Assembly: GCA_002709955.1 (NCBI GenBank)
Contig: PAQY01000016.1
Coordinates: 1 to 64,000 of the forward strand
Length of the DNA: 64,000 nt
DNA from: Rhodospirillaceae bacterium
GTDB lineage: Bacteria > Pseudomonadota > Alphaproteobacteria > UBA8366 > Aestuariispiraceae
Direction: 5' to 3'
Position 1 is the first letter of the stretch. Every line of letters starts with the position of its first letter. Under the pieces are notes generated by a model. It had not been told where the DNA came from and did no database searches. It worked only from the letters and a program-made list of their open reading frames with translations. Below are positions 1-64,000 of the stretch, one piece after another. Position numbers and translations under genes: made by a program.

Positions 1-210
1 CGGCTAGAAGAGAGCGTGCAGGCGATGTGGTTCATCGTCAAGCGCTCTCGACGCCGTCCGACGGGCCGATAAAGGGACCAAAGGCGCTGTTTGCGGCGCT
101 CCGGGCCGCGTCGCCTTCCGCTTGCGATGCCCCGCATCGCTTCGCAAAACGCTCCTAACCGGAGCACCGCAAACAGCGTCCTGATCGATCCCAAATAACC
201 GCGCACCACA
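1..210. other. Non-coding leader with a large inverted repeat
   Basis: No convincing gene lies in this GC-rich stretch. It holds a 20-bp inverted repeat, 85-104 against 159-178, with 19 of 20 positions complementary (the odd one is a G/T pair). Inside the loop is a second perfect hairpin: GCGATGC at 124-130, three bases, GCATCGC at 134-140. Short open frames running in from the left edge end at 72 and 155 and have no recognisable product. It could be a repeat element or a transcript end downstream of serA. Confidence 0.4.
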
Positions 211-1458
211 CTAACGCAGAACCCGTGCGCGCAAGGTCCCCGGCAGGGTTTTGATTTCCGCAACAATGTCCATTGCATCGGCGACCCGCCCTTCGGCGTC
301 CAGCACGACATAGCCGATTTCCCCTTCCGTCTGATAATGCTGGGCGGCGATGTTGACATTGCGATTGGCGAAAACATCGTTCAGGCGGCGCAATTCACCC
401 GGCAGGTTACGCTGAACCTGAATAAAGCGGGTGACGTCCTTGCGCGGCGGCAATTGGACCTGCGGAAAATTCACGGCCCCAACGGTGGAGCCATTATTCG
501 CATATTCTGACAGCTTCCGGGATACTTCCTCTCCAATCCGCTCCTGCGCTTCCAGTGTGGAACCGCCAACATGCGGGGTCAGGATGACATTATCCAGACC
601 TTGCAGGGGGGAGGTGAAGGGCTCTGAATTAGACGGGGGTTCAACTGGGAACACATCAACTGCCGCCCCTGCCAGATGGCCCGATTTCAGGGCATCGGCC
701 AGGGCACTTAGGTCCACGACCGTGCCGCGCGCATTATTGATGAAATAGCTGCCAGGCTTCATCTTCGCAAATTGGGCTGCACCGATCATGTCCTTCGTCT
801 GGGGCGTTTCCGGGACATGCAAAGAGACGATATCGGCTTTTTCTAACAGCGCATCCAGACTTTCCATCGGATGGGCGTTTCCGTGGCTTAACTTGTCGGT
901 GTGATCGTAATAGATCACTTGCATCGCCATGGCTTCGGCCAGAACCGCCAATTGTGTCCCGATATTGCCATATCCGACGATGCCCAACGTCTTGCCACGC
1001 AATTCCATGCTGCCCGTCGCAGATTTATCCCAGGTTCCGGCATGGGCAGCCGTGGAACGCGGGAAAGTGCGGCGCAGCAGCATGATGCTTTCCGCCAAAG
1101 TCAGTTCCGCCACACTTCGGGTGTTTGAAAACGGTGCATTGAAGACCGGAATACCGCGCCGTTGCGCCGCATCCAGGTCAATCTGATTGGTCCCAACAGA
1201 AAAGCACCCGACCACCCGAAGCTTTTCGGCTTTGCTGAGGATTTCTTCCGTCACCTGACTGCGGGAACGAATGCCCAGAATCCGCACATCATCGGCCAGC
1301 GCTTCGGACAAGGCATCGCCGGTCAATGCCTTGGTCAACCGTTCAACCTTGCGAAATCCAAAGCCGGTGAAATGCTCAACTGCGCGTTCGGAAATACCCT
1401 CCAGCAGCAGGACCTTCGATTCGGCAATGTCCAAAGGCAACGGTTCCAGTATCGACAT
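211..1458 (-). CDS. serA: D-3-phosphoglycerate dehydrogenase
   Basis: This enzyme oxidises 3-phosphoglycerate to 3-phosphohydroxypyruvate, the first committed step of serine synthesis in the cytoplasm. The 415-residue length and layout match the E. coli-type enzyme: an N-terminal catalytic half-domain, an NAD-binding Rossmann core (GIVGYGNIGTQLA), the active-site segment INNARGTVVD, the catalytic LTPHVGGST, and a C-terminal ACT domain that in the family binds serine for feedback inhibition. The ATG at 1458 has AAGGA about 9 bases upstream. An upstream GTG at 1482 would add eight residues and lacks a better ribosome site. It is divergent from the PqiA-like gene; no serC lies next to it in this window. 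Confidence 0.95.
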   Translation of the reverse strand: MSILEPLPLDIAESKVLLLEGISERAVEHFTGFGFRKVERLTKALTGDALSEALADDVRILGIRSRSQVTEEILSKAEKLRVVGCFSVGTNQIDLDAAQRRGIPVFNAPFSNTRSVAELTLAESIMLLRRTFPRSTAAHAGTWDKSATGSMELRGKTLGIVGYGNIGTQLAVLAEAMAMQVIYYDHTDKLSHGNAHPMESLDALLEKADIVSLHVPETPQTKDMIGAAQFAKMKPGSYFINNARGTVVDLSALADALKSGHLAGAAVDVFPVEPPSNSEPFTSPLQGLDNVILTPHVGGSTLEAQERIGEEVSRKLSEYANNGSTVGAVNFPQVQLPPRKDVTRFIQVQRNLPGELRRLNDVFANRNVNIAAQHYQTEGEIGYVVLDAEGRVADAMDIVAEIKTLPGTLRARVLR

Positions 1459-1604
1459 AGCGGCATATCCTTCATAAATCACGACCTGAGTGACGCGCTT
1501 CTATCGCACTCGCCGCAGGCTCACAAACCCCTTCTTGTCGCAGGCACGTTCTGACCGTAAACAGGACCTCATCCCGTATGGTGGGATGAAGTTGGGAGAC
1601 GATT

Positions 1605-2108
1605 GTGCCACTGCATAAAAACGCATCAGGAATGGATCGGTTGACGGGGCTGGGGTTCATTCTGGCGCTGGGATTATGGGGTGCTGGTGTGACGCTGCCC
1701 GTCCTGTATGTCACGGAGCTGTTCGTGTTCCAGAATGATGTATCCCTGATCGGGATCGTCACCGGATTGTTTCAACAGAATGAAACGGCAATTGGCATTG
1801 TTGTCCTGGTGTTCACCCTGGTCCTACCCCCGGCAAAGCTGATTATTGGCTATGGCCTGTGGCGGTTTACCGAAGGGTCTGGCATCGCGGCGCGCCGGGG
1901 CATCGCCTTTCTGGATGCGATTGGGAAATGGGCCATGCTGGATGTGCTGGTCCTGGCGGTCGTCGTTGTCACACTGAAATCCAGTTGGGTGGCAGAGGTC
2001 GAGGTCGCGCCGGGCCTGTACTTCTTTGCGGCCTCCGCCATTCTGGCTGTTGCTGCAGGATTTGGTCTGCGACGTGCCCATCGTGAGCGCTCAGACAATA
2101 CGGATTAA
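1605..2108 (+). CDS. PqiA-like (paraquat-inducible protein A) membrane protein
   Basis: This is a 167-residue inner-membrane protein with four predicted helices. The first begins near residue 10 (LTGLGFILALGLWGAGVTLP) and the second contains FTLVLPPAKLIIGYGLW, the conserved 'PxxK' loop of the PqiA family. PqiA proteins partner MCE-domain proteins in lipid transport between membranes. Here there is only a single PqiA domain, no zinc-ribbon start and no adjacent MCE gene, so the partner is unknown. The GTG start at 1605 has GGAG six bases upstream; the ATG at 1632 is the alternative. Confidence 0.75.
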   Translation: MPLHKNASGMDRLTGLGFILALGLWGAGVTLPVLYVTELFVFQNDVSLIGIVTGLFQQNETAIGIVVLVFTLVLPPAKLIIGYGLWRFTEGSGIAARRGIAFLDAIGKWAMLDVLVLAVVVVTLKSSWVAEVEVAPGLYFFAASAILAVAAGFGLRRAHRERSDNTD

Positions 2109-2112
2109 GATA

Positions 2113-2727
2113 CTATTGGGTAAGGATAACCGGGCCGGGCGTTGTGCGCTGTTGCGGCGACTGGGGCTGGGAAATAAAGCCCTGTGATCCAGTGGTTGTT
2201 CTTTCTGCCGTTCGCCCGGCCGGGGCCACGACAACATCCACTTCTACACCATTGGTAAGCGGCAGAATACGGACGGTTGCGAACCGATCCCCCTTTACAT
2301 AGGTGATCGAGGTGCGGCGCGACCGGACAATCGCCGTTTCGACCCAGCCATATTGCGGCATGTTCTGGCGCATGAATTCGACAATCTGAACCGGTTGGCT
2401 GGCATCGCCGACCAACACGACCTGCCCCGTCCAGGACAGGTCATCGCCAACAATGACCGTATCGGTCAGCACAACTTGAGAGCCAGGAGGGACCGGGAGA
2501 TCCGGAATGGTCAAGACGTTGGGGGGTAGTTCCCCCTCTGGGGCGACGGCGGTACGGTCGCTGGGCGATACCGCCTGGACACCGGCAGTTGGCCCGCGGT
2601 CGCTGGATACCCCCATATTCCCACCAACGCATCCCACCAGCCCGGAAAGACAAACACCGACAAATGCAGTCCGCAGCGGTATTCTGCTAAGGGACAGCAA
2701 GGATTGTGATTTGCGCGATTTTTTCAT
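2113..2727 (-). CDS. Putative lipoprotein of unknown function
   Basis: A 204-residue predicted lipoprotein: a basic N-terminus, a hydrophobic segment and a lipobox ending LSGLVGC give a signal peptidase II site, so it should be membrane-anchored on the periplasmic side. A proline-rich linker follows, then a compact beta-rich domain containing SWTGQVVLVGD and a segment that looks like a single-domain lipoprotein beta-sheet, then a Gln/Pro/Thr-rich tail. The ATG at 2727 (MKKSRK) has GGAGAG immediately upstream; longer starts at 2745 and 2808 lack that. It is convergent with the PqiA-like gene (4 bases apart). I do not recognise a named family. Confidence 0.7.
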   Translation of the reverse strand: MKKSRKSQSLLSLSRIPLRTAFVGVCLSGLVGCVGGNMGVSSDRGPTAGVQAVSPSDRTAVAPEGELPPNVLTIPDLPVPPGSQVVLTDTVIVGDDLSWTGQVVLVGDASQPVQIVEFMRQNMPQYGWVETAIVRSRRTSITYVKGDRFATVRILPLTNGVEVDVVVAPAGRTAERTTTGSQGFISQPQSPQQRTTPGPVILTQ

Positions 2728-2822
2728 CACTCTCCGCCGGTTCATCGGATACAGGATATCCTGCTTATTGAATAACTGACGCAACAGGACAGTGATTCGG
2801 GGCGGCACGGCAACGTGTTTTG

Positions 2823-3602
2823 TCAGGAGTGCAGGTTGTTTTTCATCAGAATGGCGCGCGCACGCTCCAGGTCTTCTGGTGTGTCCACACCCAGGGGCAC
2901 CGTATTGACCAGGGCGACATCAATACGCATCCCGGCTTCCAAGGCGCGCAACTGCTCCAAACGTTCCCGCTGTTCCAGAATACCGGGGGGCAATCCCACG
3001 AATCTGGCCAGGGCCTGGCGGCGAAATGCGTATAAGCCAATATGGTGATACAGCGGCCCATCCCCCCAGGGGGCCGTGGCGCGGGTGAAGCTCAACGCCC
3101 GGGCGATTGTAAAACCCTGATCTGAAGCCTGATCTGAAGCCTGGGGGAAACCGGCAATGACTTTCACAACGTTGGGATTGGATCGCTCTTCTTCCCGGTC
3201 GATGATTGCCGCGATGGTTGCGATATCCACCCCGTCTGATAGGCGGATCGGGGCCAGGGCGGCGCGAATCGATATCGGGTCCAATGTCGGCAGGTCACCC
3301 TGGACGTTGACGATGACGTCATGGTGACCGTCCGGATCCAGACGGGATACCGCCTCATATATCCGGTCAGACCCTGAAGGATGGGCGGGATCGGTCAGGA
3401 CGGCGGTATAGCCGGCCGCCTGCACCGCGTCATAAATTTCCGGGTCTCCCGCCGCGACGGCGACCGGGCCCAGATCGGCCTCCAAGGCGCGCTCTATACA
3501 CTGCACGATCATCGGTTTTCCGGCGATCTCTGCCAAAGGTTTGTTTGGCAGCCGGGTCGATGCCAGGCGCGCGGGGATCAGAACAATTGGGTTGATCGTC
3601 AT
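2823..3602 (-). CDS. kdsB: 3-deoxy-manno-octulosonate cytidylyltransferase
   Basis: KdsB makes CMP-Kdo from Kdo and CTP, activating Kdo for transfer to lipid A. The 259-residue product has the family start [17 protein letters not shown] with the nucleotide-binding [12 protein letters not shown], then [19 protein letters not shown] and [10 protein letters not shown]. The ATG at 3602 (MTINP) is preferred because AGGGAC lies upstream. An in-frame 12-base tandem duplication (3119-3142) repeats the residues ASDQ in a surface loop, so the reading frame is kept. Kdo transfer (waaA) is encoded 31 kb away in this window. Confidence 0.93.
3119..3142. repeat. 12-bp tandem duplication inside kdsB
   Basis: GATCTGAAGCCT occurs twice back to back (3119-3130 and 3131-3142). 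It adds four residues (ASDQ repeated) and does not break the frame. Confidence 0.9.
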
Positions 3603-3836
3603 GGAATTAGGTCCCTGGAACAAAAAATTGGGGGTTTTGAATACTGCGACGACGCGCCGCTAATTGGTACCGTTGATTATCAGGTTCGGACAGGATATAT
3701 CGCTCCCCAGACTTGGCAATCTCATCACGAGACTGGTTTGGGCTAGACTGTACGGGCACTGTGGTTAAAGTGTGTGGGGTTAGACGATAAACGCAGATAC
3801 AGGTCGGCGAATGTCGGCAATTATCGGGGGTCATCA

Positions 3837-4394
3837 ATGAAACAAGATGCGCTTTTCATCAACAAGATTTCCGCAGCGGTCCTGTCGGCCGCCCTGCTGG
3901 CCATGGTTTCCGGGATACTAGCGGATTCTTTGTATCATGTGGAATTGCCGGATGGCGTCGAAGGCCAGGCCTTTGTGATCGCAGAGCCGACAACCGGCAC
4001 AGAAGTGGCAGAGGCCGCAGAACCCGCTGAGCCTGCTGGCCCTGGCGATATTCTGCCAATGTTGGCATCCGCCGATATTGCTGAAGGTGAAAAAGTCGCA
4101 AAGAAATGTGTTGCCTGTCACAATTTTGAAGAAGGTGCCGGCAACAAAGTCGGCCCGGATCTGTATGATGTTGTGATGCGTAAGATTTCCAGCGCTGATT
4201 TCAGCTATTCCCCGGCCTTCCAGGCCCTGGAAGGGGACTGGGATTATGATGCCCTGAACCATTTCCTGTATGCACCGACGGAGTATGCACCGGGAACGAA
4301 GATGAGCTTCCGCGGCGTCCGGAAAGATGAAGATCGCGCAGATCTGATCGCCTATCTGCGGACCTTGAGTGCAAATCCAGCGCCCCTGCCGTAA
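3837..4394 (+). CDS. Membrane-anchored mono-haem cytochrome c
   Basis: A 185-residue protein with an uncleaved-looking N-terminal helix (residues 9-29), an Ala/Glu/Pro-rich linker and a class I cytochrome c domain. The haem site is CVACH and the distal Met ligand is in GTKMSFRGV. The layout matches CycM/cytochrome c552-type proteins of alphaproteobacteria, which pass electrons from the bc1 complex to the terminal oxidase at the periplasmic face. The ATG at 3837 has GGGGG upstream. A hairpin terminator follows directly. No oxidase genes are nearby, so the partner is inferred from the family. Confidence 0.88.
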   Translation: MKQDALFINKISAAVLSAALLAMVSGILADSLYHVELPDGVEGQAFVIAEPTTGTEVAEAAEPAEPAGPGDILPMLASADIAEGEKVAKKCVACHNFEEGAGNKVGPDLYDVVMRKISSADFSYSPAFQALEGDWDYDALNHFLYAPTEYAPGTKMSFRGVRKDEDRADLIAYLRTLSANPAPLP

Positions 4395-4419
4395 GCGGGC
4401 GGTGTTGGTATGATTTATG

Positions 4420-4454
4420 CGGGCGGCAAGGCATCCTTCGCCGCCCGTTTTTTT
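4420..4454 (+). terminator. Rho-independent terminator after cytochrome c gene
   Basis: Stem CGGGCGGC at 4420-4427 pairs with GCCGCCCG at 4440-4447, with an inner AAGG/CCTT extension, followed by seven T. It separates the cytochrome gene from hisN. Confidence 0.85.
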
Positions 4455-4488
4455 GCCCGAATGATATCTGCATTTATGAGGTAAGGCC

Positions 4489-5286
4489 GTGGCTGTTGTG
4501 GAAAACATGGAACGCTGTCCGGAAGAATGGATTGCCCTTGCGCATCGCCTGGCAGACATCGCAAGGCCGATTGCACAACAGTATTTCCGCACACCTTTGG
4601 ATATCGTTTCCAAGGCGGATGACAGCCCCGTTACGATCGCGGATCGCTCTATCGAAGCCGCGATGCGGGCAGAAATCGAAAAAACCTTTCCGGATCATGG
4701 AATCCTGGGGGAGGAATATGGATCCACCCGGCTGGATGGGCCCGCTGTTTGGGTGCTGGATCCGATTGATGGCACAAAGGCGTTCATTTCCGGTATGCCG
4801 TTGTTTGGCACCCTGATCGCCTGTTGTGTCGATGGTGTGCCAATATTGGGTGTTGTCGATCAGCCAATTCAGAAAGAACGCTGGATTGGGGCGCTGGGCT
4901 ACCCGACGACCTATAACGGGGCGGCTGTTCAAACATCCCGGAAATCAGATTTGACGCAGGCGATATTCTATACAACGGATGCTGATTTCTTTCTGAATGG
5001 CCCGAACGAGGCTGGTTTTCTGGCGGTGAAAGAGGCGGCGGCCCTGACCCGGTACAGCGCTGATTGCTATGCTTTCGCACTGATCGCGTCGGGATCGGTC
5101 GATCTGGTCATTGAAACCGGGTTGAAGCCCTATGATTACTGTGCCCTTGTGCCGGTGATTATCGGGGCAGGGGGAACGATGACGGACTGGAACGGTCAGC
5201 GGTTAACCATTCACTCAGATGGCAGTGTCATTGCGGCGTCCAGCACAGATTTGCGCGATGCTGCCCTTGGGGTGTTTTTACCCTGA
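4489..5286 (+). CDS. hisN: Histidinol-phosphatase, inositol monophosphatase family
   Basis: A 265-residue Mg-dependent phosphatase of the IMPase fold. The metal-binding motifs are visible: GEEYG near residue 74, DPIDGTKAF near 91-99, and the C-terminal KPYDYCALVPVI that replaces the usual WDxAA. The motif set and length fit the HisN-type histidinol-phosphatase that dephosphorylates L-histidinol phosphate in many alphaproteobacteria; an inositol-1-phosphatase role cannot be excluded from sequence. It starts at a GTG at 4489 with AGG just upstream. No other his genes are in the window. Confidence 0.85.
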   Translation: MAVVENMERCPEEWIALAHRLADIARPIAQQYFRTPLDIVSKADDSPVTIADRSIEAAMRAEIEKTFPDHGILGEEYGSTRLDGPAVWVLDPIDGTKAFISGMPLFGTLIACCVDGVPILGVVDQPIQKERWIGALGYPTTYNGAAVQTSRKSDLTQAIFYTTDADFFLNGPNEAGFLAVKEAAALTRYSADCYAFALIASGSVDLVIETGLKPYDYCALVPVIIGAGGTMTDWNGQRLTIHSDGSVIAASSTDLRDAALGVFLP

Positions 5287-5409
5287 CAGTGCGCCTGATG
5301 GCCCAATTCTGAGGTATTCGCGCCGCAACGCTTGCGCTTTTGATGATCTGCGCCACATTAATATCTTAAGTCGGATTGAATAACGGCATCACCGGGAGAC
5401 TTTGGATTT

Positions 5410-7260
5410 ATGCTGTGCACCCTGAAACACGCCTGTTTCGCCTTTTTTCTAATCGGATATGCTTTTGGACCGTCGGTCGGACATGCACAAGAGGTCGTCC
5501 GCTCCCATGGCTGGGCCATTCACAGCCAGATTAGATATCCCAGTGATTTTAAACATTTCGACTATGTAAATCCGGATGCGCCGAAGGGCGGGACGGTGGT
5601 GTTTGGTGTGCCAAACACATTTGATTCCCTGAACCCTTTTATCATAAAGGGCAATCCAGGGGCGGGCAGTTCCGCCATATACGATACCCTGATGACGACC
5701 AGCATGGACGAACCCAACAGCGAATATGGCCTGTTGGCGGAATGGATTGAGGTTGAGACCGACGCGCAGGGCGTGATCACCGATGTTCGGTTTAAATTGC
5801 GCGATGCGGCGCGATTCCATGATGGGGTTCCGGTGCGCGCCAGCGATGTCATCTGGACGTTTAACACCTTGCGGGAAAAGGGCAGCCCGCTGTATCGCTA
5901 TTACTATGCCAATGTCGAAGAAGTCACAGCCCTGGATGAGTTGACGGTACAGTTTCACATGGTGCCTGGCGAGAATGTGGAAATGCCGGTGATTTTGGGT
6001 CAATTGCCCGTGCTGCCGGAACATTATTGGCAGGACAAAGAGTTTGATAAAACCACTTTGGAACCGCCTTTGGGGTCTGGTCCTTATAAAATTAGTGCGG
6101 TGCGCCCCGGTCAATCCATTACGATAGAGCGCGTGTCGGATTATTGGGGCAAGGACCTGCCGGTAAATGTCGGTAAGGATAATTTTGGCACCATCCGCTA
6201 TGAGTATTTCCGGGATCGGACGGTTATGCTGGAGGCGCTGAAGTCAGGCGCGATAGATTGGCGGTCTGAAAATTCATCAAAGTTCTGGGCGACGGCCTAT
6301 GACGTTCCTGCCGTCAGGGATGGACGGTTGATCAAGCGCGAATTTACCCATGAACGCGGCACCGGCATGCAGGGTTTCGTCATGAATACCCGCAAGCCGA
6401 TTTTCAATGATGTAAAAGTGCGCGAAGCCCTGACCTATCTGTGGGATTTCGAATGGGTCAACAAGACCATCATGTATGATGCCTATGCCCGTACCGACAG
6501 CTATTTTGAAAATTCTGATTTAGAAGCGACGGGATTGCCCGGCCCGGAAGAATTGAAGGTGCTGGAGCCATTGCGCGATCAATTGCCCCCGCGCGTGTTT
6601 ACCGAAGATTACGCGCCGCCCGTCACCGATGGGTCCGGGAACAGCCGCCAGCACTTGCGCACCGCCCTTGAAATGCTGAAAGAAGCAGGGTGGGCTATCC
6701 AGGATGGGGTGCTGACACAAACGTCAACAGGCGCGCCGTTTGAATTTGAGGTACTGTTGAATCAGGACCTGTTCACCCCCCACACCCAGGCATTGGTGCG
6801 GGGTGTCGAACGACTGGGCGGCAAGGTATCCATTCGTGTTGTTGATGCCGCACAGTATCAGTCACGGGTGGATAGTTTCGATTTTGATATGATCATCGGC
6901 AATTGGGGACAGTCCCAGTCCCCCGGCAATGAGCAGCGGGAATTTTGGAGCAGCGCAGCGGCGGATCGACAAGGCAGCCGCAACACGGCTGGAATCAAGA
7001 ATCCCGCCATCGACACCTTGATTGAAGACCTGATCGCATCCCCCACCCGGGATGTATTGGTGGCGCGGACCCATGCGTTGGATCGTGCGTTGTTGTGGAA
7101 TTTCTATGTCATTCCCATGTATCACAGCAAGGTCGACCGGATAGCCTATTGGAACCGGTTCGGTTTTCCGGACGAAACCCCAATGCAGGGCACGTCGCCT
7201 AATTTCTGGTGGGTTGATCCAGACCTGGATTCGGCCCTTCAGCGCAACGGGCGAAAATAA
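5410..7260 (+). CDS. yejA: Peptide ABC transporter, substrate-binding protein YejA
   Basis: A 616-residue periplasmic solute-binding protein family 5 member. It begins with a signal peptide cleaved near GHAQEV and continues with the family signature of a long bilobal protein, for example DAPKGGTVVFGVPNTFDSLN and FRLRDAARFHDG-type segments. YejA-type proteins are longer than OppA/DppA and bind peptides, including antimicrobial ones. It opens the yejABEF set; the permease gene starts 50 bases after its stop. A spacer of about 120 bases precedes it, with GGGAG ahead of the ATG. Confidence 0.92.
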   Translation: MLCTLKHACFAFFLIGYAFGPSVGHAQEVVRSHGWAIHSQIRYPSDFKHFDYVNPDAPKGGTVVFGVPNTFDSLNPFIIKGNPGAGSSAIYDTLMTTSMDEPNSEYGLLAEWIEVETDAQGVITDVRFKLRDAARFHDGVPVRASDVIWTFNTLREKGSPLYRYYYANVEEVTALDELTVQFHMVPGENVEMPVILGQLPVLPEHYWQDKEFDKTTLEPPLGSGPYKISAVRPGQSITIERVSDYWGKDLPVNVGKDNFGTIRYEYFRDRTVMLEALKSGAIDWRSENSSKFWATAYDVPAVRDGRLIKREFTHERGTGMQGFVMNTRKPIFNDVKVREALTYLWDFEWVNKTIMYDAYARTDSYFENSDLEATGLPGPEELKVLEPLRDQLPPRVFTEDYAPPVTDGSGNSRQHLRTALEMLKEAGWAIQDGVLTQTSTGAPFEFEVLLNQDLFTPHTQALVRGVERLGGKVSIRVVDAAQYQSRVDSFDFDMIIGNWGQSQSPGNEQREFWSSAAADRQGSRNTAGIKNPAIDTLIEDLIASPTRDVLVARTHALDRALLWNFYVIPMYHSKVDRIAYWNRFGFPDETPMQGTSPNFWWVDPDLDSALQRNGRK

Positions 7261-7310
7261 ACCACGATGGTGTATTTCGTCGTGATCACGTCGATTAGGG
7301 ATTAGCCCAT

Positions 7311-8414
7311 ATGTACGCGTACATCCTGCGCCGATTGCTTTTGGTCATCCCGACCCTGTTCGTGATCATGCTGTTGAATTTTGCTGTGATCCAGGCAGCA
7401 CCCGGCGGGCCGATTGACCAGATTATCTCTCAGCTAAAGGGGGATGCGCCTGGTGCCCTACAGCGTGTCTCTGGTGGGGCGGGGGATCTGACAGGGGGGT
7501 CGGAAAACAGGGCCGCGTCCAGTGGGGACAATCAAACGCGCGCGTCCCGGGGGCTGCCGCCGGAATTCCTGGCCCAGCTTGAGGCGCAGTTCGGCTTTGA
7601 CAAGCCCTGGTACGAGCGCTTCTTCACCATGATCGTGAATTATTTGCAGTTTGATTTTGGTACCAGCTACTTTACCGACCGGACGGTGATCGATCTGATT
7701 CTGGACAAAATGCCGGTTTCAATTTCATTGGGACTGTGGACCACGATCATCACCTATCTGGTTGCGATTCCCTTAGGCATACGCAAGGCCATCCGGGAAG
7801 GCAGCCAGTTTGATGCCTGGACATCGGCGGTGCTGTTTGCCGGATATGCCATCCCCAATTTCCTGTTTGCCGTTTTGCTGATCATCCTGTTTGCGGGCGG
7901 TCAGTATTTTGATTGGTTCCCGCTGCGGGGCCTTGTGTCGGAGAATTTTGACGACCTGACCTTGTGGGGCAAGATTGTTGATTATTTCTGGCATCTTGCC
8001 CTGCCGCTGACGGCCATGATTGTCGGGGCCTTCACCACGTTGGCCCTGTTGACCAAAAATTCCTTTCTGGAAGAAATCAACAAACAATATGTCATCACGG
8101 CGCGCCAGAAGGGCCTGGATGAAGGGCGCATTCTGTACGGTCATGTCTTCCGCAACGCGATGTTGATTGTTATTGCGGGATTTCCCGCAGCCTTCATTTC
8201 CATCCTGTTCACGTCCTCTTTGCTGATCGAAGTCATCTTCTCCCTGGACGGTTTGGGCGCGCTGGGGTTTGAAGCGGCGATCAACCGGGATTATCCGGTC
8301 ATGTTCGCCACCCTATATATCTTCACGCTGCTGGGCCTGATCATGGGGCTGATCGGTGATTTGATGTATGTCGCGGTCGACCCTCGCATCGACTTTGAAA
8401 AGCGGGAGGGTTGA
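7311..8414 (+). CDS. yejB: Peptide ABC transporter permease YejB
   Basis: A 367-residue inner-membrane permease of the DppB/OppB type with six predicted helices. It begins YILRRLLLVIPTLFVIMLLNF and carries the family EAA-loop region KNSFLEEINKQYVITARQKG that docks on the ATPase. Residues about 45-85 form a hydrophilic insert rich in Gly and Ser, typical of YejB. Its stop is three bases before the GTG of yejE, so the two are translated together. It should form a heterodimer with YejE. Confidence 0.92.
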   Translation: MYAYILRRLLLVIPTLFVIMLLNFAVIQAAPGGPIDQIISQLKGDAPGALQRVSGGAGDLTGGSENRAASSGDNQTRASRGLPPEFLAQLEAQFGFDKPWYERFFTMIVNYLQFDFGTSYFTDRTVIDLILDKMPVSISLGLWTTIITYLVAIPLGIRKAIREGSQFDAWTSAVLFAGYAIPNFLFAVLLIILFAGGQYFDWFPLRGLVSENFDDLTLWGKIVDYFWHLALPLTAMIVGAFTTLALLTKNSFLEEINKQYVITARQKGLDEGRILYGHVFRNAMLIVIAGFPAAFISILFTSSLLIEVIFSLDGLGALGFEAAINRDYPVMFATLYIFTLLGLIMGLIGDLMYVAVDPRIDFEKREG

Positions 8415-8417
8415 TCC

Positions 8418-9515
8418 GTGACCCAGGCCAATGCTTCCCCGAAAACAGACACCATCCCACGCTATAGTTTTCTGGGCATGCGGGTGTCGCCCATCACCCG
8501 CAGGCGCATCGATCATTTCAAGAACAATCGGCGCGCTTTCTGGTCGATGATCCTGTTTCTCATGCTTTTTGTTTTTTCATTATTTGCCGATGTGATTGCC
8601 AATAATAAACCCATTCTGGTCTATTATGATGGCAGCTTTTACGTCCCCATTGTGCAGCAGGTGCCAGAGACCACCTATGGCGGTTTCTTTGAGTCCGAGG
8701 CCGTCTATACCGATCCCGCAGTGCAGGACCTGATCCGGGAGAAGGGCTGGTTTCTGATGCCCTTGATCCCCTATGGCAACAATACGCCGGCCTATGATCT
8801 GACCGGCCCTGCACCGACGGCACCAGATTCCAATCATTGGCTGGGCACCGATGATGAGGCCCGCGATGTCGTCGCCCGCCTGATCTATGGCTTTCGCATA
8901 TCGGTGCTGTTTGGCCTGGCCTTGACGGCGGTCAGTTCCGTGATCGGGATCGCAATTGGGCTGGTTCAGGGCTATTTCGGCGGATTGATTGATCTGTTGG
9001 GTCAGCGGGGGATTGAGATTTGGAGCAGCCTGCCGACCCTGTATCTCTTGATCATCCTGGCCTCAATTGTTGAGCCGAATTTCTGGTGGCTGCTCTTACT
9101 GATGATGCTGTTTTCCTGGCCGGCGCTGGTTGGTTTGGTGCGGGCGGAAACGCTGCGGGCGCGCAATCTGGATTATGTGCGCGCGTCCAAGGCGTTGGGC
9201 GTTGGCAATCGTACCATCATGCTGCGCCATATCCTGCCCAATGCCATGGTGGCGACCATCACCTTTCTGCCCTTCATCACGACGGGATCGGTAACGACCC
9301 TGACAGCCTTGGATTTTCTGGGATTTGGCCTGCCGCCAGGATCGGCATCCCTGGGGGAGCTTCTGAAGCAGGGTAAGGAAAACCTGCAGGCACCCTGGTT
9401 GGCCTTGACGGGCTTCTTTACCATCGGGATCATGCTGACCTTGCTGGTATTCATCGGGGAGGGTGTGCGCGACGCCTTTGATCCCCGGAAAACAGATATT
9501 AAAACCGATAAATAG
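8418..9515 (+). CDS. yejE: Peptide ABC transporter permease YejE
   Basis: A 365-residue partner permease of the OppC/DppC type. It has one N-terminal helix, a long periplasmic loop (about residues 60-150) containing NHWLGTDDEARDV, then five helices. The EAA loop is RAETLRARNLDYVRASKALG. It starts with GTG directly after yejB and ends 14 bases before yejF. The long first loop and the gene order identify it as YejE, not DppC. Confidence 0.92.
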   Translation: MTQANASPKTDTIPRYSFLGMRVSPITRRRIDHFKNNRRAFWSMILFLMLFVFSLFADVIANNKPILVYYDGSFYVPIVQQVPETTYGGFFESEAVYTDPAVQDLIREKGWFLMPLIPYGNNTPAYDLTGPAPTAPDSNHWLGTDDEARDVVARLIYGFRISVLFGLALTAVSSVIGIAIGLVQGYFGGLIDLLGQRGIEIWSSLPTLYLLIILASIVEPNFWWLLLLMMLFSWPALVGLVRAETLRARNLDYVRASKALGVGNRTIMLRHILPNAMVATITFLPFITTGSVTTLTALDFLGFGLPPGSASLGELLKQGKENLQAPWLALTGFFTIGIMLTLLVFIGEGVRDAFDPRKTDIKTDK

Positions 9516-9529
9516 AAACAGGCACAGCC

Positions 9530-11179
9530 ATGACCCCTACCGACGACACTCAGGCTCAGCCGCTTTTGACAGTCGAAGACCTTTCCGTCGCGTTTCAGGT
9601 CCCAGGCGGTACCGTTGAAGCTGTGCGCCATGTGGGATTTTCTATTCACAAAGGCGAAACCCTGGCTTTGGTGGGGGAAAGCGGGTCCGGAAAGTCTGTA
9701 ACCGCCCTGTCTATTCTGCAATTGCTGTCCTATCCCGCCGCCAGCCATCCCAATGGTCGCATTCTGTTTAAGGGCCAGAATCTGCTGGGCGCGGCGGAAC
9801 CTGACTTGCGCAAGGTGCGGGGCAATGCCATCGCGATGATCTTCCAGGAACCGATGACCAGCCTGAACCCGTTGCATACCGTGGAAAAACAGGTATCAGA
9901 AGCGCTGATCATTCATAAGGGCTATAGCCGGGCAAAGGCCCGCCCGCGGGTGCTTGAACTGTTGGAAAAAGTTGGGATACGTGATGCGGAAAGTCGGCTG
10001 ACTGCCTATCCCCATGAATTATCAGGCGGCCAGCGCCAGCGGGTGATGATCGCCATGGCCCTGGCGAATGAGCCGGACCTGTTAATCGCCGATGAACCAA
10101 CCACCGCGCTGGATGTCACGATCCAGGCGCAGATTTTGAAACTGTTGAAAGATTTGCAGCAGGAAACCGGCATGGCGATGCTGTTCATCACCCATGATCT
10201 GGGGATCGTGCGGCGCATTGCGGACCGGGTTTGTGTCATGCAACAGGGGGAGATTGTGGAAACGGGCCATACCACCGCCCTGTTCCAATCCCCGCAGCAT
10301 GCCTATACCCAGGCGCTGCTGGCGGCCCAACCAACGGGAAAGAAAGAACCCGTTGCCCTGGACGCGCCGCTGATCCTGAAAGGGGATGGGGTCAAGGTCT
10401 GGTTCCCGATAAAGAAAGGCCTGATGCGGCGCACCGTGTCCCATATCAAGGCCGTTGATGGTATCGATGTCACAGTCCATGAAGGTCAGACGGTTGGCGT
10501 TGTAGGGGAAAGCGGGTCTGGCAAGACGACCCTGGCCATGGCGCTGTTGCGTCTGATTTCGTCCCAGGGCGGGATCGCCTTTGAAGGGGTGCCTATCGAG
10601 GCTTTGGATGGCCGTGCCCTGCGGGGCCTGCGCCGCCGCATGCAGGTGGTTTTCCAGGACCCCTATGGCAGTCTAAGCCCCCGCATGTCGGTGGGTGAAA
10701 TCATCGCCGAAGGGCTGGAAGTTCATAAAATCGGTGAAAATGCCCAGAATCGGGACGCGATGGTTGTCGAGGTGCTGAAAGAGGTCGGGTTGGATCCGGA
10801 AAGCCGCCATCGCTATCCCCACGAATTTTCCGGTGGCCAGCGCCAGCGTATCGCCATCGCCCGGGCCTTGATTCTGCGCCCCCGTTTCATGGTCCTGGAC
10901 GAACCGACATCGGCCCTGGATATGTCGGTTCAGGCACAGATCGTTGATCTGTTGCGTGACCTTCAACGCAAACACAAGCTGGCCTATTTGTTCATCAGCC
11001 ATGATTTGAAAGTCGTGCGCGCCATGGCCGATACGGTGATTGTGATGCGCGATGGAAAGGTCATAGAATCCGGCCCATCGGCACAAATCTTTGATCAGCC
11101 CAAGGACCCCTATACCAAGGCCCTGATGGCCGCATCGTTTGATCTGATGGCCGATGAAAGCGGCGTTGTGGCGGTTTAG
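9530..11179 (+). CDS. yejF: Peptide ABC transporter, duplicated ATP-binding protein YejF
   Basis: A 549-residue cytoplasmic ATPase with two fused nucleotide-binding domains. The first has Walker A GESGSGKS near residue 50, signature [15 protein letters not shown] and Walker B LLIADEPT. The second has GESGSGKTT near residue 328, [15 protein letters not shown] and [11 protein letters not shown]. Each domain ends in the oligopeptide-transporter C-terminal extension. It powers YejBE import of peptides delivered by YejA and closes the four-gene operon. Confidence 0.94.
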
Positions 11180-11283
11180 CACGACACCTTTTCCAGCGCG
11201 CCTCTCCAAGAGGGCTTGTGTTTCGGGGGCTTGTAGCTAGGTTCTAGCGCAACCTTCTGGAAAGAATTTACGGTATCGGACTT

Positions 11284-12150
11284 ATGACACTCACGCATGA
11301 GATATCTCCTCAGCCTGCGCCGAAAACGCCTGGAACCAGCAGTTTTCCCGATTTGGGACAACATGTCGGCCCCCGCAGCTTTGGGCGGGTCAACTGGATT
11401 GGCTGGCACAGCCTGTATATGAAGGAAGTGCGGCGTTTTCTGAATGTCGCGACCCAGACGATTGCAGCCCCAGTTGTGACAACATTGCTGTTTCTGGCAA
11501 TTTTCTCCCTGGCGCTGGGACATGCTGTTGAGATGGTTCAGGGTGTTCTGTTCCCCGTCTTTCTAGCCCCTGGGCTGATTGTCATGGCGATGGTTCAGAA
11601 TTCCTTCGCCAATACGTCCTCATCCTTGGTCATATCCAAGGTTCAGGGGAACATTGTTGATGTCTTGATGCCGCCAATTAATTCCATAGAAATGGTATCG
11701 GCCTATGCGCTGGCTGGTGTTTCGCGTGGTCTGCTTGTCGGGGTAACAACCGGGCTGTTCATGTGGATTTTTGTCCCCTTTCATGTCGCTAATTGGGGGC
11801 TGGTTGCTTATCACGCGGTTTCCGCGTCCCTGATGCTCAGCCTGATCGGGATCATTGGCGGGATATGGGCGGATAAGTTCGATCATATGGCGGCGATTAC
11901 AAATTTCGTCATCACGCCCTTCGCATTCCTAAGCGGCACTTTTTATTCGATTGAGCGCCTGCCAGAGCCATTTCACACCATCGCCTACTTCAATCCGTTC
12001 TTTTATATGATCGATGGGTTTCGCAGTGGGATGATTGGCGTTTCGGATGCACCGACATGGTTGGGCATGCTGGTCATGTTCTGCATAAATTCGGTCCTGG
12101 CCGTGATCGCCTGGCGGATGGTCGCAACCGGCTATAAGCTGAAGAATTAA
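11284..12150 (+). CDS. ABC-2 type transporter permease (first of a tandem pair)
   Basis: A 288-residue inner-membrane protein of the ABC-2 exporter family with six predicted helices; conserved segments include FLSGTFYSIERLPEPF and NPFFYMIDGFRSG. It begins with about 30 hydrophilic residues before the shared block FGRVNWIGWHSLYMKEVRR. The next gene has the same architecture and the same FGRVNW start, so the two look like an ancient tandem duplication that would pair as a heterodimer. The substrate is unknown; the nearest ATPase, YejF, belongs to an importer and is an unlikely partner. Confidence 0.85.
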   Translation: MTLTHEISPQPAPKTPGTSSFPDLGQHVGPRSFGRVNWIGWHSLYMKEVRRFLNVATQTIAAPVVTTLLFLAIFSLALGHAVEMVQGVLFPVFLAPGLIVMAMVQNSFANTSSSLVISKVQGNIVDVLMPPINSIEMVSAYALAGVSRGLLVGVTTGLFMWIFVPFHVANWGLVAYHAVSASLMLSLIGIIGGIWADKFDHMAAITNFVITPFAFLSGTFYSIERLPEPFHTIAYFNPFFYMIDGFRSGMIGVSDAPTWLGMLVMFCINSVLAVIAWRMVATGYKLKN

Positions 12151-12167
12151 CGAAAGCACAGCCGGGC

Positions 12168-13016
12168 ATGTCTGCACCTTATACTGATCCCGTCGCGCGC
12201 ATTGCGTCTATATTTGGGTCCATTCCCCGGCCCCGTCGGTTTGGGCGGGTTAATTGGGTGGGCTTGTTTGGCCTGATGCGGCGCGAGGCAATTCGCGAAT
12301 TGCGCTGGTTCGGTATGGCCCTGGTGGGCCCCGCCATTCAGGCCGCCTTGTTTGCCACAGTGTTTTCCCTGGCTGCCGGGGAACAGGGCATGGCCGTCGA
12401 TGGGTGGAATTTCCTGGAATTTCTGGGGGCCGGATTGGTGATTTCTGCGGTTATGCAGCGGGCGCTGGAAACCACGGGTTATTCCATCATGTTCGACAAA
12501 TTGGAAAGCGGTGGGCTGCAGGATATTCTGGGGGCCCCCCTGACACCGATGGAGATTTTGACCGCCTATCTGGCAACAGCAATTGCGGTTTCGGTCTCTA
12601 TAGGCCTTTTCATTTGGCTGGTTATGTCCTTGTTCGGGCTGGGCCTGCCTGCCCATCCGCTGGCGGCGGTGTATTTTCTGTGCATTGCAGGCGGCATTTT
12701 TTCCATGCTGGGCCTGATTGGCGCTGTCTTCTCCAAGAAATGGGATTCATTTTCCGGTAAGGAAACCTTTGTCGTACTGCCTTTGATTTTTCTCAGCGGC
12801 ACTTTCTTCCCGCTCAGCGCTGTCCCGGAAGGGCCCTGGCGAACCGTTTTTCAGGTTAACCCGATCTATTATCTGGTGGATGGCTTTCGGTGGTCGGCAA
12901 CCGGACGCCTGGAAACCGACCCATGGCTCAGCGCCGCTGTCACGGCCGGGCTGTTCCTGATTGTCTATTCCATCGCGGCCCGTCTGCTGGCGACCGGATA
13001 CAAGCTGAAACCTTAA
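12168..13016 (+). CDS. ABC-2 type transporter permease (second of a tandem pair)
   Basis: A 282-residue paralogue of the preceding permease, 17 bases downstream. Shared landmarks are FGRVNWVGLFGLMRREA at residues about 24-40, FLSGTFFPLSAVPEG and NPIYYLVDGFRWS, and an identical closing LATGYKL-type tail. Six helices are predicted. Both lack any nucleotide-binding domain, so an ATPase encoded elsewhere must drive them. It is convergent with the methyltransferase gene, and the two reading frames overlap by four bases at their stops. Confidence 0.85.
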   Translation: MSAPYTDPVARIASIFGSIPRPRRFGRVNWVGLFGLMRREAIRELRWFGMALVGPAIQAALFATVFSLAAGEQGMAVDGWNFLEFLGAGLVISAVMQRALETTGYSIMFDKLESGGLQDILGAPLTPMEILTAYLATAIAVSVSIGLFIWLVMSLFGLGLPAHPLAAVYFLCIAGGIFSMLGLIGAVFSKKWDSFSGKETFVVLPLIFLSGTFFPLSAVPEGPWRTVFQVNPIYYLVDGFRWSATGRLETDPWLSAAVTAGLFLIVYSIAARLLATGYKLKP

Positions 13017-13558
13017 GGGTTTCGGATTGCACAAATGCGCTGGCGAATGCCAGGCTTTGGCGTTGCATCATAGCCGTGTTCATAGGCACGCACGGTGAAA
13101 CTGTGTCGCACCGCGTCCAGCAATTCCCCTTCATTCAACAAATAAGCCTCGCGCGCCGGGTGGCCATAGGCCTGGTTGCCCTGGGCGAATGTTTCATACA
13201 GCAGGATGCCGCCGGGGGCGACGGTGTTTAGAATATCGGGCAGGATGGGGCGATGCAGATAGCAGGTCACGATCACAGCCCCGAAACTGTGTGCCCTTAA
13301 GGGAAAGGGCGCACCAGCTTCCAGATCGATTTCCAGACATGTCGCCCCAGCATGATCAGATAGATCAGAAACCGCGCTGATATCCCGGTCTAGGAAAGTC
13401 ACAGCAAATCCACGGTCCAAAAACACCCTGCCATGGCGTCCGCCCCCACAGGCCAGGTCCAGAACAGGCATTCCAGACGGTGCCAAATCCGCCCAGCGCA
13501 GAATCCAGGGGCTGGGGTCCTGAAACCCGGCATGTTTTGTTACAAGATGGTCTGACAT
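13013..13558 (-). CDS. Class I SAM-dependent methyltransferase (TehB-like)
   Basis: A 181-residue cytoplasmic protein with the SAM-binding motif I VLDLACGGGRHG near residue 32, an acidic motif II (FLDRD) and the post-motif segment LPDILNTVAPGGILLYETFA. This compact form resembles TehB-like methyltransferases; the substrate cannot be told. The ATG at 13558 (MSDHL) has GGGAG about seven bases upstream and is preferred over a longer start at 13615. It is divergent from the DUF1178 gene. Confidence 0.8.
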   Translation of the reverse strand: MSDHLVTKHAGFQDPSPWILRWADLAPSGMPVLDLACGGGRHGRVFLDRGFAVTFLDRDISAVSDLSDHAGATCLEIDLEAGAPFPLRAHSFGAVIVTCYLHRPILPDILNTVAPGGILLYETFAQGNQAYGHPAREAYLLNEGELLDAVRHSFTVRAYEHGYDATPKPGIRQRICAIRNP

Positions 13559-13632
13559 GGAGACTCCCACAGTTGGAATTTTTCTTGCAAGCGGCGGCGT
13601 TCGGGGCCAAATCATACCTTATGCCCAAAGAG

Positions 13633-13662
13633 GCGTTGCCAAAAGAAGCGTTGCCAAAAGAA
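13633..13662. repeat. 15-bp tandem repeat ahead of the DUF1178 gene
   Basis: GCGTTGCCAAAAGAA occurs at 13633-13647 and 13648-13662, and a third partial copy begins at 13663. It lies in the leader between the divergent methyltransferase and DUF1178 genes. The repeat leaves frames open on both sides, which makes false longer starts. Confidence 0.9.
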
Positions 13663-13688
13663 GCGTTGATAGAGAAATGGTCGAAACG

Positions 13689-14108
13689 ATGATTTGTTTT
13701 ACGCTACGGTGTCAGAAAGATCATGAATTTGAGGGCTGGTTCAAGGATTCTGCTGCTTTCGAGTCACAGAATGCCGCCAAGGATATCGAATGTCCGGCCT
13801 GCGGCAGCCACAAAATTGAAAAGGCACTGAGTCGCCCGAACATTTCTTCTGGCAAAACACAGTCTTCGGCACAGGCCGAAGTCATGCGCAAAACCCGGGA
13901 AACCTTGCGCGAATTCCGGCAAAAAATTGAGAGCACTCATGAAAATGTGGGGACCCGCTTTGCCGAAGAAGCCCGGAAAATTCACTATGGCGAAACCGAA
14001 CAACGCGGGATCTATGGCGAAACGACCGGGGAAGAAGCCCAGGAATTGGCTGAAGAGGGCGTCCCCATAGCAGCCATTCCCTGGATTGAAGAGGCCAAAG
14101 AGAACTAA
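13689..14108 (+). CDS. DUF1178 family protein
   Basis: A 139-residue protein matching the alphaproteobacterial DUF1178 family: the start MICFTLRCQKDHEFEGWF, a zinc-ribbon pair CPACGS with the earlier Cys in the first line, then a helical region RETLREFRQKIESTHENVG and the closing ETTGEEAQELAEEGVPIAAIPW. Function is unknown; a metal-binding regulatory role is a guess. The start at 13689 is chosen because the family begins at this methionine. ATG at 13677 would add four residues. The leader contains a 15-bp tandem repeat. Confidence 0.85.
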   Translation: MICFTLRCQKDHEFEGWFKDSAAFESQNAAKDIECPACGSHKIEKALSRPNISSGKTQSSAQAEVMRKTRETLREFRQKIESTHENVGTRFAEEARKIHYGETEQRGIYGETTGEEAQELAEEGVPIAAIPWIEEAKEN

Positions 14109-14127
14109 CGGCATATCCTAATCCGCT

Positions 14128-14161
14128 ATATATCAATTTGATATATTTTTACTTGATATAA
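14128..14161. promoter_or_regulatory. Palindromic operator upstream of padR
   Basis: A perfect 9+1+9 inverted repeat, ATATATCAA-T-TTGATATAT, lies at 14128-14146, and a further half-site TTGATATAA follows at 14153-14161. It is about 80-115 bases before the PadR-family start. PadR proteins bind this kind of AT-rich dyad, so it is the likely autoregulatory operator, possibly controlling the RND genes too. Confidence 0.6.
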
Positions 14162-14243
14162 AAATTGCGATGGGATATTTCCCTTCTGCCCGGATGCGAT
14201 TCTGCATTTGGGCCAGAAACGTGCCTATGGCACATGGGGAAAG

Positions 14244-14801
14244 ATGGACATTAAAACCACCTGCCTGGGCGTCCTGATGTTGGGGGATGCCAGTGGATAC
14301 GAAATCCGGAAATCTTTTGAAGAGGGACCTTTCAGTCATTTCGCGGAAGGGGGCTTTGGCTCGATCTATCCTGCGCTGACGAAATTGTCACAGGAAGGTC
14401 TTGTGACCTGTACTGCCCATCAGCAGGAAAAGCGCCCCGCCAAGAAGGTTTATCACATCACGGATTCTGGATGGTCCCATTTGGAAGCCGCGATGCGCGA
14501 GAAGATTCCCAGTGAGGATAAGATCAAATCCGACCTGCTGTTCGTATTGTTCTTTGCGGATTGGCAAAGCCCGGACTGGATCGCCCGTGTAATCGATGCC
14601 CGCATCGCCTATTACCGGGAAAAACTGGATTATATGGCGGAATGTGGCACGCAGTTTGAAAAGACGATGGGGCGCAGTTTGGTGCTGGGGTTCGGGATGG
14701 CTGTGTATCAGGCTTCCTTGGACTATCTGGTCGCCAATAGAGAGGCGTTCATCGCGGTGGCCGGGCAGGCGCGATCCTCCCTGTCATCCGCGGCAGAGTA
14801 A
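14244..14801 (+). CDS. PadR family transcriptional regulator
   Basis: A 185-residue winged-helix regulator of the PadR/Vir type. The N-terminal domain has the family pattern CLGVLMLGDASGYEIRKSFEEG and GSIYPALTKLSQEGLV with the wing region RPAKKVYHITDSG. A C-terminal helical dimerisation domain follows. PadR proteins are usually ligand-released repressors of efflux or detoxification genes. Here it precedes the RND adaptor and pump by 65 bases, which makes them the probable targets. The ATG at 14244 has GGGGAAAG immediately upstream; an earlier ATG-less start at 14208 is less likely. Confidence 0.88.
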   Translation: MDIKTTCLGVLMLGDASGYEIRKSFEEGPFSHFAEGGFGSIYPALTKLSQEGLVTCTAHQQEKRPAKKVYHITDSGWSHLEAAMREKIPSEDKIKSDLLFVLFFADWQSPDWIARVIDARIAYYREKLDYMAECGTQFEKTMGRSLVLGFGMAVYQASLDYLVANREAFIAVAGQARSSLSSAAE

Positions 14802-14866
14802 CAGTGACCCTGATTACGGACCCCTAGCGTTTCGCTGTGGTTCCTGGACCTGACGAAGGAAGACCG

Positions 14867-16051
14867 ATGAAGGTGCGATTGAAACCCTCTTTGATCATAG
14901 CAGTGGCTTTGGCGGTCCTGTCGGTGGCCTGGATTTATTCAGGGCAGATGGAAAATGACCCATTGGCCAGCGCCCGGGAAAAGGTTCAGACGCTGAAAGA
15001 TGCTTCCAATGCCCAGGCCGATGCCACAAAAAAGGAACTGCCATCGGTCCGCATTAAGGACTCAACGGCCGTGCCACACCGGGCAATCTTGACCTATACC
15101 GGTCGGACTGAAGTGGATCGGCGCGCTGTGTTGCGGGCGGAAACGGAAGGGCGCGTCATTGAAATCGGGGCGGAAGTCAGCAGCCGCCTGGATAAGGGTG
15201 CTTTGGTTGTAAAGCTGGCCCCCAGTGATCGGTATGCCCAGTTGAACAAGGCGGAAGCCCTGGTGCGCCAACGCACGATTGAATATGAAGCGGCAAGGAA
15301 ATTGGCAGGCAAAGGGTTCCAGACAGAATCGGCCCGGTCGGAAGCAGAAGCTAACCTGTCTTCTGCCAAGGCGGCGCTGGAGGAAATTCGCGTTGATCTG
15401 GCGCGGACGACCTTAGAAGCCCCATTCGATGGGATCATTGAATCCCGGACGGTCGAAGTCGGGGATTATGTTCAGCGGGGTGATGAAATCGCGCGGATTG
15501 TTGATTTTGACCCCATCGTTGTGACAATTCAGGTGTCTGAACGGGAAATCAATCGCGTTGAACTGGGCGTTGTCGCGCCCATTGAACTGGTATCGCATGA
15601 AAGTCTGACAGGCATCGTCAGCCGGATCGCCACAACAGCGGATAATGCCACCCGAACCTTCGAGGTGGAATTGGAAGTTGAGAATGAAGATGCGGCCCTG
15701 CGGGATGGTGTGACGGCAAAGGTCCGGTTGCCCGCGCAACAGGTTATGGCGCATCTGATCTCTCCGGCGTTACTGACATTGGATGATCAGGGCACTGTGG
15801 GCGTGAAGGCCATCGATGCGGAAAGCCGCGTTATCTTCTATCCAATCGACATTGTTGAGGATACAGCCGATGGCATGTGGATTGATGGACTGCCGCAAAA
15901 GGTGACACTGATCACTGTTGGGCAGGCTTTTGTCGCGCCCGGTGTTAAAGTGAAGGCGGTAGAGGCGGAGGATGCTACGACGGACCCGAATATGCCGACC
16001 AATCCCGCACCTGCGGTCAGTGTCGGCGACGCAGCGGGAGATCGTTCGTGA
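14867..16051 (+). CDS. RND efflux transporter periplasmic adaptor (membrane fusion protein)
   Basis: A 394-residue HlyD/AcrA-type adaptor: an N-terminal membrane anchor (residues 7-25), a coiled-coil hairpin made of the segments around EALVRQRTIEYEAARKLA and SEAEANLSSAKAALEEI, a split lipoyl domain (VLRAETEGRVIEIG and TLEAPFDGIIESRTVEVG) and a beta-barrel domain. It links the inner-membrane pump to an outer-membrane channel. The ATG at 14867 has AAGGA six bases upstream. Its stop overlaps the GTG of the pump gene by four bases. No outer-membrane factor is encoded here. Confidence 0.9.
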   Translation: MKVRLKPSLIIAVALAVLSVAWIYSGQMENDPLASAREKVQTLKDASNAQADATKKELPSVRIKDSTAVPHRAILTYTGRTEVDRRAVLRAETEGRVIEIGAEVSSRLDKGALVVKLAPSDRYAQLNKAEALVRQRTIEYEAARKLAGKGFQTESARSEAEANLSSAKAALEEIRVDLARTTLEAPFDGIIESRTVEVGDYVQRGDEIARIVDFDPIVVTIQVSEREINRVELGVVAPIELVSHESLTGIVSRIATTADNATRTFEVELEVENEDAALRDGVTAKVRLPAQQVMAHLISPALLTLDDQGTVGVKAIDAESRVIFYPIDIVEDTADGMWIDGLPQKVTLITVGQAFVAPGVKVKAVEAEDATTDPNMPTNPAPAVSVGDAAGDRS

Positions 16052-19000
16052 GTATTATCGGCGCCGCCCTGTCGCATTCCCGGACGGTATTGGGACTCCT
16101 GGCATTCATTCTGGTTGCCGGTGCAATTTCCTACATCACCATTCCGAAAGAATCCGATCCCGACGTCAATATCCCGATTATCTATGTCTCCATGCATCAT
16201 GAAGGGATTTCACCAGAAGATGCAGAGCGTCTGCTGGTGCGTCCCATGGAACAGGAATTGCGCGGGATTGAGGGATCAAAGGAAATGCGCTCCACTGCTT
16301 ATGAAGGGGGGGCCAATGTTCTTCTGGAATTCGAAGCGGGGTTTGATTCTGATACGGCCCTGAGTGATGTGCGCGATAAAGTGGATCTGGTCCGCCCCGA
16401 TCTGCCGGAAGATACGGATGATCCGACCGTCAACGAAGTAAATTTAAGTCTTTTTCCTGTGCTGGTCGTCACCTTATCCGGCGACTTGCCAGAACGCATG
16501 TTGTTGCGGATCGCGCGGGATATGCAGGACCGGCTGGAAGCCATCGAAACCGTGCTGGAAGTCAATATTACGGGGGAGCGTGAAGAGGTTGTCGAGGTCT
16601 TGATCGACCCCGTACTGGTGGAAAGCTATGGCCTGGAACCAGAGGATCTTTTGGCCCGGGTTGGAGCGTCCAATCGACTGGTCGCCGCCGGTGCGCTGGA
16701 TACCGGAAGCGGGCGTTTCGCCATCAAGGTGCCGGGTCTGTTTGAATCTGCTGATGACATTCTGGACCTGCCCATCGTGAACAGTGGGGACGCCATTGTT
16801 CGGGTCCGCGATGTCGCAGAGGTTCGCCGCAGTTTCAAGGATCCGACCACCTTTGCCCGGGTCAACGGTAATCCGGCCCTTGGCCTGGAAGTTGTGAAGC
16901 GTACCGGGGAAAACATCATTGAGACGATTGCCGCCGTCCAGGCCATTATAGAGCAGGAACGCCCCTATTGGCCGCAGGGACTGACCGTTGGTTATTCCAA
17001 TGATAAATCCGAAGACATCAGGACAATGCTGACGGATCTGCAGAATAATGTGTTGTCTGCAATCCTGTTGGTGATGATCGTTGTTGTCGGGGCGCTGGGT
17101 GTGCGTGGTGGCCTGTTGGTTGGCCTGGCCATTCCGGGGTCCTTTTTGGCAGGCGTTATGGCCCTGTCCATTATGGGGTTGACGGTTAATGTGGTAGTTT
17201 TATTCGCGCTGATCCTGGCCGTTGGGATGCTGGTCGATGGCGCGATTGTGGTCACCGAATACGCGGATCGGAAGCTGACGGAAGGCGTCCCAAAGCAGAC
17301 CGCCTACGGCATGGCGGCAAAGCGGATGGCCTGGCCCATTATCTCGTCCACGGCGACAACCTTAGCAGCCTTTCTTCCCTTGTTGTTCTGGCCCGGTGTA
17401 GTTGGCGAGTTCATGAAATTCCTGCCCATCACATTGATTGCGACATTGACGGCATCGCTGGCGATGGCATTGATCTTTGTGCCGGTTCTGGGGGCCAATC
17501 TGGCTGTGGTCGTGCGTGTGGTCATGGTCGGTGCATTGGCCGTTGCGGGCTTTGGTGTCGTATCTGATGCAACGATGGCGATAGGGGGACCGAACACCCC
17601 GTTTGCGCCTCTTTTGGGGATTGTTGGCGCTGTCTTGGGGGCTGTTCTGGGCTATTGGCTGGGGGGCGTTGTCGGGCGACTGCTGGAACGTGTCGAAGGG
17701 GACCCGGAAAAGGCCCAGGCGCTGGCCGGTCCTTCAAATATTGACGACAGCGATGTTGACCAGACCATGGACCCCAGCAAGGTCGGCGGTTTGACGGGTG
17801 TTTACGTCTCTGTCCTGTCGCTCTGTCTTCGGGCACCCTGGCTGGTGCTGTTGCTGGCGGCGGGGACGCTGGTCGGGACGGTTGCCCTGTATCAGGTCAA
17901 AGGCCACGGCGTTGAATTCTTCCCGGAGATTGAACCAAAGCTGATGATTGTGAATGTGCATGCCAGGGGCAATCTGGCTGTCGACGAGAAGGATGCGTTG
18001 ACCCGGCAGGCCGAAAATCGGGTTCTGGCGCTCGGCATGGAAACAGGCGAGTTCAAATCTGTTTATGTGTCCAGTGGCAATTTTCCAGTCCGGGATGACG
18101 AAGCAGAAGACATCGTTGGCAAGATATCCATTGAATTTAAAGACTGGGAGCTGCGCCGCCCGGCAGCAGATATCAAGGCGGATATTCGGGAGCGCACGTC
18201 CGATCTGGCCGGCATAATTGTTGAGGTCCGCGCAGAAGAATCCGGCCCCCCGGTGGGGAAACCGATTCAGATTCAATTGACGGCCCGAAATACCGCATTG
18301 CTGGATGAGGCTGTCGTTCAGGTTCGTGAAAAACTGGACAGCATCGACGGTCTAACTGATGTCGAAGATTCCAGGCCCATCCCAGGAATCCAATGGGAAT
18401 ATAAGGTTGATCGGGCACAGGCATCGAAATTTGGTGCCAGTATCGGTGTTCTGGGCAGCTTTATTGAACTGGTCACCAATGGCCTGAAGATTTCTGATTA
18501 CCGCCCCGATGACAGCGATGAAGAGGTTGATATCGTCGCCCGGTTCCCGGAACAGTTCCGATCCATTGATCAGTTGGACGGGTTGCGTGTGACGACGGAG
18601 TCCGGTCGCATTCCTGCGGGGAATTTTGTGACGCGCACGGCCCAGCCCAATACGGGTATCCTGCGGCGGGTCGATGGATCCCGTATTGGATTTGTTCGTG
18701 CCGACGTGGCGGAAGGGTTGTTGCCCGACACGATTGTTCAGGAATTGCGGGAATGGTTTGAATCGCGCCCCCTGAAAGATGGAGTATTTGTCGAATTCAA
18801 GGGCGAGGACAAGGAACAGAAGGAAGCGCAAGACTTCCTGGAAAAGGCCTTTGCGGTCGCGCTGTTCCTGATGGCGATTATTCTTGTCACCCAGTTCAAC
18901 AGCTTCTTTTCCGCCTTTTTGATCCTGTTTGCGGTTATTATGTCGACGGCGGGTGTCCTGATTGGCCTGATGGTAATCTCCCAGCCCTTTGGCATTGTGA

Positions 19001-19440
19001 TGAGTGGTATCGGCGTGATCGCCCTGGCCGGGATTGTGGTAAACAACAACATCGTGCTGATCGATACCTTTGATCAGTTGAAGAAATCATCGGCCACCGT
19101 GCGGGATGCGATATTGCGGACCGGGGCACAGCGTTTACGGCCTGTGATGCTGACAACGACGACCACGATCCTGGGCCTTTTGCCCATGACAATGCAGGTC
19201 AATATTGATTTCTTGACCCGTCATGTGTCGCACGGGGCACCATCGACGCAATGGTGGGTGCAATTGTCCACCGCAATTGTGTTTGGGCTGGCTTTTGCGA
19301 CATTGTTAACCCTGGTTGTCACACCCTGTTGGCTGCAGTTACGCGACAATTTAAGCCGTCGGTCCAAACGCAGAAAAATGCCTGAAAACAAAGCCGACGG
19401 CACGGTTCCCGATGAAAAATCAGGCGTCCCGGCGGAATAG
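16048..19440 (+). CDS. RND family multidrug efflux pump, inner-membrane component
   Basis: A 1130-residue AcrB/MexB-superfamily proton-driven pump. It opens with a short cytoplasmic tail and helix, followed by IPKESDPDVNIPIIYVSMHH, then the porter domain. The transmembrane relay region contains NVVVLFALILAVGMLVDGAIVVTEY, holding the paired acidic residues used for proton coupling. The second half repeats this arrangement (GIVMSGIGVIALAGIVVNNNIVLID). It overlaps the adaptor by four bases (GTGA). The TAG stop forms part of a repeat element. Confidence 0.93.
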   Translation: MSIIGAALSHSRTVLGLLAFILVAGAISYITIPKESDPDVNIPIIYVSMHHEGISPEDAERLLVRPMEQELRGIEGSKEMRSTAYEGGANVLLEFEAGFDSDTALSDVRDKVDLVRPDLPEDTDDPTVNEVNLSLFPVLVVTLSGDLPERMLLRIARDMQDRLEAIETVLEVNITGEREEVVEVLIDPVLVESYGLEPEDLLARVGASNRLVAAGALDTGSGRFAIKVPGLFESADDILDLPIVNSGDAIVRVRDVAEVRRSFKDPTTFARVNGNPALGLEVVKRTGENIIETIAAVQAIIEQERPYWPQGLTVGYSNDKSEDIRTMLTDLQNNVLSAILLVMIVVVGALGVRGGLLVGLAIPGSFLAGVMALSIMGLTVNVVVLFALILAVGMLVDGAIVVTEYADRKLTEGVPKQTAYGMAAKRMAWPIISSTATTLAAFLPLLFWPGVVGEFMKFLPITLIATLTASLAMALIFVPVLGANLAVVVRVVMVGALAVAGFGVVSDATMAIGGPNTPFAPLLGIVGAVLGAVLGYWLGGVVGRLLERVEGDPEKAQALAGPSNIDDSDVDQTMDPSKVGGLTGVYVSVLSLCLRAPWLVLLLAAGTLVGTVALYQVKGHGVEFFPEIEPKLMIVNVHARGNLAVDEKDALTRQAENRVLALGMETGEFKSVYVSSGNFPVRDDEAEDIVGKISIEFKDWELRRPAADIKADIRERTSDLAGIIVEVRAEESGPPVGKPIQIQLTARNTALLDEAVVQVREKLDSIDGLTDVEDSRPIPGIQWEYKVDRAQASKFGASIGVLGSFIELVTNGLKISDYRPDDSDEEVDIVARFPEQFRSIDQLDGLRVTTESGRIPAGNFVTRTAQPNTGILRRVDGSRIGFVRADVAEGLLPDTIVQELREWFESRPLKDGVFVEFKGEDKEQKEAQDFLEKAFAVALFLMAIILVTQFNSFFSAFLILFAVIMSTAGVLIGLMVISQPFGIVMSGIGVIALAGIVVNNNIVLIDTFDQLKKSSATVRDAILRTGAQRLRPVMLTTTTTILGLLPMTMQVNIDFLTRHVSHGAPSTQWWVQLSTAIVFGLAFATLLTLVVTPCWLQLRDNLSRRSKRRKMPENKADGTVPDEKSGVPAE

Positions 19441-19542
19441 AGCAAATCCCGAGCAAACGGAATCGTTTGCGACGACGCATTTGCTAAAGAAACAAGTGGT
19501 TAGAGTGTCATATGTGAGCTCATGCGAACGCATGATGCTCTA
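19438..19542. repeat. 105-bp palindromic element, copy 1
   Basis: A MITE-like intergenic element bounded by the inverted ends TAGAGC and GCTCTA, with three internal hairpins: GCAAACG/CGTTTGC, CATTTG/CAAGTG (imperfect) and CATGCG/CGCATG. It differs at 4 of 105 positions from the copy at 56133-56237. The stop codon of the RND gene is part of its left end. No coding capacity. Confidence 0.85.
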
Positions 19543-19553
19543 GCCCAGGAAAC

Positions 19554-20546
19554 TCAGAATTCAACGGTAACGGGGCGCTCCAGCAATTGACCAATCGCCG
19601 CGTCAATGTCCACATCTCCCCCCAGAATGGCATTCACGGCCTGGGCGATGGGCATTTCAATACCGGCCCGCGCCGCTAGGGCGACGACGGCCTGGGCTGT
19701 CCAGTATCCTTCGGTCACGGCGCTGCGCTGGGACAGGGTTGATTGCGCGGACCGGCCTTCGCCCAGGGCAATGCCAAAAGAAGTGTTCCGGGATGTCGCA
19801 CTCATCGCGGTCAGGATTAAGTCCCCGGCACCGGACAGGCCCATAACTGTTTCCGCCCGCCCCCCTTCGGCGACGGCCAGGCGCATCATTTCCGCCAGTC
19901 CCCGACTGACCAGGGCGGCGCGGGCATTTTCCCCCAGGCCACGCCCGGTTGCGATTCCGGCTGCGACGGCGACAACATTTTTTACCGCGCCACCGATTTC
20001 CGCCCCAATCGGATCATCGGACAGATAGGCGCGCAGGCTGCCGGACCCAACGGCGGCCTGGATGATTTCTGCGGCTTTAAGATCCTGTGCGGCCAGTGTT
20101 ATTGCAGTGGGCAATCCTTTTGCGACCTCTCCGGCAAAGGTTGGTCCAGAGAATATACAGGCCCGCGCAGTGGGGGTTTCTTCTGCCAGAATCTGTGACA
20201 TACGCTTTAGGGTATTGCGTTCGACACCTTTCGCACAAATCGCGATGGGTATGCCGGAAGACAGATGCGGTGCGATTGCCTGGGCCACGGATCGCAAGGC
20301 CTGGGCGGGGACTGCAATCAGGATACAGTCTGCGCCTGATACTGCAAAGGTCAGGTCCGTTCCGGCGGTAATGCCGCGCGCCAGGGGGATACCCGGCAGC
20401 CGACGTGGATTGGACCCGTCTTGAATACAAGTTGCCGTTTCCGCGTCGCGGACCCAGACATGGACCTGATGGCCCGTGCGGCGTGCGACACAGGCCAGGG
20501 CAGAGCCCCAGGCACCGCCCCCTAAAATTGCGACATGGCCTGACAT
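19554..20546 (-). CDS. gpsA: Glycerol-3-phosphate dehydrogenase [NAD(P)+]
   Basis: A 330-residue cytoplasmic enzyme that reduces dihydroxyacetone phosphate to sn-glycerol 3-phosphate for phospholipid synthesis. The N-terminal nucleotide-binding motif is LGGGAWGSALA. The NPRRLPGI region, CAKGVERNTL, SGPTFAGEVAKGLPTA, the catalytic region around GGAVKNVVAVAAGIATGRGLG, and SGAGDLILT are all present. The start has AGGAA about seven bases upstream. Adjacent genes share no obvious pathway. Confidence 0.95.
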   Translation of the reverse strand: MSGHVAILGGGAWGSALACVARRTGHQVHVWVRDAETATCIQDGSNPRRLPGIPLARGITAGTDLTFAVSGADCILIAVPAQALRSVAQAIAPHLSSGIPIAICAKGVERNTLKRMSQILAEETPTARACIFSGPTFAGEVAKGLPTAITLAAQDLKAAEIIQAAVGSGSLRAYLSDDPIGAEIGGAVKNVVAVAAGIATGRGLGENARAALVSRGLAEMMRLAVAEGGRAETVMGLSGAGDLILTAMSATSRNTSFGIALGEGRSAQSTLSQRSAVTEGYWTAQAVVALAARAGIEMPIAQAVNAILGGDVDIDAAIGQLLERPVTVEF

Positions 20547-20636
20547 TCTTGGTTCCTCACACAGATAATTCGGACAAGACTGATTTCATCACCGTCAGGA
20601 TGTAGCCTATGGCGTCCGGATGCGCTACAGGTTCTC

Positions 20637-20666
20637 TTGGCATTTGTCTTATTTGGGCATGATAAT
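20637..20666 (+). promoter_or_regulatory. Candidate sigma-70 promoter of hemC
   Basis: TTGGCA at 20637-20642 and GATAAT at 20661-20666, 18 bases apart, sit about 34 bases before the hemC ATG, inside the 153-base divergent spacer between gpsA and hemC. Confidence 0.4.
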
Positions 20667-20699
20667 TGGTGCCCTGGTTTACTGTGTGAGGTTCGTTTT

Positions 20700-21623
20700 A
20701 TGAGCAAGACTGTACCGACTTCCGTTACCCTTGGCACGCGAGGCTCGCCTCTGGCGTTGTTACAGACCTATGATGTTCGCGATCGGTTGATCGCTGCCAA
20801 TCCCGGTTTGACGGTCGAAATCGCTGAAATCACGGTGGTTGGCGACCAGATTCAAGATCGGGCCCTTTCCGAGGTTGGGGGGAAGGGGCTGTTTACCAAA
20901 GAACTGGATCGCGCCATTCTGGATGGCCGGTGTGATGCGGCTGTCCATTCGATGAAGGATGTGGAAACCTGGCTGTCCGACGGAATATCGCTGACATGTG
21001 TTTTGCAGCGGGAAGATGTCCGCGATGCCTTTTTAAGCCATAAGGCTGATAGTCTTGAGGCCTTGCCGCCCGGATCCAAAGTCGGGACGTCCTCCCTGCG
21101 TCGCAAAGCCCAGATCCTGGCTAAACGCCCGGATTTAGAGGTCGTGTTGTTCCGGGGCAATGTGCAAACCCGTTTGCGCAAGCTGGAAGAAGGCGTTGCC
21201 GACGCGACCTTACTGGCGATGGCAGGGCTTAATCGGTTGAGCATGGCGCATCTGGCAACGGCCCCGCTGGCGGTCGAAACGCTGTTGCCCGCCTGTGCCC
21301 AGGGCGCGGTGGGGGTGACAATTGCCAGTGCGCGATCTGATTTGGCCCAGTTGTTCGCCCCATTGAACCATGGTGAAAGCCAGCTTCGCGTTCAGGCGGA
21401 ACGGGCCTTTCTGGATGTTCTGGATGGCAGTTGCCACACACCCATTGCCGGCCTTGCGGAAATTACTGGGTCAACGGTTCGGTTTCGGGGTCTGGTTGCC
21501 CGGGAAGATGGTGCGCGCCTGTTGACGGTGGAACGGTCCGGACCCGTGGACCAGGCTGTTGCCCTGGCACAGGAGGCCGGGCATGCCCTGTTGAAAGAGA
21601 TGGGTGATGGTTTCTTCGACTGA
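20700..21623 (+). CDS. hemC: Hydroxymethylbilane synthase (porphobilinogen deaminase)
   Basis: A 307-residue enzyme that polymerises four porphobilinogens into hydroxymethylbilane in tetrapyrrole synthesis. Visible motifs are LGTRGSPLAL near the N-terminus, GKGLFTKELD, AVHSMKDV, GTSSLRRKAQ and the dipyrromethane-cofactor Cys in LDGSCHTPIAG. The ATG at 20700 (MSKTVP) is preferred; an upstream start is excluded by the hemC promoter position and conservation. Its end overlaps the hemD start by 17 bases. Confidence 0.95.
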   Translation: MSKTVPTSVTLGTRGSPLALLQTYDVRDRLIAANPGLTVEIAEITVVGDQIQDRALSEVGGKGLFTKELDRAILDGRCDAAVHSMKDVETWLSDGISLTCVLQREDVRDAFLSHKADSLEALPPGSKVGTSSLRRKAQILAKRPDLEVVLFRGNVQTRLRKLEEGVADATLLAMAGLNRLSMAHLATAPLAVETLLPACAQGAVGVTIASARSDLAQLFAPLNHGESQLRVQAERAFLDVLDGSCHTPIAGLAEITGSTVRFRGLVAREDGARLLTVERSGPVDQAVALAQEAGHALLKEMGDGFFD

Positions 21624-23994
21624 TCCCGATGTCGCACAGGTGGACCGCCCCCTGGTCCTGATTACCAGACCGGTAGAGGATGCGACTGGATTGGTCGATG
21701 CCTTGCGGGCAGAGGGGTTCGATGCGCTGGTCGAACCGATGCTGCGGATTGAGTCCTTGCCGGACGCCGTGGTTGATCTGACGGATTGCCGCGCGATTCT
21801 GTTTACATCTGCGAATGGCGTTCGGGCCTTTGCCCGGATCAGTGCGGTGCGCAGCCTGCCGGTTGTGACCGTTGGTGCCAGCAGCGCCCAGGCCGCAACC
21901 GAAGCTGGGTTTGAGGATATAGAAGCATCGGGTGGCGATGTGGAGGCCTTAATCGAAACCGTGCGCGCGCGCTTTCCGGTTCAAGGTGGCGCATTGTTTC
22001 ATGCGGCGGGATCTGTGACGGCGGGTGATTTGAAGGGCGATCTGGAAGCCTTGGGCTACACGGTCAAGCGCGTTGCCCTATATCGGTCCGTGAAGACACA
22101 GGAACTCAGCGATGCCTGTCGGGCCGCATTGGATACGGGGCGCATTGCTGCGGTGACATTTTTTTCTCCCCGAACGGCGGAGTCGTTTGTTACTGTACTT
22201 CTGGGTGAAGGACGTGCACCCTGTGCGCGTACGGTTTGGGCGGTTTGCTTGAGTGACGCGGTCGCGCAGGCTGCGGCGGGAATAGACTGGTTAGGGGTCA
22301 AGCGTGCGGCAACGCCCGATACGCCCGCCCTGATCGCACAGATTAAGGCCTTGTTTGGGGTCGGAAATCAACTGGGTAGGATGATGACAATGGCTGACGA
22401 CAAGAAAAATGACGAGGGTGTTGACGAAAAGAATGCCCCCGAAATCAGTACCCCCGAAACCGACACAAATGAAGGTGATGCATCTGTTGATGTCGCAGAG
22501 GCGGTCAGTGATTTTGATACCGACGCCGTGATCGACGCTTTTGGGGGTATCCGCCCCATGGCGACCAAACTGGATGTCGCGGTCAGCACAGTACAGGGCT
22601 GGAAAAACCGCGGCCATATTCCGGAAAACCGGTGGCGCGATATCATCACCGCAGCCTCGGCCCATCAGATTGACCTCAGTGTTGCCATGCCAGCGGAAAA
22701 ACGCCCAACCGCATCTGATCAAGAGGCACCTGAACCGGTGGAGTCTGAACCAGTGGCGTCTCCCTGGAGTGATGAAGCAGTGGATGATGAAGATCGTCCA
22801 GATGCCAATGAACAGTCAGATGCCCCATCGCAGTCAAAACCGGCTGCCGCCTCTGGTACAGGGGAGTCTGGTTCCAATGGTTCTGGAAAACTGGCTCTTT
22901 TGGTGGCCGGTGCGGCGCTTGTCGCGGTTGTAGCACGGCCCATCTGGGCCCCCTATGTCGATCCACATCTGGCACAGTATGTGGAACCGCCCGTGGCGGT
23001 GGTTTCCGGGGGGACGCCGTCAGATATCGCGGCGACGCTGTCGTCGATTTCTGATCGATTGTCACAAGTTGAATCGCGCCCGGTCCCAACGGGGGATGGC
23101 GCGGTTATCTCCGGCGATGTTTCAAGCCGTTTGGACAGTCTGGAGAGGGATGTTGAAGCGTTAAGCGACGCCTCAGAATCCTTGCAGGCGATCCGCGAAG
23201 AAACTGCCAATGCCTTGACGGAAACACGCAACGCCCTGGCCGCATCGGTCGAGCGGGATGAGACAACCCGTGCGCGCCTGTTGGAGCGTATGGGCGTCAT
23301 TGAAAGCATGCTGGAACAGGTCAGCAAAGAGGCAGAGCGCGCAACCGCCGGTCTGGCTGGTGTGGAGGCAAAAGCCGTTCAGAATGCAGAGGATATCACA
23401 GAGCTGAAAGCCCGCCCCGCCCTGGAAGGTGCCGCCCAGGCAGGTCTTGCTCTGGCGGTTGGGGATGTTGAATCCGCCTTGTTTGCAGGCCGCCCCTTCA
23501 CGCATGCCCTGGATCGTTTGACTGGGTTGGCCCGGGGCGATGCGGCGATTGCAAGTGCAGTTACCAAATTGCAGCCCTATGCCACCCGGGGCGTCGCCAC
23601 CCGTGCGACGCTGATTTCCGCGTTTCAGCAGAATGCGCCCGCGATGCAGTCAGAAGTCAACCGCACCGATGGGGATGTGTTGGATGTCTTGATAGAGGGT
23701 GCGCGGTCCCTGGTTTCAATCCGCAAAAAGGGGGAGGCCGCGGATGCCCCCCCGGTCAGTCGCGCTGAAGCCGCCTTGAACAGGGGCGATCTGGCCAGTG
23801 CTGTCGCCGCCCTTTCTCAGGGACGGGAGACGTCTGAAACCATCGCGACCTGGCTGAATGAGGCAGAGGCGCGATTGGCCGCAGAGGCTGCGTTGACAGA
23901 TCTGCGCGATGCGGTTGCTGCGGGTCTGGCGATTGCCCCGGCTCCCACGGCATCGCCTGAACCCGAACCCGCTAAATCGGGAGATCCGTCATGA
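21607..23994 (+). CDS. hemD: Uroporphyrinogen-III synthase fused to a mitofilin-like protein
   Basis: One unbroken 795-codon frame holds two proteins that are normally separate in alphaproteobacteria. Residues about 1-258 are HemD (LVLITRPVEDATGLVDAL, FTSANGVRAFA, FHAAGSVTAGDL, TFFSPRTAESF), which closes hydroxymethylbilane to uroporphyrinogen III. After FGVGNQLGRMM comes the usual start of the neighbouring mitofilin-like (COG4223) protein: an acidic region, a small HTH-like segment (FGGIRPMATKLDVAVSTVQG), a Pro/Ser-rich stretch, a membrane helix near residue 430 and a long coiled coil. An internal ATG at 22390 with AGG nine bases upstream could still start the second protein separately. Start chosen at 21607 (AGAGA upstream); GTG at 21604 is possible. 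Confidence 0.88.
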   Translation: MVSSTDPDVAQVDRPLVLITRPVEDATGLVDALRAEGFDALVEPMLRIESLPDAVVDLTDCRAILFTSANGVRAFARISAVRSLPVVTVGASSAQAATEAGFEDIEASGGDVEALIETVRARFPVQGGALFHAAGSVTAGDLKGDLEALGYTVKRVALYRSVKTQELSDACRAALDTGRIAAVTFFSPRTAESFVTVLLGEGRAPCARTVWAVCLSDAVAQAAAGIDWLGVKRAATPDTPALIAQIKALFGVGNQLGRMMTMADDKKNDEGVDEKNAPEISTPETDTNEGDASVDVAEAVSDFDTDAVIDAFGGIRPMATKLDVAVSTVQGWKNRGHIPENRWRDIITAASAHQIDLSVAMPAEKRPTASDQEAPEPVESEPVASPWSDEAVDDEDRPDANEQSDAPSQSKPAAASGTGESGSNGSGKLALLVAGAALVAVVARPIWAPYVDPHLAQYVEPPVAVVSGGTPSDIAATLSSISDRLSQVESRPVPTGDGAVISGDVSSRLDSLERDVEALSDASESLQAIREETANALTETRNALAASVERDETTRARLLERMGVIESMLEQVSKEAERATAGLAGVEAKAVQNAEDITELKARPALEGAAQAGLALAVGDVESALFAGRPFTHALDRLTGLARGDAAIASAVTKLQPYATRGVATRATLISAFQQNAPAMQSEVNRTDGDVLDVLIEGARSLVSIRKKGEAADAPPVSRAEAALNRGDLASAVAALSQGRETSETIATWLNEAEARLAAEAALTDLRDAVAAGLAIAPAPTASPEPEPAKSGDPS

Positions 23995-25277
23995 CATGGC
24001 GCGTATTCTTCTTCCTGATCAAGATTGGTGTCCTTGGTGCCTTGGCGGTGTTTTTTGCCACAGATCCGGGGCGTGTATCCTTTGACTGGCAGGGTTGGGC
24101 GATTGATATGCCCGTCGGTGTTTTTGCCCTGATCGTGCTGTTGCTTGTCCTGCTGTTGGTCTATGCAGAGCGGATTCGCCAAACTGTGTTTCGCTTCCCC
24201 GGTCGATGGCGCGCCCATCGCAAGGCCATTCGGGAAATGAAAGGGTATCGCGCCCTGACGCTGGGCATGGTTGCTGTCGCCGCAGGGGACGCGATTGAGG
24301 CAAAGCGGCAGTCGCGTCGGTCTACGGATCTGCTGACCCAGGCACCGCTGACGAAACTGTTACAGGCCCAATCCGCCCAGTTGAATGGTGATAATCAGGC
24401 CGCGACAAAGTATTTTGAAGATATGCGCGGCAATCCGGAAGTATCCTTCCTGGGCATTCGGGGATTGATGACCCAGGCCCTGCGGGACGGTGATTCCGAA
24501 CGCGCATTGGCCCTGGCGGAAGACGCGCGCAAGCTGCGGCCATCGGCGAAATGGGTGCTGTTGGAATTGCTGGACCTGCAAATGGAAGCCGGTTTCTGGA
24601 ATCGCGCATTGGCGACGTTGGAAGATGCGGAAAAAACTGGGGCAATATCCACTGAGGAAGCGAAGCCATTGCGGGCGCGCCTGTCGCTGCGTCAGGCCGC
24701 GCGCCTTAAGGACGCCGGTCAAAACGGGGAAGCGCTGAAAATCGCGAAGAAGGCGATGAAAGCGGATCCGTCCAATGACGCCGCCGTTGCCTTGGCCGCC
24801 GATTTGATGCAGCAGGGCAACGATACGCGAAAAGCGGAAAAACTGATCGAATCCGCCTGGAAACAACAGCCCACACCGGTTCTGGCACAGGCATATCGCA
24901 ATCTGGCGGCAAGCGATGCGACCCCGATTGCAAAGGTGAAGCGGTTCGAAACCCTGTTGTCGCTGTCCCCGGATGCAGCGGAAAGTCATATCGCCCTGGC
25001 GGATGCGGCCCTGGATGCCAATCTGTGGGGAGAGGCCCGCACACATCTTGCCAAGGCGACGGATATCCTGGGGGATCCTGTGCCGCCCGTTCTGTGCCGC
25101 CTGTGGGCGCGACTGGAAGAGGCCGAACATGGTGATCTGACAGCGGCGCATCGCTGGTTGAAAAAGGCGTCAGAATCAGAAGCCAAGATACAGGCAGAAC
25201 CTGATCTTAAGGTGTCAGTGCGGCAGACTGATATCGTCCCCGTTCAGCGCACGGAGTTACAGCGGCGACCGTTGTGA
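23991..25277 (+). CDS. hemY: HemY family tetratricopeptide membrane protein
   Basis: A 428-residue inner-membrane protein: two N-terminal helices (residues 5-25 and 40-60) and a TPR-type helical repeat region to the end. This is the alphaproteobacterial 'HemY N-terminal domain' protein found after hemCD; its biochemical role in haem synthesis is not settled, and it is not the protoporphyrinogen oxidase also called HemY. Its ATG overlaps the fused hemD frame by four bases (ATGA), so it is translated with it. The gene is convergent with pmbA. Confidence 0.88.
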   Translation: MTWRVFFFLIKIGVLGALAVFFATDPGRVSFDWQGWAIDMPVGVFALIVLLLVLLLVYAERIRQTVFRFPGRWRAHRKAIREMKGYRALTLGMVAVAAGDAIEAKRQSRRSTDLLTQAPLTKLLQAQSAQLNGDNQAATKYFEDMRGNPEVSFLGIRGLMTQALRDGDSERALALAEDARKLRPSAKWVLLELLDLQMEAGFWNRALATLEDAEKTGAISTEEAKPLRARLSLRQAARLKDAGQNGEALKIAKKAMKADPSNDAAVALAADLMQQGNDTRKAEKLIESAWKQQPTPVLAQAYRNLAASDATPIAKVKRFETLLSLSPDAAESHIALADAALDANLWGEARTHLAKATDILGDPVPPVLCRLWARLEEAEHGDLTAAHRWLKKASESEAKIQAEPDLKVSVRQTDIVPVQRTELQRRPL

Positions 25278-25281
25278 TCAA

Positions 25282-26628
25282 TCAGGTTCCAGCCACCATC
25301 ATGCCGTCGATACGAATGGTCGGCGCATTGGTTGCGTATTTGAAGTCCAGATCATCCGCAGGCGTCATGGCCAGGAACATATCCACCAGATTGCCCGCGA
25401 TGGTGACTTCGTTCACCGGATAGGCGATCTGTCCGTTTTCGATCCAGAAGCCGGATGCCCCGCGGCTATAGTCGCCCGTCACCATATTCACCCCCATTCC
25501 CATGACGGAGGTGATATAGAAGCCGCTTTTGATATCAGACATCAGGTCTGTTGGGGAAACATTGCCTGGTTCCATATGCAAATTGGTGGTGGATGGCGAC
25601 GGGGGGCTGCTGGTTCCACGGCTGGCATGACCTGTCGAGGTCAGGCCCAATTGCCGCGCGGCGCGCAAATCCAGAATCCAGGTTTGCAGAACGCCGTCTT
25701 CAACCAGATTGCGGCGCATATTCGCCAGGCCTTCGGCATCGAAGGGTTTGGAGGCCAGACCGCGCGCCCGGTGGGGGTCATCGACAATAGTAATCTCAGG
25801 AGACATGACCGCCTGACCCATCTTGTTTTTCAGAAAGGACGTGCCTCGGGCAATCGCCGCCCCATTGATTGCGCTGGTCAGGTGGCGCACCAGCCCCCCG
25901 GAAACGCGAGGGTCGAATACGACAGGCACCTTTGCCGAAGGCGGCTTGCGTGCCCCAAGTTTCTTTAAGGCGCGGTCCGCGGCGCTGCGGCCAATTTCTG
26001 CCGGATCGGTCAGGTCAGACCCGAATATCGCGCTGGAATAGTCATAGTCTGATTCCATGGCAGTACCGGTTCCCGCAAGGACTGAGACGGCAATACTGTG
26101 GTTGCTGCCTTGATAGCGTCCGGCAAAACCATTGCTGGCGGCCAAGGCGATGCGCGACTGGCCCCAGGAGGCTTCTGCCCCTTCGGAATTGGTGATCCCG
26201 GCGACAGCCAGGGCCGCATCTTCGGTTTCCGTCGCCCGGGCGATCAGGGTCTCGGCGCTGGGTTCCTGTGGATCAAACATTTCCAGCTTTGGATAATTCT
26301 CGCCAACGATCTGGTCTGGATCCGCAATGCCACAAAAGCTGTCTTCCGGGACGTTTTTGGCCATGGCGATGGCACGGTCCACCAACAGCGCCAATCCGTC
26401 TGGATTCCAGTCATTGGAAGAAACTATGGCCTGGCGCTTGCCAATCAGCACCCGCAAGCCGAGGTCCTGAGATTCCTGACGCTCCAGCTTTTCTGTTTTT
26501 CCCAGCCGCTGTGCGTGGCTGATGCTGGTCGACAGCCCGGCTACCGCATCCGCTGAATCGGCACCTGCTTTCAGGGCGCGCTCAACAAGGTCTTGAATCA
26601 GGACAAGCGGATCAGTCTCAACGGTCAT
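25282..26628 (-). CDS. pmbA: TldE/PmbA family metalloprotease subunit
   Basis: A 448-residue TldD/PmbA-family protein. It lacks the HExxxH zinc site of TldD, as expected for TldE/PmbA, which pairs with TldD to degrade unfolded peptides and mature microcins or cofactors. Recognisable segments are VVFDPRVSGGLVRHL near the middle, RGTSSPPSPSTTNLHME, and MGMGVNMVTGDYSRGASGFWIENG near the C-terminus. No tldD lies in this window. It is followed upstream by a small membrane protein gene on the same strand. Confidence 0.92.
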   Translation of the reverse strand: MTVETDPLVLIQDLVERALKAGADSADAVAGLSTSISHAQRLGKTEKLERQESQDLGLRVLIGKRQAIVSSNDWNPDGLALLVDRAIAMAKNVPEDSFCGIADPDQIVGENYPKLEMFDPQEPSAETLIARATETEDAALAVAGITNSEGAEASWGQSRIALAASNGFAGRYQGSNHSIAVSVLAGTGTAMESDYDYSSAIFGSDLTDPAEIGRSAADRALKKLGARKPPSAKVPVVFDPRVSGGLVRHLTSAINGAAIARGTSFLKNKMGQAVMSPEITIVDDPHRARGLASKPFDAEGLANMRRNLVEDGVLQTWILDLRAARQLGLTSTGHASRGTSSPPSPSTTNLHMEPGNVSPTDLMSDIKSGFYITSVMGMGVNMVTGDYSRGASGFWIENGQIAYPVNEVTIAGNLVDMFLAMTPADDLDFKYATNAPTIRIDGMMVAGT

Positions 26629-26676
26629 GGTATGTCTTTCTATTTTCTGGGCTGTGCACTTGGCTGGATCAGCGTG

Positions 26677-26964
26677 TCAGTCTTGTAGCAGGCTAAATAG
26701 GGCAATGAAAAGCAGTGCCACCATTCCCAGGCCAGCACCGATCATTTGCATCCGCGCTCGCCGCAGATTGGGCGATATATCGACCATTTCGTCTGGATCC
26801 CGTCGCCAATCCAGTTTTGAGTCCGTATCTTGGCTGGTGCGCGCCAATAATCGTATTCCAACCGTCATCACGATTAAAAAGACCAAAGTCAGAAGGATGA
26901 TCCAGACTGGCACCCCCAGAAGAATTGAAATTTTATCCAGGCTGCGTGCAATGGCGTCCGGCAT
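26677..26964 (-). CDS. Small membrane protein of unknown function
   Basis: A 95-residue protein with two predicted helices: VPVWIILLTLVFLIVMTVG (about 18-38) and a second near the end (IGAGLGMVALLFIALFSLL). Between them is a charged loop with KLDWRRDPDEMVDISPNLRRARMQ-like content. I do not recognise a family. It sits between pmbA and purD on the same strand, 12 bases downstream of purD, so it is probably co-transcribed with purD. Confidence 0.7.
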   Translation of the reverse strand: MPDAIARSLDKISILLGVPVWIILLTLVFLIVMTVGIRLLARTSQDTDSKLDWRRDPDEMVDISPNLRRARMQMIGAGLGMVALLFIALFSLLQD

Positions 26965-26976
26965 CGCCTGTATCCC

Positions 26977-28254
26977 TTATTCGCGGTTAAGCGCGCGATG
27001 GCCGATGTCGCGGCGACAGAACCCTTCTGGCCATTCAATCAGGTCAACAGCGGCATAGGCGCGTTCTCGTGCCTCAGTAATTGTCGGGGCCATCGTCGTC
27101 ACGGTCAGCACACGGCCCCCGGTTGCGATCAGCTCCCCGGCGTCATTGCGCGCGGTTCCCGCATGAAATACGACGACATCGGGGGCGGCGGCTGCGCCCT
27201 CTATATTACGGATCACGGTGCCTTTCTGATAGGTGCCGGGATAACCCTGGCTGGCCAGCACAACAGTCATAGCAGATTGCGCGTGCCAGCGCAGATCAAA
27301 ATTGCGCAATGTGCCATTTGCCGTCGCCAACAGGGCAGGCAGCAGGTCCGATTGCAGGCGCATCATCAGGACCTGGCATTCCGGATCGCCGAACCGGACA
27401 TTATATTCAATCACCCGTGGCCCGGTTTTTGTGATCATCAAGCCGATGAACAGAACGCCCTGGAAAGGGGCGCCTTCCGCCTTCATTGCCTCAATTGTTG
27501 GGGTCAGAATCTCCCGGATGATGCGCGCTTCCATCTCTGGCGTACAGACAGGTGCCGGGGAATAGGCACCCATGCCCCCGGTATTGGGTCCGGTATCGCC
27601 GTCGCCCACACGCTTATGATCCTGGGCCGATGCCAAAGGCAGCGCGGTTTCACCATCCGCCAGCGCAAAGAAGGACAATTCTTCCCCTTCCATGAATTCC
27701 TCGACGACCACTTCTGCCCCAGCGGTTCCAAAGATGCCGTTCACCATGGCGGCATCTACCGCATCCAGGGCTTCCTGAACGGTCATCGCGACGGTAACGC
27801 CCTTGCCAGCGGCCAGGCCATCGGCCTTTACAACAATCGGGGCACCCTGGGCATGGATATAGTCCTTGGCGGCCTGTGCATCGGTAAACCGGCCATAGGC
27901 GGCGGTGGGAATATTGTATTTTGCACAGATATCCTTGCTAAACCCCTTGGATCCTTCCAGCGCGGCGGCGGCGGCACTGGGTCCGAAGACGACAATATCT
28001 TTCGCGCGCAGGCGATCTGCCAGACCATCGACCAAGGGCCCTTCGGGACCGACTACGACAAAATCGATGGCCTCTTGCGCAATCAGGGCTTCAATCCCAT
28101 CAAAATCATCGACAGCGACTGGGCGGCATTGGGCATCCTGGGCGATGCCTGCATTGCCCGGCGCACAGAACAAGGCGTCACACAGGGGCGATGCGGCAAG
28201 CGCCCAACATAATGCGTGCTCACGCCCTCCAGAGCCAATGACAAGACAACGCAT
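26977..28254 (-). CDS. purD: Phosphoribosylamine-glycine ligase
   Basis: A 425-residue ATP-grasp enzyme that joins phosphoribosylamine and glycine to GAR in purine synthesis. It starts [19 protein letters not shown] and shows [11 protein letters not shown], the ATP-grasp segments [17 protein letters not shown] and [16 protein letters not shown], and [17 protein letters not shown]. Upstream of the ATG is GGGAG. Length and motifs are full; the small membrane protein gene follows. Confidence 0.95.
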
Positions 28255-28370
28255 ATGGTCTTTCTCCCAATCTGAACGCGGCTGGATGTCGGCGATGTTC
28301 CGCTTCGACCAGCCAGTCTATACCACGACGACGGCGGGCCTGTTGGGCACCGCCGTCTTCAGGACCTGGA

Positions 28371-28808
28371 TCAGGCGATCATTGCGCCATTTTGATCCGC
28401 TTCAGCCGGTATGTCTGGTTCCGGTACCTGCGGGGACATGCTGGCGGATTCTGGCCCGAAGAATCCCGGAATAGCATTTTCCCCGGCATTGACAAACCGT
28501 CTTAACCCGCGCCCGACAATTCGCACTGTCATCAGGCCGGACTCCTGCTTGGTTTCAACCTGTAGTACCCCGCCCCCTGGTCGATGAACCGGGCGCGGTG
28601 GGTAGCCCAGGAACCGCAGTATTTCATAGTATCCAGGACAGTCGACCAAGATGATATCGCCCGGTTCAAAGGGATCGGAAAGCCTGGCAAAAAATCGCGG
28701 TTTTATCATCACATCAAGTATATGGTTGGTGCAATGATAGCTCCAAATCGAAATTCCATTATTTGAAACTAGTTTTCTCAGGCCACTCTTTTGTGCGCGA
28801 AGTGTCAT
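28371..28808 (-). CDS. Orphan hypothetical protein
   Basis: A 145-residue protein with a strong ribosome site (GGGAGAGGG) before the ATG at 28808. It has a mixed alpha/beta N-terminal half with GISIWSYHCTNHILDVMIKP and FEPGDIILVDCPGYYEI, which resembles the small beta-barrel segments seen in phage or surface-associated proteins. A Pro/Ala-rich tail ends in AEADQNGAMIA. No signal peptide or membrane helix is visible and no family is recognised. The upstream spacer to xseA is AT-rich. Function unknown; a horizontally acquired gene is one reading. Confidence 0.6.
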   Translation of the reverse strand: MTLRAQKSGLRKLVSNNGISIWSYHCTNHILDVMIKPRFFARLSDPFEPGDIILVDCPGYYEILRFLGYPPRPVHRPGGGVLQVETKQESGLMTVRIVGRGLRRFVNAGENAIPGFFGPESASMSPQVPEPDIPAEADQNGAMIA

Positions 28809-29016
28809 TTTACCCTCTCCCTTTAGATTGCAAAGATAAGTATCTACTAGAAAATGTTGAAATATCATGCAAGAGAATTGAATAATAATAGCACGTAAAA
28901 GTAGTATTATTGATGTTAAAATTTAACAGATAAAAGAAAGACCATTTAAGCGTGTATAAATTTCTCTTAAACAAGTGATTTAATCTTTGTGCGGTGCGTG
29001 GCATTCTAGGGTCGCT

Positions 29017-30516
29017 ATGATGCGCAATGTCCAAGAACTCTCTGTTTCCGAACTGTCCCAGGCGCTTAAGCGCACGGTGGAAGACGCCTATTCTCATGTC
29101 CGGGTCCGGGGGGAGATTTCTGGCTTCAAGCGTGCAGCGTCCGGCCATTTGTATATGGCGCTGAAGGATCAGGATGCGGTGATTGATGCTGTCTGTTGGC
29201 GGGGCAGTGCGGGCAAGCTGGACATTCGGCCGGAAGACGGCATGGAAGTCATCGCAACAGGACGCCTGACGACCTATCCCGGGCGGTCGAAATATCAGAT
29301 CGTTATTGATCATATAGAACTGGCGGGCGAGGGCGCGCTGCTGAAATTATTGGAAGACCGCAAGCGACGCCTTGCCGAAGAAGGCCTGTTTGATGAAAGC
29401 CGAAAACGAACTCTGCCATTCCTGCCAGAGGTGATTGGTGTCATCACGTCGCCCACCGGGGCGGTGATCCGTGACATTCTGCACCGCTTGGCGGATCGGT
29501 TTCCGCGTCATGTGCTGTTGTGGCCGGTCCTGGTTCAGGGCGACGGCGCGGCGGCGCAGGTTGCGGCTGCGATCGAAGGGTTTAATGCCATCGCGCCTGA
29601 CGGTCCAATCCCCCGCCCGGATGTTCTGATCGTTGCGCGGGGCGGCGGCTCTTTAGAGGATTTGTGGAGCTTCAATGAAGAAATCGTGGTGCGCGCGGCT
29701 GCGGCCAGCGCCATCCCGCTGATTTCTGCTGTCGGACACGAGACCGATACAACATTGATCGATTATGCCAGCGACAGGCGCGCGCCGACGCCAACCGCCG
29801 CAGCGGAAATCGCTGTGCCGGTTCGGTCGGAATTGATGGCGGATCTGGCCGGGTTCACGCATCGGATGATTCAGTCCGGCACCCGGAATATTGAAAACCG
29901 GACACGGTTCCTGGAAGGCCTGGCGCGGGGATTGCCCCAGCCGCGCCGATTGATGGAACCGGCCATGCAGCGACTGGATGATTTGACCGAACGGCTGGAT
30001 CAATCCACCCCCCGTTTGGTGCGGGCAGCGGAAGAGCGGTTGCAGACCCGCGTCGCGCGATTGCGATCCCCTGCGGAGCTGGTGTCCCGTGCCATGGCAC
30101 AGGTTTCCGACCAGGGCCAACGACTTTACGGCACGACCCAGGCGATTTTCGCCAGGGCGGATCGTAAGGCGCTGGAAATGCGTGCAGGCGACAGGATACA
30201 GGCAGCAATGGACCGCCGCCTTACCGGCTGGCAGGATCGTGTATCGCGCGCAGGATCGGCGGTTGAGGCACTCAGCTATAAGGGCACGCTGGCGCGGGGC
30301 TATGCCATTGTGCGGGGCGCTGATGGTGGATTGATCACCAAAGGGGATGGCATGCGCAGCGGCATGGCTGTTGAGATTGAGTTTCAGGAAAATACGCGTG
30401 TCTCTGCCCTGGTCACAGACGGGGCAAGTGTTTCGCCCGCTGGCAAGGGGGAGAAGCCCAAGAAGTCCCAGAAAGTGCCGTCCCCGACCTCTGTCCAACC
30501 GGAACTGTTCAAATGA
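29017..30516 (+). CDS. xseA: Exodeoxyribonuclease VII large subunit
   Basis: A 499-residue single-strand-specific exonuclease subunit. The N-terminal OB-fold carries VSELSQALKRTVEDAYSHVRV and VRGEISGFKRAASGHLY. The nuclease core shows VITSPTGAVIRDILHR, ARGGGSLEDLWSFNEE and SAVGHETDTTLIDYASD. A long coiled coil follows and the tail is Lys/Pro-rich. The ATG at 29017 has AGGG five bases upstream. The small subunit xseB is not in the window. It overlaps the M23 peptidase by four bases. Confidence 0.95.
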   Translation: MMRNVQELSVSELSQALKRTVEDAYSHVRVRGEISGFKRAASGHLYMALKDQDAVIDAVCWRGSAGKLDIRPEDGMEVIATGRLTTYPGRSKYQIVIDHIELAGEGALLKLLEDRKRRLAEEGLFDESRKRTLPFLPEVIGVITSPTGAVIRDILHRLADRFPRHVLLWPVLVQGDGAAAQVAAAIEGFNAIAPDGPIPRPDVLIVARGGGSLEDLWSFNEEIVVRAAAASAIPLISAVGHETDTTLIDYASDRRAPTPTAAAEIAVPVRSELMADLAGFTHRMIQSGTRNIENRTRFLEGLARGLPQPRRLMEPAMQRLDDLTERLDQSTPRLVRAAEERLQTRVARLRSPAELVSRAMAQVSDQGQRLYGTTQAIFARADRKALEMRAGDRIQAAMDRRLTGWQDRVSRAGSAVEALSYKGTLARGYAIVRGADGGLITKGDGMRSGMAVEIEFQENTRVSALVTDGASVSPAGKGEKPKKSQKVPSPTSVQPELFK

Positions 30517-31346
30517 TCTCTCGCCTCGCTTGCCTGATGTGTCTCATTTTCGCACTTTCCATGCCAGGGGCTGGGTTTGCGCAACAAACACTTTCACTGG
30601 ATGGCACCCTGATTCAGGGTGGCTTTGCCAAGGGGACCGTTCCGCCGGGCAGCCAGGTGCGCTATGATGATCATGATGTGATCGTTGGGTCGGATGGTCG
30701 TTTTCTGATTGGCTTTCACCGCGATGAACCCGCCGAAACCGTTCTGACCGTGATCCTGCCCGATGGCAGTGAACAGCGGTATCCAATGAATATTCAGCCC
30801 CGTGAGTATGATATTCAGCGCCTGAATGGCCTGCCGGAAGAGAAAGTAACACCCCCCCAGGACGTGCTGGACCGGATTGCTGCTGAAGCGGCAAAAGTGC
30901 GGGCTGCACGGGCGCAGAACAGCGCGGAAACCTGGTATGACAGCGGCTGGATCTGGCCAGCGCGGGGACCGATTACCGGCGTGTTCGGCAGCCAAAGAAT
31001 ACTGAATGGTGAACCAAGACAGCCGCATTATGGCGTTGATGTCGCTGCCCCGGAGGGAAGCCCCGTGGTCGCACCGGCGGATGGGGTTGTGACCCTGTTG
31101 GAACCGGACCTGTATTTTTCAGGCGGGACGCTGATGATTGACCATGGGCGTGGGTTGGCATCCACCTTCCTGCATATGAAAAGCTTTTCTGTCACCCTAG
31201 GCCAAAAGGTTAAACAGGGGGATGAAATTGGCACGGTTGGCACGACGGGCCGTTCCACCGGGCCCCATCTGGATTGGCGTATCAATTGGTTTGAAAGCCG
31301 GCTGGACGCGACCTTGTTCGTGGGGCCAATGCCAAAAGATTTCTAA
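30513..31346 (+). CDS. M23 family metallopeptidase
   Basis: A 277-residue secreted protein: a signal peptide cleaved near GFAQQ, a beta-rich N-terminal domain, and a C-terminal LytM/M23 domain with the zinc site HYGVDVAAPEGSPVVAPADG, HGRGLASTFLHM and GPHLDWRINWF. These proteins cut or regulate the cutting of peptidoglycan cross-links. It overlaps xseA (ATGA), and the pair xseA-M23 is common in alphaproteobacteria, so it probably shares the transcript. Confidence 0.9.
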   Translation: MISRLACLMCLIFALSMPGAGFAQQTLSLDGTLIQGGFAKGTVPPGSQVRYDDHDVIVGSDGRFLIGFHRDEPAETVLTVILPDGSEQRYPMNIQPREYDIQRLNGLPEEKVTPPQDVLDRIAAEAAKVRAARAQNSAETWYDSGWIWPARGPITGVFGSQRILNGEPRQPHYGVDVAAPEGSPVVAPADGVVTLLEPDLYFSGGTLMIDHGRGLASTFLHMKSFSVTLGQKVKQGDEIGTVGTTGRSTGPHLDWRINWFESRLDATLFVGPMPKDF

Positions 31347-31352
31347 CGTGTT

Positions 31353-32114
31353 TCAGGGCAGGCGGGTGATGCGATAGGAAAGCGGCCAGAAGGTCGTCTT
31401 CTTGTCATCAGGCGCGCCCCATACTGACGTGAGGCCACGCCGCAGGATCGGCAGCGGGTCTTCGCCGCACCGATGGCGATACTCCTTCACCGCTGACCAT
31501 GTTCCTGCATAGCCAACCACTTGTTCCAGGTCCCACTGAACCTCAATCTTCATGTCTGGTCCGGGCTCTTCCGGGAAGGGAAAATCAAGTGACTGATAGC
31601 CCGTTTCGACATGGTGCCGGTCTGCGGGCCAATAGGGGCTAACGGTTCTGGTGTAAAAATCCTGCAGTACCGCATTTGCGACCGGGTCAACAATTTGCGT
31701 CGGGCGATAGGTGATCAGGGCCAGAACTGCATTGGGGGCTGCAACACGCCGGACTTCGTCGTAAAAACGAGGCAGGTCAAACCAATGCGCCGCTTGTGCC
31801 GCAACGATCAGATCAACGCTGTGATCCTGCAGAATGGGCGCATGCTCTGCCGGGGCTGTGTCATAAGTAACATTGAGAAATTGTGGTGCCGTTGCCAGTT
31901 GCGCGGCGCTGGGATCGGTTGCGACGACTCTGTCGAACAGGCGCGCCAGATGTCTGGTTGCCTGACCCCCCCCGCATCCACAATCCCATGCCAGCCGCCG
32001 TTGCGGTGCGCGGGTCGCCAAATCATCGAATAAAGTGGGCGGATAGTCGGGGCGAAACTTGGAGTAATCTATTGCCGTGCTGGAAAAGTGATCTTTGAAA
32101 GGGCTCTGTGTCAT
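31353..32114 (-). CDS. Class I SAM-dependent methyltransferase
   Basis: A 253-residue methyltransferase. The N-terminal sequence DHFSSTAIDYSKFRPDYP is typical of the Methyltransf_11 group related to SmtA and yeast Trm9-like enzymes. Motif I is WDCGCGGGQATRHLA; the acidic end of strand 2 is VVATDPS. The substrate is not evident. It is convergent with the M23 gene and lies at the end of the LPS cluster but without clear functional link. Confidence 0.82.
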   Translation of the reverse strand: MTQSPFKDHFSSTAIDYSKFRPDYPPTLFDDLATRAPQRRLAWDCGCGGGQATRHLARLFDRVVATDPSAAQLATAPQFLNVTYDTAPAEHAPILQDHSVDLIVAAQAAHWFDLPRFYDEVRRVAAPNAVLALITYRPTQIVDPVANAVLQDFYTRTVSPYWPADRHHVETGYQSLDFPFPEEPGPDMKIEVQWDLEQVVGYAGTWSAVKEYRHRCGEDPLPILRRGLTSVWGAPDDKKTTFWPLSYRITRLP

Positions 32115-32135
32115 TCCGGGACTCCGGTGCGGGTC

Positions 32136-33041
32136 TTAATTCGGCCAGCGTTTATGCAGCCAGAACCATTGACCGGGCCGTTCGCGGATCCAGGATTCCA
32201 GCAGCGTATTATACTGTACCAGAATGGCGCGCACTTTAGCCTGTCTATCGTCTGTATCTGGCGCAACAAGGGGTGGGTGAATGGTCACCCGGAACCGGGT
32301 ATCCTCAATTCGTTCAATCCGTACCGGCAGAATTGGTGCGCCCTGCCGCAGGGCCATTTCAATGGGGGCGCTGGCAGTCATTGCGTCGCGCCCGAAGAAA
32401 GGGACCGCCATCCCCTCATTCAGCTTCTGATCCAGCAACAGGGCCAGGGGTCGCCCTTCCTTCAGCGTCATAACAGCATCGCGCATGCCAGACCGCCCTT
32501 TTGGCAGCAGTTTTCCGGTAAAGCCGCTGCGGATGTCGCGAAAATACCGATCCATCCAGGGATTGTCCGCCGGGCGATAAATCGCGGTCATGGGACAGCC
32601 ATGCTGGCTTGCAACGGTTGTTGCCAATTCCCAATTCGCCATATGGGCGGAAACCATCATAAAAGCGCCGTTGCGCTTTGCCTCCCACAGATGGTCCAGA
32701 CCAATTGTTTCAATAGGGCCTTCTGGGTCTAGAACATTCAGATTGTTTGCATGGGGAAACTCCCCCGCCCCCCGCCCCAGATTGTCCCAGACATCCCGAA
32801 CGGTCGCATCAATTTTGGCCTTATCCCAATCTGGAAAGGCCTCGGTTAGATTGCGCCGGGCGATTTTGTCTGATTTTAGAAAGGGGCCGATCAAACGAAA
32901 CAAGCCCCCCCCGATAGCGGATGCAACGGTTCTTGGCAGCGCCGCCAACAGGGCCAATACGGCCCGCGCCAGGCAATATTCGATATAATAGGTGATGGCG
33001 CGAAAGGTGCCCCGGCGCTGCTGTGCTTGTTTAAACAACAT
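32136..33041 (-). CDS. lpxL: Lipid A lauroyl acyltransferase family protein
   Basis: A 301-residue inner-membrane acyltransferase of the LpxL/LpxM/HtrB family. It has an N-terminal helix, then the catalytic segment SAHMANWELATTV, in which the HxxxxE pair does the transfer, and RDAVMTLKEGRPLALLLDQK. It adds a secondary acyl chain to Kdo-lipid A. The gene overlaps the end of lpxK by 11 bases and follows waaA and an LPLAT gene, which supports the role. LpxL and LpxM-type specificity cannot be separated here. Confidence 0.88.
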   Translation of the reverse strand: MLFKQAQQRRGTFRAITYYIEYCLARAVLALLAALPRTVASAIGGGLFRLIGPFLKSDKIARRNLTEAFPDWDKAKIDATVRDVWDNLGRGAGEFPHANNLNVLDPEGPIETIGLDHLWEAKRNGAFMMVSAHMANWELATTVASQHGCPMTAIYRPADNPWMDRYFRDIRSGFTGKLLPKGRSGMRDAVMTLKEGRPLALLLDQKLNEGMAVPFFGRDAMTASAPIEMALRQGAPILPVRIERIEDTRFRVTIHPPLVAPDTDDRQAKVRAILVQYNTLLESWIRERPGQWFWLHKRWPN

Positions 33042-34020
33042 CTGCCCGCCCCTGTGTCAGAAGAGACAAAGGATCAACACTGGGGGGCCAATCCAGGGTG
33101 ATAGGAACCGAGATAACCTGGCTGCGAAAGGCTGCTGGAAGCCGGATCGCGTCTTTCTCTGTCGTCACCAGGACTCCTCCCAGCATCGTGGCCTGTTTCT
33201 CAAGTGCCGTCATATCCTGTGCGCTGAATGGATGATGGTCTGGGAACTCTTGCGTCAGAAGCAGGTCCAGATCAAGCCCCCGCAGGGTTGCAAAGAATTT
33301 CTCTGGCCGCCCGATCCCGGCGAATGCAATGCATTTCGTCCCAATGGGCAGGGCTTTTGGTCTGTCCGCCACGATGTGAACCGACAAGATCGGACCATGA
33401 AATCCGCTCAGATCCCTTTTCAGATGGGGCGCTGCTTGATCCCCTAGAATAAGCACAGCGTTTGTCCGGGCCAGCGCCGCAGCGACCGGTTCGCGCAAGG
33501 GGCCCGCTGGAAAGACAAAACCATTGCCAAATCCAACCGCGCCATCAACCACAAGCAGGGATGCCGTTTTGTGCAGGCCTGGATTCTGGAACCCGTCATC
33601 CATGATTAAATGCGTGGCACCGGCCTTTTGCGCCATATGCGCGGATGCAACCCGGTCTGCCCCGATCCAGGTAGGGGCAATCCGGGCCAGCAATAAGGGT
33701 TCGTCCCCGACCTGGGCGGCCCCGTGTTGGTTGGGATCAACCCGCAGCGGACCAGCCGCGCTGCCGCCATAGCCACGGGACAGGAAATGCGGTTGCGCGC
33801 CCTGTCCGATCAACCGTTGTGCCAGATCCAGGGCAACCGGTGTCTTGCCTGCGCCCCCCAGGGTCACATTTCCAATGCAATAGACGGGGATGTTCATTTC
33901 GGTCGGTGTGGCATATCGCTGGCGCAGGGCGCTAAGGCCGCTCCAGATCAGAGACGCCGGCCACAACACCCGTGACAGAATGCCGGGATCAGAGTGCGAC
34001 CAGAAACCCGGCGCATGCAT
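33031..34020 (-). CDS. lpxK: Tetraacyldisaccharide 4'-kinase
   Basis: A roughly 329-residue membrane-associated kinase that phosphorylates the 4' position of the lipid A disaccharide. The P-loop GNVTLGGAGKTPVALDLA is near residue 50, followed by FLSRGYGG, LGDEPLLLAR-type and HLIMDDGFQNPGL motifs. It shares a TGATG overlap with the stop of waaA; GTG at 34023 is an alternative start. It belongs to the Kdo/lipid A gene string. Confidence 0.94.
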   Translation of the reverse strand: MHAPGFWSHSDPGILSRVLWPASLIWSGLSALRQRYATPTEMNIPVYCIGNVTLGGAGKTPVALDLAQRLIGQGAQPHFLSRGYGGSAAGPLRVDPNQHGAAQVGDEPLLLARIAPTWIGADRVASAHMAQKAGATHLIMDDGFQNPGLHKTASLLVVDGAVGFGNGFVFPAGPLREPVAAALARTNAVLILGDQAAPHLKRDLSGFHGPILSVHIVADRPKALPIGTKCIAFAGIGRPEKFFATLRGLDLDLLLTQEFPDHHPFSAQDMTALEKQATMLGGVLVTTEKDAIRLPAAFRSQVISVPITLDWPPSVDPLSLLTQGRADVV

Positions 34021-35315
34021 CACCCGTCCCCTTTTGGGTGGGATGTGACGGGGGGTAATATTGGCTCCAGTCTGTCCAGGACACGCTGGGCGGTCGCTTC
34101 GCCTTCCCGGGCAACCTGTTGCGCCGCAAGGACCAGTTGATTGCGGGCCTGATCATCGGTCAGCAATCGGGCAACATGTCCGGCCAGATCCAGTGCATTT
34201 TCCACTGTAATCGCGCCCTTTGCGGCATCCAGATCTGCGGCGACCGTGCTGAAATTCGCCATGTCGGGCCCGTATAGGGGGGCACAACCCAAACGGGCGG
34301 CCTCAATGGGATTGTGGCCCCCGTGATTGCCCCGCAGGCTGCCCCCGATAAAGGCGATCCGGGCCAGTCGAAAAAACAAGCCCAACTCGCCCAAAGTATC
34401 GGCAACCAGAATATCCGTTTCACCGGCCAGCGTTTGACCAATGCTGCGCTGGGCCACCGTCAGGCCGCGTCTGCTCAGGCGCTCGGTTATTTCGCTGCCA
34501 CGTTTTGGATGGCGCGGCACCAGGATCGTGACCACGGATGGAATCGTTTCACGCAGTTTTTCATGGGCTTCTGCAATGATATCTTCCTCCCCCGGATGGG
34601 TGCTGGCCGCCAGCCAAACAGGGCGACCTTCCAGCACAGCCTGTTCTGCTGACAAGGTATCCGCATCCGCAGGCAGGGCCGCTACGGAGAGTTTCAGGTT
34701 TCCAACACATGCGGCCTGATGCGCGCCCAGATCGTTTAGATGATCGGCGTCGGCTGGGGATTGCGCCAGGCAGGGGGAAAACCCCGCCAGCAAATCCGCA
34801 GCAATGCCTGGAATGCGCCGCCATCGGGCCAGGCTGCGCTTGGAAACCCGACCATTGACCAGGGCGACAGGCTTACCAGCGGCCCGCATTTCCCAGATCA
34901 GGGCAGGCCAGAATTCGGATTCCACCCAAATGCCGGCATCAGGCTTCCAATGGTTTAGGAAGGATGTCACCCAGGCAGATCGATCCACCGGCACGAATTG
35001 ATGCAACGCGCGGGATGGCAATTTATCCGCCATCAACCGGGCGCTGGTCAGCGTTCCGGTGGTCAGCAGGACATGCCCCTGCGGATCCCGCGCCAATAAC
35101 AGGTCGATCAGGGGCAGGGCTGACATGGCCTCCCCATTGCTGGCGGCGTGAATCCAGATCAACGGTCCCTTGGGGCGCGGCAGTGTCGCCTTTCCCTGGC
35201 GTTCGCAAAAGCGATGGGGGTCTTCTTTTCCTTCAGCCAGGCGCTGTTTCATGTAACGCGCGATAAATGGGGCCGCCAGGACCGTGCTGATGCGATAAAT
35301 GCTGCGGGCGATCAT
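34020..35315 (-). CDS. waaA: 3-deoxy-D-manno-octulosonic acid transferase
   Basis: A 431-residue GT-B glycosyltransferase that attaches Kdo to lipid IVA at the cytoplasmic face. It has an N-terminal membrane segment, the catalytic loop IWIHAASNGEAMSALPL, SEFWPALIWEMR and the CMP-Kdo-binding C-terminal region FIGGSLRGNHGGHNPIEAA. The start at 35315 (MIARSIY) overlaps the upstream LPLAT stop by four bases (ATGA), which settles it against longer forms. Confidence 0.94.
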   Translation of the reverse strand: MIARSIYRISTVLAAPFIARYMKQRLAEGKEDPHRFCERQGKATLPRPKGPLIWIHAASNGEAMSALPLIDLLLARDPQGHVLLTTGTLTSARLMADKLPSRALHQFVPVDRSAWVTSFLNHWKPDAGIWVESEFWPALIWEMRAAGKPVALVNGRVSKRSLARWRRIPGIAADLLAGFSPCLAQSPADADHLNDLGAHQAACVGNLKLSVAALPADADTLSAEQAVLEGRPVWLAASTHPGEEDIIAEAHEKLRETIPSVVTILVPRHPKRGSEITERLSRRGLTVAQRSIGQTLAGETDILVADTLGELGLFFRLARIAFIGGSLRGNHGGHNPIEAARLGCAPLYGPDMANFSTVAADLDAAKGAITVENALDLAGHVARLLTDDQARNQLVLAAQQVAREGEATAQRVLDRLEPILPPVTSHPKGDG

Positions 35316-35992
35316 GGCACATGCCCCATATCCCGGTCGCAGGATGCAGTCAGATCCTGAAGGATGGTGTGCAGCATTTGGCGATACCGTTCCCGGGTTT
35401 CTGCGTCCGGCTTGGCGGGCAGGACAATGGCCTCCCCCCATCGGCAGATTCCCCGATTAAACGGCAAGGGAACCTGGAAACGATCCCATGTATTCAGCAT
35501 GCGGCGTTTTTTGACGGCGTAACTGACGGGGATGATTGGGACACCCGCCATCGCGGCGATGAAGATGATGCCTTCTTTCACTTCCAGGGCGGGGCCGCGC
35601 GGGCCATCGGGCGTAATGCCGACATGGCCGCCGTCTTTCAATCGCCGGATAACGATGCGGGTCGCCTTCGCGCCGTCCTTGCTGTCCACCGGTATGCCAT
35701 CAAACCCAAACCGTTCCATCGTATCCAGGACAAGGCGGCCATCGCGATGACCTGATGTGACGACACACATTCGATTGGATTGTTCGGCATAGGCATAGGG
35801 CATCATGCAGATGCGGTTGTGCCATAATGCGATGATGAAGGGCTTCCCCTCAGCAAATAGGCGATCGCGCGCCTCTGTTCCTTCCACGGTCCATTGGGTG
35901 GTCAGCCGCACAAAGCGGATATAGGCGGCCAGCAGGCTGCAAATCAGTCTGTGCACCCACGCCTTTTTGGAAAGAGCCTTGATGACCGACAT
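35312..35992 (-). CDS. Lysophospholipid acyltransferase family (DUF374) protein
   Basis: A 226-residue LPLAT-family membrane protein with the core motif LWHNRICMMPY and the second block GITPDGPRGPALEVKEG. DUF374 proteins sit in lipid A clusters in alphaproteobacteria and are thought to acylate a lipid precursor; the exact substrate is not known. The ATG at 35992 (MSVIKAL) has AGGAATAGGG upstream. It is preceded by the msbA-like exporter and overlaps waaA, so it is the second gene in a run of five. Confidence 0.85.
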   Translation of the reverse strand: MSVIKALSKKAWVHRLICSLLAAYIRFVRLTTQWTVEGTEARDRLFAEGKPFIIALWHNRICMMPYAYAEQSNRMCVVTSGHRDGRLVLDTMERFGFDGIPVDSKDGAKATRIVIRRLKDGGHVGITPDGPRGPALEVKEGIIFIAAMAGVPIIPVSYAVKKRRMLNTWDRFQVPLPFNRGICRWGEAIVLPAKPDAETRERYRQMLHTILQDLTASCDRDMGHVP

Positions 35993-35999
35993 GATCGCC

Positions 36000-37868
36000 C
36001 TATTCCTGATTCGCCACAATGCGGGGGGCGGTTGTCTGGTCTTCTTTATGATCTTCTGTCGGGTCTTCTTTCAGGTCCCCGCTTTGATCTTGAAACTGAA
36101 TTTTCGACAGGCGGGCATACAGACCGTCCTGCGAAATCAATTCAGCATGGCTGCCGGTTTCCACAACCTTCCCTTTATCCAGGACATAGATGCGATCCGC
36201 GCGCCGGATGGTGGCCAGACGGTGCGCAATGACAATCGTTGTGCGCCCGACCATCAGGCGGGACAGGGCTTCCTGAACCTTTTGTTCGGATTCCGCGTCC
36301 AGCGCGGATGTCGCCTCGTCCAGCAGCAGGATCGGGGCGTTCTTCAGCATCGCCCGGGCAATTGCGATACGCTGGCGTTGGCCCCCACTCAGGCGCAACC
36401 CCTGTTCGCCCACCATCGTGTCATAACCATCGGGCAGATCCAGAATGAAGTCATGGGCGGCAGCGTCCCTGGCCGCCTGAATGATGTCGTCTTCGCTGGC
36501 ACCAAAGCGGCCATAGGCGATATTGGCGCGGATTGTATCGTTGAATAATGCCGGTTCCTGACTGACCAGGGCGATATGTCCCATGACAGATTTCAGGGTC
36601 GCGTGGCGAATATCCTGACCATCGATCAGGACCTGACCGGCGGTCACATCATAAAATCGCGGGATCAGGTTCAGGATTGTTGATTTCCCCGCACCGGACG
36701 GCCCGACCAATGCGACCGTTTCCCCCGCCGTGATGTCCAGCGTGATGCCATCCAGCACTGGCGCATCGGCGTCATAGGCGAAATGCACATCCTTCAGGGT
36801 AACCCGTCCGGGACCTGGGGTCATTTCCACCGCATCGGGTGCATCCTGAATGGCGGGCACATGATCGATCAGGTCGAAATTGCGCTTTGCCGCGCCCAGA
36901 CCTTCCTGCAGGGAATTGTTCAGGCTGGCCAGGCTGCGCAGGGGCTGATAGGCGACAAAGACCGCGACAAAGAAGGACATAAAGGATCCGACGGTCTGTT
37001 CCCCCGCCAGGATCTGATATCCCCCCAGGGCAATGATGCTAAACAAGGTGAATCCCGCCAGCGTATCCATGATGGGATAGCTGAGCGAGCGTGTGCGCAC
37101 CGCCTTTAAGAGCAGCTTATAGGTGGTCAGGAACGCACCTGATCCTCGTTCAGCCTCATAATCCTGCATGGAATAGGCCCGGACTTGACGGGCATTTTTC
37201 AAACTGTCATCCAGCACAGATGTCATCTGTCCGAATTCCACCTGGGTTGCTTCGGATACCTTGCGCAGCCGCCGACCGATCCGGGCGATGGGGAAAATAC
37301 TGATCGGGAAAAAGAACAGGGCAAACAGCGACAATTGCCAGTTCTGATACACCATTAGCCCGATCATCGCCGCCAGGGTCATTGTATCGCGCCCGAAACC
37401 GGTAAAAACTTTCGTTACGGCATCGCGCAGTACATAACAATCTGAGGTAAACCGCGATAACTGGCGCGCGGTTCCTTCCTGCTCAAGATACCGAATTTCG
37501 ATATGCAGCAGGGAGCGGAACATCTGGTTCTGCATTTTTTCGATGATCCGCAATCCCACCATCTGCATCAGCACGGATTGCATGAAATTGGCCAGACCCC
37601 GGAAAAAGGATGCGATGAAAAAGCCAAGCGCAGAATACCAGATCCAGACTTCGCTTTGATTGATAAAGGCCTCGTTCAAGGCGGGTTCAATCAGCTTTGC
37701 CAGGGCGGCACTGGCCACAGCCACCAACAACATCCAGAAGGTCGCCAGGATGATCATGCGCAGATGTTCGGACATGTAGTCACGCCAAAGGCGCCAGGTC
37801 AGTTTCTTGGTGACCGGATCAAACCTGAATCTACCTTTTTTCTGTGTCTGGGAGTCGTTCTGTGCCAC
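36000..37868 (-). CDS. msbA: MsbA-like lipid ABC exporter (permease-ATPase fusion)
   Basis: A 622-residue half-transporter with six helices and a C-terminal ATPase. Motifs: Walker A GPSGAGKST near residue 400, Q-loop, signature [14 protein letters not shown], Walker B with LLLDEATSALD. The neighbourhood (LPLAT, waaA, lpxK, lpxL) supports a lipid A flippase role. The gene name is by context and family; other lipid exporters share this fold. Tail is acidic. It opens the five-gene minus-strand run and is divergent from the small membrane protein gene. Confidence 0.88.
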   Translation of the reverse strand: MAQNDSQTQKKGRFRFDPVTKKLTWRLWRDYMSEHLRMIILATFWMLLVAVASAALAKLIEPALNEAFINQSEVWIWYSALGFFIASFFRGLANFMQSVLMQMVGLRIIEKMQNQMFRSLLHIEIRYLEQEGTARQLSRFTSDCYVLRDAVTKVFTGFGRDTMTLAAMIGLMVYQNWQLSLFALFFFPISIFPIARIGRRLRKVSEATQVEFGQMTSVLDDSLKNARQVRAYSMQDYEAERGSGAFLTTYKLLLKAVRTRSLSYPIMDTLAGFTLFSIIALGGYQILAGEQTVGSFMSFFVAVFVAYQPLRSLASLNNSLQEGLGAAKRNFDLIDHVPAIQDAPDAVEMTPGPGRVTLKDVHFAYDADAPVLDGITLDITAGETVALVGPSGAGKSTILNLIPRFYDVTAGQVLIDGQDIRHATLKSVMGHIALVSQEPALFNDTIRANIAYGRFGASEDDIIQAARDAAAHDFILDLPDGYDTMVGEQGLRLSGGQRQRIAIARAMLKNAPILLLDEATSALDAESEQKVQEALSRLMVGRTTIVIAHRLATIRRADRIYVLDKGKVVETGSHAELISQDGLYARLSKIQFQDQSGDLKEDPTEDHKEDQTTAPRIVANQE

Positions 37869-38125
37869 CGTTGATCCCGGTTCGCTGGTTTAAGGTTTTC
37901 ACTATATCCGCCCTATAGCATGGGTCGCACGGGGCGTCACGCCGCTAACCCATCCCAATGGGGGCGGCAAATCGTCAGGCGGACGTGGACAGGCTGGGTA
38001 TAGTGCGGTATACGCAAGGCAATGCGTCGGGAATGCCTGGGTACTGGGTTTATGCCGGATGTTGCAGATGCAGTGCTGCCCAATGGATAGGGTCGAATTA
38101 TATGCTGGAACAGGCTTAGGTCGGA

Positions 38126-38293
38126 ATGAACATTCCTAAAATACTCCTGGCGATCAGCGTTTGCCTTTTACCGATCCTGGTTGCGGTATTTTGGGTGCCG
38201 ATTAAGGGGGGATCGCTAGACGGTCTCTTTATAATCGGTGCGAATATCTGCGCCATCGTTATTCTTCTTGTCTATATAGTTGATCGCCCATGA
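38126..38293 (+). CDS. Small double-helix membrane protein coupled to a methyltransferase
   Basis: A 55-residue frame, too short for many gene callers. It starts with an ATG at 38126, has AGG five bases upstream and reads as two membrane helices (a first run ISVCLLPILVAVFWV and a second ANICAIVILLVYIV) joined by a short loop. Its TGA overlaps the ATG of the methyltransferase (ATGA), which suggests translational coupling. No family recognised. Confidence 0.55.
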   Translation: MNIPKILLAISVCLLPILVAVFWVPIKGGSLDGLFIIGANICAIVILLVYIVDRP

Positions 38294-39048
38294 CCTCTGA
38301 AACTGTGACGCCTACCTGTCCGATTTCCGGATCGGACCGTATCGAGGAGTTTTGTGTCCAATCTGATCCCGATGGGGGCACCGTGACATGGATCCGATTC
38401 CCCGATAGTGGCTTTGTCTGCCTGCAACGCATGCCGTCCGTGGATGAAATCGATGATATCCAGGATGAAATTGGCGGCGACTATATGCGGGTCATGACGC
38501 CGAAGTGGAAAAGCAAAGCCCGCAGATCCAAATCCCGCGCGAAATGGCTGAAACGTCACATGACGGGTGGAAGCCGGGTGCTGGACGTCGGCAGCAATGT
38601 CGGCCTGTTCTGTGCCATGGCGAAAGAAATCGGGCTACAGCCGGAAGGCATTGAAATCAGCAAGAATCTTGCCCGTCAATCCGCAGAGCTATTTCCAGAA
38701 ATCCCGTTCCATTGCACATCCCTGGAGGCGTATTCCGGCCCAGGGGAATTCGATGCAATTTATTGTTCTGAAGTCATCGAGCACACGATCGACCCATTCG
38801 ATTTTGCCGCACGCCTGTTTCAATTGTTGCGCAAGGGCGGGGTGCTGTATCTGACAACGCCGGATCTGGAAGAATATCTGACGCCTGATGGTGCGGTGAC
38901 CCGGTTTCTGGGCGCGCCGGATCATAAATTATACTTCACGCGGGAAAATATTATTCCCTTCTTAAAGCGCGTTGGCTTTTCGGATGTGACGCACAAGCGA
39001 ACCTGGTCTTTTGGTAAATCCGGGATTCAATTGCTGGCGACTAAATAA
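38290..39048 (+). CDS. Class I SAM-dependent methyltransferase
   Basis: A 252-residue protein with a central Methyltransf_23-type domain: VLDVGSNVGLFCAMAKEIG near residue 98, LTTPDLEEYL for the later motif. The N-terminal third contains basic and acidic segments (KWKSKARRSKSRAKWLKRH) and no helix. It is similar to methyltransferases of glycan or polysaccharide clusters; substrate unknown. It is translationally coupled to the preceding small membrane protein. Confidence 0.82.
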   Translation: MTSETVTPTCPISGSDRIEEFCVQSDPDGGTVTWIRFPDSGFVCLQRMPSVDEIDDIQDEIGGDYMRVMTPKWKSKARRSKSRAKWLKRHMTGGSRVLDVGSNVGLFCAMAKEIGLQPEGIEISKNLARQSAELFPEIPFHCTSLEAYSGPGEFDAIYCSEVIEHTIDPFDFAARLFQLLRKGGVLYLTTPDLEEYLTPDGAVTRFLGAPDHKLYFTRENIIPFLKRVGFSDVTHKRTWSFGKSGIQLLATK

Positions 39049-39064
39049 GAATTTCTTCAGATAC

Positions 39065-40147
39065 TTATACCTGTTTAGGCTGTTGGTTTGCCGTTAGATT
39101 CTGCAAAAATTGCAGGGAGCAGGCTTCCCAGCTGAATTTTTCCGCGTGTCGGCGACACAATGCAGGATCAATGTCCAGGGCCCGCATGGCGGCACGTTGC
39201 AGGTCCTCGTCCAGAACGCCACAATTGTTATCGCCGATCACATCGATGGGGCCTGGCACCGGCAGGGCCGCCACTGGCACCCCGGATGCCAGGGCTTCCA
39301 GCAGAACCAGGCCAAAAGTATCGGTGCGGCTGGGAAACACAAAAACATCGGCGGCGGCATAGTGGCGCGCCAGATCTTCGCCTGTCTTGGGTCCCAGAAA
39401 TTTAACATCAGGATAGGCGGCTTTCAGTTCCTCCAGTTGAGGACCGCCCCCAACAACGACCTTGGTTCCAGGCAGGGCCAGTTCCAGAAAGGCCCCTATA
39501 TTCTTTTCCACAGCAACCCGGCCGATATTCATAAAAATGGGGCGGGGGAAATCCAGAATATCTTTCGGGCGCGGGCTGAACAGCTCCAGATCGACGCCTC
39601 GGGACCAGATTTCCAGATTTTTGAATTTCCGGCTGTCCAGATCGGCGCGCATGGTCGGTGTGGTAACCATGGTCACCGATGCATCGCCATGAAATTTACG
39701 CATCCAGGCATAGGTAATGGATACCGGCAGGCCGCATCGGGCGTGGATGTATTCCGGAAAGCGGGTATGAAAGCTGGTGGAAAAAGGGTGCTTGTGCTTC
39801 TTGCAAAAGCGCCGTGCAGCCGATCCCAGGGGACCTTCCGTTGCGATATGGATGGCAGCAGGCATCAGGTCCTTCAGCATTTTCGGCAAGGCCCATAAGG
39901 CATTCATCGCCAGCCGGATTTCTGGATAGGTCGGGCATGGGATGGTCCGAAAACGATCCGGGCCGATGACATGCACATCCAGTCCCAACTTTTCCATTTC
40001 CTGTCTGGTACGGTCCAATGTGCGCACCACGCCATTGATTTGTGGCAGCCAGGCATCGCTGACGATTACCAGGCGCTGACCGGGCACGGCAGAGATATCT
40101 GGTTGCACAGGTCCCACACTGACTTGTTTGGTGGTCACGGCGTTCAT
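39065..40147 (-). CDS. agt: Glycosyltransferase family 4, likely diacylglycerol glycosyltransferase
   Basis: A 360-residue GT-B enzyme. N-terminal sequence LVIVSDAWLPQINGVVRTL and the C-terminal donor site with FPSRTDTFGLVLLEALASGVPV are typical of GT4. Its start overlaps the phosphoesterase stop by four bases (ATGA). In alphaproteobacteria a GT4 gene in this position is Agt, which glycosylates diacylglycerol released by PlcP to make phosphorus-free membrane glycolipids. The role is inferred from that gene pairing plus the sequence match in style; other GT4 activities remain possible. Confidence 0.72.
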   Translation of the reverse strand: MNAVTTKQVSVGPVQPDISAVPGQRLVIVSDAWLPQINGVVRTLDRTRQEMEKLGLDVHVIGPDRFRTIPCPTYPEIRLAMNALWALPKMLKDLMPAAIHIATEGPLGSAARRFCKKHKHPFSTSFHTRFPEYIHARCGLPVSITYAWMRKFHGDASVTMVTTPTMRADLDSRKFKNLEIWSRGVDLELFSPRPKDILDFPRPIFMNIGRVAVEKNIGAFLELALPGTKVVVGGGPQLEELKAAYPDVKFLGPKTGEDLARHYAAADVFVFPSRTDTFGLVLLEALASGVPVAALPVPGPIDVIGDNNCGVLDEDLQRAAMRALDIDPALCRRHAEKFSWEACSLQFLQNLTANQQPKQV

Positions 40148-40950
40148 ACGGGTGCTTTCACAGTAATTCTATGGTCTTGCAGGACCGGGACATGGGCTGT
40201 GTTGTCCGTCCATTGGATTATTTCCATGCGGCCATTTGCGTGTTCCACCAGGGCGGTGCAACTTTCGACCCAATCGCCATCATTGCAGTACAAGATACCG
40301 TCGATTTCGCGCATTTCTGCATGATGGATGTGACCACAGATCACACCATCCACGCCGCGCTGTTTCGCTTCATGGGCGACGGCTTCTTCGAACTTGCTGA
40401 TGAATTCGACGGCGTTCTTGACCTTCTGCTTCAGAAAAGCGGACAGCGACCAATAGGGCAGCTTTAGCCAACGCCGGACCTGGTTGAAGTAATGATTGGT
40501 CGACAGAAGGATCGTATAGGCCCAATCCCCCAGATAGGCCAACCACTTGGCATATTTCACAACGGAATCGAACTTGTCGCCATGGATGATCAAATAGCTG
40601 CGCCCATCCGCGCCCTTATGGATTGCCTCGTCCTTGACCAGCACACCACCGAAAAACAGGTTGGTGTAATCGCGCAGCACTTCGTCATGATTGCCAGGCA
40701 CATAGATCACCTGACAGCCCTTGCGGGCTTTCCTCAGAACTTCCTGCACGACATCGTTTTGCGTTGCGGTCCAATACCAGGATTTCTTCAGGCGCCATCC
40801 ATCGATAATGTCGCCCACCAGGTACAGTGTCTCACATTCGGTATGCTGCAGAAAATCCAGAAGGAACTCTGCCTTGCATCCCCGGGTTCCCAAATGGGTA
40901 TCGGAGATCCAAACTGTGCGATAACGACTGACGCCGCGAAACCCGTGCAT
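40144..40950 (-). CDS. plcP: PlcP/LpxH-type metallophosphoesterase
   Basis: A 268-residue calcineurin-like phosphoesterase. Metal-binding motifs: ISDTHLGTRGC, LVGDIIDGW, VPGNHDEVL, IIHGDKFDSV and GHIHHAEM. It is annotated in many genomes as UDP-2,3-diacylglucosamine hydrolase, but the segments KKSWYWTATQNDVVQ and KNAVEFISKFEEAVAHEA match the PlcP type, a phospholipase C that removes phospholipid heads during phosphate starvation. The ATG at 40950 is preferred; the 31 residues added by 41043 are AT-rich and unlike the family. It leads an operon with the GT4 gene. Confidence 0.72.
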   Translation of the reverse strand: MHGFRGVSRYRTVWISDTHLGTRGCKAEFLLDFLQHTECETLYLVGDIIDGWRLKKSWYWTATQNDVVQEVLRKARKGCQVIYVPGNHDEVLRDYTNLFFGGVLVKDEAIHKGADGRSYLIIHGDKFDSVVKYAKWLAYLGDWAYTILLSTNHYFNQVRRWLKLPYWSLSAFLKQKVKNAVEFISKFEEAVAHEAKQRGVDGVICGHIHHAEMREIDGILYCNDGDWVESCTALVEHANGRMEIIQWTDNTAHVPVLQDHRITVKAPV

Positions 40951-41118
40951 ATCCGTATCCGCCTTTAATTCTTTCGATCCGCAGGGAATACGGGTGTAGT
41001 GTGAAGAAAATAAGTAATTATGGTAATTCTTATTTGCTTTCATTTAAGTTTAATAAAAAAGAAATAGAAATTACATCTAACACACACTATTTGCCCTAAT
41101 TCGTTACAATGGAGATCT

Positions 41119-42102
41119 TTGTCAGTGGTTAATAAAAAGGAAGTTGCGGACCCGATTCGCAGGCGGGTGGCGGTTATTTACAATCCTGTTGCAGGATTTC
41201 GTCAGCGCGGTCGTCTTCGCGGTTTCTTGAAACATTTGCGTGCGCGGGGCCATGACGTTGTCCTGCGACGAACCGAAGGGCCTGGACATGCGACAACAAT
41301 CGCCTCTGAATTGGATGTCGAGTCTGTGGATGTTGTTGTGGCCGCTGGCGGGGATGGAACAATCAATGAAGTCGCCAATGGATTGATCGGGCGTCCAATC
41401 CCGATGGCGATTGCCCCCCTGGGAACCGCGAATGTCTTTGCCTTTGAACTGGGTCTGGGGCTGAAGCTTAAGCGTGCGGCTGATATGCCGTCACAGGGGC
41501 GTGTGGCTGAAATTTTCCCTGCCCTGGCGGGCGAACGCGGGTTCCTGTTGATGGTCAGTGCCGGACCTGACGCGCGCGTTGTTGCGGATGTGAATAGCAA
41601 GCTGAAACGGATCATTGGCAAAATGGCCTATGTGATGGCGGCGGTGCGGGAAATTGCCCGCAATGCCAATACCACCATCACAGTCACCGTAGACGGGCAT
41701 ACGCACCAGGCGGGATTGGCGATTGTGACCCATGCAAGCCATTATGCCGGGCCCTTTGTTATCTCCCCTGATACCCGGCTGGGCGATGACGCGATCAGCG
41801 TCGTATTGTTGAAGGGAACCAGCCGTTGGGCGCTGGTTCGATATGGTTTTGCCCTGTTGACCAATCGGGTCGCTAAACTGCCGGATGCGACGTTGCTGCG
41901 CGCGCGCCGGGTGCGCATTGATGGGCCGGTGGGCGAACCCATTCAGTCTGATGGGGATTTGATCGGTCAGGCCCCGATGGAAATTGCCCTGGGCAGCCGT
42001 CCCTTGCGCATTCTGGTACCTGATCTTTCCCGTGTTCTGGTGCCAACACCTGTTGCCATATCGTCGCCCGCGGTTGAACAGCCAGTGTATGGGAAGCCTT
42101 GA
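41119..42102 (+). CDS. Diacylglycerol/lipid kinase family protein
   Basis: A 327-residue DagK_cat-fold protein. The nucleotide motif VVVAAGGDGTINEVANGLIG is near residue 73, with PLGTANVFAFELGL following. Such kinases phosphorylate diacylglycerol or related lipids and could recycle the diacylglycerol made by the neighbouring divergent PlcP gene. The start is TTG at 41119 (GGAG four bases upstream); GTG at 41125 is an equally good choice. The spacer to plcP is AT-rich. Confidence 0.85.
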   Translation: MSVVNKKEVADPIRRRVAVIYNPVAGFRQRGRLRGFLKHLRARGHDVVLRRTEGPGHATTIASELDVESVDVVVAAGGDGTINEVANGLIGRPIPMAIAPLGTANVFAFELGLGLKLKRAADMPSQGRVAEIFPALAGERGFLLMVSAGPDARVVADVNSKLKRIIGKMAYVMAAVREIARNANTTITVTVDGHTHQAGLAIVTHASHYAGPFVISPDTRLGDDAISVVLLKGTSRWALVRYGFALLTNRVAKLPDATLLRARRVRIDGPVGEPIQSDGDLIGQAPMEIALGSRPLRILVPDLSRVLVPTPVAISSPAVEQPVYGKP

Positions 42103-42204
42103 AAATCTTAAATACAGTAGCGTTTCGTTAAAAATTCTGGTAGGTCAGACGGTGAACAGAGGCGGTCCAGAAGGATTTTCCGCCTCCTTACCAGGAGAAA
42201 CGGA

Positions 42205-42789
42205 ATGAAGAACCATCCGACCTGCGGGGCAACTGCCCCGGCTTTTGCATCCATTGTAACGCCGCACCCCACCAAGCGGCCGATAGCGGCGCGGCTTTGC
42301 GCCTTGGCGCTGTCTGGCAGTCTTCTGTTTTCCCAGGTCGCGTGTACGACCGGCCAGGAAGAATTATCCCGTGATGACAAACTGGCAATCGGTGCTGTCG
42401 CAGGCGCGGTCGTTGGCGGCCTGATCGGGTATGAGTATTTCGGCAATGATGATACCCGCCTGTTATGGGCCCTGGGATTAGGGGCTGCGGGTGCCTATGG
42501 CGGAAAACTGCTGTCGGACAACCTGACCCGATATGACAGAACCTCCATGCAGCAGACGGCGTATCAAAGCCTGACACAGGCTCCCGCCGGGGAAACAGCA
42601 ACATGGCAGAATAAATCCACCGGCACCCATGGCAGCATCACCCCCATGCGCACCTTTCTGAATGCTCAGGGTCGGATCTGTCGTGAATATGATGCGCAGG
42701 TGAATGTTGATGGTAACACGGTTTCGGGTCGTGAAACCGCCTGCCTGACAGAAGCGGGTCATTGGGTGGTTTACGCCACGACCGGTTGA
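42205..42789 (+). CDS. Glycine-zipper surface lipoprotein (RT0821/Lpp0805 type)
   Basis: A 194-residue envelope lipoprotein. The lipobox ends SQVAC, then a glycine-zipper region with LAIGAVAGAVVGGLIGYEYFG and ALGLGAAGAYGG, and a C-terminal domain with QNKSTGTHGSITP and DGNTVSGRETAC that matches the RT0821/Lpp0805 family of surface antigens. Its ribosome site is AGGAG, and a hairpin (GAGGCGG at 42159-42165 against CCGCCTC at 42180-42186) lies just before it. Function unknown. Confidence 0.82.
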   Translation: MKNHPTCGATAPAFASIVTPHPTKRPIAARLCALALSGSLLFSQVACTTGQEELSRDDKLAIGAVAGAVVGGLIGYEYFGNDDTRLLWALGLGAAGAYGGKLLSDNLTRYDRTSMQQTAYQSLTQAPAGETATWQNKSTGTHGSITPMRTFLNAQGRICREYDAQVNVDGNTVSGRETACLTEAGHWVVYATTG

Positions 42790-42857
42790 TAGTCTGGAAA
42801 GCATAACCGGCACCTCCTCCCCTCAGAAATCGCAGCTTATACGGTGCGGTATGCGCG

Positions 42858-42925
42858 AAAAAAAAGGACCGCGTCGAAACGCGGCCCAAGTTTAGGGAGG
42901 AAACGCCCAATACGGACGTAACAGC
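42858..42925 (-). ncRNA. suhB/mmgR (alpha-r8) family small RNA
   Basis: On the minus strand lies UUUCCUCCCU, the conserved ten-base single-stranded motif of the alpha-r8 family, at 42894-42903. It is flanked by a hairpin on each side: ACGUCC/GGGCGU upstream (42903-42919) and GGGCCGCGU/ACGCGGUCC downstream (42866-42887). Eight U follow (42858-42865), a complete terminator. Both stems contain a G.U pair that would be a C.A mismatch on the plus strand, so the minus strand is the transcribed one. The family member MmgR in Sinorhizobium limits polyhydroxybutyrate storage. The 5' end is not certain; it may extend to about 42950. Confidence 0.8.
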
Positions 42926-42930
42926 GCAGA

Positions 42931-43075
42931 TTTACAGTGCTAAAGCACAAACTACAGTGTTTACGTCACAACATGATTAGGCGGATCATGTTGCAGTGCA
43001 ATAATTGGCAGATAACGCATTCGAAATCAAGGGTTCTTATCGTGTTGCAGCGCACAAATATTAGGCAGTTACGCG
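42931..43075. repeat. Repeat-rich intergenic region before the serine-hydrolase-fold gene
   Basis: Part of the 411-base gap between the glycine-zipper and hydrolase-fold genes. It holds a perfect 12-base palindrome-like dyad (GTGCT-AA-AGCAC, 42937-42948), a perfect 9-bp inverted repeat with 7-base loop (42969-42993), and two degenerate direct repeats (42990-43018 and 43044-43074) sharing GTTGCAG(T/C)GCA and GGCAG..ACGC blocks. No gene is seen in it. Confidence 0.6.
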
Positions 43076-43200
43076 CCCTAAAAATAGCCTTGTCGGGTAT
43101 TCTGGCTGATTTCGCCTGATTTCTCGCGATTCTATGCAAAATGGTTTGTTGTGAATGTGCAGGCTGCGGCGAAAAATCACAGGGGTAGAGGATTTTTATA

Positions 43201-45057
43201 GTGCTCAAATTTTGCTCATTCTCTTTGATGACCCTTATGGTTAGCACGTTTAGTTTACTGTTTTTCGTGCAATGCAGCATGGCCGAAGAGGCCGGAATTC
43301 AAAAACCCTACCTTTCCCCGGCCAGGGATCTGGATTCTGCTTCTAAAGTGTCAGAATTTGCCTGGGATGACTCTCGTCGCGCCTTGGGACCGGATATATT
43401 CTTCTTACCTGAAGCGCTCAAATCTCCCATGGCCTTGAAAAACTTTCTCCCCGTGGGTCGATCAATAGGCAAGGGCGAAGCGCTTCAAGGTCAGTTGACC
43501 CTGCGGCAAAGCGCCCTTTTGATTAATGTGATTGGCGCATTGGGCGAGTCAGAGCTGGCCTTGTCGGAAAAAGCGCTGGGTCTCATCACCCATGGGGATC
43601 GCATCGTTCCTGTTCCCGCCCCGGAAACGGTTGTTATCGATCAACGGCGGCGGTTTACGCTGTTATTCGGTGTTGGGAGAATATGGACTGAGCCGGGGGA
43701 TCGCGGTCAGTCCAGGGCATTGTTGCCGGTCAGTATAGTCGATAGCAAATTTGGCGCTGTGCGCAATGGACTGGCCAGCTTTCTGTATGGCGATGGCAAG
43801 CCGATTTCCAATTTGGTTCTCCAATTTTCTCAGGAAACCGCTGCGGAGCGTGAAGCGGACATCTGGGGAACCCTGGCGACAGAGTTCATCCCAGGCAAAG
43901 TGGAAGGCGCGCAAAGTCGGATTGCCGCCTATGAAGATCGAATGTCCAGTGCGCCCCAATACAAGGATTGGGCCGATCTGGCCGGACGATTTGGCGCCGA
44001 AGCGGTATCTGGATTCAACGGTCCTTTGGGATCAAAAGGCGCGGTTTCAGTCAGTGGGTTAATTGTTGATGAAACGGTCTATCTGTCAGGCTGTAACACG
44101 CGGCATGGTTTATATCCCTTCTGCCGTCAAATGCGTCATGCCATATCCAGTATGACGCCCAGTTTTCTGGCGTTCGTGGCGGTATCGCATCTGGCCCATC
44201 GCATTGGACATGATATTCTGGTGATGACGATCGGAGATTTGGTCCCTGAATTGGCCAACCACCCGCAATGGCGGCGTACCCGAATATTGGACATGATCAA
44301 CATGGCCAGTGGTCTCGGTGAAATTACCCCGGAACGGACTGCAAATTTCGTCGCGGCGGATTCTGATCCATCCGCACAGGCCATTCGTGCAGCAGGAACG
44401 ATTGATGAGAAACTGGCCGTGGCGCAGCAGTTCCCATATTACCCCTGGGCACCGGGCACTGTATTCCGGTTTCGGACATCGGACAGTTTTGTCCTGTCTT
44501 TGGCGCTGGATCGGCTGGTCAAGCTGAAGGATGGGGCGGGGGCCTCCTTGCGCTGGATCCTGCAAGATCGATTGTTCAAGGCAATCGGGATCGCGCGCCT
44601 GCAAATGCAGATGAGTGTTGGGGACGCTGCCGATCAGCGGGTTCCCGATCTGGGGAACGGCTTATATCCGACGACGGGTGAATTGGTGCGCTTGATCCTG
44701 GTTCTGCGACACAGTACGGGGGGCAGAACCCTGACAGGCCTGTCGCGGGATATGGTTGTTGATGCCTTGGACACACAGGGGGATAAAGGCCTGCCAACAG
44801 GGGTTTCTTATCCAAACGGTGCCGGTCGCTATGCTTTGGGGTTCTGGCGGACACCGATCAAAATGGCCGGGAATTGCATACAGAATATCCCATCCGCTCA
44901 GGGCCGGGGTGGGTCGGTTGTATCCTTCATGCCCTATAACATCACGGGGTTTCGCATTGCAGATGGGGCCCCTGCGGATCCAGCAACACGCGACAGCACG
45001 GACATTCGCCGCATTGGCGATGCCGTCCGTGGCTTCTGTGGAGAGCCCCGCGAATAA
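43201..45057 (+). CDS. Beta-lactamase-fold (serine hydrolase) protein with degraded active site
   Basis: A 618-residue secreted protein: an N-terminal signal peptide (LMVSTFSLLFFVQCSMAE), an N-terminal domain of about 270 residues with no family I can name, then a domain with the layout of the class C beta-lactamase/serine hydrolase group. Landmarks include DLVPELANHPQW, MINMASGLG and NGLYPTTGELVRLILVL. At the catalytic motif it reads SSMTPSFLAF, with Pro320 where the family has Lys, and at the second motif FRFRTSDSF has Phe424 in place of Tyr. So the usual SxxK and YxS residues are lost, and it is probably inactive as a hydrolase. GTG start at 43201 with GAGG upstream. Confidence 0.78.
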   Translation: MLKFCSFSLMTLMVSTFSLLFFVQCSMAEEAGIQKPYLSPARDLDSASKVSEFAWDDSRRALGPDIFFLPEALKSPMALKNFLPVGRSIGKGEALQGQLTLRQSALLINVIGALGESELALSEKALGLITHGDRIVPVPAPETVVIDQRRRFTLLFGVGRIWTEPGDRGQSRALLPVSIVDSKFGAVRNGLASFLYGDGKPISNLVLQFSQETAAEREADIWGTLATEFIPGKVEGAQSRIAAYEDRMSSAPQYKDWADLAGRFGAEAVSGFNGPLGSKGAVSVSGLIVDETVYLSGCNTRHGLYPFCRQMRHAISSMTPSFLAFVAVSHLAHRIGHDILVMTIGDLVPELANHPQWRRTRILDMINMASGLGEITPERTANFVAADSDPSAQAIRAAGTIDEKLAVAQQFPYYPWAPGTVFRFRTSDSFVLSLALDRLVKLKDGAGASLRWILQDRLFKAIGIARLQMQMSVGDAADQRVPDLGNGLYPTTGELVRLILVLRHSTGGRTLTGLSRDMVVDALDTQGDKGLPTGVSYPNGAGRYALGFWRTPIKMAGNCIQNIPSAQGRGGSVVSFMPYNITGFRIADGAPADPATRDSTDIRRIGDAVRGFCGEPRE

Positions 45058-45915
45058 CTACTCCGCGGCGGCGTTCAGCGCGATTTTCTGGGGTTGATCA
45101 TATGGCAGATCGTTGTTTATCGACGGCACCATGCCGCGCACTTCGGAAACACGGTTCAGGTTTAGTGTTGCCGTGATGATACCGGGGGCGTCCCCGCCAT
45201 CGGCAAGGACCTCTCCCCAGGGATCAATGATCAGGGCGTGACCATAGGTCTTGCGGCCATCCTCATGGTCGCCGCATTGCGCCGGTGCCACGACGAAGCA
45301 GCCATTCTCGATCGCCCGGGCGCGCAGCAGAGTGTGCCAATGGGCCTGTCCCGTGGTGCGGGTGAAGGCGGCGGGCACTGCCAGAATGCGTGCGCCGGCC
45401 TTCGCCAGATCACGAAACAGATGGGGAAAGCGCAGGTCATAACACACCGCCATGCCATACCCGCCCCAGGGTGTCTGGGCCAGGGTCGCATGGGTGCCGG
45501 GGCGAAAGCCACTGCTTTCCCGATAGCTTTCACCATTCGCCAGATCAACATCGAACATATGGATTTTGTCGTATTGCGCCTGTATCTGTCCGGTGGGATC
45601 GATCAGAAAACCGCGATTGGCGAAGCGATCATCATCCGCCAGGCGAATGACCAGCGACCCAGCATGAATCCAGATGCCAAGCTCCTGCGCCAGCGCTTTA
45701 TACGCCGCCAGAGAGGCATCTTCAGAGTCCAGGGCTGCAATCTTCGACGATTGGGAGCGGTCCCGCTGCATCAGGTTCACGACTTCAGGCAGGGCGACAA
45801 GCTCTGACCCTTGTGCCGCCGCCTGTCGGATCAAATCACTGGAAATCTTGATGTTCTGGTCAATCGATGTGGTCGAGGTCATTTGGACCAGCCCCACGGT
45901 CAATGTCTCTCTCAT
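45058..45915 (-). CDS. Carbon-nitrogen hydrolase (nitrilase superfamily)
   Basis: A 285-residue amidase of the Nit1/Nit2 type. The catalytic triad is visible as ELVALPEVVNL (Glu), DKIHMFDVDL (Lys) and the nucleophile Cys in YGMAVCYDLRFPHLFRDLA. The best substrate match is a deaminated-glutathione or omega-amidase-like amide; not provable here. It is on the same strand as and 53 bases downstream of grxC, an arrangement common in alphaproteobacteria. It is convergent with the preceding gene. Confidence 0.88.
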   Translation of the reverse strand: MRETLTVGLVQMTSTTSIDQNIKISSDLIRQAAAQGSELVALPEVVNLMQRDRSQSSKIAALDSEDASLAAYKALAQELGIWIHAGSLVIRLADDDRFANRGFLIDPTGQIQAQYDKIHMFDVDLANGESYRESSGFRPGTHATLAQTPWGGYGMAVCYDLRFPHLFRDLAKAGARILAVPAAFTRTTGQAHWHTLLRARAIENGCFVVAPAQCGDHEDGRKTYGHALIIDPWGEVLADGGDAPGIITATLNLNRVSEVRGMVPSINNDLPYDQPQKIALNAAAE

Positions 45916-45941
45916 CTCAGTCTCCCTTGCTTTGATCCAGT

Positions 45942-45977
45942 TTCGTCTGACTAGGCTGCTTCGTCTGACTAGGCCGC
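45942..45977. repeat. 18-bp tandem duplication at the grxC stop
   Basis: TTCGTCTGACTAGGCTGC (45942-45959) is followed by TTCGTCTGACTAGGCCGC (45960-45977), 17 of 18 bases identical. It includes the grxC stop codon. Confidence 0.9.
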
Positions 45978-46232
45978 AGTGCCTAGCAATTTGTCCAGCT
46001 TACCGCTGGCATCGGCTTCCATCAAATCATCACAGCCGCCGATCAAGACATCGTCGATGAAAACCTGGGGTACGGTCTGGGCGCCGGGCGCGCGTTTGGC
46101 CATGGTTTCCTTATGATCGCCTTCGCCCCAGATATCATATTCGGAATAACTGACGCCTTTGCTGTCCAACAGTTTCTTGGCACGATAGCAAAAGCCGCAC
46201 ATGGGGCGGGTGTAAATCTCAACGACGGCCAT
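45969..46232 (-). CDS. grxC: Glutaredoxin 3
   Basis: An 87-residue cytoplasmic thiol-disulfide reductant of the glutaredoxin fold that passes electrons from glutathione. The active site is CGFC in TRPMCGFCYRAKKLL, a variant of the common CPYC; the glutathione-binding TVPQVF and the GGCDDL motif are present. The final codons and stop fall in an 18-bp tandem duplication. It lies upstream of the nitrilase-family gene on the same strand. Confidence 0.93.
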   Translation of the reverse strand: MAVVEIYTRPMCGFCYRAKKLLDSKGVSYSEYDIWGEGDHKETMAKRAPGAQTVPQVFIDDVLIGGCDDLMEADASGKLDKLLGTAA

Positions 46233-46374
46233 TTGGCCCTCCTTCTTTCAAAATTTGGACCTTATCGAATAAGGTCGCACAGGATTGGTTCATCATGCAG
46301 GAAACCGCCTCTTTGTCGAGAGACGCTGCAAATCATTGCCAATTTGGCGCGTTTCAGGCTAGGGACAAGGGGTG

Positions 46375-47067
46375 ATGAGCCAAGAGACTGTTTCCAAAAC
46401 CGATATAGTCCCGCCTGATGAAAATTCAGGCCACAAACGCTCTTACACCATTCCCTGCAGCACAGGGTTTCGAAATCAGGTCCTTGCCCTGGCAGAAGCG
46501 CGCGGTGTCAACGCCGCAGATCTGGCGCGGTCGGTCATTCTGATGCTGCCTGAATCGATGATCGCGGCGGCGGTGGATCCGGGTGATCCAAAAGCCTCTG
46601 ACCGCGAAACGGTGACCCTGAAATCCGGCCCGGATAAGGGCAAGCCCTGGCGGCGAAAGCCCCGCCTGCAGGTCCGACTGCCGGATGGATATGATCCGGT
46701 CCTGTTGCGCAAGGCCTTGGGATTGGCTCTGGCGCTGGACAGCGGTGCTCTGCGTATGGTGCTGGAGCCCAGCCATCACCCGACCCGCGCGGTAGAGCAT
46801 GCCCAATTGACGGCTGAATTGACTCGATTGCGCGCTGCGGTTCAGGTTCTGGCTGGGGATCGTCTGCCCAATGCGGTGCGCACCAAGGATGAAGCCCATT
46901 TCGTCCTGGGCTTCCCGCCAAATTCCCGTCCTGGAGCTGCGGAAATCAAAGCCCGGTACCGCCAGTTGGCAACCATTCACCATCCAGACAGTGATACCGG
47001 CGATACGGCCCGCATGGCCCTGCTGAACCAGGCTATGAGTTTTATGCGAGCTTACGATAAAAATTAG
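46375..47067 (+). CDS. J-domain protein with an N-terminal RHH-like segment
   Basis: A 230-residue protein. The N-terminal region contains TIPCSTGFRNQVLALAEARG and a basic segment RRKPRLQVRLPDGYDPVLL, which look like DNA- or protein-binding parts of unknown type. The C-terminal 65 residues form a DnaJ J-domain with the HPD motif in IHHPDSDTGD that stimulates DnaK-type chaperones. ATG at 46375 is preferred (AAGGGG just upstream); GTG at 46372 is in frame with it. Function unknown beyond co-chaperone potential. Confidence 0.78.
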   Translation: MSQETVSKTDIVPPDENSGHKRSYTIPCSTGFRNQVLALAEARGVNAADLARSVILMLPESMIAAAVDPGDPKASDRETVTLKSGPDKGKPWRRKPRLQVRLPDGYDPVLLRKALGLALALDSGALRMVLEPSHHPTRAVEHAQLTAELTRLRAAVQVLAGDRLPNAVRTKDEAHFVLGFPPNSRPGAAEIKARYRQLATIHHPDSDTGDTARMALLNQAMSFMRAYDKN

Positions 47068-47097
47068 TTTTTTTCATATTTATCAATAATAAAAATA

Positions 47098-47126
47098 TTG
47101 ACTTGCGGTATTTTGAGGCCTAATGC
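47098..47126 (+). promoter_or_regulatory. Promoter giving a leaderless mRNA for the HTH-prephenate dehydratase gene
   Basis: TTGACT at 47098-47103 and TAATGC at 47121-47126, 17 bases apart, would start transcription at about 47133, which is the A of the ATG. No ribosome site precedes that ATG. It points to a leaderless transcript, but this is inference from spacing. Confidence 0.45.
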
Positions 47127-47132
47127 CACGCC

Positions 47133-48266
47133 ATGAGCTTGTCTTCGGCAGTGAAAGGGGCTCGCCTTGCGGCGGGATTGAGCCAGAGCGATCTGGCGAA
47201 ACGACTGGGCGTCACCCAGTCGACCATTGCCTTGTGGGAGACGGGTAAGACCGCGCCAAAGCGCAGCATGATGCCAAAACTGGCCGCTGCCCTGCGGGTG
47301 ACAGTGTTGGATTTAGAGCATGGCACCGGTGCCTTTACCGGGGCCCTGGGTTCCGTTTCGTATTTTCAGGAAGGCCACAGAACGATGTCTACTCCCTCTC
47401 CCACCGCGATTGTTAATCCGGCACAGGATAATCCTGTCATCGCCTTTCAGGGGGTGTTGGGGGCCTATTCCCATCTTGCGGCACGCGGGGCATTTCCGGC
47501 GATGGAACCCTTACCCTGCCCAACATTTCAGGATGCCTTTGCCGCGGTTGAGGAAGGGCGCGCCGGATTGGCGATGATCCCCATTGAAAACTCCCTGGGC
47601 GGACGTGTGGCGGACATTCATCATCTGCTGCCCGAATCGAACCTGTTCATCATTGGGGAATATTTTCAGCCGGTACACCATTGCCTGCTGGTGCCGAAAG
47701 GCGGGTCATTCGAAACGGTGAAGGAAGCGCGCAGCCACGAACAGGCGCTGGCGCAGTGTCGCAACACGTTGCGGGAACTCAAAATCAAGCCGGTCATCGC
47801 CGCCGATACAGCCGGGGCCGCGCAGGATGTGGCGAAGCTGAATGACCCATCCGTTGCAGCCGTTGCCTCAACCCTGGCTGCGGAAACCTATGGGCTGGAT
47901 ATTCTGCGCCCGCGAATTGAAGATCGGATTGGCAATGTGACCCGCTTCATCGTGATGTCGCGGACCCGCATTGAACCAGATCCGCGGTCCGGTCCCTGCC
48001 TGACAAGCTTCGTGTTCACAGTGCGCAGTGTGCCAGCCTCGCTGTACAAATCCCTGGGCGGCTTTGCCACCAATGGGGTGAATATGATCAAGCTGGAAAG
48101 CTATATCAGCGTCGGCGACGACAGCCGCGCCCGGTTCTATGCGGAAATAGAGGGGCATCCTGCCGACAAGTCGGTCGATCAGGCGATGGAAGAACTGCAA
48201 TTCTTCACCAGCAAGATCAAACTGCTGGGCACCTATCGCCAGGCCGATTATCGCGCGGAGGAGTGA
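47133..48266 (+). CDS. pheA: XRE helix-turn-helix / prephenate dehydratase fusion
   Basis: One unbroken 377-codon frame. Residues about 5-60 are an XRE-type HTH (ARLAAGLSQSDLAKRLGVTQ, then STIALWETGK). After a linker, from about residue 98 comes a monofunctional prephenate dehydratase that converts prephenate to phenylpyruvate for phenylalanine synthesis: VIAFQGVLGAYSHLAARGAF, IPIENSLGGRVADIHHLL and the catalytic TRF in GNVTRFIVMS. The ACT domain (VPASLYKSLGGFATNGVNM) senses phenylalanine. No stop separates the two; an internal ATG at 47385 could give the enzyme alone. The N-terminal HTH is unusual for this enzyme. Confidence 0.85.
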   Translation: MSLSSAVKGARLAAGLSQSDLAKRLGVTQSTIALWETGKTAPKRSMMPKLAAALRVTVLDLEHGTGAFTGALGSVSYFQEGHRTMSTPSPTAIVNPAQDNPVIAFQGVLGAYSHLAARGAFPAMEPLPCPTFQDAFAAVEEGRAGLAMIPIENSLGGRVADIHHLLPESNLFIIGEYFQPVHHCLLVPKGGSFETVKEARSHEQALAQCRNTLRELKIKPVIAADTAGAAQDVAKLNDPSVAAVASTLAAETYGLDILRPRIEDRIGNVTRFIVMSRTRIEPDPRSGPCLTSFVFTVRSVPASLYKSLGGFATNGVNMIKLESYISVGDDSRARFYAEIEGHPADKSVDQAMEELQFFTSKIKLLGTYRQADYRAEE

Positions 48267-48666
48267 GGAAGAGTGTGTGAGCCTTGCCACCTTTGAAGTT
48301 TTATCGCGAAGGACGCTGAGAAGGCGGAGAGGACGCAGAGCGGACGACCCATACATTTTTACGTCATCCCGGACTTGATCCGGGATCCAGGGAGGCGGGC
48401 GCGTTTGGTGCTTGTGGCTCTGGATACCCGCCTGCGCGAATGGCACAGTCTTACTCTTTACTCCATTCTCATCCTGAGGAGGCGCGATAACGCCGTCTCG
48501 AAGGATGCGCTGTAAGTCCGGTGCTTACAGAAAGGCCCCCCTTCGAGACGCTACGCTCCTCAGGGTGAGGGCGCGTTTGTCGATAACATCGTCATCCCGG
48601 ACCTGATCCGGGATCCAGGGCGTATGGCAGAACGGGGCGGGCATTTGGAATTTGATGCACAGGGGC
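48267..48666. repeat. Repeat-rich spacer with multi-module palindromes
   Basis: The 400-base gap between the prephenate dehydratase and nudC has no gene. It holds modules shared with 54.8-55.3 kb: a purine-rich 'AAGGACGCTGAGAAGGCGGA' type block near 48310, palindromes of the form TCCCGGA-TCCGGGA at 48366-48388 and 48594-48616, and a long imperfect inverted repeat (48470-48508 against 48540-48569) built on CTCATCCTGAGGAG and CTCCTCAGGGTGAG. These are alphaproteobacterial intergenic repeats. Confidence 0.75.
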
Positions 48667-49599
48667 TTAGTTGCCTTCTGCCATCCAATCCTGGATCAGG
48701 CGGTAGGCGATGGAATCGCGGCGGGGCAGGGCGAAGGTTTCGTCTTCGGGGCTGGCGGCGATTTCGGCGCGGGATACCCAGCGGGCCTCTTCTATTTCAT
48801 CGGTCGCAACCGTCATATCCTCGGCAGTCGCGCGGGCGCTGAAGCCCAGCATGATGGAGGATGGGAAGGGCCAGGGCTGGCTGGAATTGTATCGAATATC
48901 TGCTGTCGGCAGGCCGACCTCTTCCATCACTTCACGGGCGACCGCGTCTTCCAGGCTTTCCCCCGGCTCTACAAATCCCGCCAGGACAGAGCACCGCCCC
49001 GGTGGCCAATCTTTCTGACGGCCCAGCACGATCCTGTCGGCACCATCATGAACCAACATGATCACCGCCGGATCAGTGCGGGGAAAATGGGGCGTGCCAC
49101 AGTCTGGATTGGTACAGCGTCGCTCATGCCCGCCCTTGCGAGAGTCTGTCGGGCTGCCGCAGACGCCACAGAATAAATGACGGCGATGCCAATGCACCAG
49201 ACCACGGGCATAGGCCAAAACCGCCCCATCATCATCCCCCAGCATCGGGCCAACTTTGCGCAGATCCTCAAATACTGTGCCGGGTTCAAATTCGGGTGGT
49301 TCTTCGATGTCTGACAGGTCGATGGCAAAATGGGGCGCGCCAGTGGCGTCCAATCCCAGAAAAACCGACAGATTGGCGTGCTGCATCAGATCCGTGCGCG
49401 TTGCCTGCACGGTCCATCCCCGGATCGCTTCACCCATCTGCACCAGATTATTGCCCCGCCATACCGGCAATAGCCGCGCGGTTTCGCTGCGGATGGCCAG
49501 GGTCAGTGCTGCGTCGTCTGCGCGCAGTCGATCCGCCCGATCCAAAGGTCCGGATGCGTAGACGTTCGGCGCATGTGTGTGATGCAATACGGTTCTCAT
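48667..49599 (-). CDS. nudC: NAD+ diphosphatase
   Basis: A 310-residue Nudix hydrolase that cleaves NAD(H) to NMN and AMP and also removes NAD caps from RNA. The zinc ribbon is CGVCGSPTDSRKGG with a second Cys pair in CTNPDCG, and the Nudix box is GFVEPGESLEDAVAREVMEE. The SQPWPFPSS motif near the end marks NudC. The ATG at 49599 (MRTVLHH) is chosen by family; an upstream start at 49638 adds 13 residues and no better ribosome site is visible. Confidence 0.9.
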   Translation of the reverse strand: MRTVLHHTHAPNVYASGPLDRADRLRADDAALTLAIRSETARLLPVWRGNNLVQMGEAIRGWTVQATRTDLMQHANLSVFLGLDATGAPHFAIDLSDIEEPPEFEPGTVFEDLRKVGPMLGDDDGAVLAYARGLVHWHRRHLFCGVCGSPTDSRKGGHERRCTNPDCGTPHFPRTDPAVIMLVHDGADRIVLGRQKDWPPGRCSVLAGFVEPGESLEDAVAREVMEEVGLPTADIRYNSSQPWPFPSSIMLGFSARATAEDMTVATDEIEEARWVSRAEIAASPEDETFALPRRDSIAYRLIQDWMAEGN

Positions 49600-49725
49600 G
49601 ATGGACGCGACAGTGCCATGCGTTGCACGGGCCATCAACTGCTATGCAGGGCACCAATGCCTTAAAAGATGATTTTGCGCTGCAACATATTGCGCTTGGA
49701 CATATTCTGGGGGTAGCGTGTTGTG

Positions 49726-50616
49726 ATGGATGGAGATATCGCCTTGACCCTGGCTAAACGATCCCCTGCACAGCGGGCGCGGGGTGCGGTGATTTTGGGC
49801 TTTCGCCATGATGCCGCGCGGGGGGTTACGGGGTTGAGCGACCTGTACCACAGCCATCCCATGCGGGTGCTGTTTCCAAGGCCCGCACGAAACGATGTCA
49901 TTACCGCCGCAATCACCACGGTCTCTGGCGGGCTGGTTGGGGGCGATCAGATCGATGTGTCGATCCGCGCAGAAGACAATGCACAAGTCCTAAGCCTGGC
50001 CCAGGCGGCAGAGAAGGTCTATCGCGCGCAGGATTTAGAACCGGCGCGGGTCACATTGGGGCTGACCGTTGGTGCGAATGGGTGTCTGGAATATCTGCCA
50101 CAGGAAACGATCGTATTTGACGGCGCACGTCTGGTTCGATCCACCAGGATCGATCTTGCGACAGAAACCGCCCAGGTCATGGCCGGGGAGATGGTGATTT
50201 TTGGACGCGGCGCGATGGGGGAAACTGTGCGCCAGTGCCAGCTTCAGGAAAACTGGAGAGTGACAGTGGCGGGCCGGACGATCTGGCGTGACGCCTTTGT
50301 CCTGACGTCGGCAGTTGCAAACAGCCCCTTCGGACTGGACGGGGCGACGGCGATGGCCAGCCTGATCTGTGTCGCGCCACAGCCAGACGTGTTGCGCGAT
50401 AGGGTGCGACCGCTTCTGGCGGACCTGTCAGGAGGGATTGCAGGTGGAAATGCGGATGGAATTGCGGGCGCGACCGTGATGGGGCCGCTTTTGCTGCTGC
50501 GGTTTCTGGGCAAGGATCCAGCCGCGATGCGGGCTTGCTATATGCACATATGGTCTGAGTTGCGGCACCAGGCTTTTGGTCGCCCCGCGCGGCTGCCAGC
50601 CTTGATTCATTGTTGA
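49726..50616 (+). CDS. ureD: Urease accessory protein UreD
   Basis: A 296-residue chaperone for urease maturation; with UreF and UreG it forms the scaffold that delivers nickel and carbon dioxide to the apoenzyme. Family landmarks: [45 protein letters not shown] and [12 protein letters not shown]. It starts the urease operon, 20 bases before ureA. The ATG at 49726 is used; an adjacent GTG at 49723 is in frame. Confidence 0.92.
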
Positions 50617-50635
50617 CGGGAGGAGACGGGGACAG

Positions 50636-50938
50636 ATGAATTTATCACCCAGAGAAAAGGACAAGCTATTGGTCGCGATGGCCGCCGAAGTGGCCCGCAA
50701 GCGATTGGCGCGGGGGGTTAAGCTGAACTATCCCGAAGCCATTGCCCTGATCAGTGATTTCGTGGTTGAGGGCGCGCGCGATGGGCGATCGGTGGCGGAT
50801 CTGATGCGCGACGGCGCGACGGTGATTACCCGCGATCAGGTCATGGATGGCATTGCAGAGATGATCCATGAAGTCCAGGTCGAAGCGACCTTCCCTGATG
50901 GGACCAAGCTGGTCACCGTTCACACCCCCATCCGCTGA
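50636..50938 (+). CDS. ureA: Urease subunit gamma
   Basis: A 100-residue small urease subunit, the usual length. It shows [37 protein letters not shown] and GKTVADLM-like [11 protein letters not shown]. It assembles with UreB and UreC into the nickel enzyme that hydrolyses urea to ammonia and carbamate. It sits between ureD and ureB, 17 bases before the latter, so is co-transcribed. Confidence 0.96.
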
Positions 50939-50955
50939 CGCAAAGGAGAGATAGT

Positions 50956-51273
50956 ATGATTCCAGGAGAAATCCTTTGTGCCGCTGGTGAGATCACCCTG
51001 AATGAGGGGCGCGAAACCATCACCCTGACTGTCGCCAATGGCGGGGACCGCCCGGTCCAGGTTGGCAGTCATTATCATTTCGCGGAAACCAATCCGGCCC
51101 TGAAATTTGATCGGGCGGCAGCGCGGGGGTTCCGGTTGGATATTCCAGCGGGAACCGCGGTGCGCTTCGAACCGGGGCAAAGCCGGGATGTCACATTGGT
51201 CGCCTATGCCGGAAAGCGGATCGTGACCGGATTTAATGGTGCGGTTCAAGGTCCACTGGAGGGGGGGAACTAG
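50956..51273 (+). CDS. ureB: Urease subunit beta
   Basis: A 105-residue structural subunit. Landmarks are [39 protein letters not shown] and [17 protein letters not shown], all at the usual places. It is followed by ureC three bases downstream, and preceded by AAGGAG. The gene pair ureA-ureB is unfused, as in most alphaproteobacteria. Confidence 0.96.
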
Positions 51274-51276
51274 GTC

Positions 51277-52986
51277 ATGGCATATTCAATCGACAGACAG
51301 GCCTATGCCGATATGTATGGCCCAACCACAGGCGACAAGGTGCGCCTGGCCGATACGAATCTGATCATAGAGGTCGAAAGCGACCGCACGATCTATGGGG
51401 AAGAGGTGAAGTTCGGTGGCGGAAAGGTGATCCGTGACGGTATGGGTCAATCGCAAGCCACCCGCGCAGAAGGCGCGATGGATACCGTCATCACCAATGC
51501 CCTGATCCTGGATTACACCGGTATCTATAAGGCGGATATCGGGCTGAAGGGCGGAAAGATTGCCGCGATCGGCAAGGCGGGCAATCCCGATGTGCAGCCA
51601 GGCGTCGATATAATCTGTGGCCCCGGAACAGAAATCATCGCGGGCGAGGGGCGCATTGTCACCGCCGGCGGGATTGACGCGCATATTCACTGGATCTGTC
51701 CACAGCAGGCGGAAGACGCGCTGATGTCAGGCGTCACAACCATGTTGGGCGGCGGCACAGGACCGGCGGAAGGCACCAATGCCACGACCGCAACACCCGG
51801 TCCCTGGCATATGGCCCGCATGTTGGAAGCCGCAGATGGGATGGCGGTGAATGTCGGCCTGTTTGGCAAGGGCAATGCATCCCGACCAGATGCGTTGATC
51901 GAGATGGTAGCCGCAGGGGCCATTGGCCTGAAGCTGCATGAAGATTGGGGCACCACCCCGTCCGCCATTGATTGCTGTCTTCGCGTCGCGGAAGAGACCG
52001 ATGTGCAGGTTGCAATTCACACCGATACGCTGAACGAAAGTGGCTTTGTCGAAAATACCATTGCCGCCATAGACGGGCGGACCATTCACGCCTTTCACAC
52101 CGAAGGGGCCGGTGGTGGTCATGCCCCGGATATTATCAAGGTCTGTGGGCTGCCCAATGTCATCCCGTCTTCGACCAATCCAACCCGGCCCTATACCCGC
52201 AATACAGTTGATGAGCATTTGGATATGTTGATGGTCTGTCATCATCTTGATCCGCGCATTCCGGAAGATGTCGCCTTCGCGGAAAGCCGGATTCGCAAGG
52301 AAACCATCGCGGCAGAAGATATCCTGCATGACATCGGGGCATTCTCCATTATTGCCTCGGACAGTCAGGCGATGGGACGTGTGGGGGAGGTTATTACACG
52401 AACCTGGCAAACAGCCCATAAGATGAAGATGCAGCGCGGTGGCCTGCAGGACGAAACGGGCGATAATGATAACCTGCGCGCGCGGCGGTACATCGCGAAA
52501 TATACGATAAACCCCGCCCGTGCCCATGGGATATCACAGCATGTTGGTTCTATTGAGGTCGGAAAGCTGGCTGATCTGGTACTGTGGAAGCCGATGTTTT
52601 TTGGCGTGAAGCCTGACCTGGTTCTACGCTCTGGCATGATAGCCGCAGCGGCTATGGGTGATCCGAATGCCTCTATCCCGACACCACAGCCGGTGCATTA
52701 TCGCCCGATGTTTGGCAGTTTGGGCGGTGCCTTGGGGGCAACGGGTGTCACGTTCATGTCCCAAGCCGGGGTTGATGCGGGTCTTAAACATTCCCTGAAC
52801 CTGTCCAAGCAGGTTCTGGCGGTGAAGGGATGCCGGACCGTGACAAAGGCGGATATGGCCCTGAATGACGCCCTGCCTGATATCACGGTGGACCCGGAAA
52901 CCTATGAGGTTCGGGCGGATGGCGAACTCCTGACCTGTGAGCCCGCGATAGAATTGCCGCTGGCGCAACGCTATTTTCTGTTTTGA
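51277..52986 (+). CDS. ureC: Urease subunit alpha
   Basis: A 569-residue catalytic subunit of normal length. The dinuclear nickel site is visible: HIHWICPQQ (His pair), the carbamylated Lys in [12 protein letters not shown], and [10 protein letters not shown] with [17 protein letters not shown]. The active-site flap has [20 protein letters not shown]. It hydrolyses urea, giving ammonia as a nitrogen source. All essential metal ligands are intact. Confidence 0.97.
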
Positions 52987-52993
52987 GGATGTG

Positions 52994-53527
52994 ATGCGGC
53001 GCGCAACCGAACGACATATGGCAGGCAGTTGGGTGGATGATGGTACTGCCGTCACTGCCACACTGGACCTGGATCAGCGCAACAGGCGGCGGCTGAAATT
53101 GCAGGACGATCAGGGGCAGGCGTTTCTGCTGGACCTGCCTAAGGCCGTGACGTTGCGACAGGGCGACGGCCTGGAATTGCAGGATGGCGGCATGATCCGC
53201 ATCGTTGAAGCGCCAGAGCCAGTTGCCGATGCACTTGGCGTCAGTCCAGCGGCCACGGCGCGATTGGCCTGGCATCTGGGCAATCGTCATCTGCCGGTGC
53301 AAATCCTGGACGATGGCACGATCCGCTTTCGCGCCGATGCGGTGATTGAAGCCATGGTGGAAGGCTTGGGCGCGGTGGTGAAGCGTCATGATGCCCCTTT
53401 CACGCCAGAGGCCGGGGCCTATGATGCCGCCAATACGGGGCATGGACATCATCATAATGAGGGGCACGACCATGACCATGACCACCACCACGACCATCAT
53501 CATACCGCAGCAAGGATTGGATCGTGA
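52994..53527 (+). CDS. ureE: Urease accessory protein UreE
   Basis: A nickel-binding metallochaperone of 177 residues, with the central domain and a His-rich tail starting around residue 150 (HHHNEGHDHDHDHHHDHHH) that stores nickel. The ATG at 52994 has GAGG five bases upstream; the GTG just before is in frame. It overlaps ureF by four bases. Confidence 0.94.
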   Translation: MRRATERHMAGSWVDDGTAVTATLDLDQRNRRRLKLQDDQGQAFLLDLPKAVTLRQGDGLELQDGGMIRIVEAPEPVADALGVSPAATARLAWHLGNRHLPVQILDDGTIRFRADAVIEAMVEGLGAVVKRHDAPFTPEAGAYDAANTGHGHHHNEGHDHDHDHHHDHHHTAARIGS

Positions 53528-54204
53528 CACGCGCGCCCGACTGGTTGCAGACGGTAATGCTATGGACTTCCCCCGCCTTTCCGGTTGGGGCATTCAGCTA
53601 TTCCCATGGTTTGGAATGGATGGTGGAATCCGGACAGGTCACCGACCGCAGCAGTCTGGAGGCGCTGGCCCTTGCCTTGCTGGAATTTGGGGATCTACAG
53701 GCCGATGCATCCTTCCTTTGTGCCGCCCATCAATCTGACATGGAAACCCTTCCATCGGTTCTGGAGGAGGCGGTTTCTCTGCGTGGGGCCAGTGAATTGG
53801 CCGCAGAATCTGTCAATCAGGGGCGCGCCTTTATCAAGGCCTTGCAGAGTGAGGGAAGTGACTATCCCCGCTTGTCGGCATTGCAAAACACGATGTCCGA
53901 TGTCGGAATTCCTCATGCTGTCGCCTTTGGTGCGGCCTGCGCGGATGCGGGTATTCCGCTGGAAGCCGCTGTCGAGTCCTGGCTGCATGGTGCGGTTGCC
54001 AATCTGGTATCGGCGGGTCAGCGCCTTATTCCCCTGGGTCAGAAGGACGGGGTTGCGGCTTTGATGACCCTGAAGCCGCTTATTACCAAATTTGCGCAAA
54101 AGGCGATGGAAACACCATTGGACAGGATTTCCAGCGCCAGTGTCGCGGTTGATTTGGCCGCAATGTTTCACGAAACCCAATATACGAGGTTGTTTAGATC
54201 ATGA
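53524..54204 (+). CDS. ureF: Urease accessory protein UreF
   Basis: A 226-residue helical protein that acts with UreD and UreG in activation of urease. Landmarks: [21 protein letters not shown] near residue 18 and [22 protein letters not shown] in the second half. GTG start overlaps the ureE stop by four bases, and its stop overlaps ureG by four bases. Confidence 0.94.
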
Positions 54205-54824
54205 CGAAACCCGTTTCCCATACAGGCCCTGTTCGTATCGGCATTGGCGGTCCGGTCGGCTCTGGCAAGACGGCGCTGATGGATCGGCTGTGTAAGGCGA
54301 TGCGCGAGACCTATGATATCGCCGCCATTACAAACGATATCTATACCCGCGAAGATGCAGAATTCCTGACCCGCAGCGGGGCCTTGACGCCGGACCGGAT
54401 CGTGGGTGTTGAAACCGGCGGCTGCCCCCATACCGCCATTCGCGAAGACGCCTCGCTTAATCTGGCCGCTGTGGACGATCTGGTTGCGAAATTTCCCAAG
54501 CTGGAAGTGCTGCTGATCGAATCCGGGGGCGATAATCTGGCCGCGACGTTTTCGCCAGACCTGGCGGATATCACAATTTATGTAATAGATGTGTCCGCCG
54601 GTGATAAAATCCCGCGCAAGGGTGGGCCGGGGATCATCCGGTCGGACCTGTTGGTGATCAACAAGATCGATCTGGCGCCCTTGGTCGGTGCAGACCTGTC
54701 GGTAATGGATCGGGACGCGAAAAAGATGCGCGGCGACCGTCCCTTCCTGTTCACCAATTTGAAGGACAATAAGGGTGTCCCGGAAATTGTCACCTTCCTG
54801 GAAGACGCCGCCGGACTTGCCTGA
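54201..54824 (+). CDS. ureG: Urease accessory GTPase UreG
   Basis: A 207-residue SIMIBI-class GTPase that powers nickel insertion into urease. P-loop [15 protein letters not shown] at residues 16-30, [29 protein letters not shown] with the metal-binding [16 protein letters not shown] and [13 protein letters not shown]. It closes the operon; a repeat-rich, gene-free spacer follows. Confidence 0.97.
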
Positions 54825-55347
54825 TCTTGTGAAACTGACACTTCTACAAATCGTCCCGTTCTCATCCTGAAGCGGCGCTGTAAGGATGGTACGTGCAGCA
54901 GGCTCCCCCTTCGAGACGCTACGTTCCTCAGGGTGAGGGTGAATCTGTAAGCACCATCGTCACCCCGGACCTTGATCCGGGGTCCAGGGCGGGAAGCGCG
55001 ATTGGTGCGTGTGGCCCTGGGCACCCGCCTACGCGGGAGAGGCGGGGCTTGTTGAAGATTTACCGCAAAGGGCGCGGAGAAGGCGCAAAGGGCGCTGAGG
55101 GTATGATATTTGTTGCTGTCACCCCGGACGTGATCCGGGGTCCAGAGCAGCGGGTGCGATTGGTGTGTGTGGCCCTGGACACCCGCCTGCGCGGGTGCGA
55201 CGGGGTTTGATTTACCGCAAAGGGCGCGGAGAAGGCGCAAAGGGCGCTGAGGGTATGACATTTGTTGCTGTCACCCCGGACGTGATCCGGGGTCCAGAGC
55301 AGCACGTGCGATTGAAACGTTTGTACCAGGGGGCTCAGAAAATGGGT
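54825..55347. repeat. Repeat-rich spacer with tandem composite units
   Basis: No gene is seen in this 523-base gap. A 104-base unit at 55057-55160 is repeated at 55209-55312 (period 152) with almost no change; a third, partial copy of the same modules begins before 55057. Each unit carries a GCAAAGGGCGCGGAGAAGGC block, a palindrome of the type CACCCCGGA-TCCGGGGT, and the block CACCCGCCTGCGCGGG. A CTCATCCTGAAG/CCTCAGGGTGAG arm pair lies at 54860-54946. The same modules occur at 48.3-48.6 kb. Confidence 0.8.
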
Positions 55348-56049
55348 TTACCTCAGCAGTAAATCCGCCAGGGCCTGGGGCGCGTTGACCATGCAGTCAT
55401 GGCCGCTGGCAATGTCTTGCATGGTCCAGCCCATCTCCACGGCGCGCTGGCGATGGGATTCCAGCGGCGGGTAGATCGGATCGGTTACGCGGATATAGCG
55501 GACCGGCAAGCCATTATTCGGCAGGTCATTGAATGTGATCGCCGTCTCATAGGTGCGGATCGGATGCGGGGTCATGCGGGCCTCAATATAGGCCGCCTCA
55601 GTCGGGTCGGTCAGGCCCATGGCAATCGCCTTGGGTGGGGGCAGGCACAGGGTTTCACCCACCATGATGGCACTGGCCTTGCGCGCCGCCCAGACATCCG
55701 GGGCAACCGTCTCATGCGGCGCAACGCCAGACAGGGGGACCATCGCATCCAGATAGACCAGTTCCGATATCCGGTCCGGTAAGGTGGCCGCAGCCCCGGT
55801 AATCGCAATCCCGCCGAAGCTGTGCCCGACCAGCACCGTGTCGCGAATGTCCTGGGTCTGAATATGCGCCACCACATCATCGACAAAGGTTTGCAGGGTG
55901 ATATCCGGTGACAATTCCCCCGCGCGCTCCCCCAATCCGGTCTGGGTGATATAGGACACGGTATGGCCCCGTGCCATCAGGATCTTAGACAGGGCGTCCC
56001 AGCACCATGCGCCATGCCAGGCACCGTGTACCAATGTGAAATGGGTCAT
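55348..56049 (-). CDS. Alpha/beta hydrolase
   Basis: A 233-residue alpha/beta-fold esterase of the type similar to plant methylesterases. It starts FTLVHGAWHGAWCWDAL, has the nucleophile motif GHSFGGIAITG, and a late His in GHDCMVNAP. Substrate unknown. The ATG at 56049 (MTHFT) starts at the family motif; 56175 would include an unrelated 42-residue lead overlapping a repeat element. It is divergent from the cupin gene. Confidence 0.82.
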   Translation of the reverse strand: MTHFTLVHGAWHGAWCWDALSKILMARGHTVSYITQTGLGERAGELSPDITLQTFVDDVVAHIQTQDIRDTVLVGHSFGGIAITGAAATLPDRISELVYLDAMVPLSGVAPHETVAPDVWAARKASAIMVGETLCLPPPKAIAMGLTDPTEAAYIEARMTPHPIRTYETAITFNDLPNNGLPVRYIRVTDPIYPPLESHRQRAVEMGWTMQDIASGHDCMVNAPQALADLLLR

Positions 56050-56132
56050 CGTTGTGTGTCCATAGTGAGCCGAAAAAGGCAAAATCCTGTGGCCTGCAGA
56101 TCTCTTCCCACAGACCACTGTTTTTCCTACAC

Positions 56133-56237
56133 TAGCGCAAATCCCGAGCAAACGGAATCGTTTGCGACGACGCATTTGCTAAAGAAACAAATGGTTAGAG
56201 TGTCCTGTGTGAGCTCATGCGAACGCATGATGCTCTA
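56133..56237. repeat. 105-bp palindromic element, copy 2
   Basis: Second copy of the element at 19438-19542, with four differences. It is bounded by TAGCGC and GCTCTA (one mismatch in the inverted ends), with a perfect CATTTG/CAAATG hairpin here. It lies in the divergent spacer between the hydrolase and cupin genes and ends ten bases before the cupin ribosome site. Confidence 0.85.
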
Positions 56238-56256
56238 GCGCCAATAGAGGAGCAAT

Positions 56257-56592
56257 ATGATGACCGCCATTGACCGCCAGCACACTGGCTCTCACCACAT
56301 TGATACGACTCTAAACAATTGGCAGGAAACCGGCGCGCCCGGCTTCTGGCTGAAACCAATCTTTAAGGACAGCCAGACCGGCGTGTCCACGGCGCTGATG
56401 AAAATCGATCCCGGCGCCTATACCCCGGATCACGCCCATGACCAGTTGGAAGAAATCTATGTCCTGGACGGCGATTTCTATGACGCAGAGCACAGCTATG
56501 GCCCCGGCCACTATTGCCAACGCGCCATCGGCGCCATGCATGAGGCCGGATCCAAGGGCGGATGCACAATGCTGCTGATGTATCGGCGGTAA
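56257..56592 (+). CDS. Cupin domain (ChrR-like) protein
   Basis: A 111-residue single-domain cupin. Metal-binding pattern in PDHAHDQLEEIYVLDGDFYD and YGPGHYCQRAIGAMHEAGS. The form is close to the C-terminal cupin of ChrR anti-sigma factors and to stand-alone cupins; there is no sigma factor here, so a ligand-binding or small enzyme role is open. GAGG lies six bases before the ATG at 56257. A 105-bp repeat element lies just upstream. Confidence 0.82.
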   Translation: MMTAIDRQHTGSHHIDTTLNNWQETGAPGFWLKPIFKDSQTGVSTALMKIDPGAYTPDHAHDQLEEIYVLDGDFYDAEHSYGPGHYCQRAIGAMHEAGSKGGCTMLLMYRR

Positions 56593-57073
56593 GGGGGGAA
56601 GGAGCGGTTTACGAAGAATGATTGGGTACCGTTGTGTGACGTTATGCGTCTTCGCAACGCTTTCCAGAACGTGTTAAAGCCTTAACCAGCGAATCTGCTA
56701 CTTTTTCTGGCAAAATCAGAGTTCCGACCTTTGTTCAAGTCCCCATTTTGTATTGCCAAGGGCTTACTATCATTGGCACCTTCATATAGGCTGTTTTGTA
56801 TGGGTTGCCTAATTTAATGAGTATATTTTTAATCATGAATGGTACGACATTGTTTTATCCAATCGTTTTTCTTGGCTGTAGCTTAATCCGGCAATGTGGT
56901 GGCCCATGACGATAAATGTGCTCGTCTTGGTCTTTGAACTCACCAGAAAAACGGGGTTATGATGGATGGACACAGATTTTTTATTGCGGGGAAGAGAAAC
57001 AAAAGTTTAAGCATTGTATTGTAACGGCCAAATTACTCTGCTTCCTCGCTTCTACCTATCATAAAATACTGAA
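56593..57073. other. AT-rich spacer without a supported gene
   Basis: About 480 bases at the left edge of an AT-rich island. I see no supported gene. A 30-residue hydrophobic frame (56817-56909) and a longer frame overlapping the viperin gene 3' end were considered and not accepted. The words GTTCAAGTCCCC at 56733-56744 look like a tRNA T-loop but pairing fails. Confidence 0.4.
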
Positions 57074-58024
57074 CTACTTATGTGTTTTGTATCGCGCAGT
57101 AAACTTTTCTGGACAAAATTTAATGTCCTTAAAAGCTGCCCTTGGCCCAACGTTTAGAATAGGTTGGCTATACACGTAACCGCGATCATTCTGTGAGTTT
57201 TGGAAAAAACGACCATAAGGGTCGACCATAATATAAGATTGCTCCATGTCATTGTTGTCTTCGATTGTTATTATTGATTCAAATGCTTTATGGCGTTTCA
57301 AGAATGATTTAAATTCATCATCTGTAACTGATAAATCGGTCGTGGTTACAGGCAGCATTCGCATTATTTTCCACCTATCTGGTCGCGCTCTTTTAATTAG
57401 TTCAGATAGGTCCTCTGATGAATTCACAGAATTGACCACGGTGTTAATTTTGATCTTTATATTTAAATTTTTGCGTCTGATCCGGTCGATCAAGCTAAGT
57501 ACATCATCAATGGTCAAACATTTCCCACTTTTGTCCATTCGACCAATTTGAGAGTTTATCGTGGTACTTACCGAATCAACACTAAGCCCTATGATATCTA
57601 AACCGTTCGCACACTCAGTAATGACATCTGGTGAACTGCCGTTTGTGATAAGCGAAACATTGAATCCAATTTGTTTTGCTTGAAACACTATTCTTTGTAG
57701 GGAATTTCTCAGAATAGTAGGCTCTCCACCAGCCAAACTTAGACGCTGAGAACTCCATGAAAGACTTTTCTGCAGTGCATTGGGCGTCGCGCCATTGAAG
57801 TAGTTGTATAAACATTTAAGAAGGTTCTCTGTTGCTGTGTTATCTCGCCATAATTCTCTTTTTTGGTCAGTTTTTGCCCATTTTGCATAACAGTACTTAC
57901 ACTTGAAATTGCATGGTTGAGTAATATGCCAATTTAGCACTAACTCCTCAATTTTTTGTACTATTTTTGTGGGTTCATTAACTATAAGTTTATTTTGATT
58001 ATGCCGTATTATATTGCTTTCCAT
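57074..58024 (-). CDS. Prokaryotic viperin homologue (radical SAM)
   Basis: A 316-residue radical SAM enzyme matching the viperin family, which converts a nucleoside triphosphate into a 3'-deoxy-3',4'-didehydro form that stops viral RNA synthesis. The [4Fe-4S] site is CNFKCKYC (Cys 38, 42, 45). LNWHITQPCNFKCKYC parallels human viperin, as do SLAGGEPTI, IIGLSVDSVS, KINTVVNSVN, DRWKIMRMLPV, DEFKSFLKRH and a C-terminal ILNVGPRAAF. It keeps the viperin C-terminal region that binds the nucleotide. ATG at 58024 has GAGG six bases upstream; the longer start at 58099 is less likely. Which nucleotide it uses is not predictable. Confidence 0.85.
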   Translation of the reverse strand: MESNIIRHNQNKLIVNEPTKIVQKIEELVLNWHITQPCNFKCKYCYAKWAKTDQKRELWRDNTATENLLKCLYNYFNGATPNALQKSLSWSSQRLSLAGGEPTILRNSLQRIVFQAKQIGFNVSLITNGSSPDVITECANGLDIIGLSVDSVSTTINSQIGRMDKSGKCLTIDDVLSLIDRIRRKNLNIKIKINTVVNSVNSSEDLSELIKRARPDRWKIMRMLPVTTTDLSVTDDEFKSFLKRHKAFESIITIEDNNDMEQSYIMVDPYGRFFQNSQNDRGYVYSQPILNVGPRAAFKDIKFCPEKFTARYKTHK

Positions 58025-58102
58025 TTTGACCTCTTCTAACAGTTTTTGTTGACTCAACTGCTTTTCTGTGATTATTTCGAAATATACAAAAAGGACCATT
58101 AA

Positions 58103-58132
58103 GTCAAAATTGCATAAATAGGATAATTTGAC
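58103..58132. promoter_or_regulatory. Inverted repeat between viperin and HTH genes
   Basis: GTCAAAATT (58103-58111) and AATTTGAC (58125-58132) form an inverted repeat with a one-base bulge. It covers a TTGACT (minus strand) that could be the -35 of the viperin gene, and TTGACA (58128-58133) in the HTH gene direction. It is a candidate operator for the HTH protein. Confidence 0.45.
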
Positions 58133-58135
58133 AAA

Positions 58136-58498
58136 ATGGAAAAAAATGCAATAACTTTCTCAATGGTGGTTGCAAAATTTCTAAACGACATCCGGGAATC
58201 TTCGGGCCTTTCTCAATCCGAATTTCTTGAGAGGTTGGAAATGTCTCAATCATCTTGGTCAAGATTAAATCGTGGATTGTCATTTTTGACGTTGGAAGAG
58301 CTAAGGATTGCTTGCAAACTTCTAAACGTCGATGCATCCAACATTATAAAAAGCGCAGAAATCGCAATTGAAAAATTAAAAAATCAAGAAAATATAGAAG
58401 TTTTGTCTGCCAAAAAAGCTATTGATAATAAAACTGTTGCAACAACAATTGTTGCTGCCGCCGCACTTGCATTTCTCTTAGCACGCATATCAAAATAA
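58136..58498 (+). CDS. HTH (XRE-type) protein with a C-terminal membrane helix
   Basis: A 120-residue protein, divergent from the viperin gene and 111 bases from it. Residues about 14-60 form a helix-turn-helix (FLNDIRESSGLSQSEFLERL, then MSQSSWSRLNRGL). A charged helical linker follows, and the last 20 residues are a hydrophobic helix (TTIVAAAALAFLLARIS), so the protein is probably anchored in the membrane with the DNA-binding part in the cytoplasm. AT-rich like its neighbour. The start could also be the ATG at 58163. Confidence 0.7.
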   Translation: MEKNAITFSMVVAKFLNDIRESSGLSQSEFLERLEMSQSSWSRLNRGLSFLTLEELRIACKLLNVDASNIIKSAEIAIEKLKNQENIEVLSAKKAIDNKTVATTIVAAAALAFLLARISK

Positions 58499-58523
58499 TT
58501 GTTAGTTGGAGCTAAACTTATGC

Positions 58524-60959
58524 TCACCCCCGCTCCACAAAACTCGCCACAACAGTTTTCTTCCCGGCCTTATCGAACTCAATTGAGAGGCGGTCGCCGT
58601 CTATGGCGGTGATGGTGCCGGGGCCGAATTTTTGGTGGAAGACGCGCTCTCCTGTGCCGAAATCGTGGTCGGTGCTGCTGCTGTAGCTGGCATCGATCAC
58701 CGGTGCGCGGGTTTGGCTGAGGCCGCGCTGTTTCAGGCGTTGCCAGCCAGGGCCGCCGCCCTGAGAAGAATAGGTGGGGGCCGAGTAAGTGGAACCAGAA
58801 TCGAAGTCTGAGGCTTTCGCACCGCCGAAGCCGCCACCAGTCGTGCCGCCCCCGAAGCTGCTGCTGCGGCCATAGCCGACCTGGGTGAAGGCAGCGCGGT
58901 CTTCGGCGCGGCCGCCACCAATGCCGCCATAGACGCCGCGGTCGGCCTCGATCAGGGCGTGTTCCTGGGGCAATTCATCGATGAAGCGCGACGGCAGGGC
59001 GGCATTCCAGGAGCCGTGAATGCGGCGGTTGGCAGCGAAGCTGATTTCACAGCGGCGCTTGGCGCGGGTGATCCCGACATAGGCCAGGCGGCGTTCTTCT
59101 TCCAGCCCGGCCAGGCCGCTTTCATCCATGGCGCGCTGATGGGGGAACAGGCCTTCTTCCCATCCCGGCAGGAAGACGGTCTCAAATTCCAGACCTTTAG
59201 CAGCATGCAGCGTCATGACCGAGACCATGGGGCCGACCGTGTTGGATTCGACCTCCATCACCAGGCTGATATGTTCCAGGAAGGCGGGCAGGTCGTCGAA
59301 TTCCTGCATGCCCGACAGCATTTCCTTGAGGTTTTCCAGCTTGCCAGCGGCTTCCGGCTTTTTCGACTGCTTCCAGAAATCGGTATAGCCGCTTTCTTCC
59401 AGCACGGTTTCGGTCAGTTCCACATGGTCAATGCCTTCGGACAGGCGGCGCCAGCGGTCGAACATGTCCATCGCGGCGAACAGCTTGCTGCGGGCAGCCG
59501 CCTTCAATTCGTCGGTTTCCACCATGCGTTGGGCGGTAATGGACAGCGGCAGGCCTTGCGCCCGGGCGGCCTTGTGCAGCGCTTGCAGTGTGGTTTTGCC
59601 GATGCCGCGCGCGGGCTTGTTGATGATCCGCTCAAAGGCCAGATCATCGGCGGGCTGGTGGATCACCCGCAGATAGGCGATGGCGTCGCGGATCTCTTCG
59701 CGCTCATAGAACCGGGGGCCGCCGACAACGCGATAGGGAATGCCCAGGGTGATGAAGCGTTCTTCGAATTCGCGGGTCTGGAAGCCAGCGCGGACCAGGA
59801 TAGCGATTTCGTCCAGCGGCTCGTTCTTCAATTGCAGCGCTTCGACCTCATCGGCGATCAGGCGGGCTTCCTCGTCCCCATCCCACAGGCCGCGCACGCG
59901 CACCTTGTCGCCATCATTGCGGTCGGTCCACAGGGTCTTGCCCAGTCGCCCCTCGTTCTTCTCAATCAGGCCCGAAGCCGCGCCGAGAATATGGGGGGTG
60001 GAGCGATAGTTCCGTTCCAGCCGCACGACCTTCGCGCCGGGAAAGTCCTTTTCAAAACGCAGGATGTTGCCAACCTCTGCCCCGCGCCAGCCATAGATCG
60101 ACTGATCATCATCGCCAACACAACAGATATTCTGGCTTTCGCCTTCCTTGCGGCCTTGGGCCAACAGGCGCAGCCAGAGATATTGCGAGACGTTGGTATC
60201 CTGATACTCATCGACCAAGATATATTGGAACAGATGGCGATAGCGCTCCAGCACTTCGGGGTGCTTGGTAAAGATCGTCAGATTGTGCAGCAGCAGATCG
60301 CCAAAGTCACAGGCATTCAGGGTACTAAGCCGCTGTTGATACTGGCGATAGATTTCCATCGCGCGGCCATTGGCAATGTCGCCGGACTCTGAGGCACTGA
60401 CACGCTCCGGGACTTGGCCCTTGTCCTTCCAGCGCTGGATGACATGGATCAGCATGCGGGCGGGCCAGCGCTTTTCGTCTACGCCTTCGGCTTCCAATAC
60501 CTGTTTCAACAGGCGGATCTGGTCGTCGGTATCCAGAATGGTGAAGCTGGATTTCAGGCCGACCAGTTCAGCATGTTTGCGCAGGATGCGGGTGCCCAGT
60601 GCGTGGAAGGTTCCCAGCCACATCCCCTCTGTCGCCGGGCCAACCAGATGGGCGACGCGCTCGCGCATTTCCTTGGCGGCCTTGTTGGTGAAGGTGACGC
60701 ACAGGATCTGATAGGGCTTGGCCTTGCCCTGATGCAGAATTTGCGCAAGCCGGGTGGTCAGCACGCGGGTCTTGCCGGTGCCAGCCCCTGCCAGTACCAG
60801 AACGGGTCCGTCAATTACCTCCACCGCCAGGCGCTGGGCATCGTTCAGAGTGTCCAGCCAGGGCGGCGGCGCGGAATTGCTGCGCCCCGGATAGGCGGGG
60901 GCTGGGCCGCTGGGCACAGCGGGGAAGTCGATATCGTCGTAATCCAATGGGTCTGACAT
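58524..60959 (-). CDS. pcrA: UvrD/PcrA-family ATP-dependent DNA helicase
   Basis: An 811-residue superfamily 1A helicase that unwinds DNA 3'-5' in repair and replication. Motif I VLAGAGTGKTRVLTTR near residue 52, motif Ia TFTNKAAKEMRERV, motif II FQYILVDEYQDTNV, motif III GDDDQSIYGWRGA, motif V VMTLHAAKGLEF and motif VI RRLAYVGITRAKRR are all present. The C-terminal 110 residues are Gly/Ser-rich and end in a Tudor-like segment. UvrD and PcrA cannot be told apart by sequence alone here. Its end is 26 bases after the HTH gene. Confidence 0.94.
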   Translation of the reverse strand: MSDPLDYDDIDFPAVPSGPAPAYPGRSNSAPPPWLDTLNDAQRLAVEVIDGPVLVLAGAGTGKTRVLTTRLAQILHQGKAKPYQILCVTFTNKAAKEMRERVAHLVGPATEGMWLGTFHALGTRILRKHAELVGLKSSFTILDTDDQIRLLKQVLEAEGVDEKRWPARMLIHVIQRWKDKGQVPERVSASESGDIANGRAMEIYRQYQQRLSTLNACDFGDLLLHNLTIFTKHPEVLERYRHLFQYILVDEYQDTNVSQYLWLRLLAQGRKEGESQNICCVGDDDQSIYGWRGAEVGNILRFEKDFPGAKVVRLERNYRSTPHILGAASGLIEKNEGRLGKTLWTDRNDGDKVRVRGLWDGDEEARLIADEVEALQLKNEPLDEIAILVRAGFQTREFEERFITLGIPYRVVGGPRFYEREEIRDAIAYLRVIHQPADDLAFERIINKPARGIGKTTLQALHKAARAQGLPLSITAQRMVETDELKAAARSKLFAAMDMFDRWRRLSEGIDHVELTETVLEESGYTDFWKQSKKPEAAGKLENLKEMLSGMQEFDDLPAFLEHISLVMEVESNTVGPMVSVMTLHAAKGLEFETVFLPGWEEGLFPHQRAMDESGLAGLEEERRLAYVGITRAKRRCEISFAANRRIHGSWNAALPSRFIDELPQEHALIEADRGVYGGIGGGRAEDRAAFTQVGYGRSSSFGGGTTGGGFGGAKASDFDSGSTYSAPTYSSQGGGPGWQRLKQRGLSQTRAPVIDASYSSSTDHDFGTGERVFHQKFGPGTITAIDGDRLSIEFDKAGKKTVVASFVERG

Positions 60960-61028
60960 GGGTTCTAGTATAGCCTTCAGGCGCGTAGGGAAAACCCCAC
61001 CAGATACAGGGGAGTCAAAAATATCCGG

Positions 61029-61442
61029 TCATTCTGTGTCTTCGGGGCCGACCCACATGAAGGGGTTATACGCGATCTCCCACAAATGGCCGTCCAAGTC
61101 CTTGAAATACCCGGAATAGCCGCCCCAGAAAACCTTCTGAGGGAGTTTTACAGCCGTCGCCCCGGCCCCAAGGGCCTCTGCGAACAGGGCATCGACTTCA
61201 GCTTCGGAACCCAGATTATGGGCCAGGGCAAAGCTGTTGAAACTGGCTTTCTCGCACGGCACATTGGCGTCTTGCGCCAACGAGTCGCGCCCAAATAGCC
61301 CCAGCCATGTGCCGTTCAGGGTGAAGAAGGCGACACTGGGCGGAGAATCCATGCGCGGCAGTCCCAAGCCTTTTTCATAAAAGGCGATCGATTTTTCCAA
61401 ATCATCCACGCCCAGCGTGATCATACTGATTCTGGGTTTCAT
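61029..61442 (-). CDS. VOC (glyoxalase/bleomycin resistance) family protein
   Basis: A 137-residue vicinal-oxygen-chelate fold protein made of two babbb modules. It starts MKPRISMITLGVDDLEKSIAFY and has LFGRDSLAQDANVP and LDGHLWEIAYNPFMW with the usual metal-ligand Glu in WEIAYN. Substrate unknown. It starts four bases inside the stop of the DMT transporter, so the two are coupled. Confidence 0.82.
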   Translation of the reverse strand: MKPRISMITLGVDDLEKSIAFYEKGLGLPRMDSPPSVAFFTLNGTWLGLFGRDSLAQDANVPCEKASFNSFALAHNLGSEAEVDALFAEALGAGATAVKLPQKVFWGGYSGYFKDLDGHLWEIAYNPFMWVGPEDTE

Positions 61443-62422
61443 GGACGGGGTTCCATTTTCTCCGCTTCAGTCCGGTTTGCTGTGCCCTGACGCTCTCGCC
61501 ACCAGATCATCAAGCCGCTGATAACAATGATAACGCCCCCCACGGCCATGTTCCATGCCGGGATATCCCCCCAAATGGCATAGCCCATCCCTGCGGCAAA
61601 GATCAGGCTGATATAACGGAACGGGGCGACCAGATTGACAGGTGCAAAGCGGAAACTTTCGATCTGAAAGAAATACGCCCCGAACATAAAGGCAGCTGCG
61701 CCCAGGATCAGGGCGATATCAAACAGGCCTGGCATCTGCCACGAACCGGCTGTCACCGTGGTATAGCCCGATATGACAACCGCCAGCACTGTATAGAACA
61801 TAATCGCCAGCGAATCGTCACCTGAGACCAGTCGGCGCGACGAGACATCGCGAACCGCCGTCAGCAAGGCCGTGACCAGGGGCAACATCGCCACCTGCCA
61901 GCTATAGGCCGCAGGGGCGTCTATTAACAATCCACCGGGGTTCAGGGCGATGAAGACACCGACAAATCCAACAGCCATCGCGATCCAGCGCCGCCAGCCG
62001 ACAGTTTCTTGCAGAATAACAATCGCCAACAGGGTTGAGAAGACAGGCGAGATGAAGACGATTGCAAGCGCATCTGCCATCGGCATCAGGCTGAGTGCCG
62101 TCAAGAAGGTGAAGGTGGCCGCCGTGATCGCCAGTGCCCGAACCCCCATCGCCGTCTTGTTCTGAATGCGCAAAGCCCCCATACGACCTTTCAACTGCAG
62201 CAGGCCAATGATCACAAACAGAATGACCGTCCCACGCAGCGCCATGATCTCTCCGACCGGCCAGTTTGCGGTCAGGAATTTCGCAATCGAATCATTCAGG
62301 GTCAGCAGAAACGACCCCATGATCGCAAAGGCGATGCCTTTGGTTGGCAGATCAGACGTTGTTGGACGCAAGGGCTGGGGCAGATTGGGGGCCGGAATGG
62401 TAGGGGGCGTCGGGCCGCTCAT
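61439..62422 (-). CDS. DMT/EamA family transporter
   Basis: A 327-residue inner-membrane protein with ten predicted helices in two EamA repeats. It begins after a Pro-rich cytoplasmic tail (to about residue 30) with IAFAIMGSFLLTLNDSIAKF, then LRGTVILFVII. Exports an unknown metabolite. ATG at 62422 (MSGPTPP) has GGAGG seven bases upstream, preferred over 62455. Overlaps the ClC gene stop by four bases. Confidence 0.88.
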   Translation of the reverse strand: MSGPTPPTIPAPNLPQPLRPTTSDLPTKGIAFAIMGSFLLTLNDSIAKFLTANWPVGEIMALRGTVILFVIIGLLQLKGRMGALRIQNKTAMGVRALAITAATFTFLTALSLMPMADALAIVFISPVFSTLLAIVILQETVGWRRWIAMAVGFVGVFIALNPGGLLIDAPAAYSWQVAMLPLVTALLTAVRDVSSRRLVSGDDSLAIMFYTVLAVVISGYTTVTAGSWQMPGLFDIALILGAAAFMFGAYFFQIESFRFAPVNLVAPFRYISLIFAAGMGYAIWGDIPAWNMAVGGVIIVISGLMIWWRERQGTANRTEAEKMEPRP

Positions 62423-64000
62423 ATCGCTTCCTCCCGCCGTGTGTCCAGAATGCATTGGTGATAGCGGGCCATCACGTCATGTTCGTGCAAAACCCCCATC
62501 AAACGTTTGTCTTCCAGATTATTAACCACGGCGATATGTTCCTCGTTACACTCTTCCAGCAAGTTCATTGCATCTTCCAGGTCCGTATCGACGGTGGCCA
62601 GGGGCGGTGCCCGGCGACAGACATCAATCGCGCGCAGATCCGAGTCATGGAGATGTTCAAAGGCATCCGCCCCCAAATCTCCTAAGATGATGGTCCCGAC
62701 CAGACAGCCTTCCTCGTCAACGACAAAGACCTCGCTATAGCGGGTAGCGGTCAGTTTCTGGCGTATTTCCGGCAGCAAAGAGGAAGGTTGAACCGTCACA
62801 TAATCCTGTTCCATGACTTCCCGGACATTGGTTTGTCGGATGATGCGGGATTCCCGGCTGCCCATCAGGTTGATTCCGCGGGCTTCCAACTGCCAGTGAA
62901 AGAAAGAACGCTTATACGTTGCTGTGAATATCTGTGTCGCGATGACTGTGGCAATCATCACGGCGATTGTCAGCGCGGAATCCCGGGTTAATTCATACAC
63001 GATGAAGATTGTTGAAATCGGGGCCCCCAATGTGGCACCGGCCACTGCGCCCATACCGACCAATGTATAGGCCCCATGCCCGGAAGAGAGATAGGGGAAA
63101 ATACCTGTCGCAACGAAGCCAAATGCCCCCCCTAACATCGCGCCCAGAAACAGCGATGGAGAAAAGATCCCCCCGCCGAACCCAGAGCCAAGTGTCAGTG
63201 CCGTTGCCGCCGTCTTGAATACAAGCAAGGTGATCAGCATGGTCAAAGGCAGCATCTCATTTAGGGCTTCGTCCGTTGCCTCATATCCCACGCCCATGAC
63301 TTGCGGCAGGAACAGGCCGATAACCCCAACGGCCAGGCCCGCCAGGGCGGGGCGCAGAATGGGATGGATGTTCAATCGATTATGCGTATTCCGGACAACG
63401 TCAATGGAAACGCACAGCGCGACCGCGACCCCTGCGCTGATACAGCCCAGAATCGCAAAGGCGGGAAATTCCCAGAAGGAGGCGATTTCGTGTACCGGGA
63501 TGGTGAAGGCCGGGAAATCTCCAAAATAAGAGCGGCTGACCAGGGTGCCCCCGACAGAGGCGATGACGACAGGGGCAAAGCTGCGCAAGGCATAGGAGCC
63601 AATGACCACTTCCAGCGAAAAGAACACGCCTGCAATTGGGGCATTAAAACTGGCTGCCACACCAGACGCCACACCGCATCCTAACAACAGGCGGCGGGTT
63701 TCCGGGTCCAGCTTCAGGATTTGTGAAATCAGGGTCGACAGAAAGGCGGCGAAATGAACAACCGGTCCTTCGCGCCCCGCTGATCCGCCTGATCCAATGG
63801 TAATGGCGGAAACGACAAAGCCGCCAAAGCCGCTGCGTTTGCTCATCTTACTGCGGCGAAAGGCGGATGCTTCCATCACATCAGCGACGCCTTGGGGACG
63901 GCGATCCGGCATCAGATAATAGACGATCAAACCGACCAGAAGTCCCCCAACCGCCGGGGCGAAAAGGATAATCCAGGGGGATACATCTGCCGCATTGGAA
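62419..64000 (-). CDS. ClC-type chloride channel/antiporter with CBS domains (5' end beyond window)
   Basis: The C-terminal part of a ClC chloride transporter. The frame stays open to the window's right edge, so the start is not in the window; codons before the TTG at 63930 read as a helix (WIILFAPAVGGLLVGLIVYY). Signature: GSGGSAGREGPVVHFAAF with the gating Glu in REGP, later GGGIFSPSLFLGAMLGGAFG. Two CBS domains follow (about the last 130 residues), beginning VREVMEQDYVTVQ, that regulate the pore by nucleotides. Confidence 0.9.
   Translation of the reverse strand, partial: SNAADVSPWIILFAPAVGGLLVGLIVYYLMPDRRPQGVADVMEASAFRRSKMSKRSGFGGFVVSAITIGSGGSAGREGPVVHFAAFLSTLISQILKLDPETRRLLLGCGVASGVAASFNAPIAGVFFSLEVVIGSYALRSFAPVVIASVGGTLVSRSYFGDFPAFTIPVHEIASFWEFPAFAILGCISAGVAVALCVSIDVVRNTHNRLNIHPILRPALAGLAVGVIGLFLPQVMGVGYEATDEALNEMLPLTMLITLLVFKTAATALTLGSGFGGGIFSPSLFLGAMLGGAFGFVATGIFPYLSSGHGAYTLVGMGAVAGATLGAPISTIFIVYELTRDSALTIAVMIATVIATQIFTATYKRSFFHWQLEARGINLMGSRESRIIRQTNVREVMEQDYVTVQPSSLLPEIRQKLTATRYSEVFVVDEEGCLVGTIILGDLGADAFEHLHDSDLRAIDVCRRAPPLATVDTDLEDAMNLLEECNEEHIAVVNNLEDKRLMGVLHEHDVMARYHQCILDTRREEAI

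Follow-up and report, generated by a model that had tools for sequence, protein, structure and literature searches.

A prokaryotic viperin and a divergent XRE regulator with a hydrophobic tail form a candidate horizontally acquired antiphage unit

Within the window (the whole 64,000-nucleotide stretch of DNA analyzed here), a prokaryotic viperin (pVip) gene stands head to head with the gene of a small XRE helix-turn-helix protein that ends in a hydrophobic tail. We read this pair as a two-gene, horizontally acquired antiphage unit composed of a pVip and a divergent, probably membrane-anchored XRE repressor, an interpretation to which we assign a probability of about 0.65. The divergent pairing occurs in three unrelated places, and we hypothesize that the regulator might sense infection at the membrane.

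The viperin gene (57074..58024, minus strand) encodes a 316-aa protein annotated, from NF038283, PADLOC, and an AlphaFold2 model, as a predicted radical SAM ddhNTP synthase. Its start was placed at the ATG at 58022-58024, which is preceded, at a distance of 5 nt, by AGAGG, a ribosome-binding-like sequence. A start at 58099, where an in-frame ATG lies farther upstream, would lengthen the protein to 341 aa and is less likely. An earlier reading of this DNA, made without database searches (the sequence-only reading), had proposed a viperin homologue on the basis of a CxxxCxxC motif and the landmarks KINTVVN, DRWKIM, DEFKSFLKRH, and ILNVGP. All of these were located, the cluster motif being C38-C42-C45 and the GGEP motif G99-G100-E101-P102, and the proposal itself was borne out. 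The protein scored 337.5 bits on NCBIfam NF038283, against a curated equivalog cutoff of 180, whereas MoaA models reached only about 54 bits against cutoffs of at least 284, so that a MoaA identity was rejected; other radical SAM families were likewise ruled out by family scores, viperin being the best family in the alignment to pVip and radical SAM families. PADLOC also called the protein a pVip (7.6e-95; pVip model PDLC02903), the model of kinase-unassociated pVips coming ahead of the kinase-associated one, and a kinase-linked pVip was discarded as there is no kinase gene inside the island.

Structural comparison led to the same family. The solved chains closest by sequence are viperins, and for the AlphaFold2 model (mean pLDDT, 87.9) all of the best 30 fold matches in the PDB are viperins (E values of 3e-23 to 7e-17), CTP-bound and UTP-bound mouse viperin among them, while the next family appears at 1e-11. 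An alignment of 14 viperins showed the cluster cysteines, GGE, K192, N194, W218, K219, S263, and Y264 to be invariant and the C-terminal block of viperins to be conserved in the window protein. The last six of these residues align with the mouse viperin of CTP-bound entry 6q2p, and we take them (KIN..., RWK, SY...) to be the viperin-specific nucleotide-site block. Since the score lies above the cutoff and viperins account for all 30 of the closest solved structures, sequence and modeled fold together identify the protein securely as a full prokaryotic viperin. Members of this family make ddhNTPs and act against phages (PMC10732462; PMC10865869), and by analogy the window pVip would do the same: using its [4Fe-4S] cluster and SAM, it would convert a nucleoside triphosphate to the 3'-deoxy-3',4'-didehydro form, and this nucleotide would halt RNA synthesis by phage polymerases.

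Both genes lie on an AT-rich island of about 1.5 kb (56998..58523) that holds no other gene and was delimited by GC content and by comparison with congeners. GC content is 0.34 to 0.39 in 500-bp windows across 56750-58499, compared to about 0.52 to 0.65 outside, in line with the earlier remark that the pair differs in composition from its flanks. On the left lies what remains of a DJ-1/PfpI-family gene (56642..56997, minus strand; named by eye), about residues 127 to 237 spread over two frames with internal stops, and on the right a uvrD/pcrA-type helicase gene (58524..60959, minus strand; also named by eye). Because the DJ-1-like gene is a decayed remnant in the window, the island ends near 56998 and 58523. 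Two congeners retain an intact copy of this gene at the same position, so that the island's left edge replaced its 5' half.

In five congeners, the interval between the 3' end of the helicase gene, which forms the fixed right edge, and the DJ-1/cupin/hydrolase side was found to contain other cargo or none. L093 carries a DUF2971 gene of 32 to 36% GC that matches PADLOC PDC-S31 (E value of 1.9e-59) and is a candidate phage defense gene; L094 has no insertion and an intact DJ-1/PfpI-like gene; L095 harbors two genes, one of 493 aa with a coiled coil and one that is Fic-like; L096 has genes of 425 and 218 aa without families; and the 431-aa gene of L097 weakly matches a TIR effector. By these comparisons the site behaves as an insertion hotspot with varying, defense-like cargo among relatives, which would make it, in this marine genus, a place to search for new defense systems. 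Among 42 further genomes of this order, none carried a pVip or a regulator gene, and the source genome contains neither a second viperin nor a second full-length copy of the regulator. Because the island is absent from congeners and the site-by-site comparison points to an insertion hotspot, its horizontal acquisition since the genus diverged is supported, and with it the transfer of a defense unit that the sequence-only reading had suggested. A 2.2-kb segment including the island is 100% identical in marine metagenome contig PAKU01000002.1 (L002), labeled Polycyclovorans. This case was rejected as an independent transfer, the flanks being the window's own chromosomal region at 96 to 98% identity, and because of this match the contig is probably misbinned. 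Elsewhere in the window, a cluster of repeated intergenic sequence was detected by BLAST repeat matches at 54890-55314, downstream of urease genes. The urease has its best matches, at 76%, in plasmid records of alphaproteobacteria, which suggests that the source is an alphaproteobacterium.

The partner gene (58136..58498, plus strand) encodes a 120-aa XRE regulator, assigned from HTH_31, hydropathy, homology, a family profile, and a structural model. Pfam HTH_31 matched it with 35.6 bits (cutoff, 27), and its C-terminal tail (residues ~100 to 118) has a mean Kyte-Doolittle hydropathy of 1.98 over the 19 residues starting at residue 100, the usual threshold for a membrane helix being 1.6. In the model, five helices make up the XRE domain, which a linker connects to a helix of low confidence at residues 101 to 119. 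An uncharged tail of 17 to 20 residues, at or near the C terminus, is kept in all three of the regulators found divergent from pVips, with hydropathy values of 1.98 to 2.33. Of the earlier description of a membrane-anchored HTH partner, the HTH domain and the hydrophobic tail were thus recovered, and the anchoring stands as a prediction: judged by its hydrophobicity, the tail probably anchors the regulator in the inner membrane. As the tail is alanine rich and modeled at low confidence, it could instead be an oligomerization helix.

This second view of the tail leads to a reading in which an ordinary XRE repressor that regulates its own gene, or a timer resembling controller (C) proteins, controls the viperin, uses its tail only for oligomerization, and senses nothing at the membrane. 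We regard it as plausible without being probable. The tail is indeed Ala/Gly-rich and its model of low confidence, and the best fold matches are small, soluble XRE regulators, led by the restriction-modification (R-M) controller C.BclI and ClgR, none of them with an E value below 0.001. Such controllers resemble the window protein in being a small XRE fold next to the defense gene that it would control, but the matched chains are about 75 to 80 residues long and lack a hydrophobic tail, and a soluble controller would not need the uncharged tail that all three divergent regulators retain above the membrane threshold. An R-M controller in the strict sense was rejected, since no R-M genes adjoin; the neighbors are, by eye, the uvrD-type helicase gene, a cupin-like gene, and the viperin gene.

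The two genes are separated by a shared intergenic region of 111 bp (58025..58135), expected from its position to hold divergent promoters. Under the preferred reading of a pVip with a membrane-anchored repressor, the XRE protein would most likely bind this region and repress both genes, so that the viperin promoter is likely regulated by the tailed protein. Repression would hold this costly enzyme at a low level until some change occurs, possibly at the membrane when the cell is infected. A search of the 111 bp for a palindromic operator gave none stronger than in shuffled sequence, and promoter-like sites were no more numerous there than in shuffles, with no strong promoter among them; both results count against the preferred reading. 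Going further, a membrane-tethered repressor might sense phage entry or membrane damage and then induce the viperin, as a module assembled several times; this extension is tentative, and we consider it rather unlikely. If true, it would amount to inducible, interferon-like control of viperins in bacteria by means of an exchangeable regulator module. To our knowledge, the switching-on of bacterial viperins is unstudied, and a rare regulator family that recurs beside viperins of different clades offers a concrete and testable candidate for such a switch.

Another arrangement would be a toxin-antitoxin-like pair, in which the HTH protein binds the viperin, keeps the enzyme inactive, and also represses its gene. 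XRE domains are frequent in antitoxins, the regulator gave weak matches to the Pfam Xre-like-HTH and NCBIfam PezA models, and HicA and RelE toxins associate with pVip loci (PMC10865869), so that HicA- and RelE-linked pVips, as well as kinase-linked ones (PADLOC models), are already known. The two genes are, however, divergent rather than in one operon, and no antitoxin model reached its cutoff (PezA, 21 bits versus 290), observations on which a type II antitoxin was rejected and which make such a pair improbable.

With respect to known systems, the window protein is like other pVips (NF038283, PDLC02903) in score, cluster motif, C-terminal block, and fold, while its locus differs in having no kinase link, no downstream hicA, and a divergent regulator with a tail. 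It shares with the pVip-HicA loci (classes 9 and 10, PMC10865869) a small gene beside the pVip, and the window pVip is 42 to 46% identical to pVips with hicA-like neighbors (L056, L089, L098, and L099). In those loci, however, the toxin lies in the same operon, whereas the window partner is a DNA-binding protein transcribed away from the pVip. PADLOC's defense-linked XRE regulators (capH of CBASS and HTH_VI) are likewise XRE proteins attached to defense systems, but their matches to the window regulator are weak and mostly confined to the HTH, and the window locus contains no CBASS or retron genes. In the open-access literature, which leaves out the original pVip paper, we found no membrane-tailed HTH protein beside a viperin or other defense genes.

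The partner had been singled out in the sequence-only reading as unusual, and members of the same family were found divergent from a pVip in two other bacteria, among pVip loci that had been chosen without reference to the regulator and were surveyed for neighbors. In L088, from another order of the same class, an XRE protein of 141 aa that also ends in a hydrophobic tail is divergent from a pVip only 35% identical to that of the window. In L153, which belongs to a different class within the phylum, a tailed XRE protein of 174 aa (156 aa with a later ATG as the start) is divergent from two viperins in tandem arrangement as a pair. One member of this pair, located between the intact viperin and the regulator (L153:6062-6928, minus strand), is a degenerate paralogue with the motif CPCSLRAC, GDEP in place of GGEP, and 63 bits on NF038283, possibly a pseudoenzyme subunit.

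In a tree of 29 viperins, placing the regulator takes three changes, and 0 of 200 bootstrap trees join the three regulator-linked pVips. The window and L153 pVips fall into one small group whose other members, L056 and L098, have hicA-like neighbors, and the L088 pVip belongs to a clade apart from it. The three regulator-linked pVips, as placed by this tree, are not one clade and neighbors differ within a group; the regulator therefore behaves as an exchangeable module.

End to end, the window regulator aligns with that of L163 at 32% identity over 119 aa (E value of 8e-21), which places it in a new, rare full-length family defined by an XRE domain, a linker, and a hydrophobic tail. Full-length members were present in 4 of 398 Pseudomonadota genomes, the source genome included, and in 1 of 298 genomes of the second class. 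Because both counts used a profile containing viperin-linked members, a control profile was built from only the three members unlinked to viperins (L163, L164, and L169). It recovered the window regulator (P0002) with 77.5 bits over positions 7 to 121 of 127, that of L153 (P0004) with 59.5 bits over positions 10 to 125, and that of L088 (P0003) with 58.1 bits over positions 25 to 121, as well as L138, which is also tailed (69.1 bits). The remaining XRE proteins searched stayed at or below 49.6 bits, and nearly all of their matches were confined to the HTH. By these alignments, the homology extends beyond the HTH through linker and tail. Family membership is least secure for L153, which reached 50.3 bits against a background of 49.4 on a profile that included P0002 and omitted P0003 and P0004. 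Single-sequence searches of plasmids and viral contigs with P0002 gave mostly HTH-only matches or none. On an Aeromonas veronii plasmid (L138:1849-3054), the tailed XRE regulator is divergent from a 198-aa hypothetical protein with a hydrophobic stretch.

These data bear on the possibility that the pairing is accidental, that is, two unrelated genes on one AT-rich import, with the HTH gene left over from the vector element. Of the pVip loci examined, only about one in ten has such a regulator; most are without one, and several of these have hicA-like, LRAT, kinase, or other neighbors. Family members are also found apart from viperins, with the L164 and L169 members adjoining housekeeping-type genes and that of L163 divergent from an LRAT-like gene (L163:4521-4867), apparently split. 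Against this, the regulator occupies the divergent position in 2 of 9 pVip genomes sampled without regard to it (G385, G116, G480, G580, G721, G816, G824, G953, and G994). The family is found in about 1% or fewer of genomes, and even at a density of ~2e-4 per gene, 100 times that observed, the chance of at least 2 of 9 would be about 1e-6, by hand arithmetic on a small sample. Since the family is rare, also lies divergent to pVips in another order and another class, and accompanies pVips that are not one clade, the pairing recurs and chance adjacency is very unlikely; we hold the accidental reading to be highly improbable.

Other viperin loci showed further arrangements. Annotated phages yielded no pVip; viperins were seen on viral contigs of 36 to 115 kb (L146-L151, around 4920-5810), near phage thymidylate synthase, Sak4-like, and DNA polymerase genes. 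The five included in the tree group together with full support as a single clade, the two that were scored reached 292 to 294 bits on NF038283, and none matched a viperin family in PHROGs. In plasmids of Moraxella and Acinetobacter, the gene directly upstream of the pVip encodes an LRAT-domain protein whose hydrophobic C terminus is rich in Gly and Ala (L057:5204-5872 and L058:5255-5923). In three loci, the gene divergent from the pVip encodes a protein without a known family, of 130 to 179 aa in L152:5983-6522 and L154:6341-6733 and of 955 aa in L155:2126-4993, which suggests that control genes in this orientation may be frequent next to pVips. Finally, in L087:687-4027 the pVip gene precedes a hicA-like gene of 74 aa, after which comes the gene of a 743-aa ankyrin-repeat protein.
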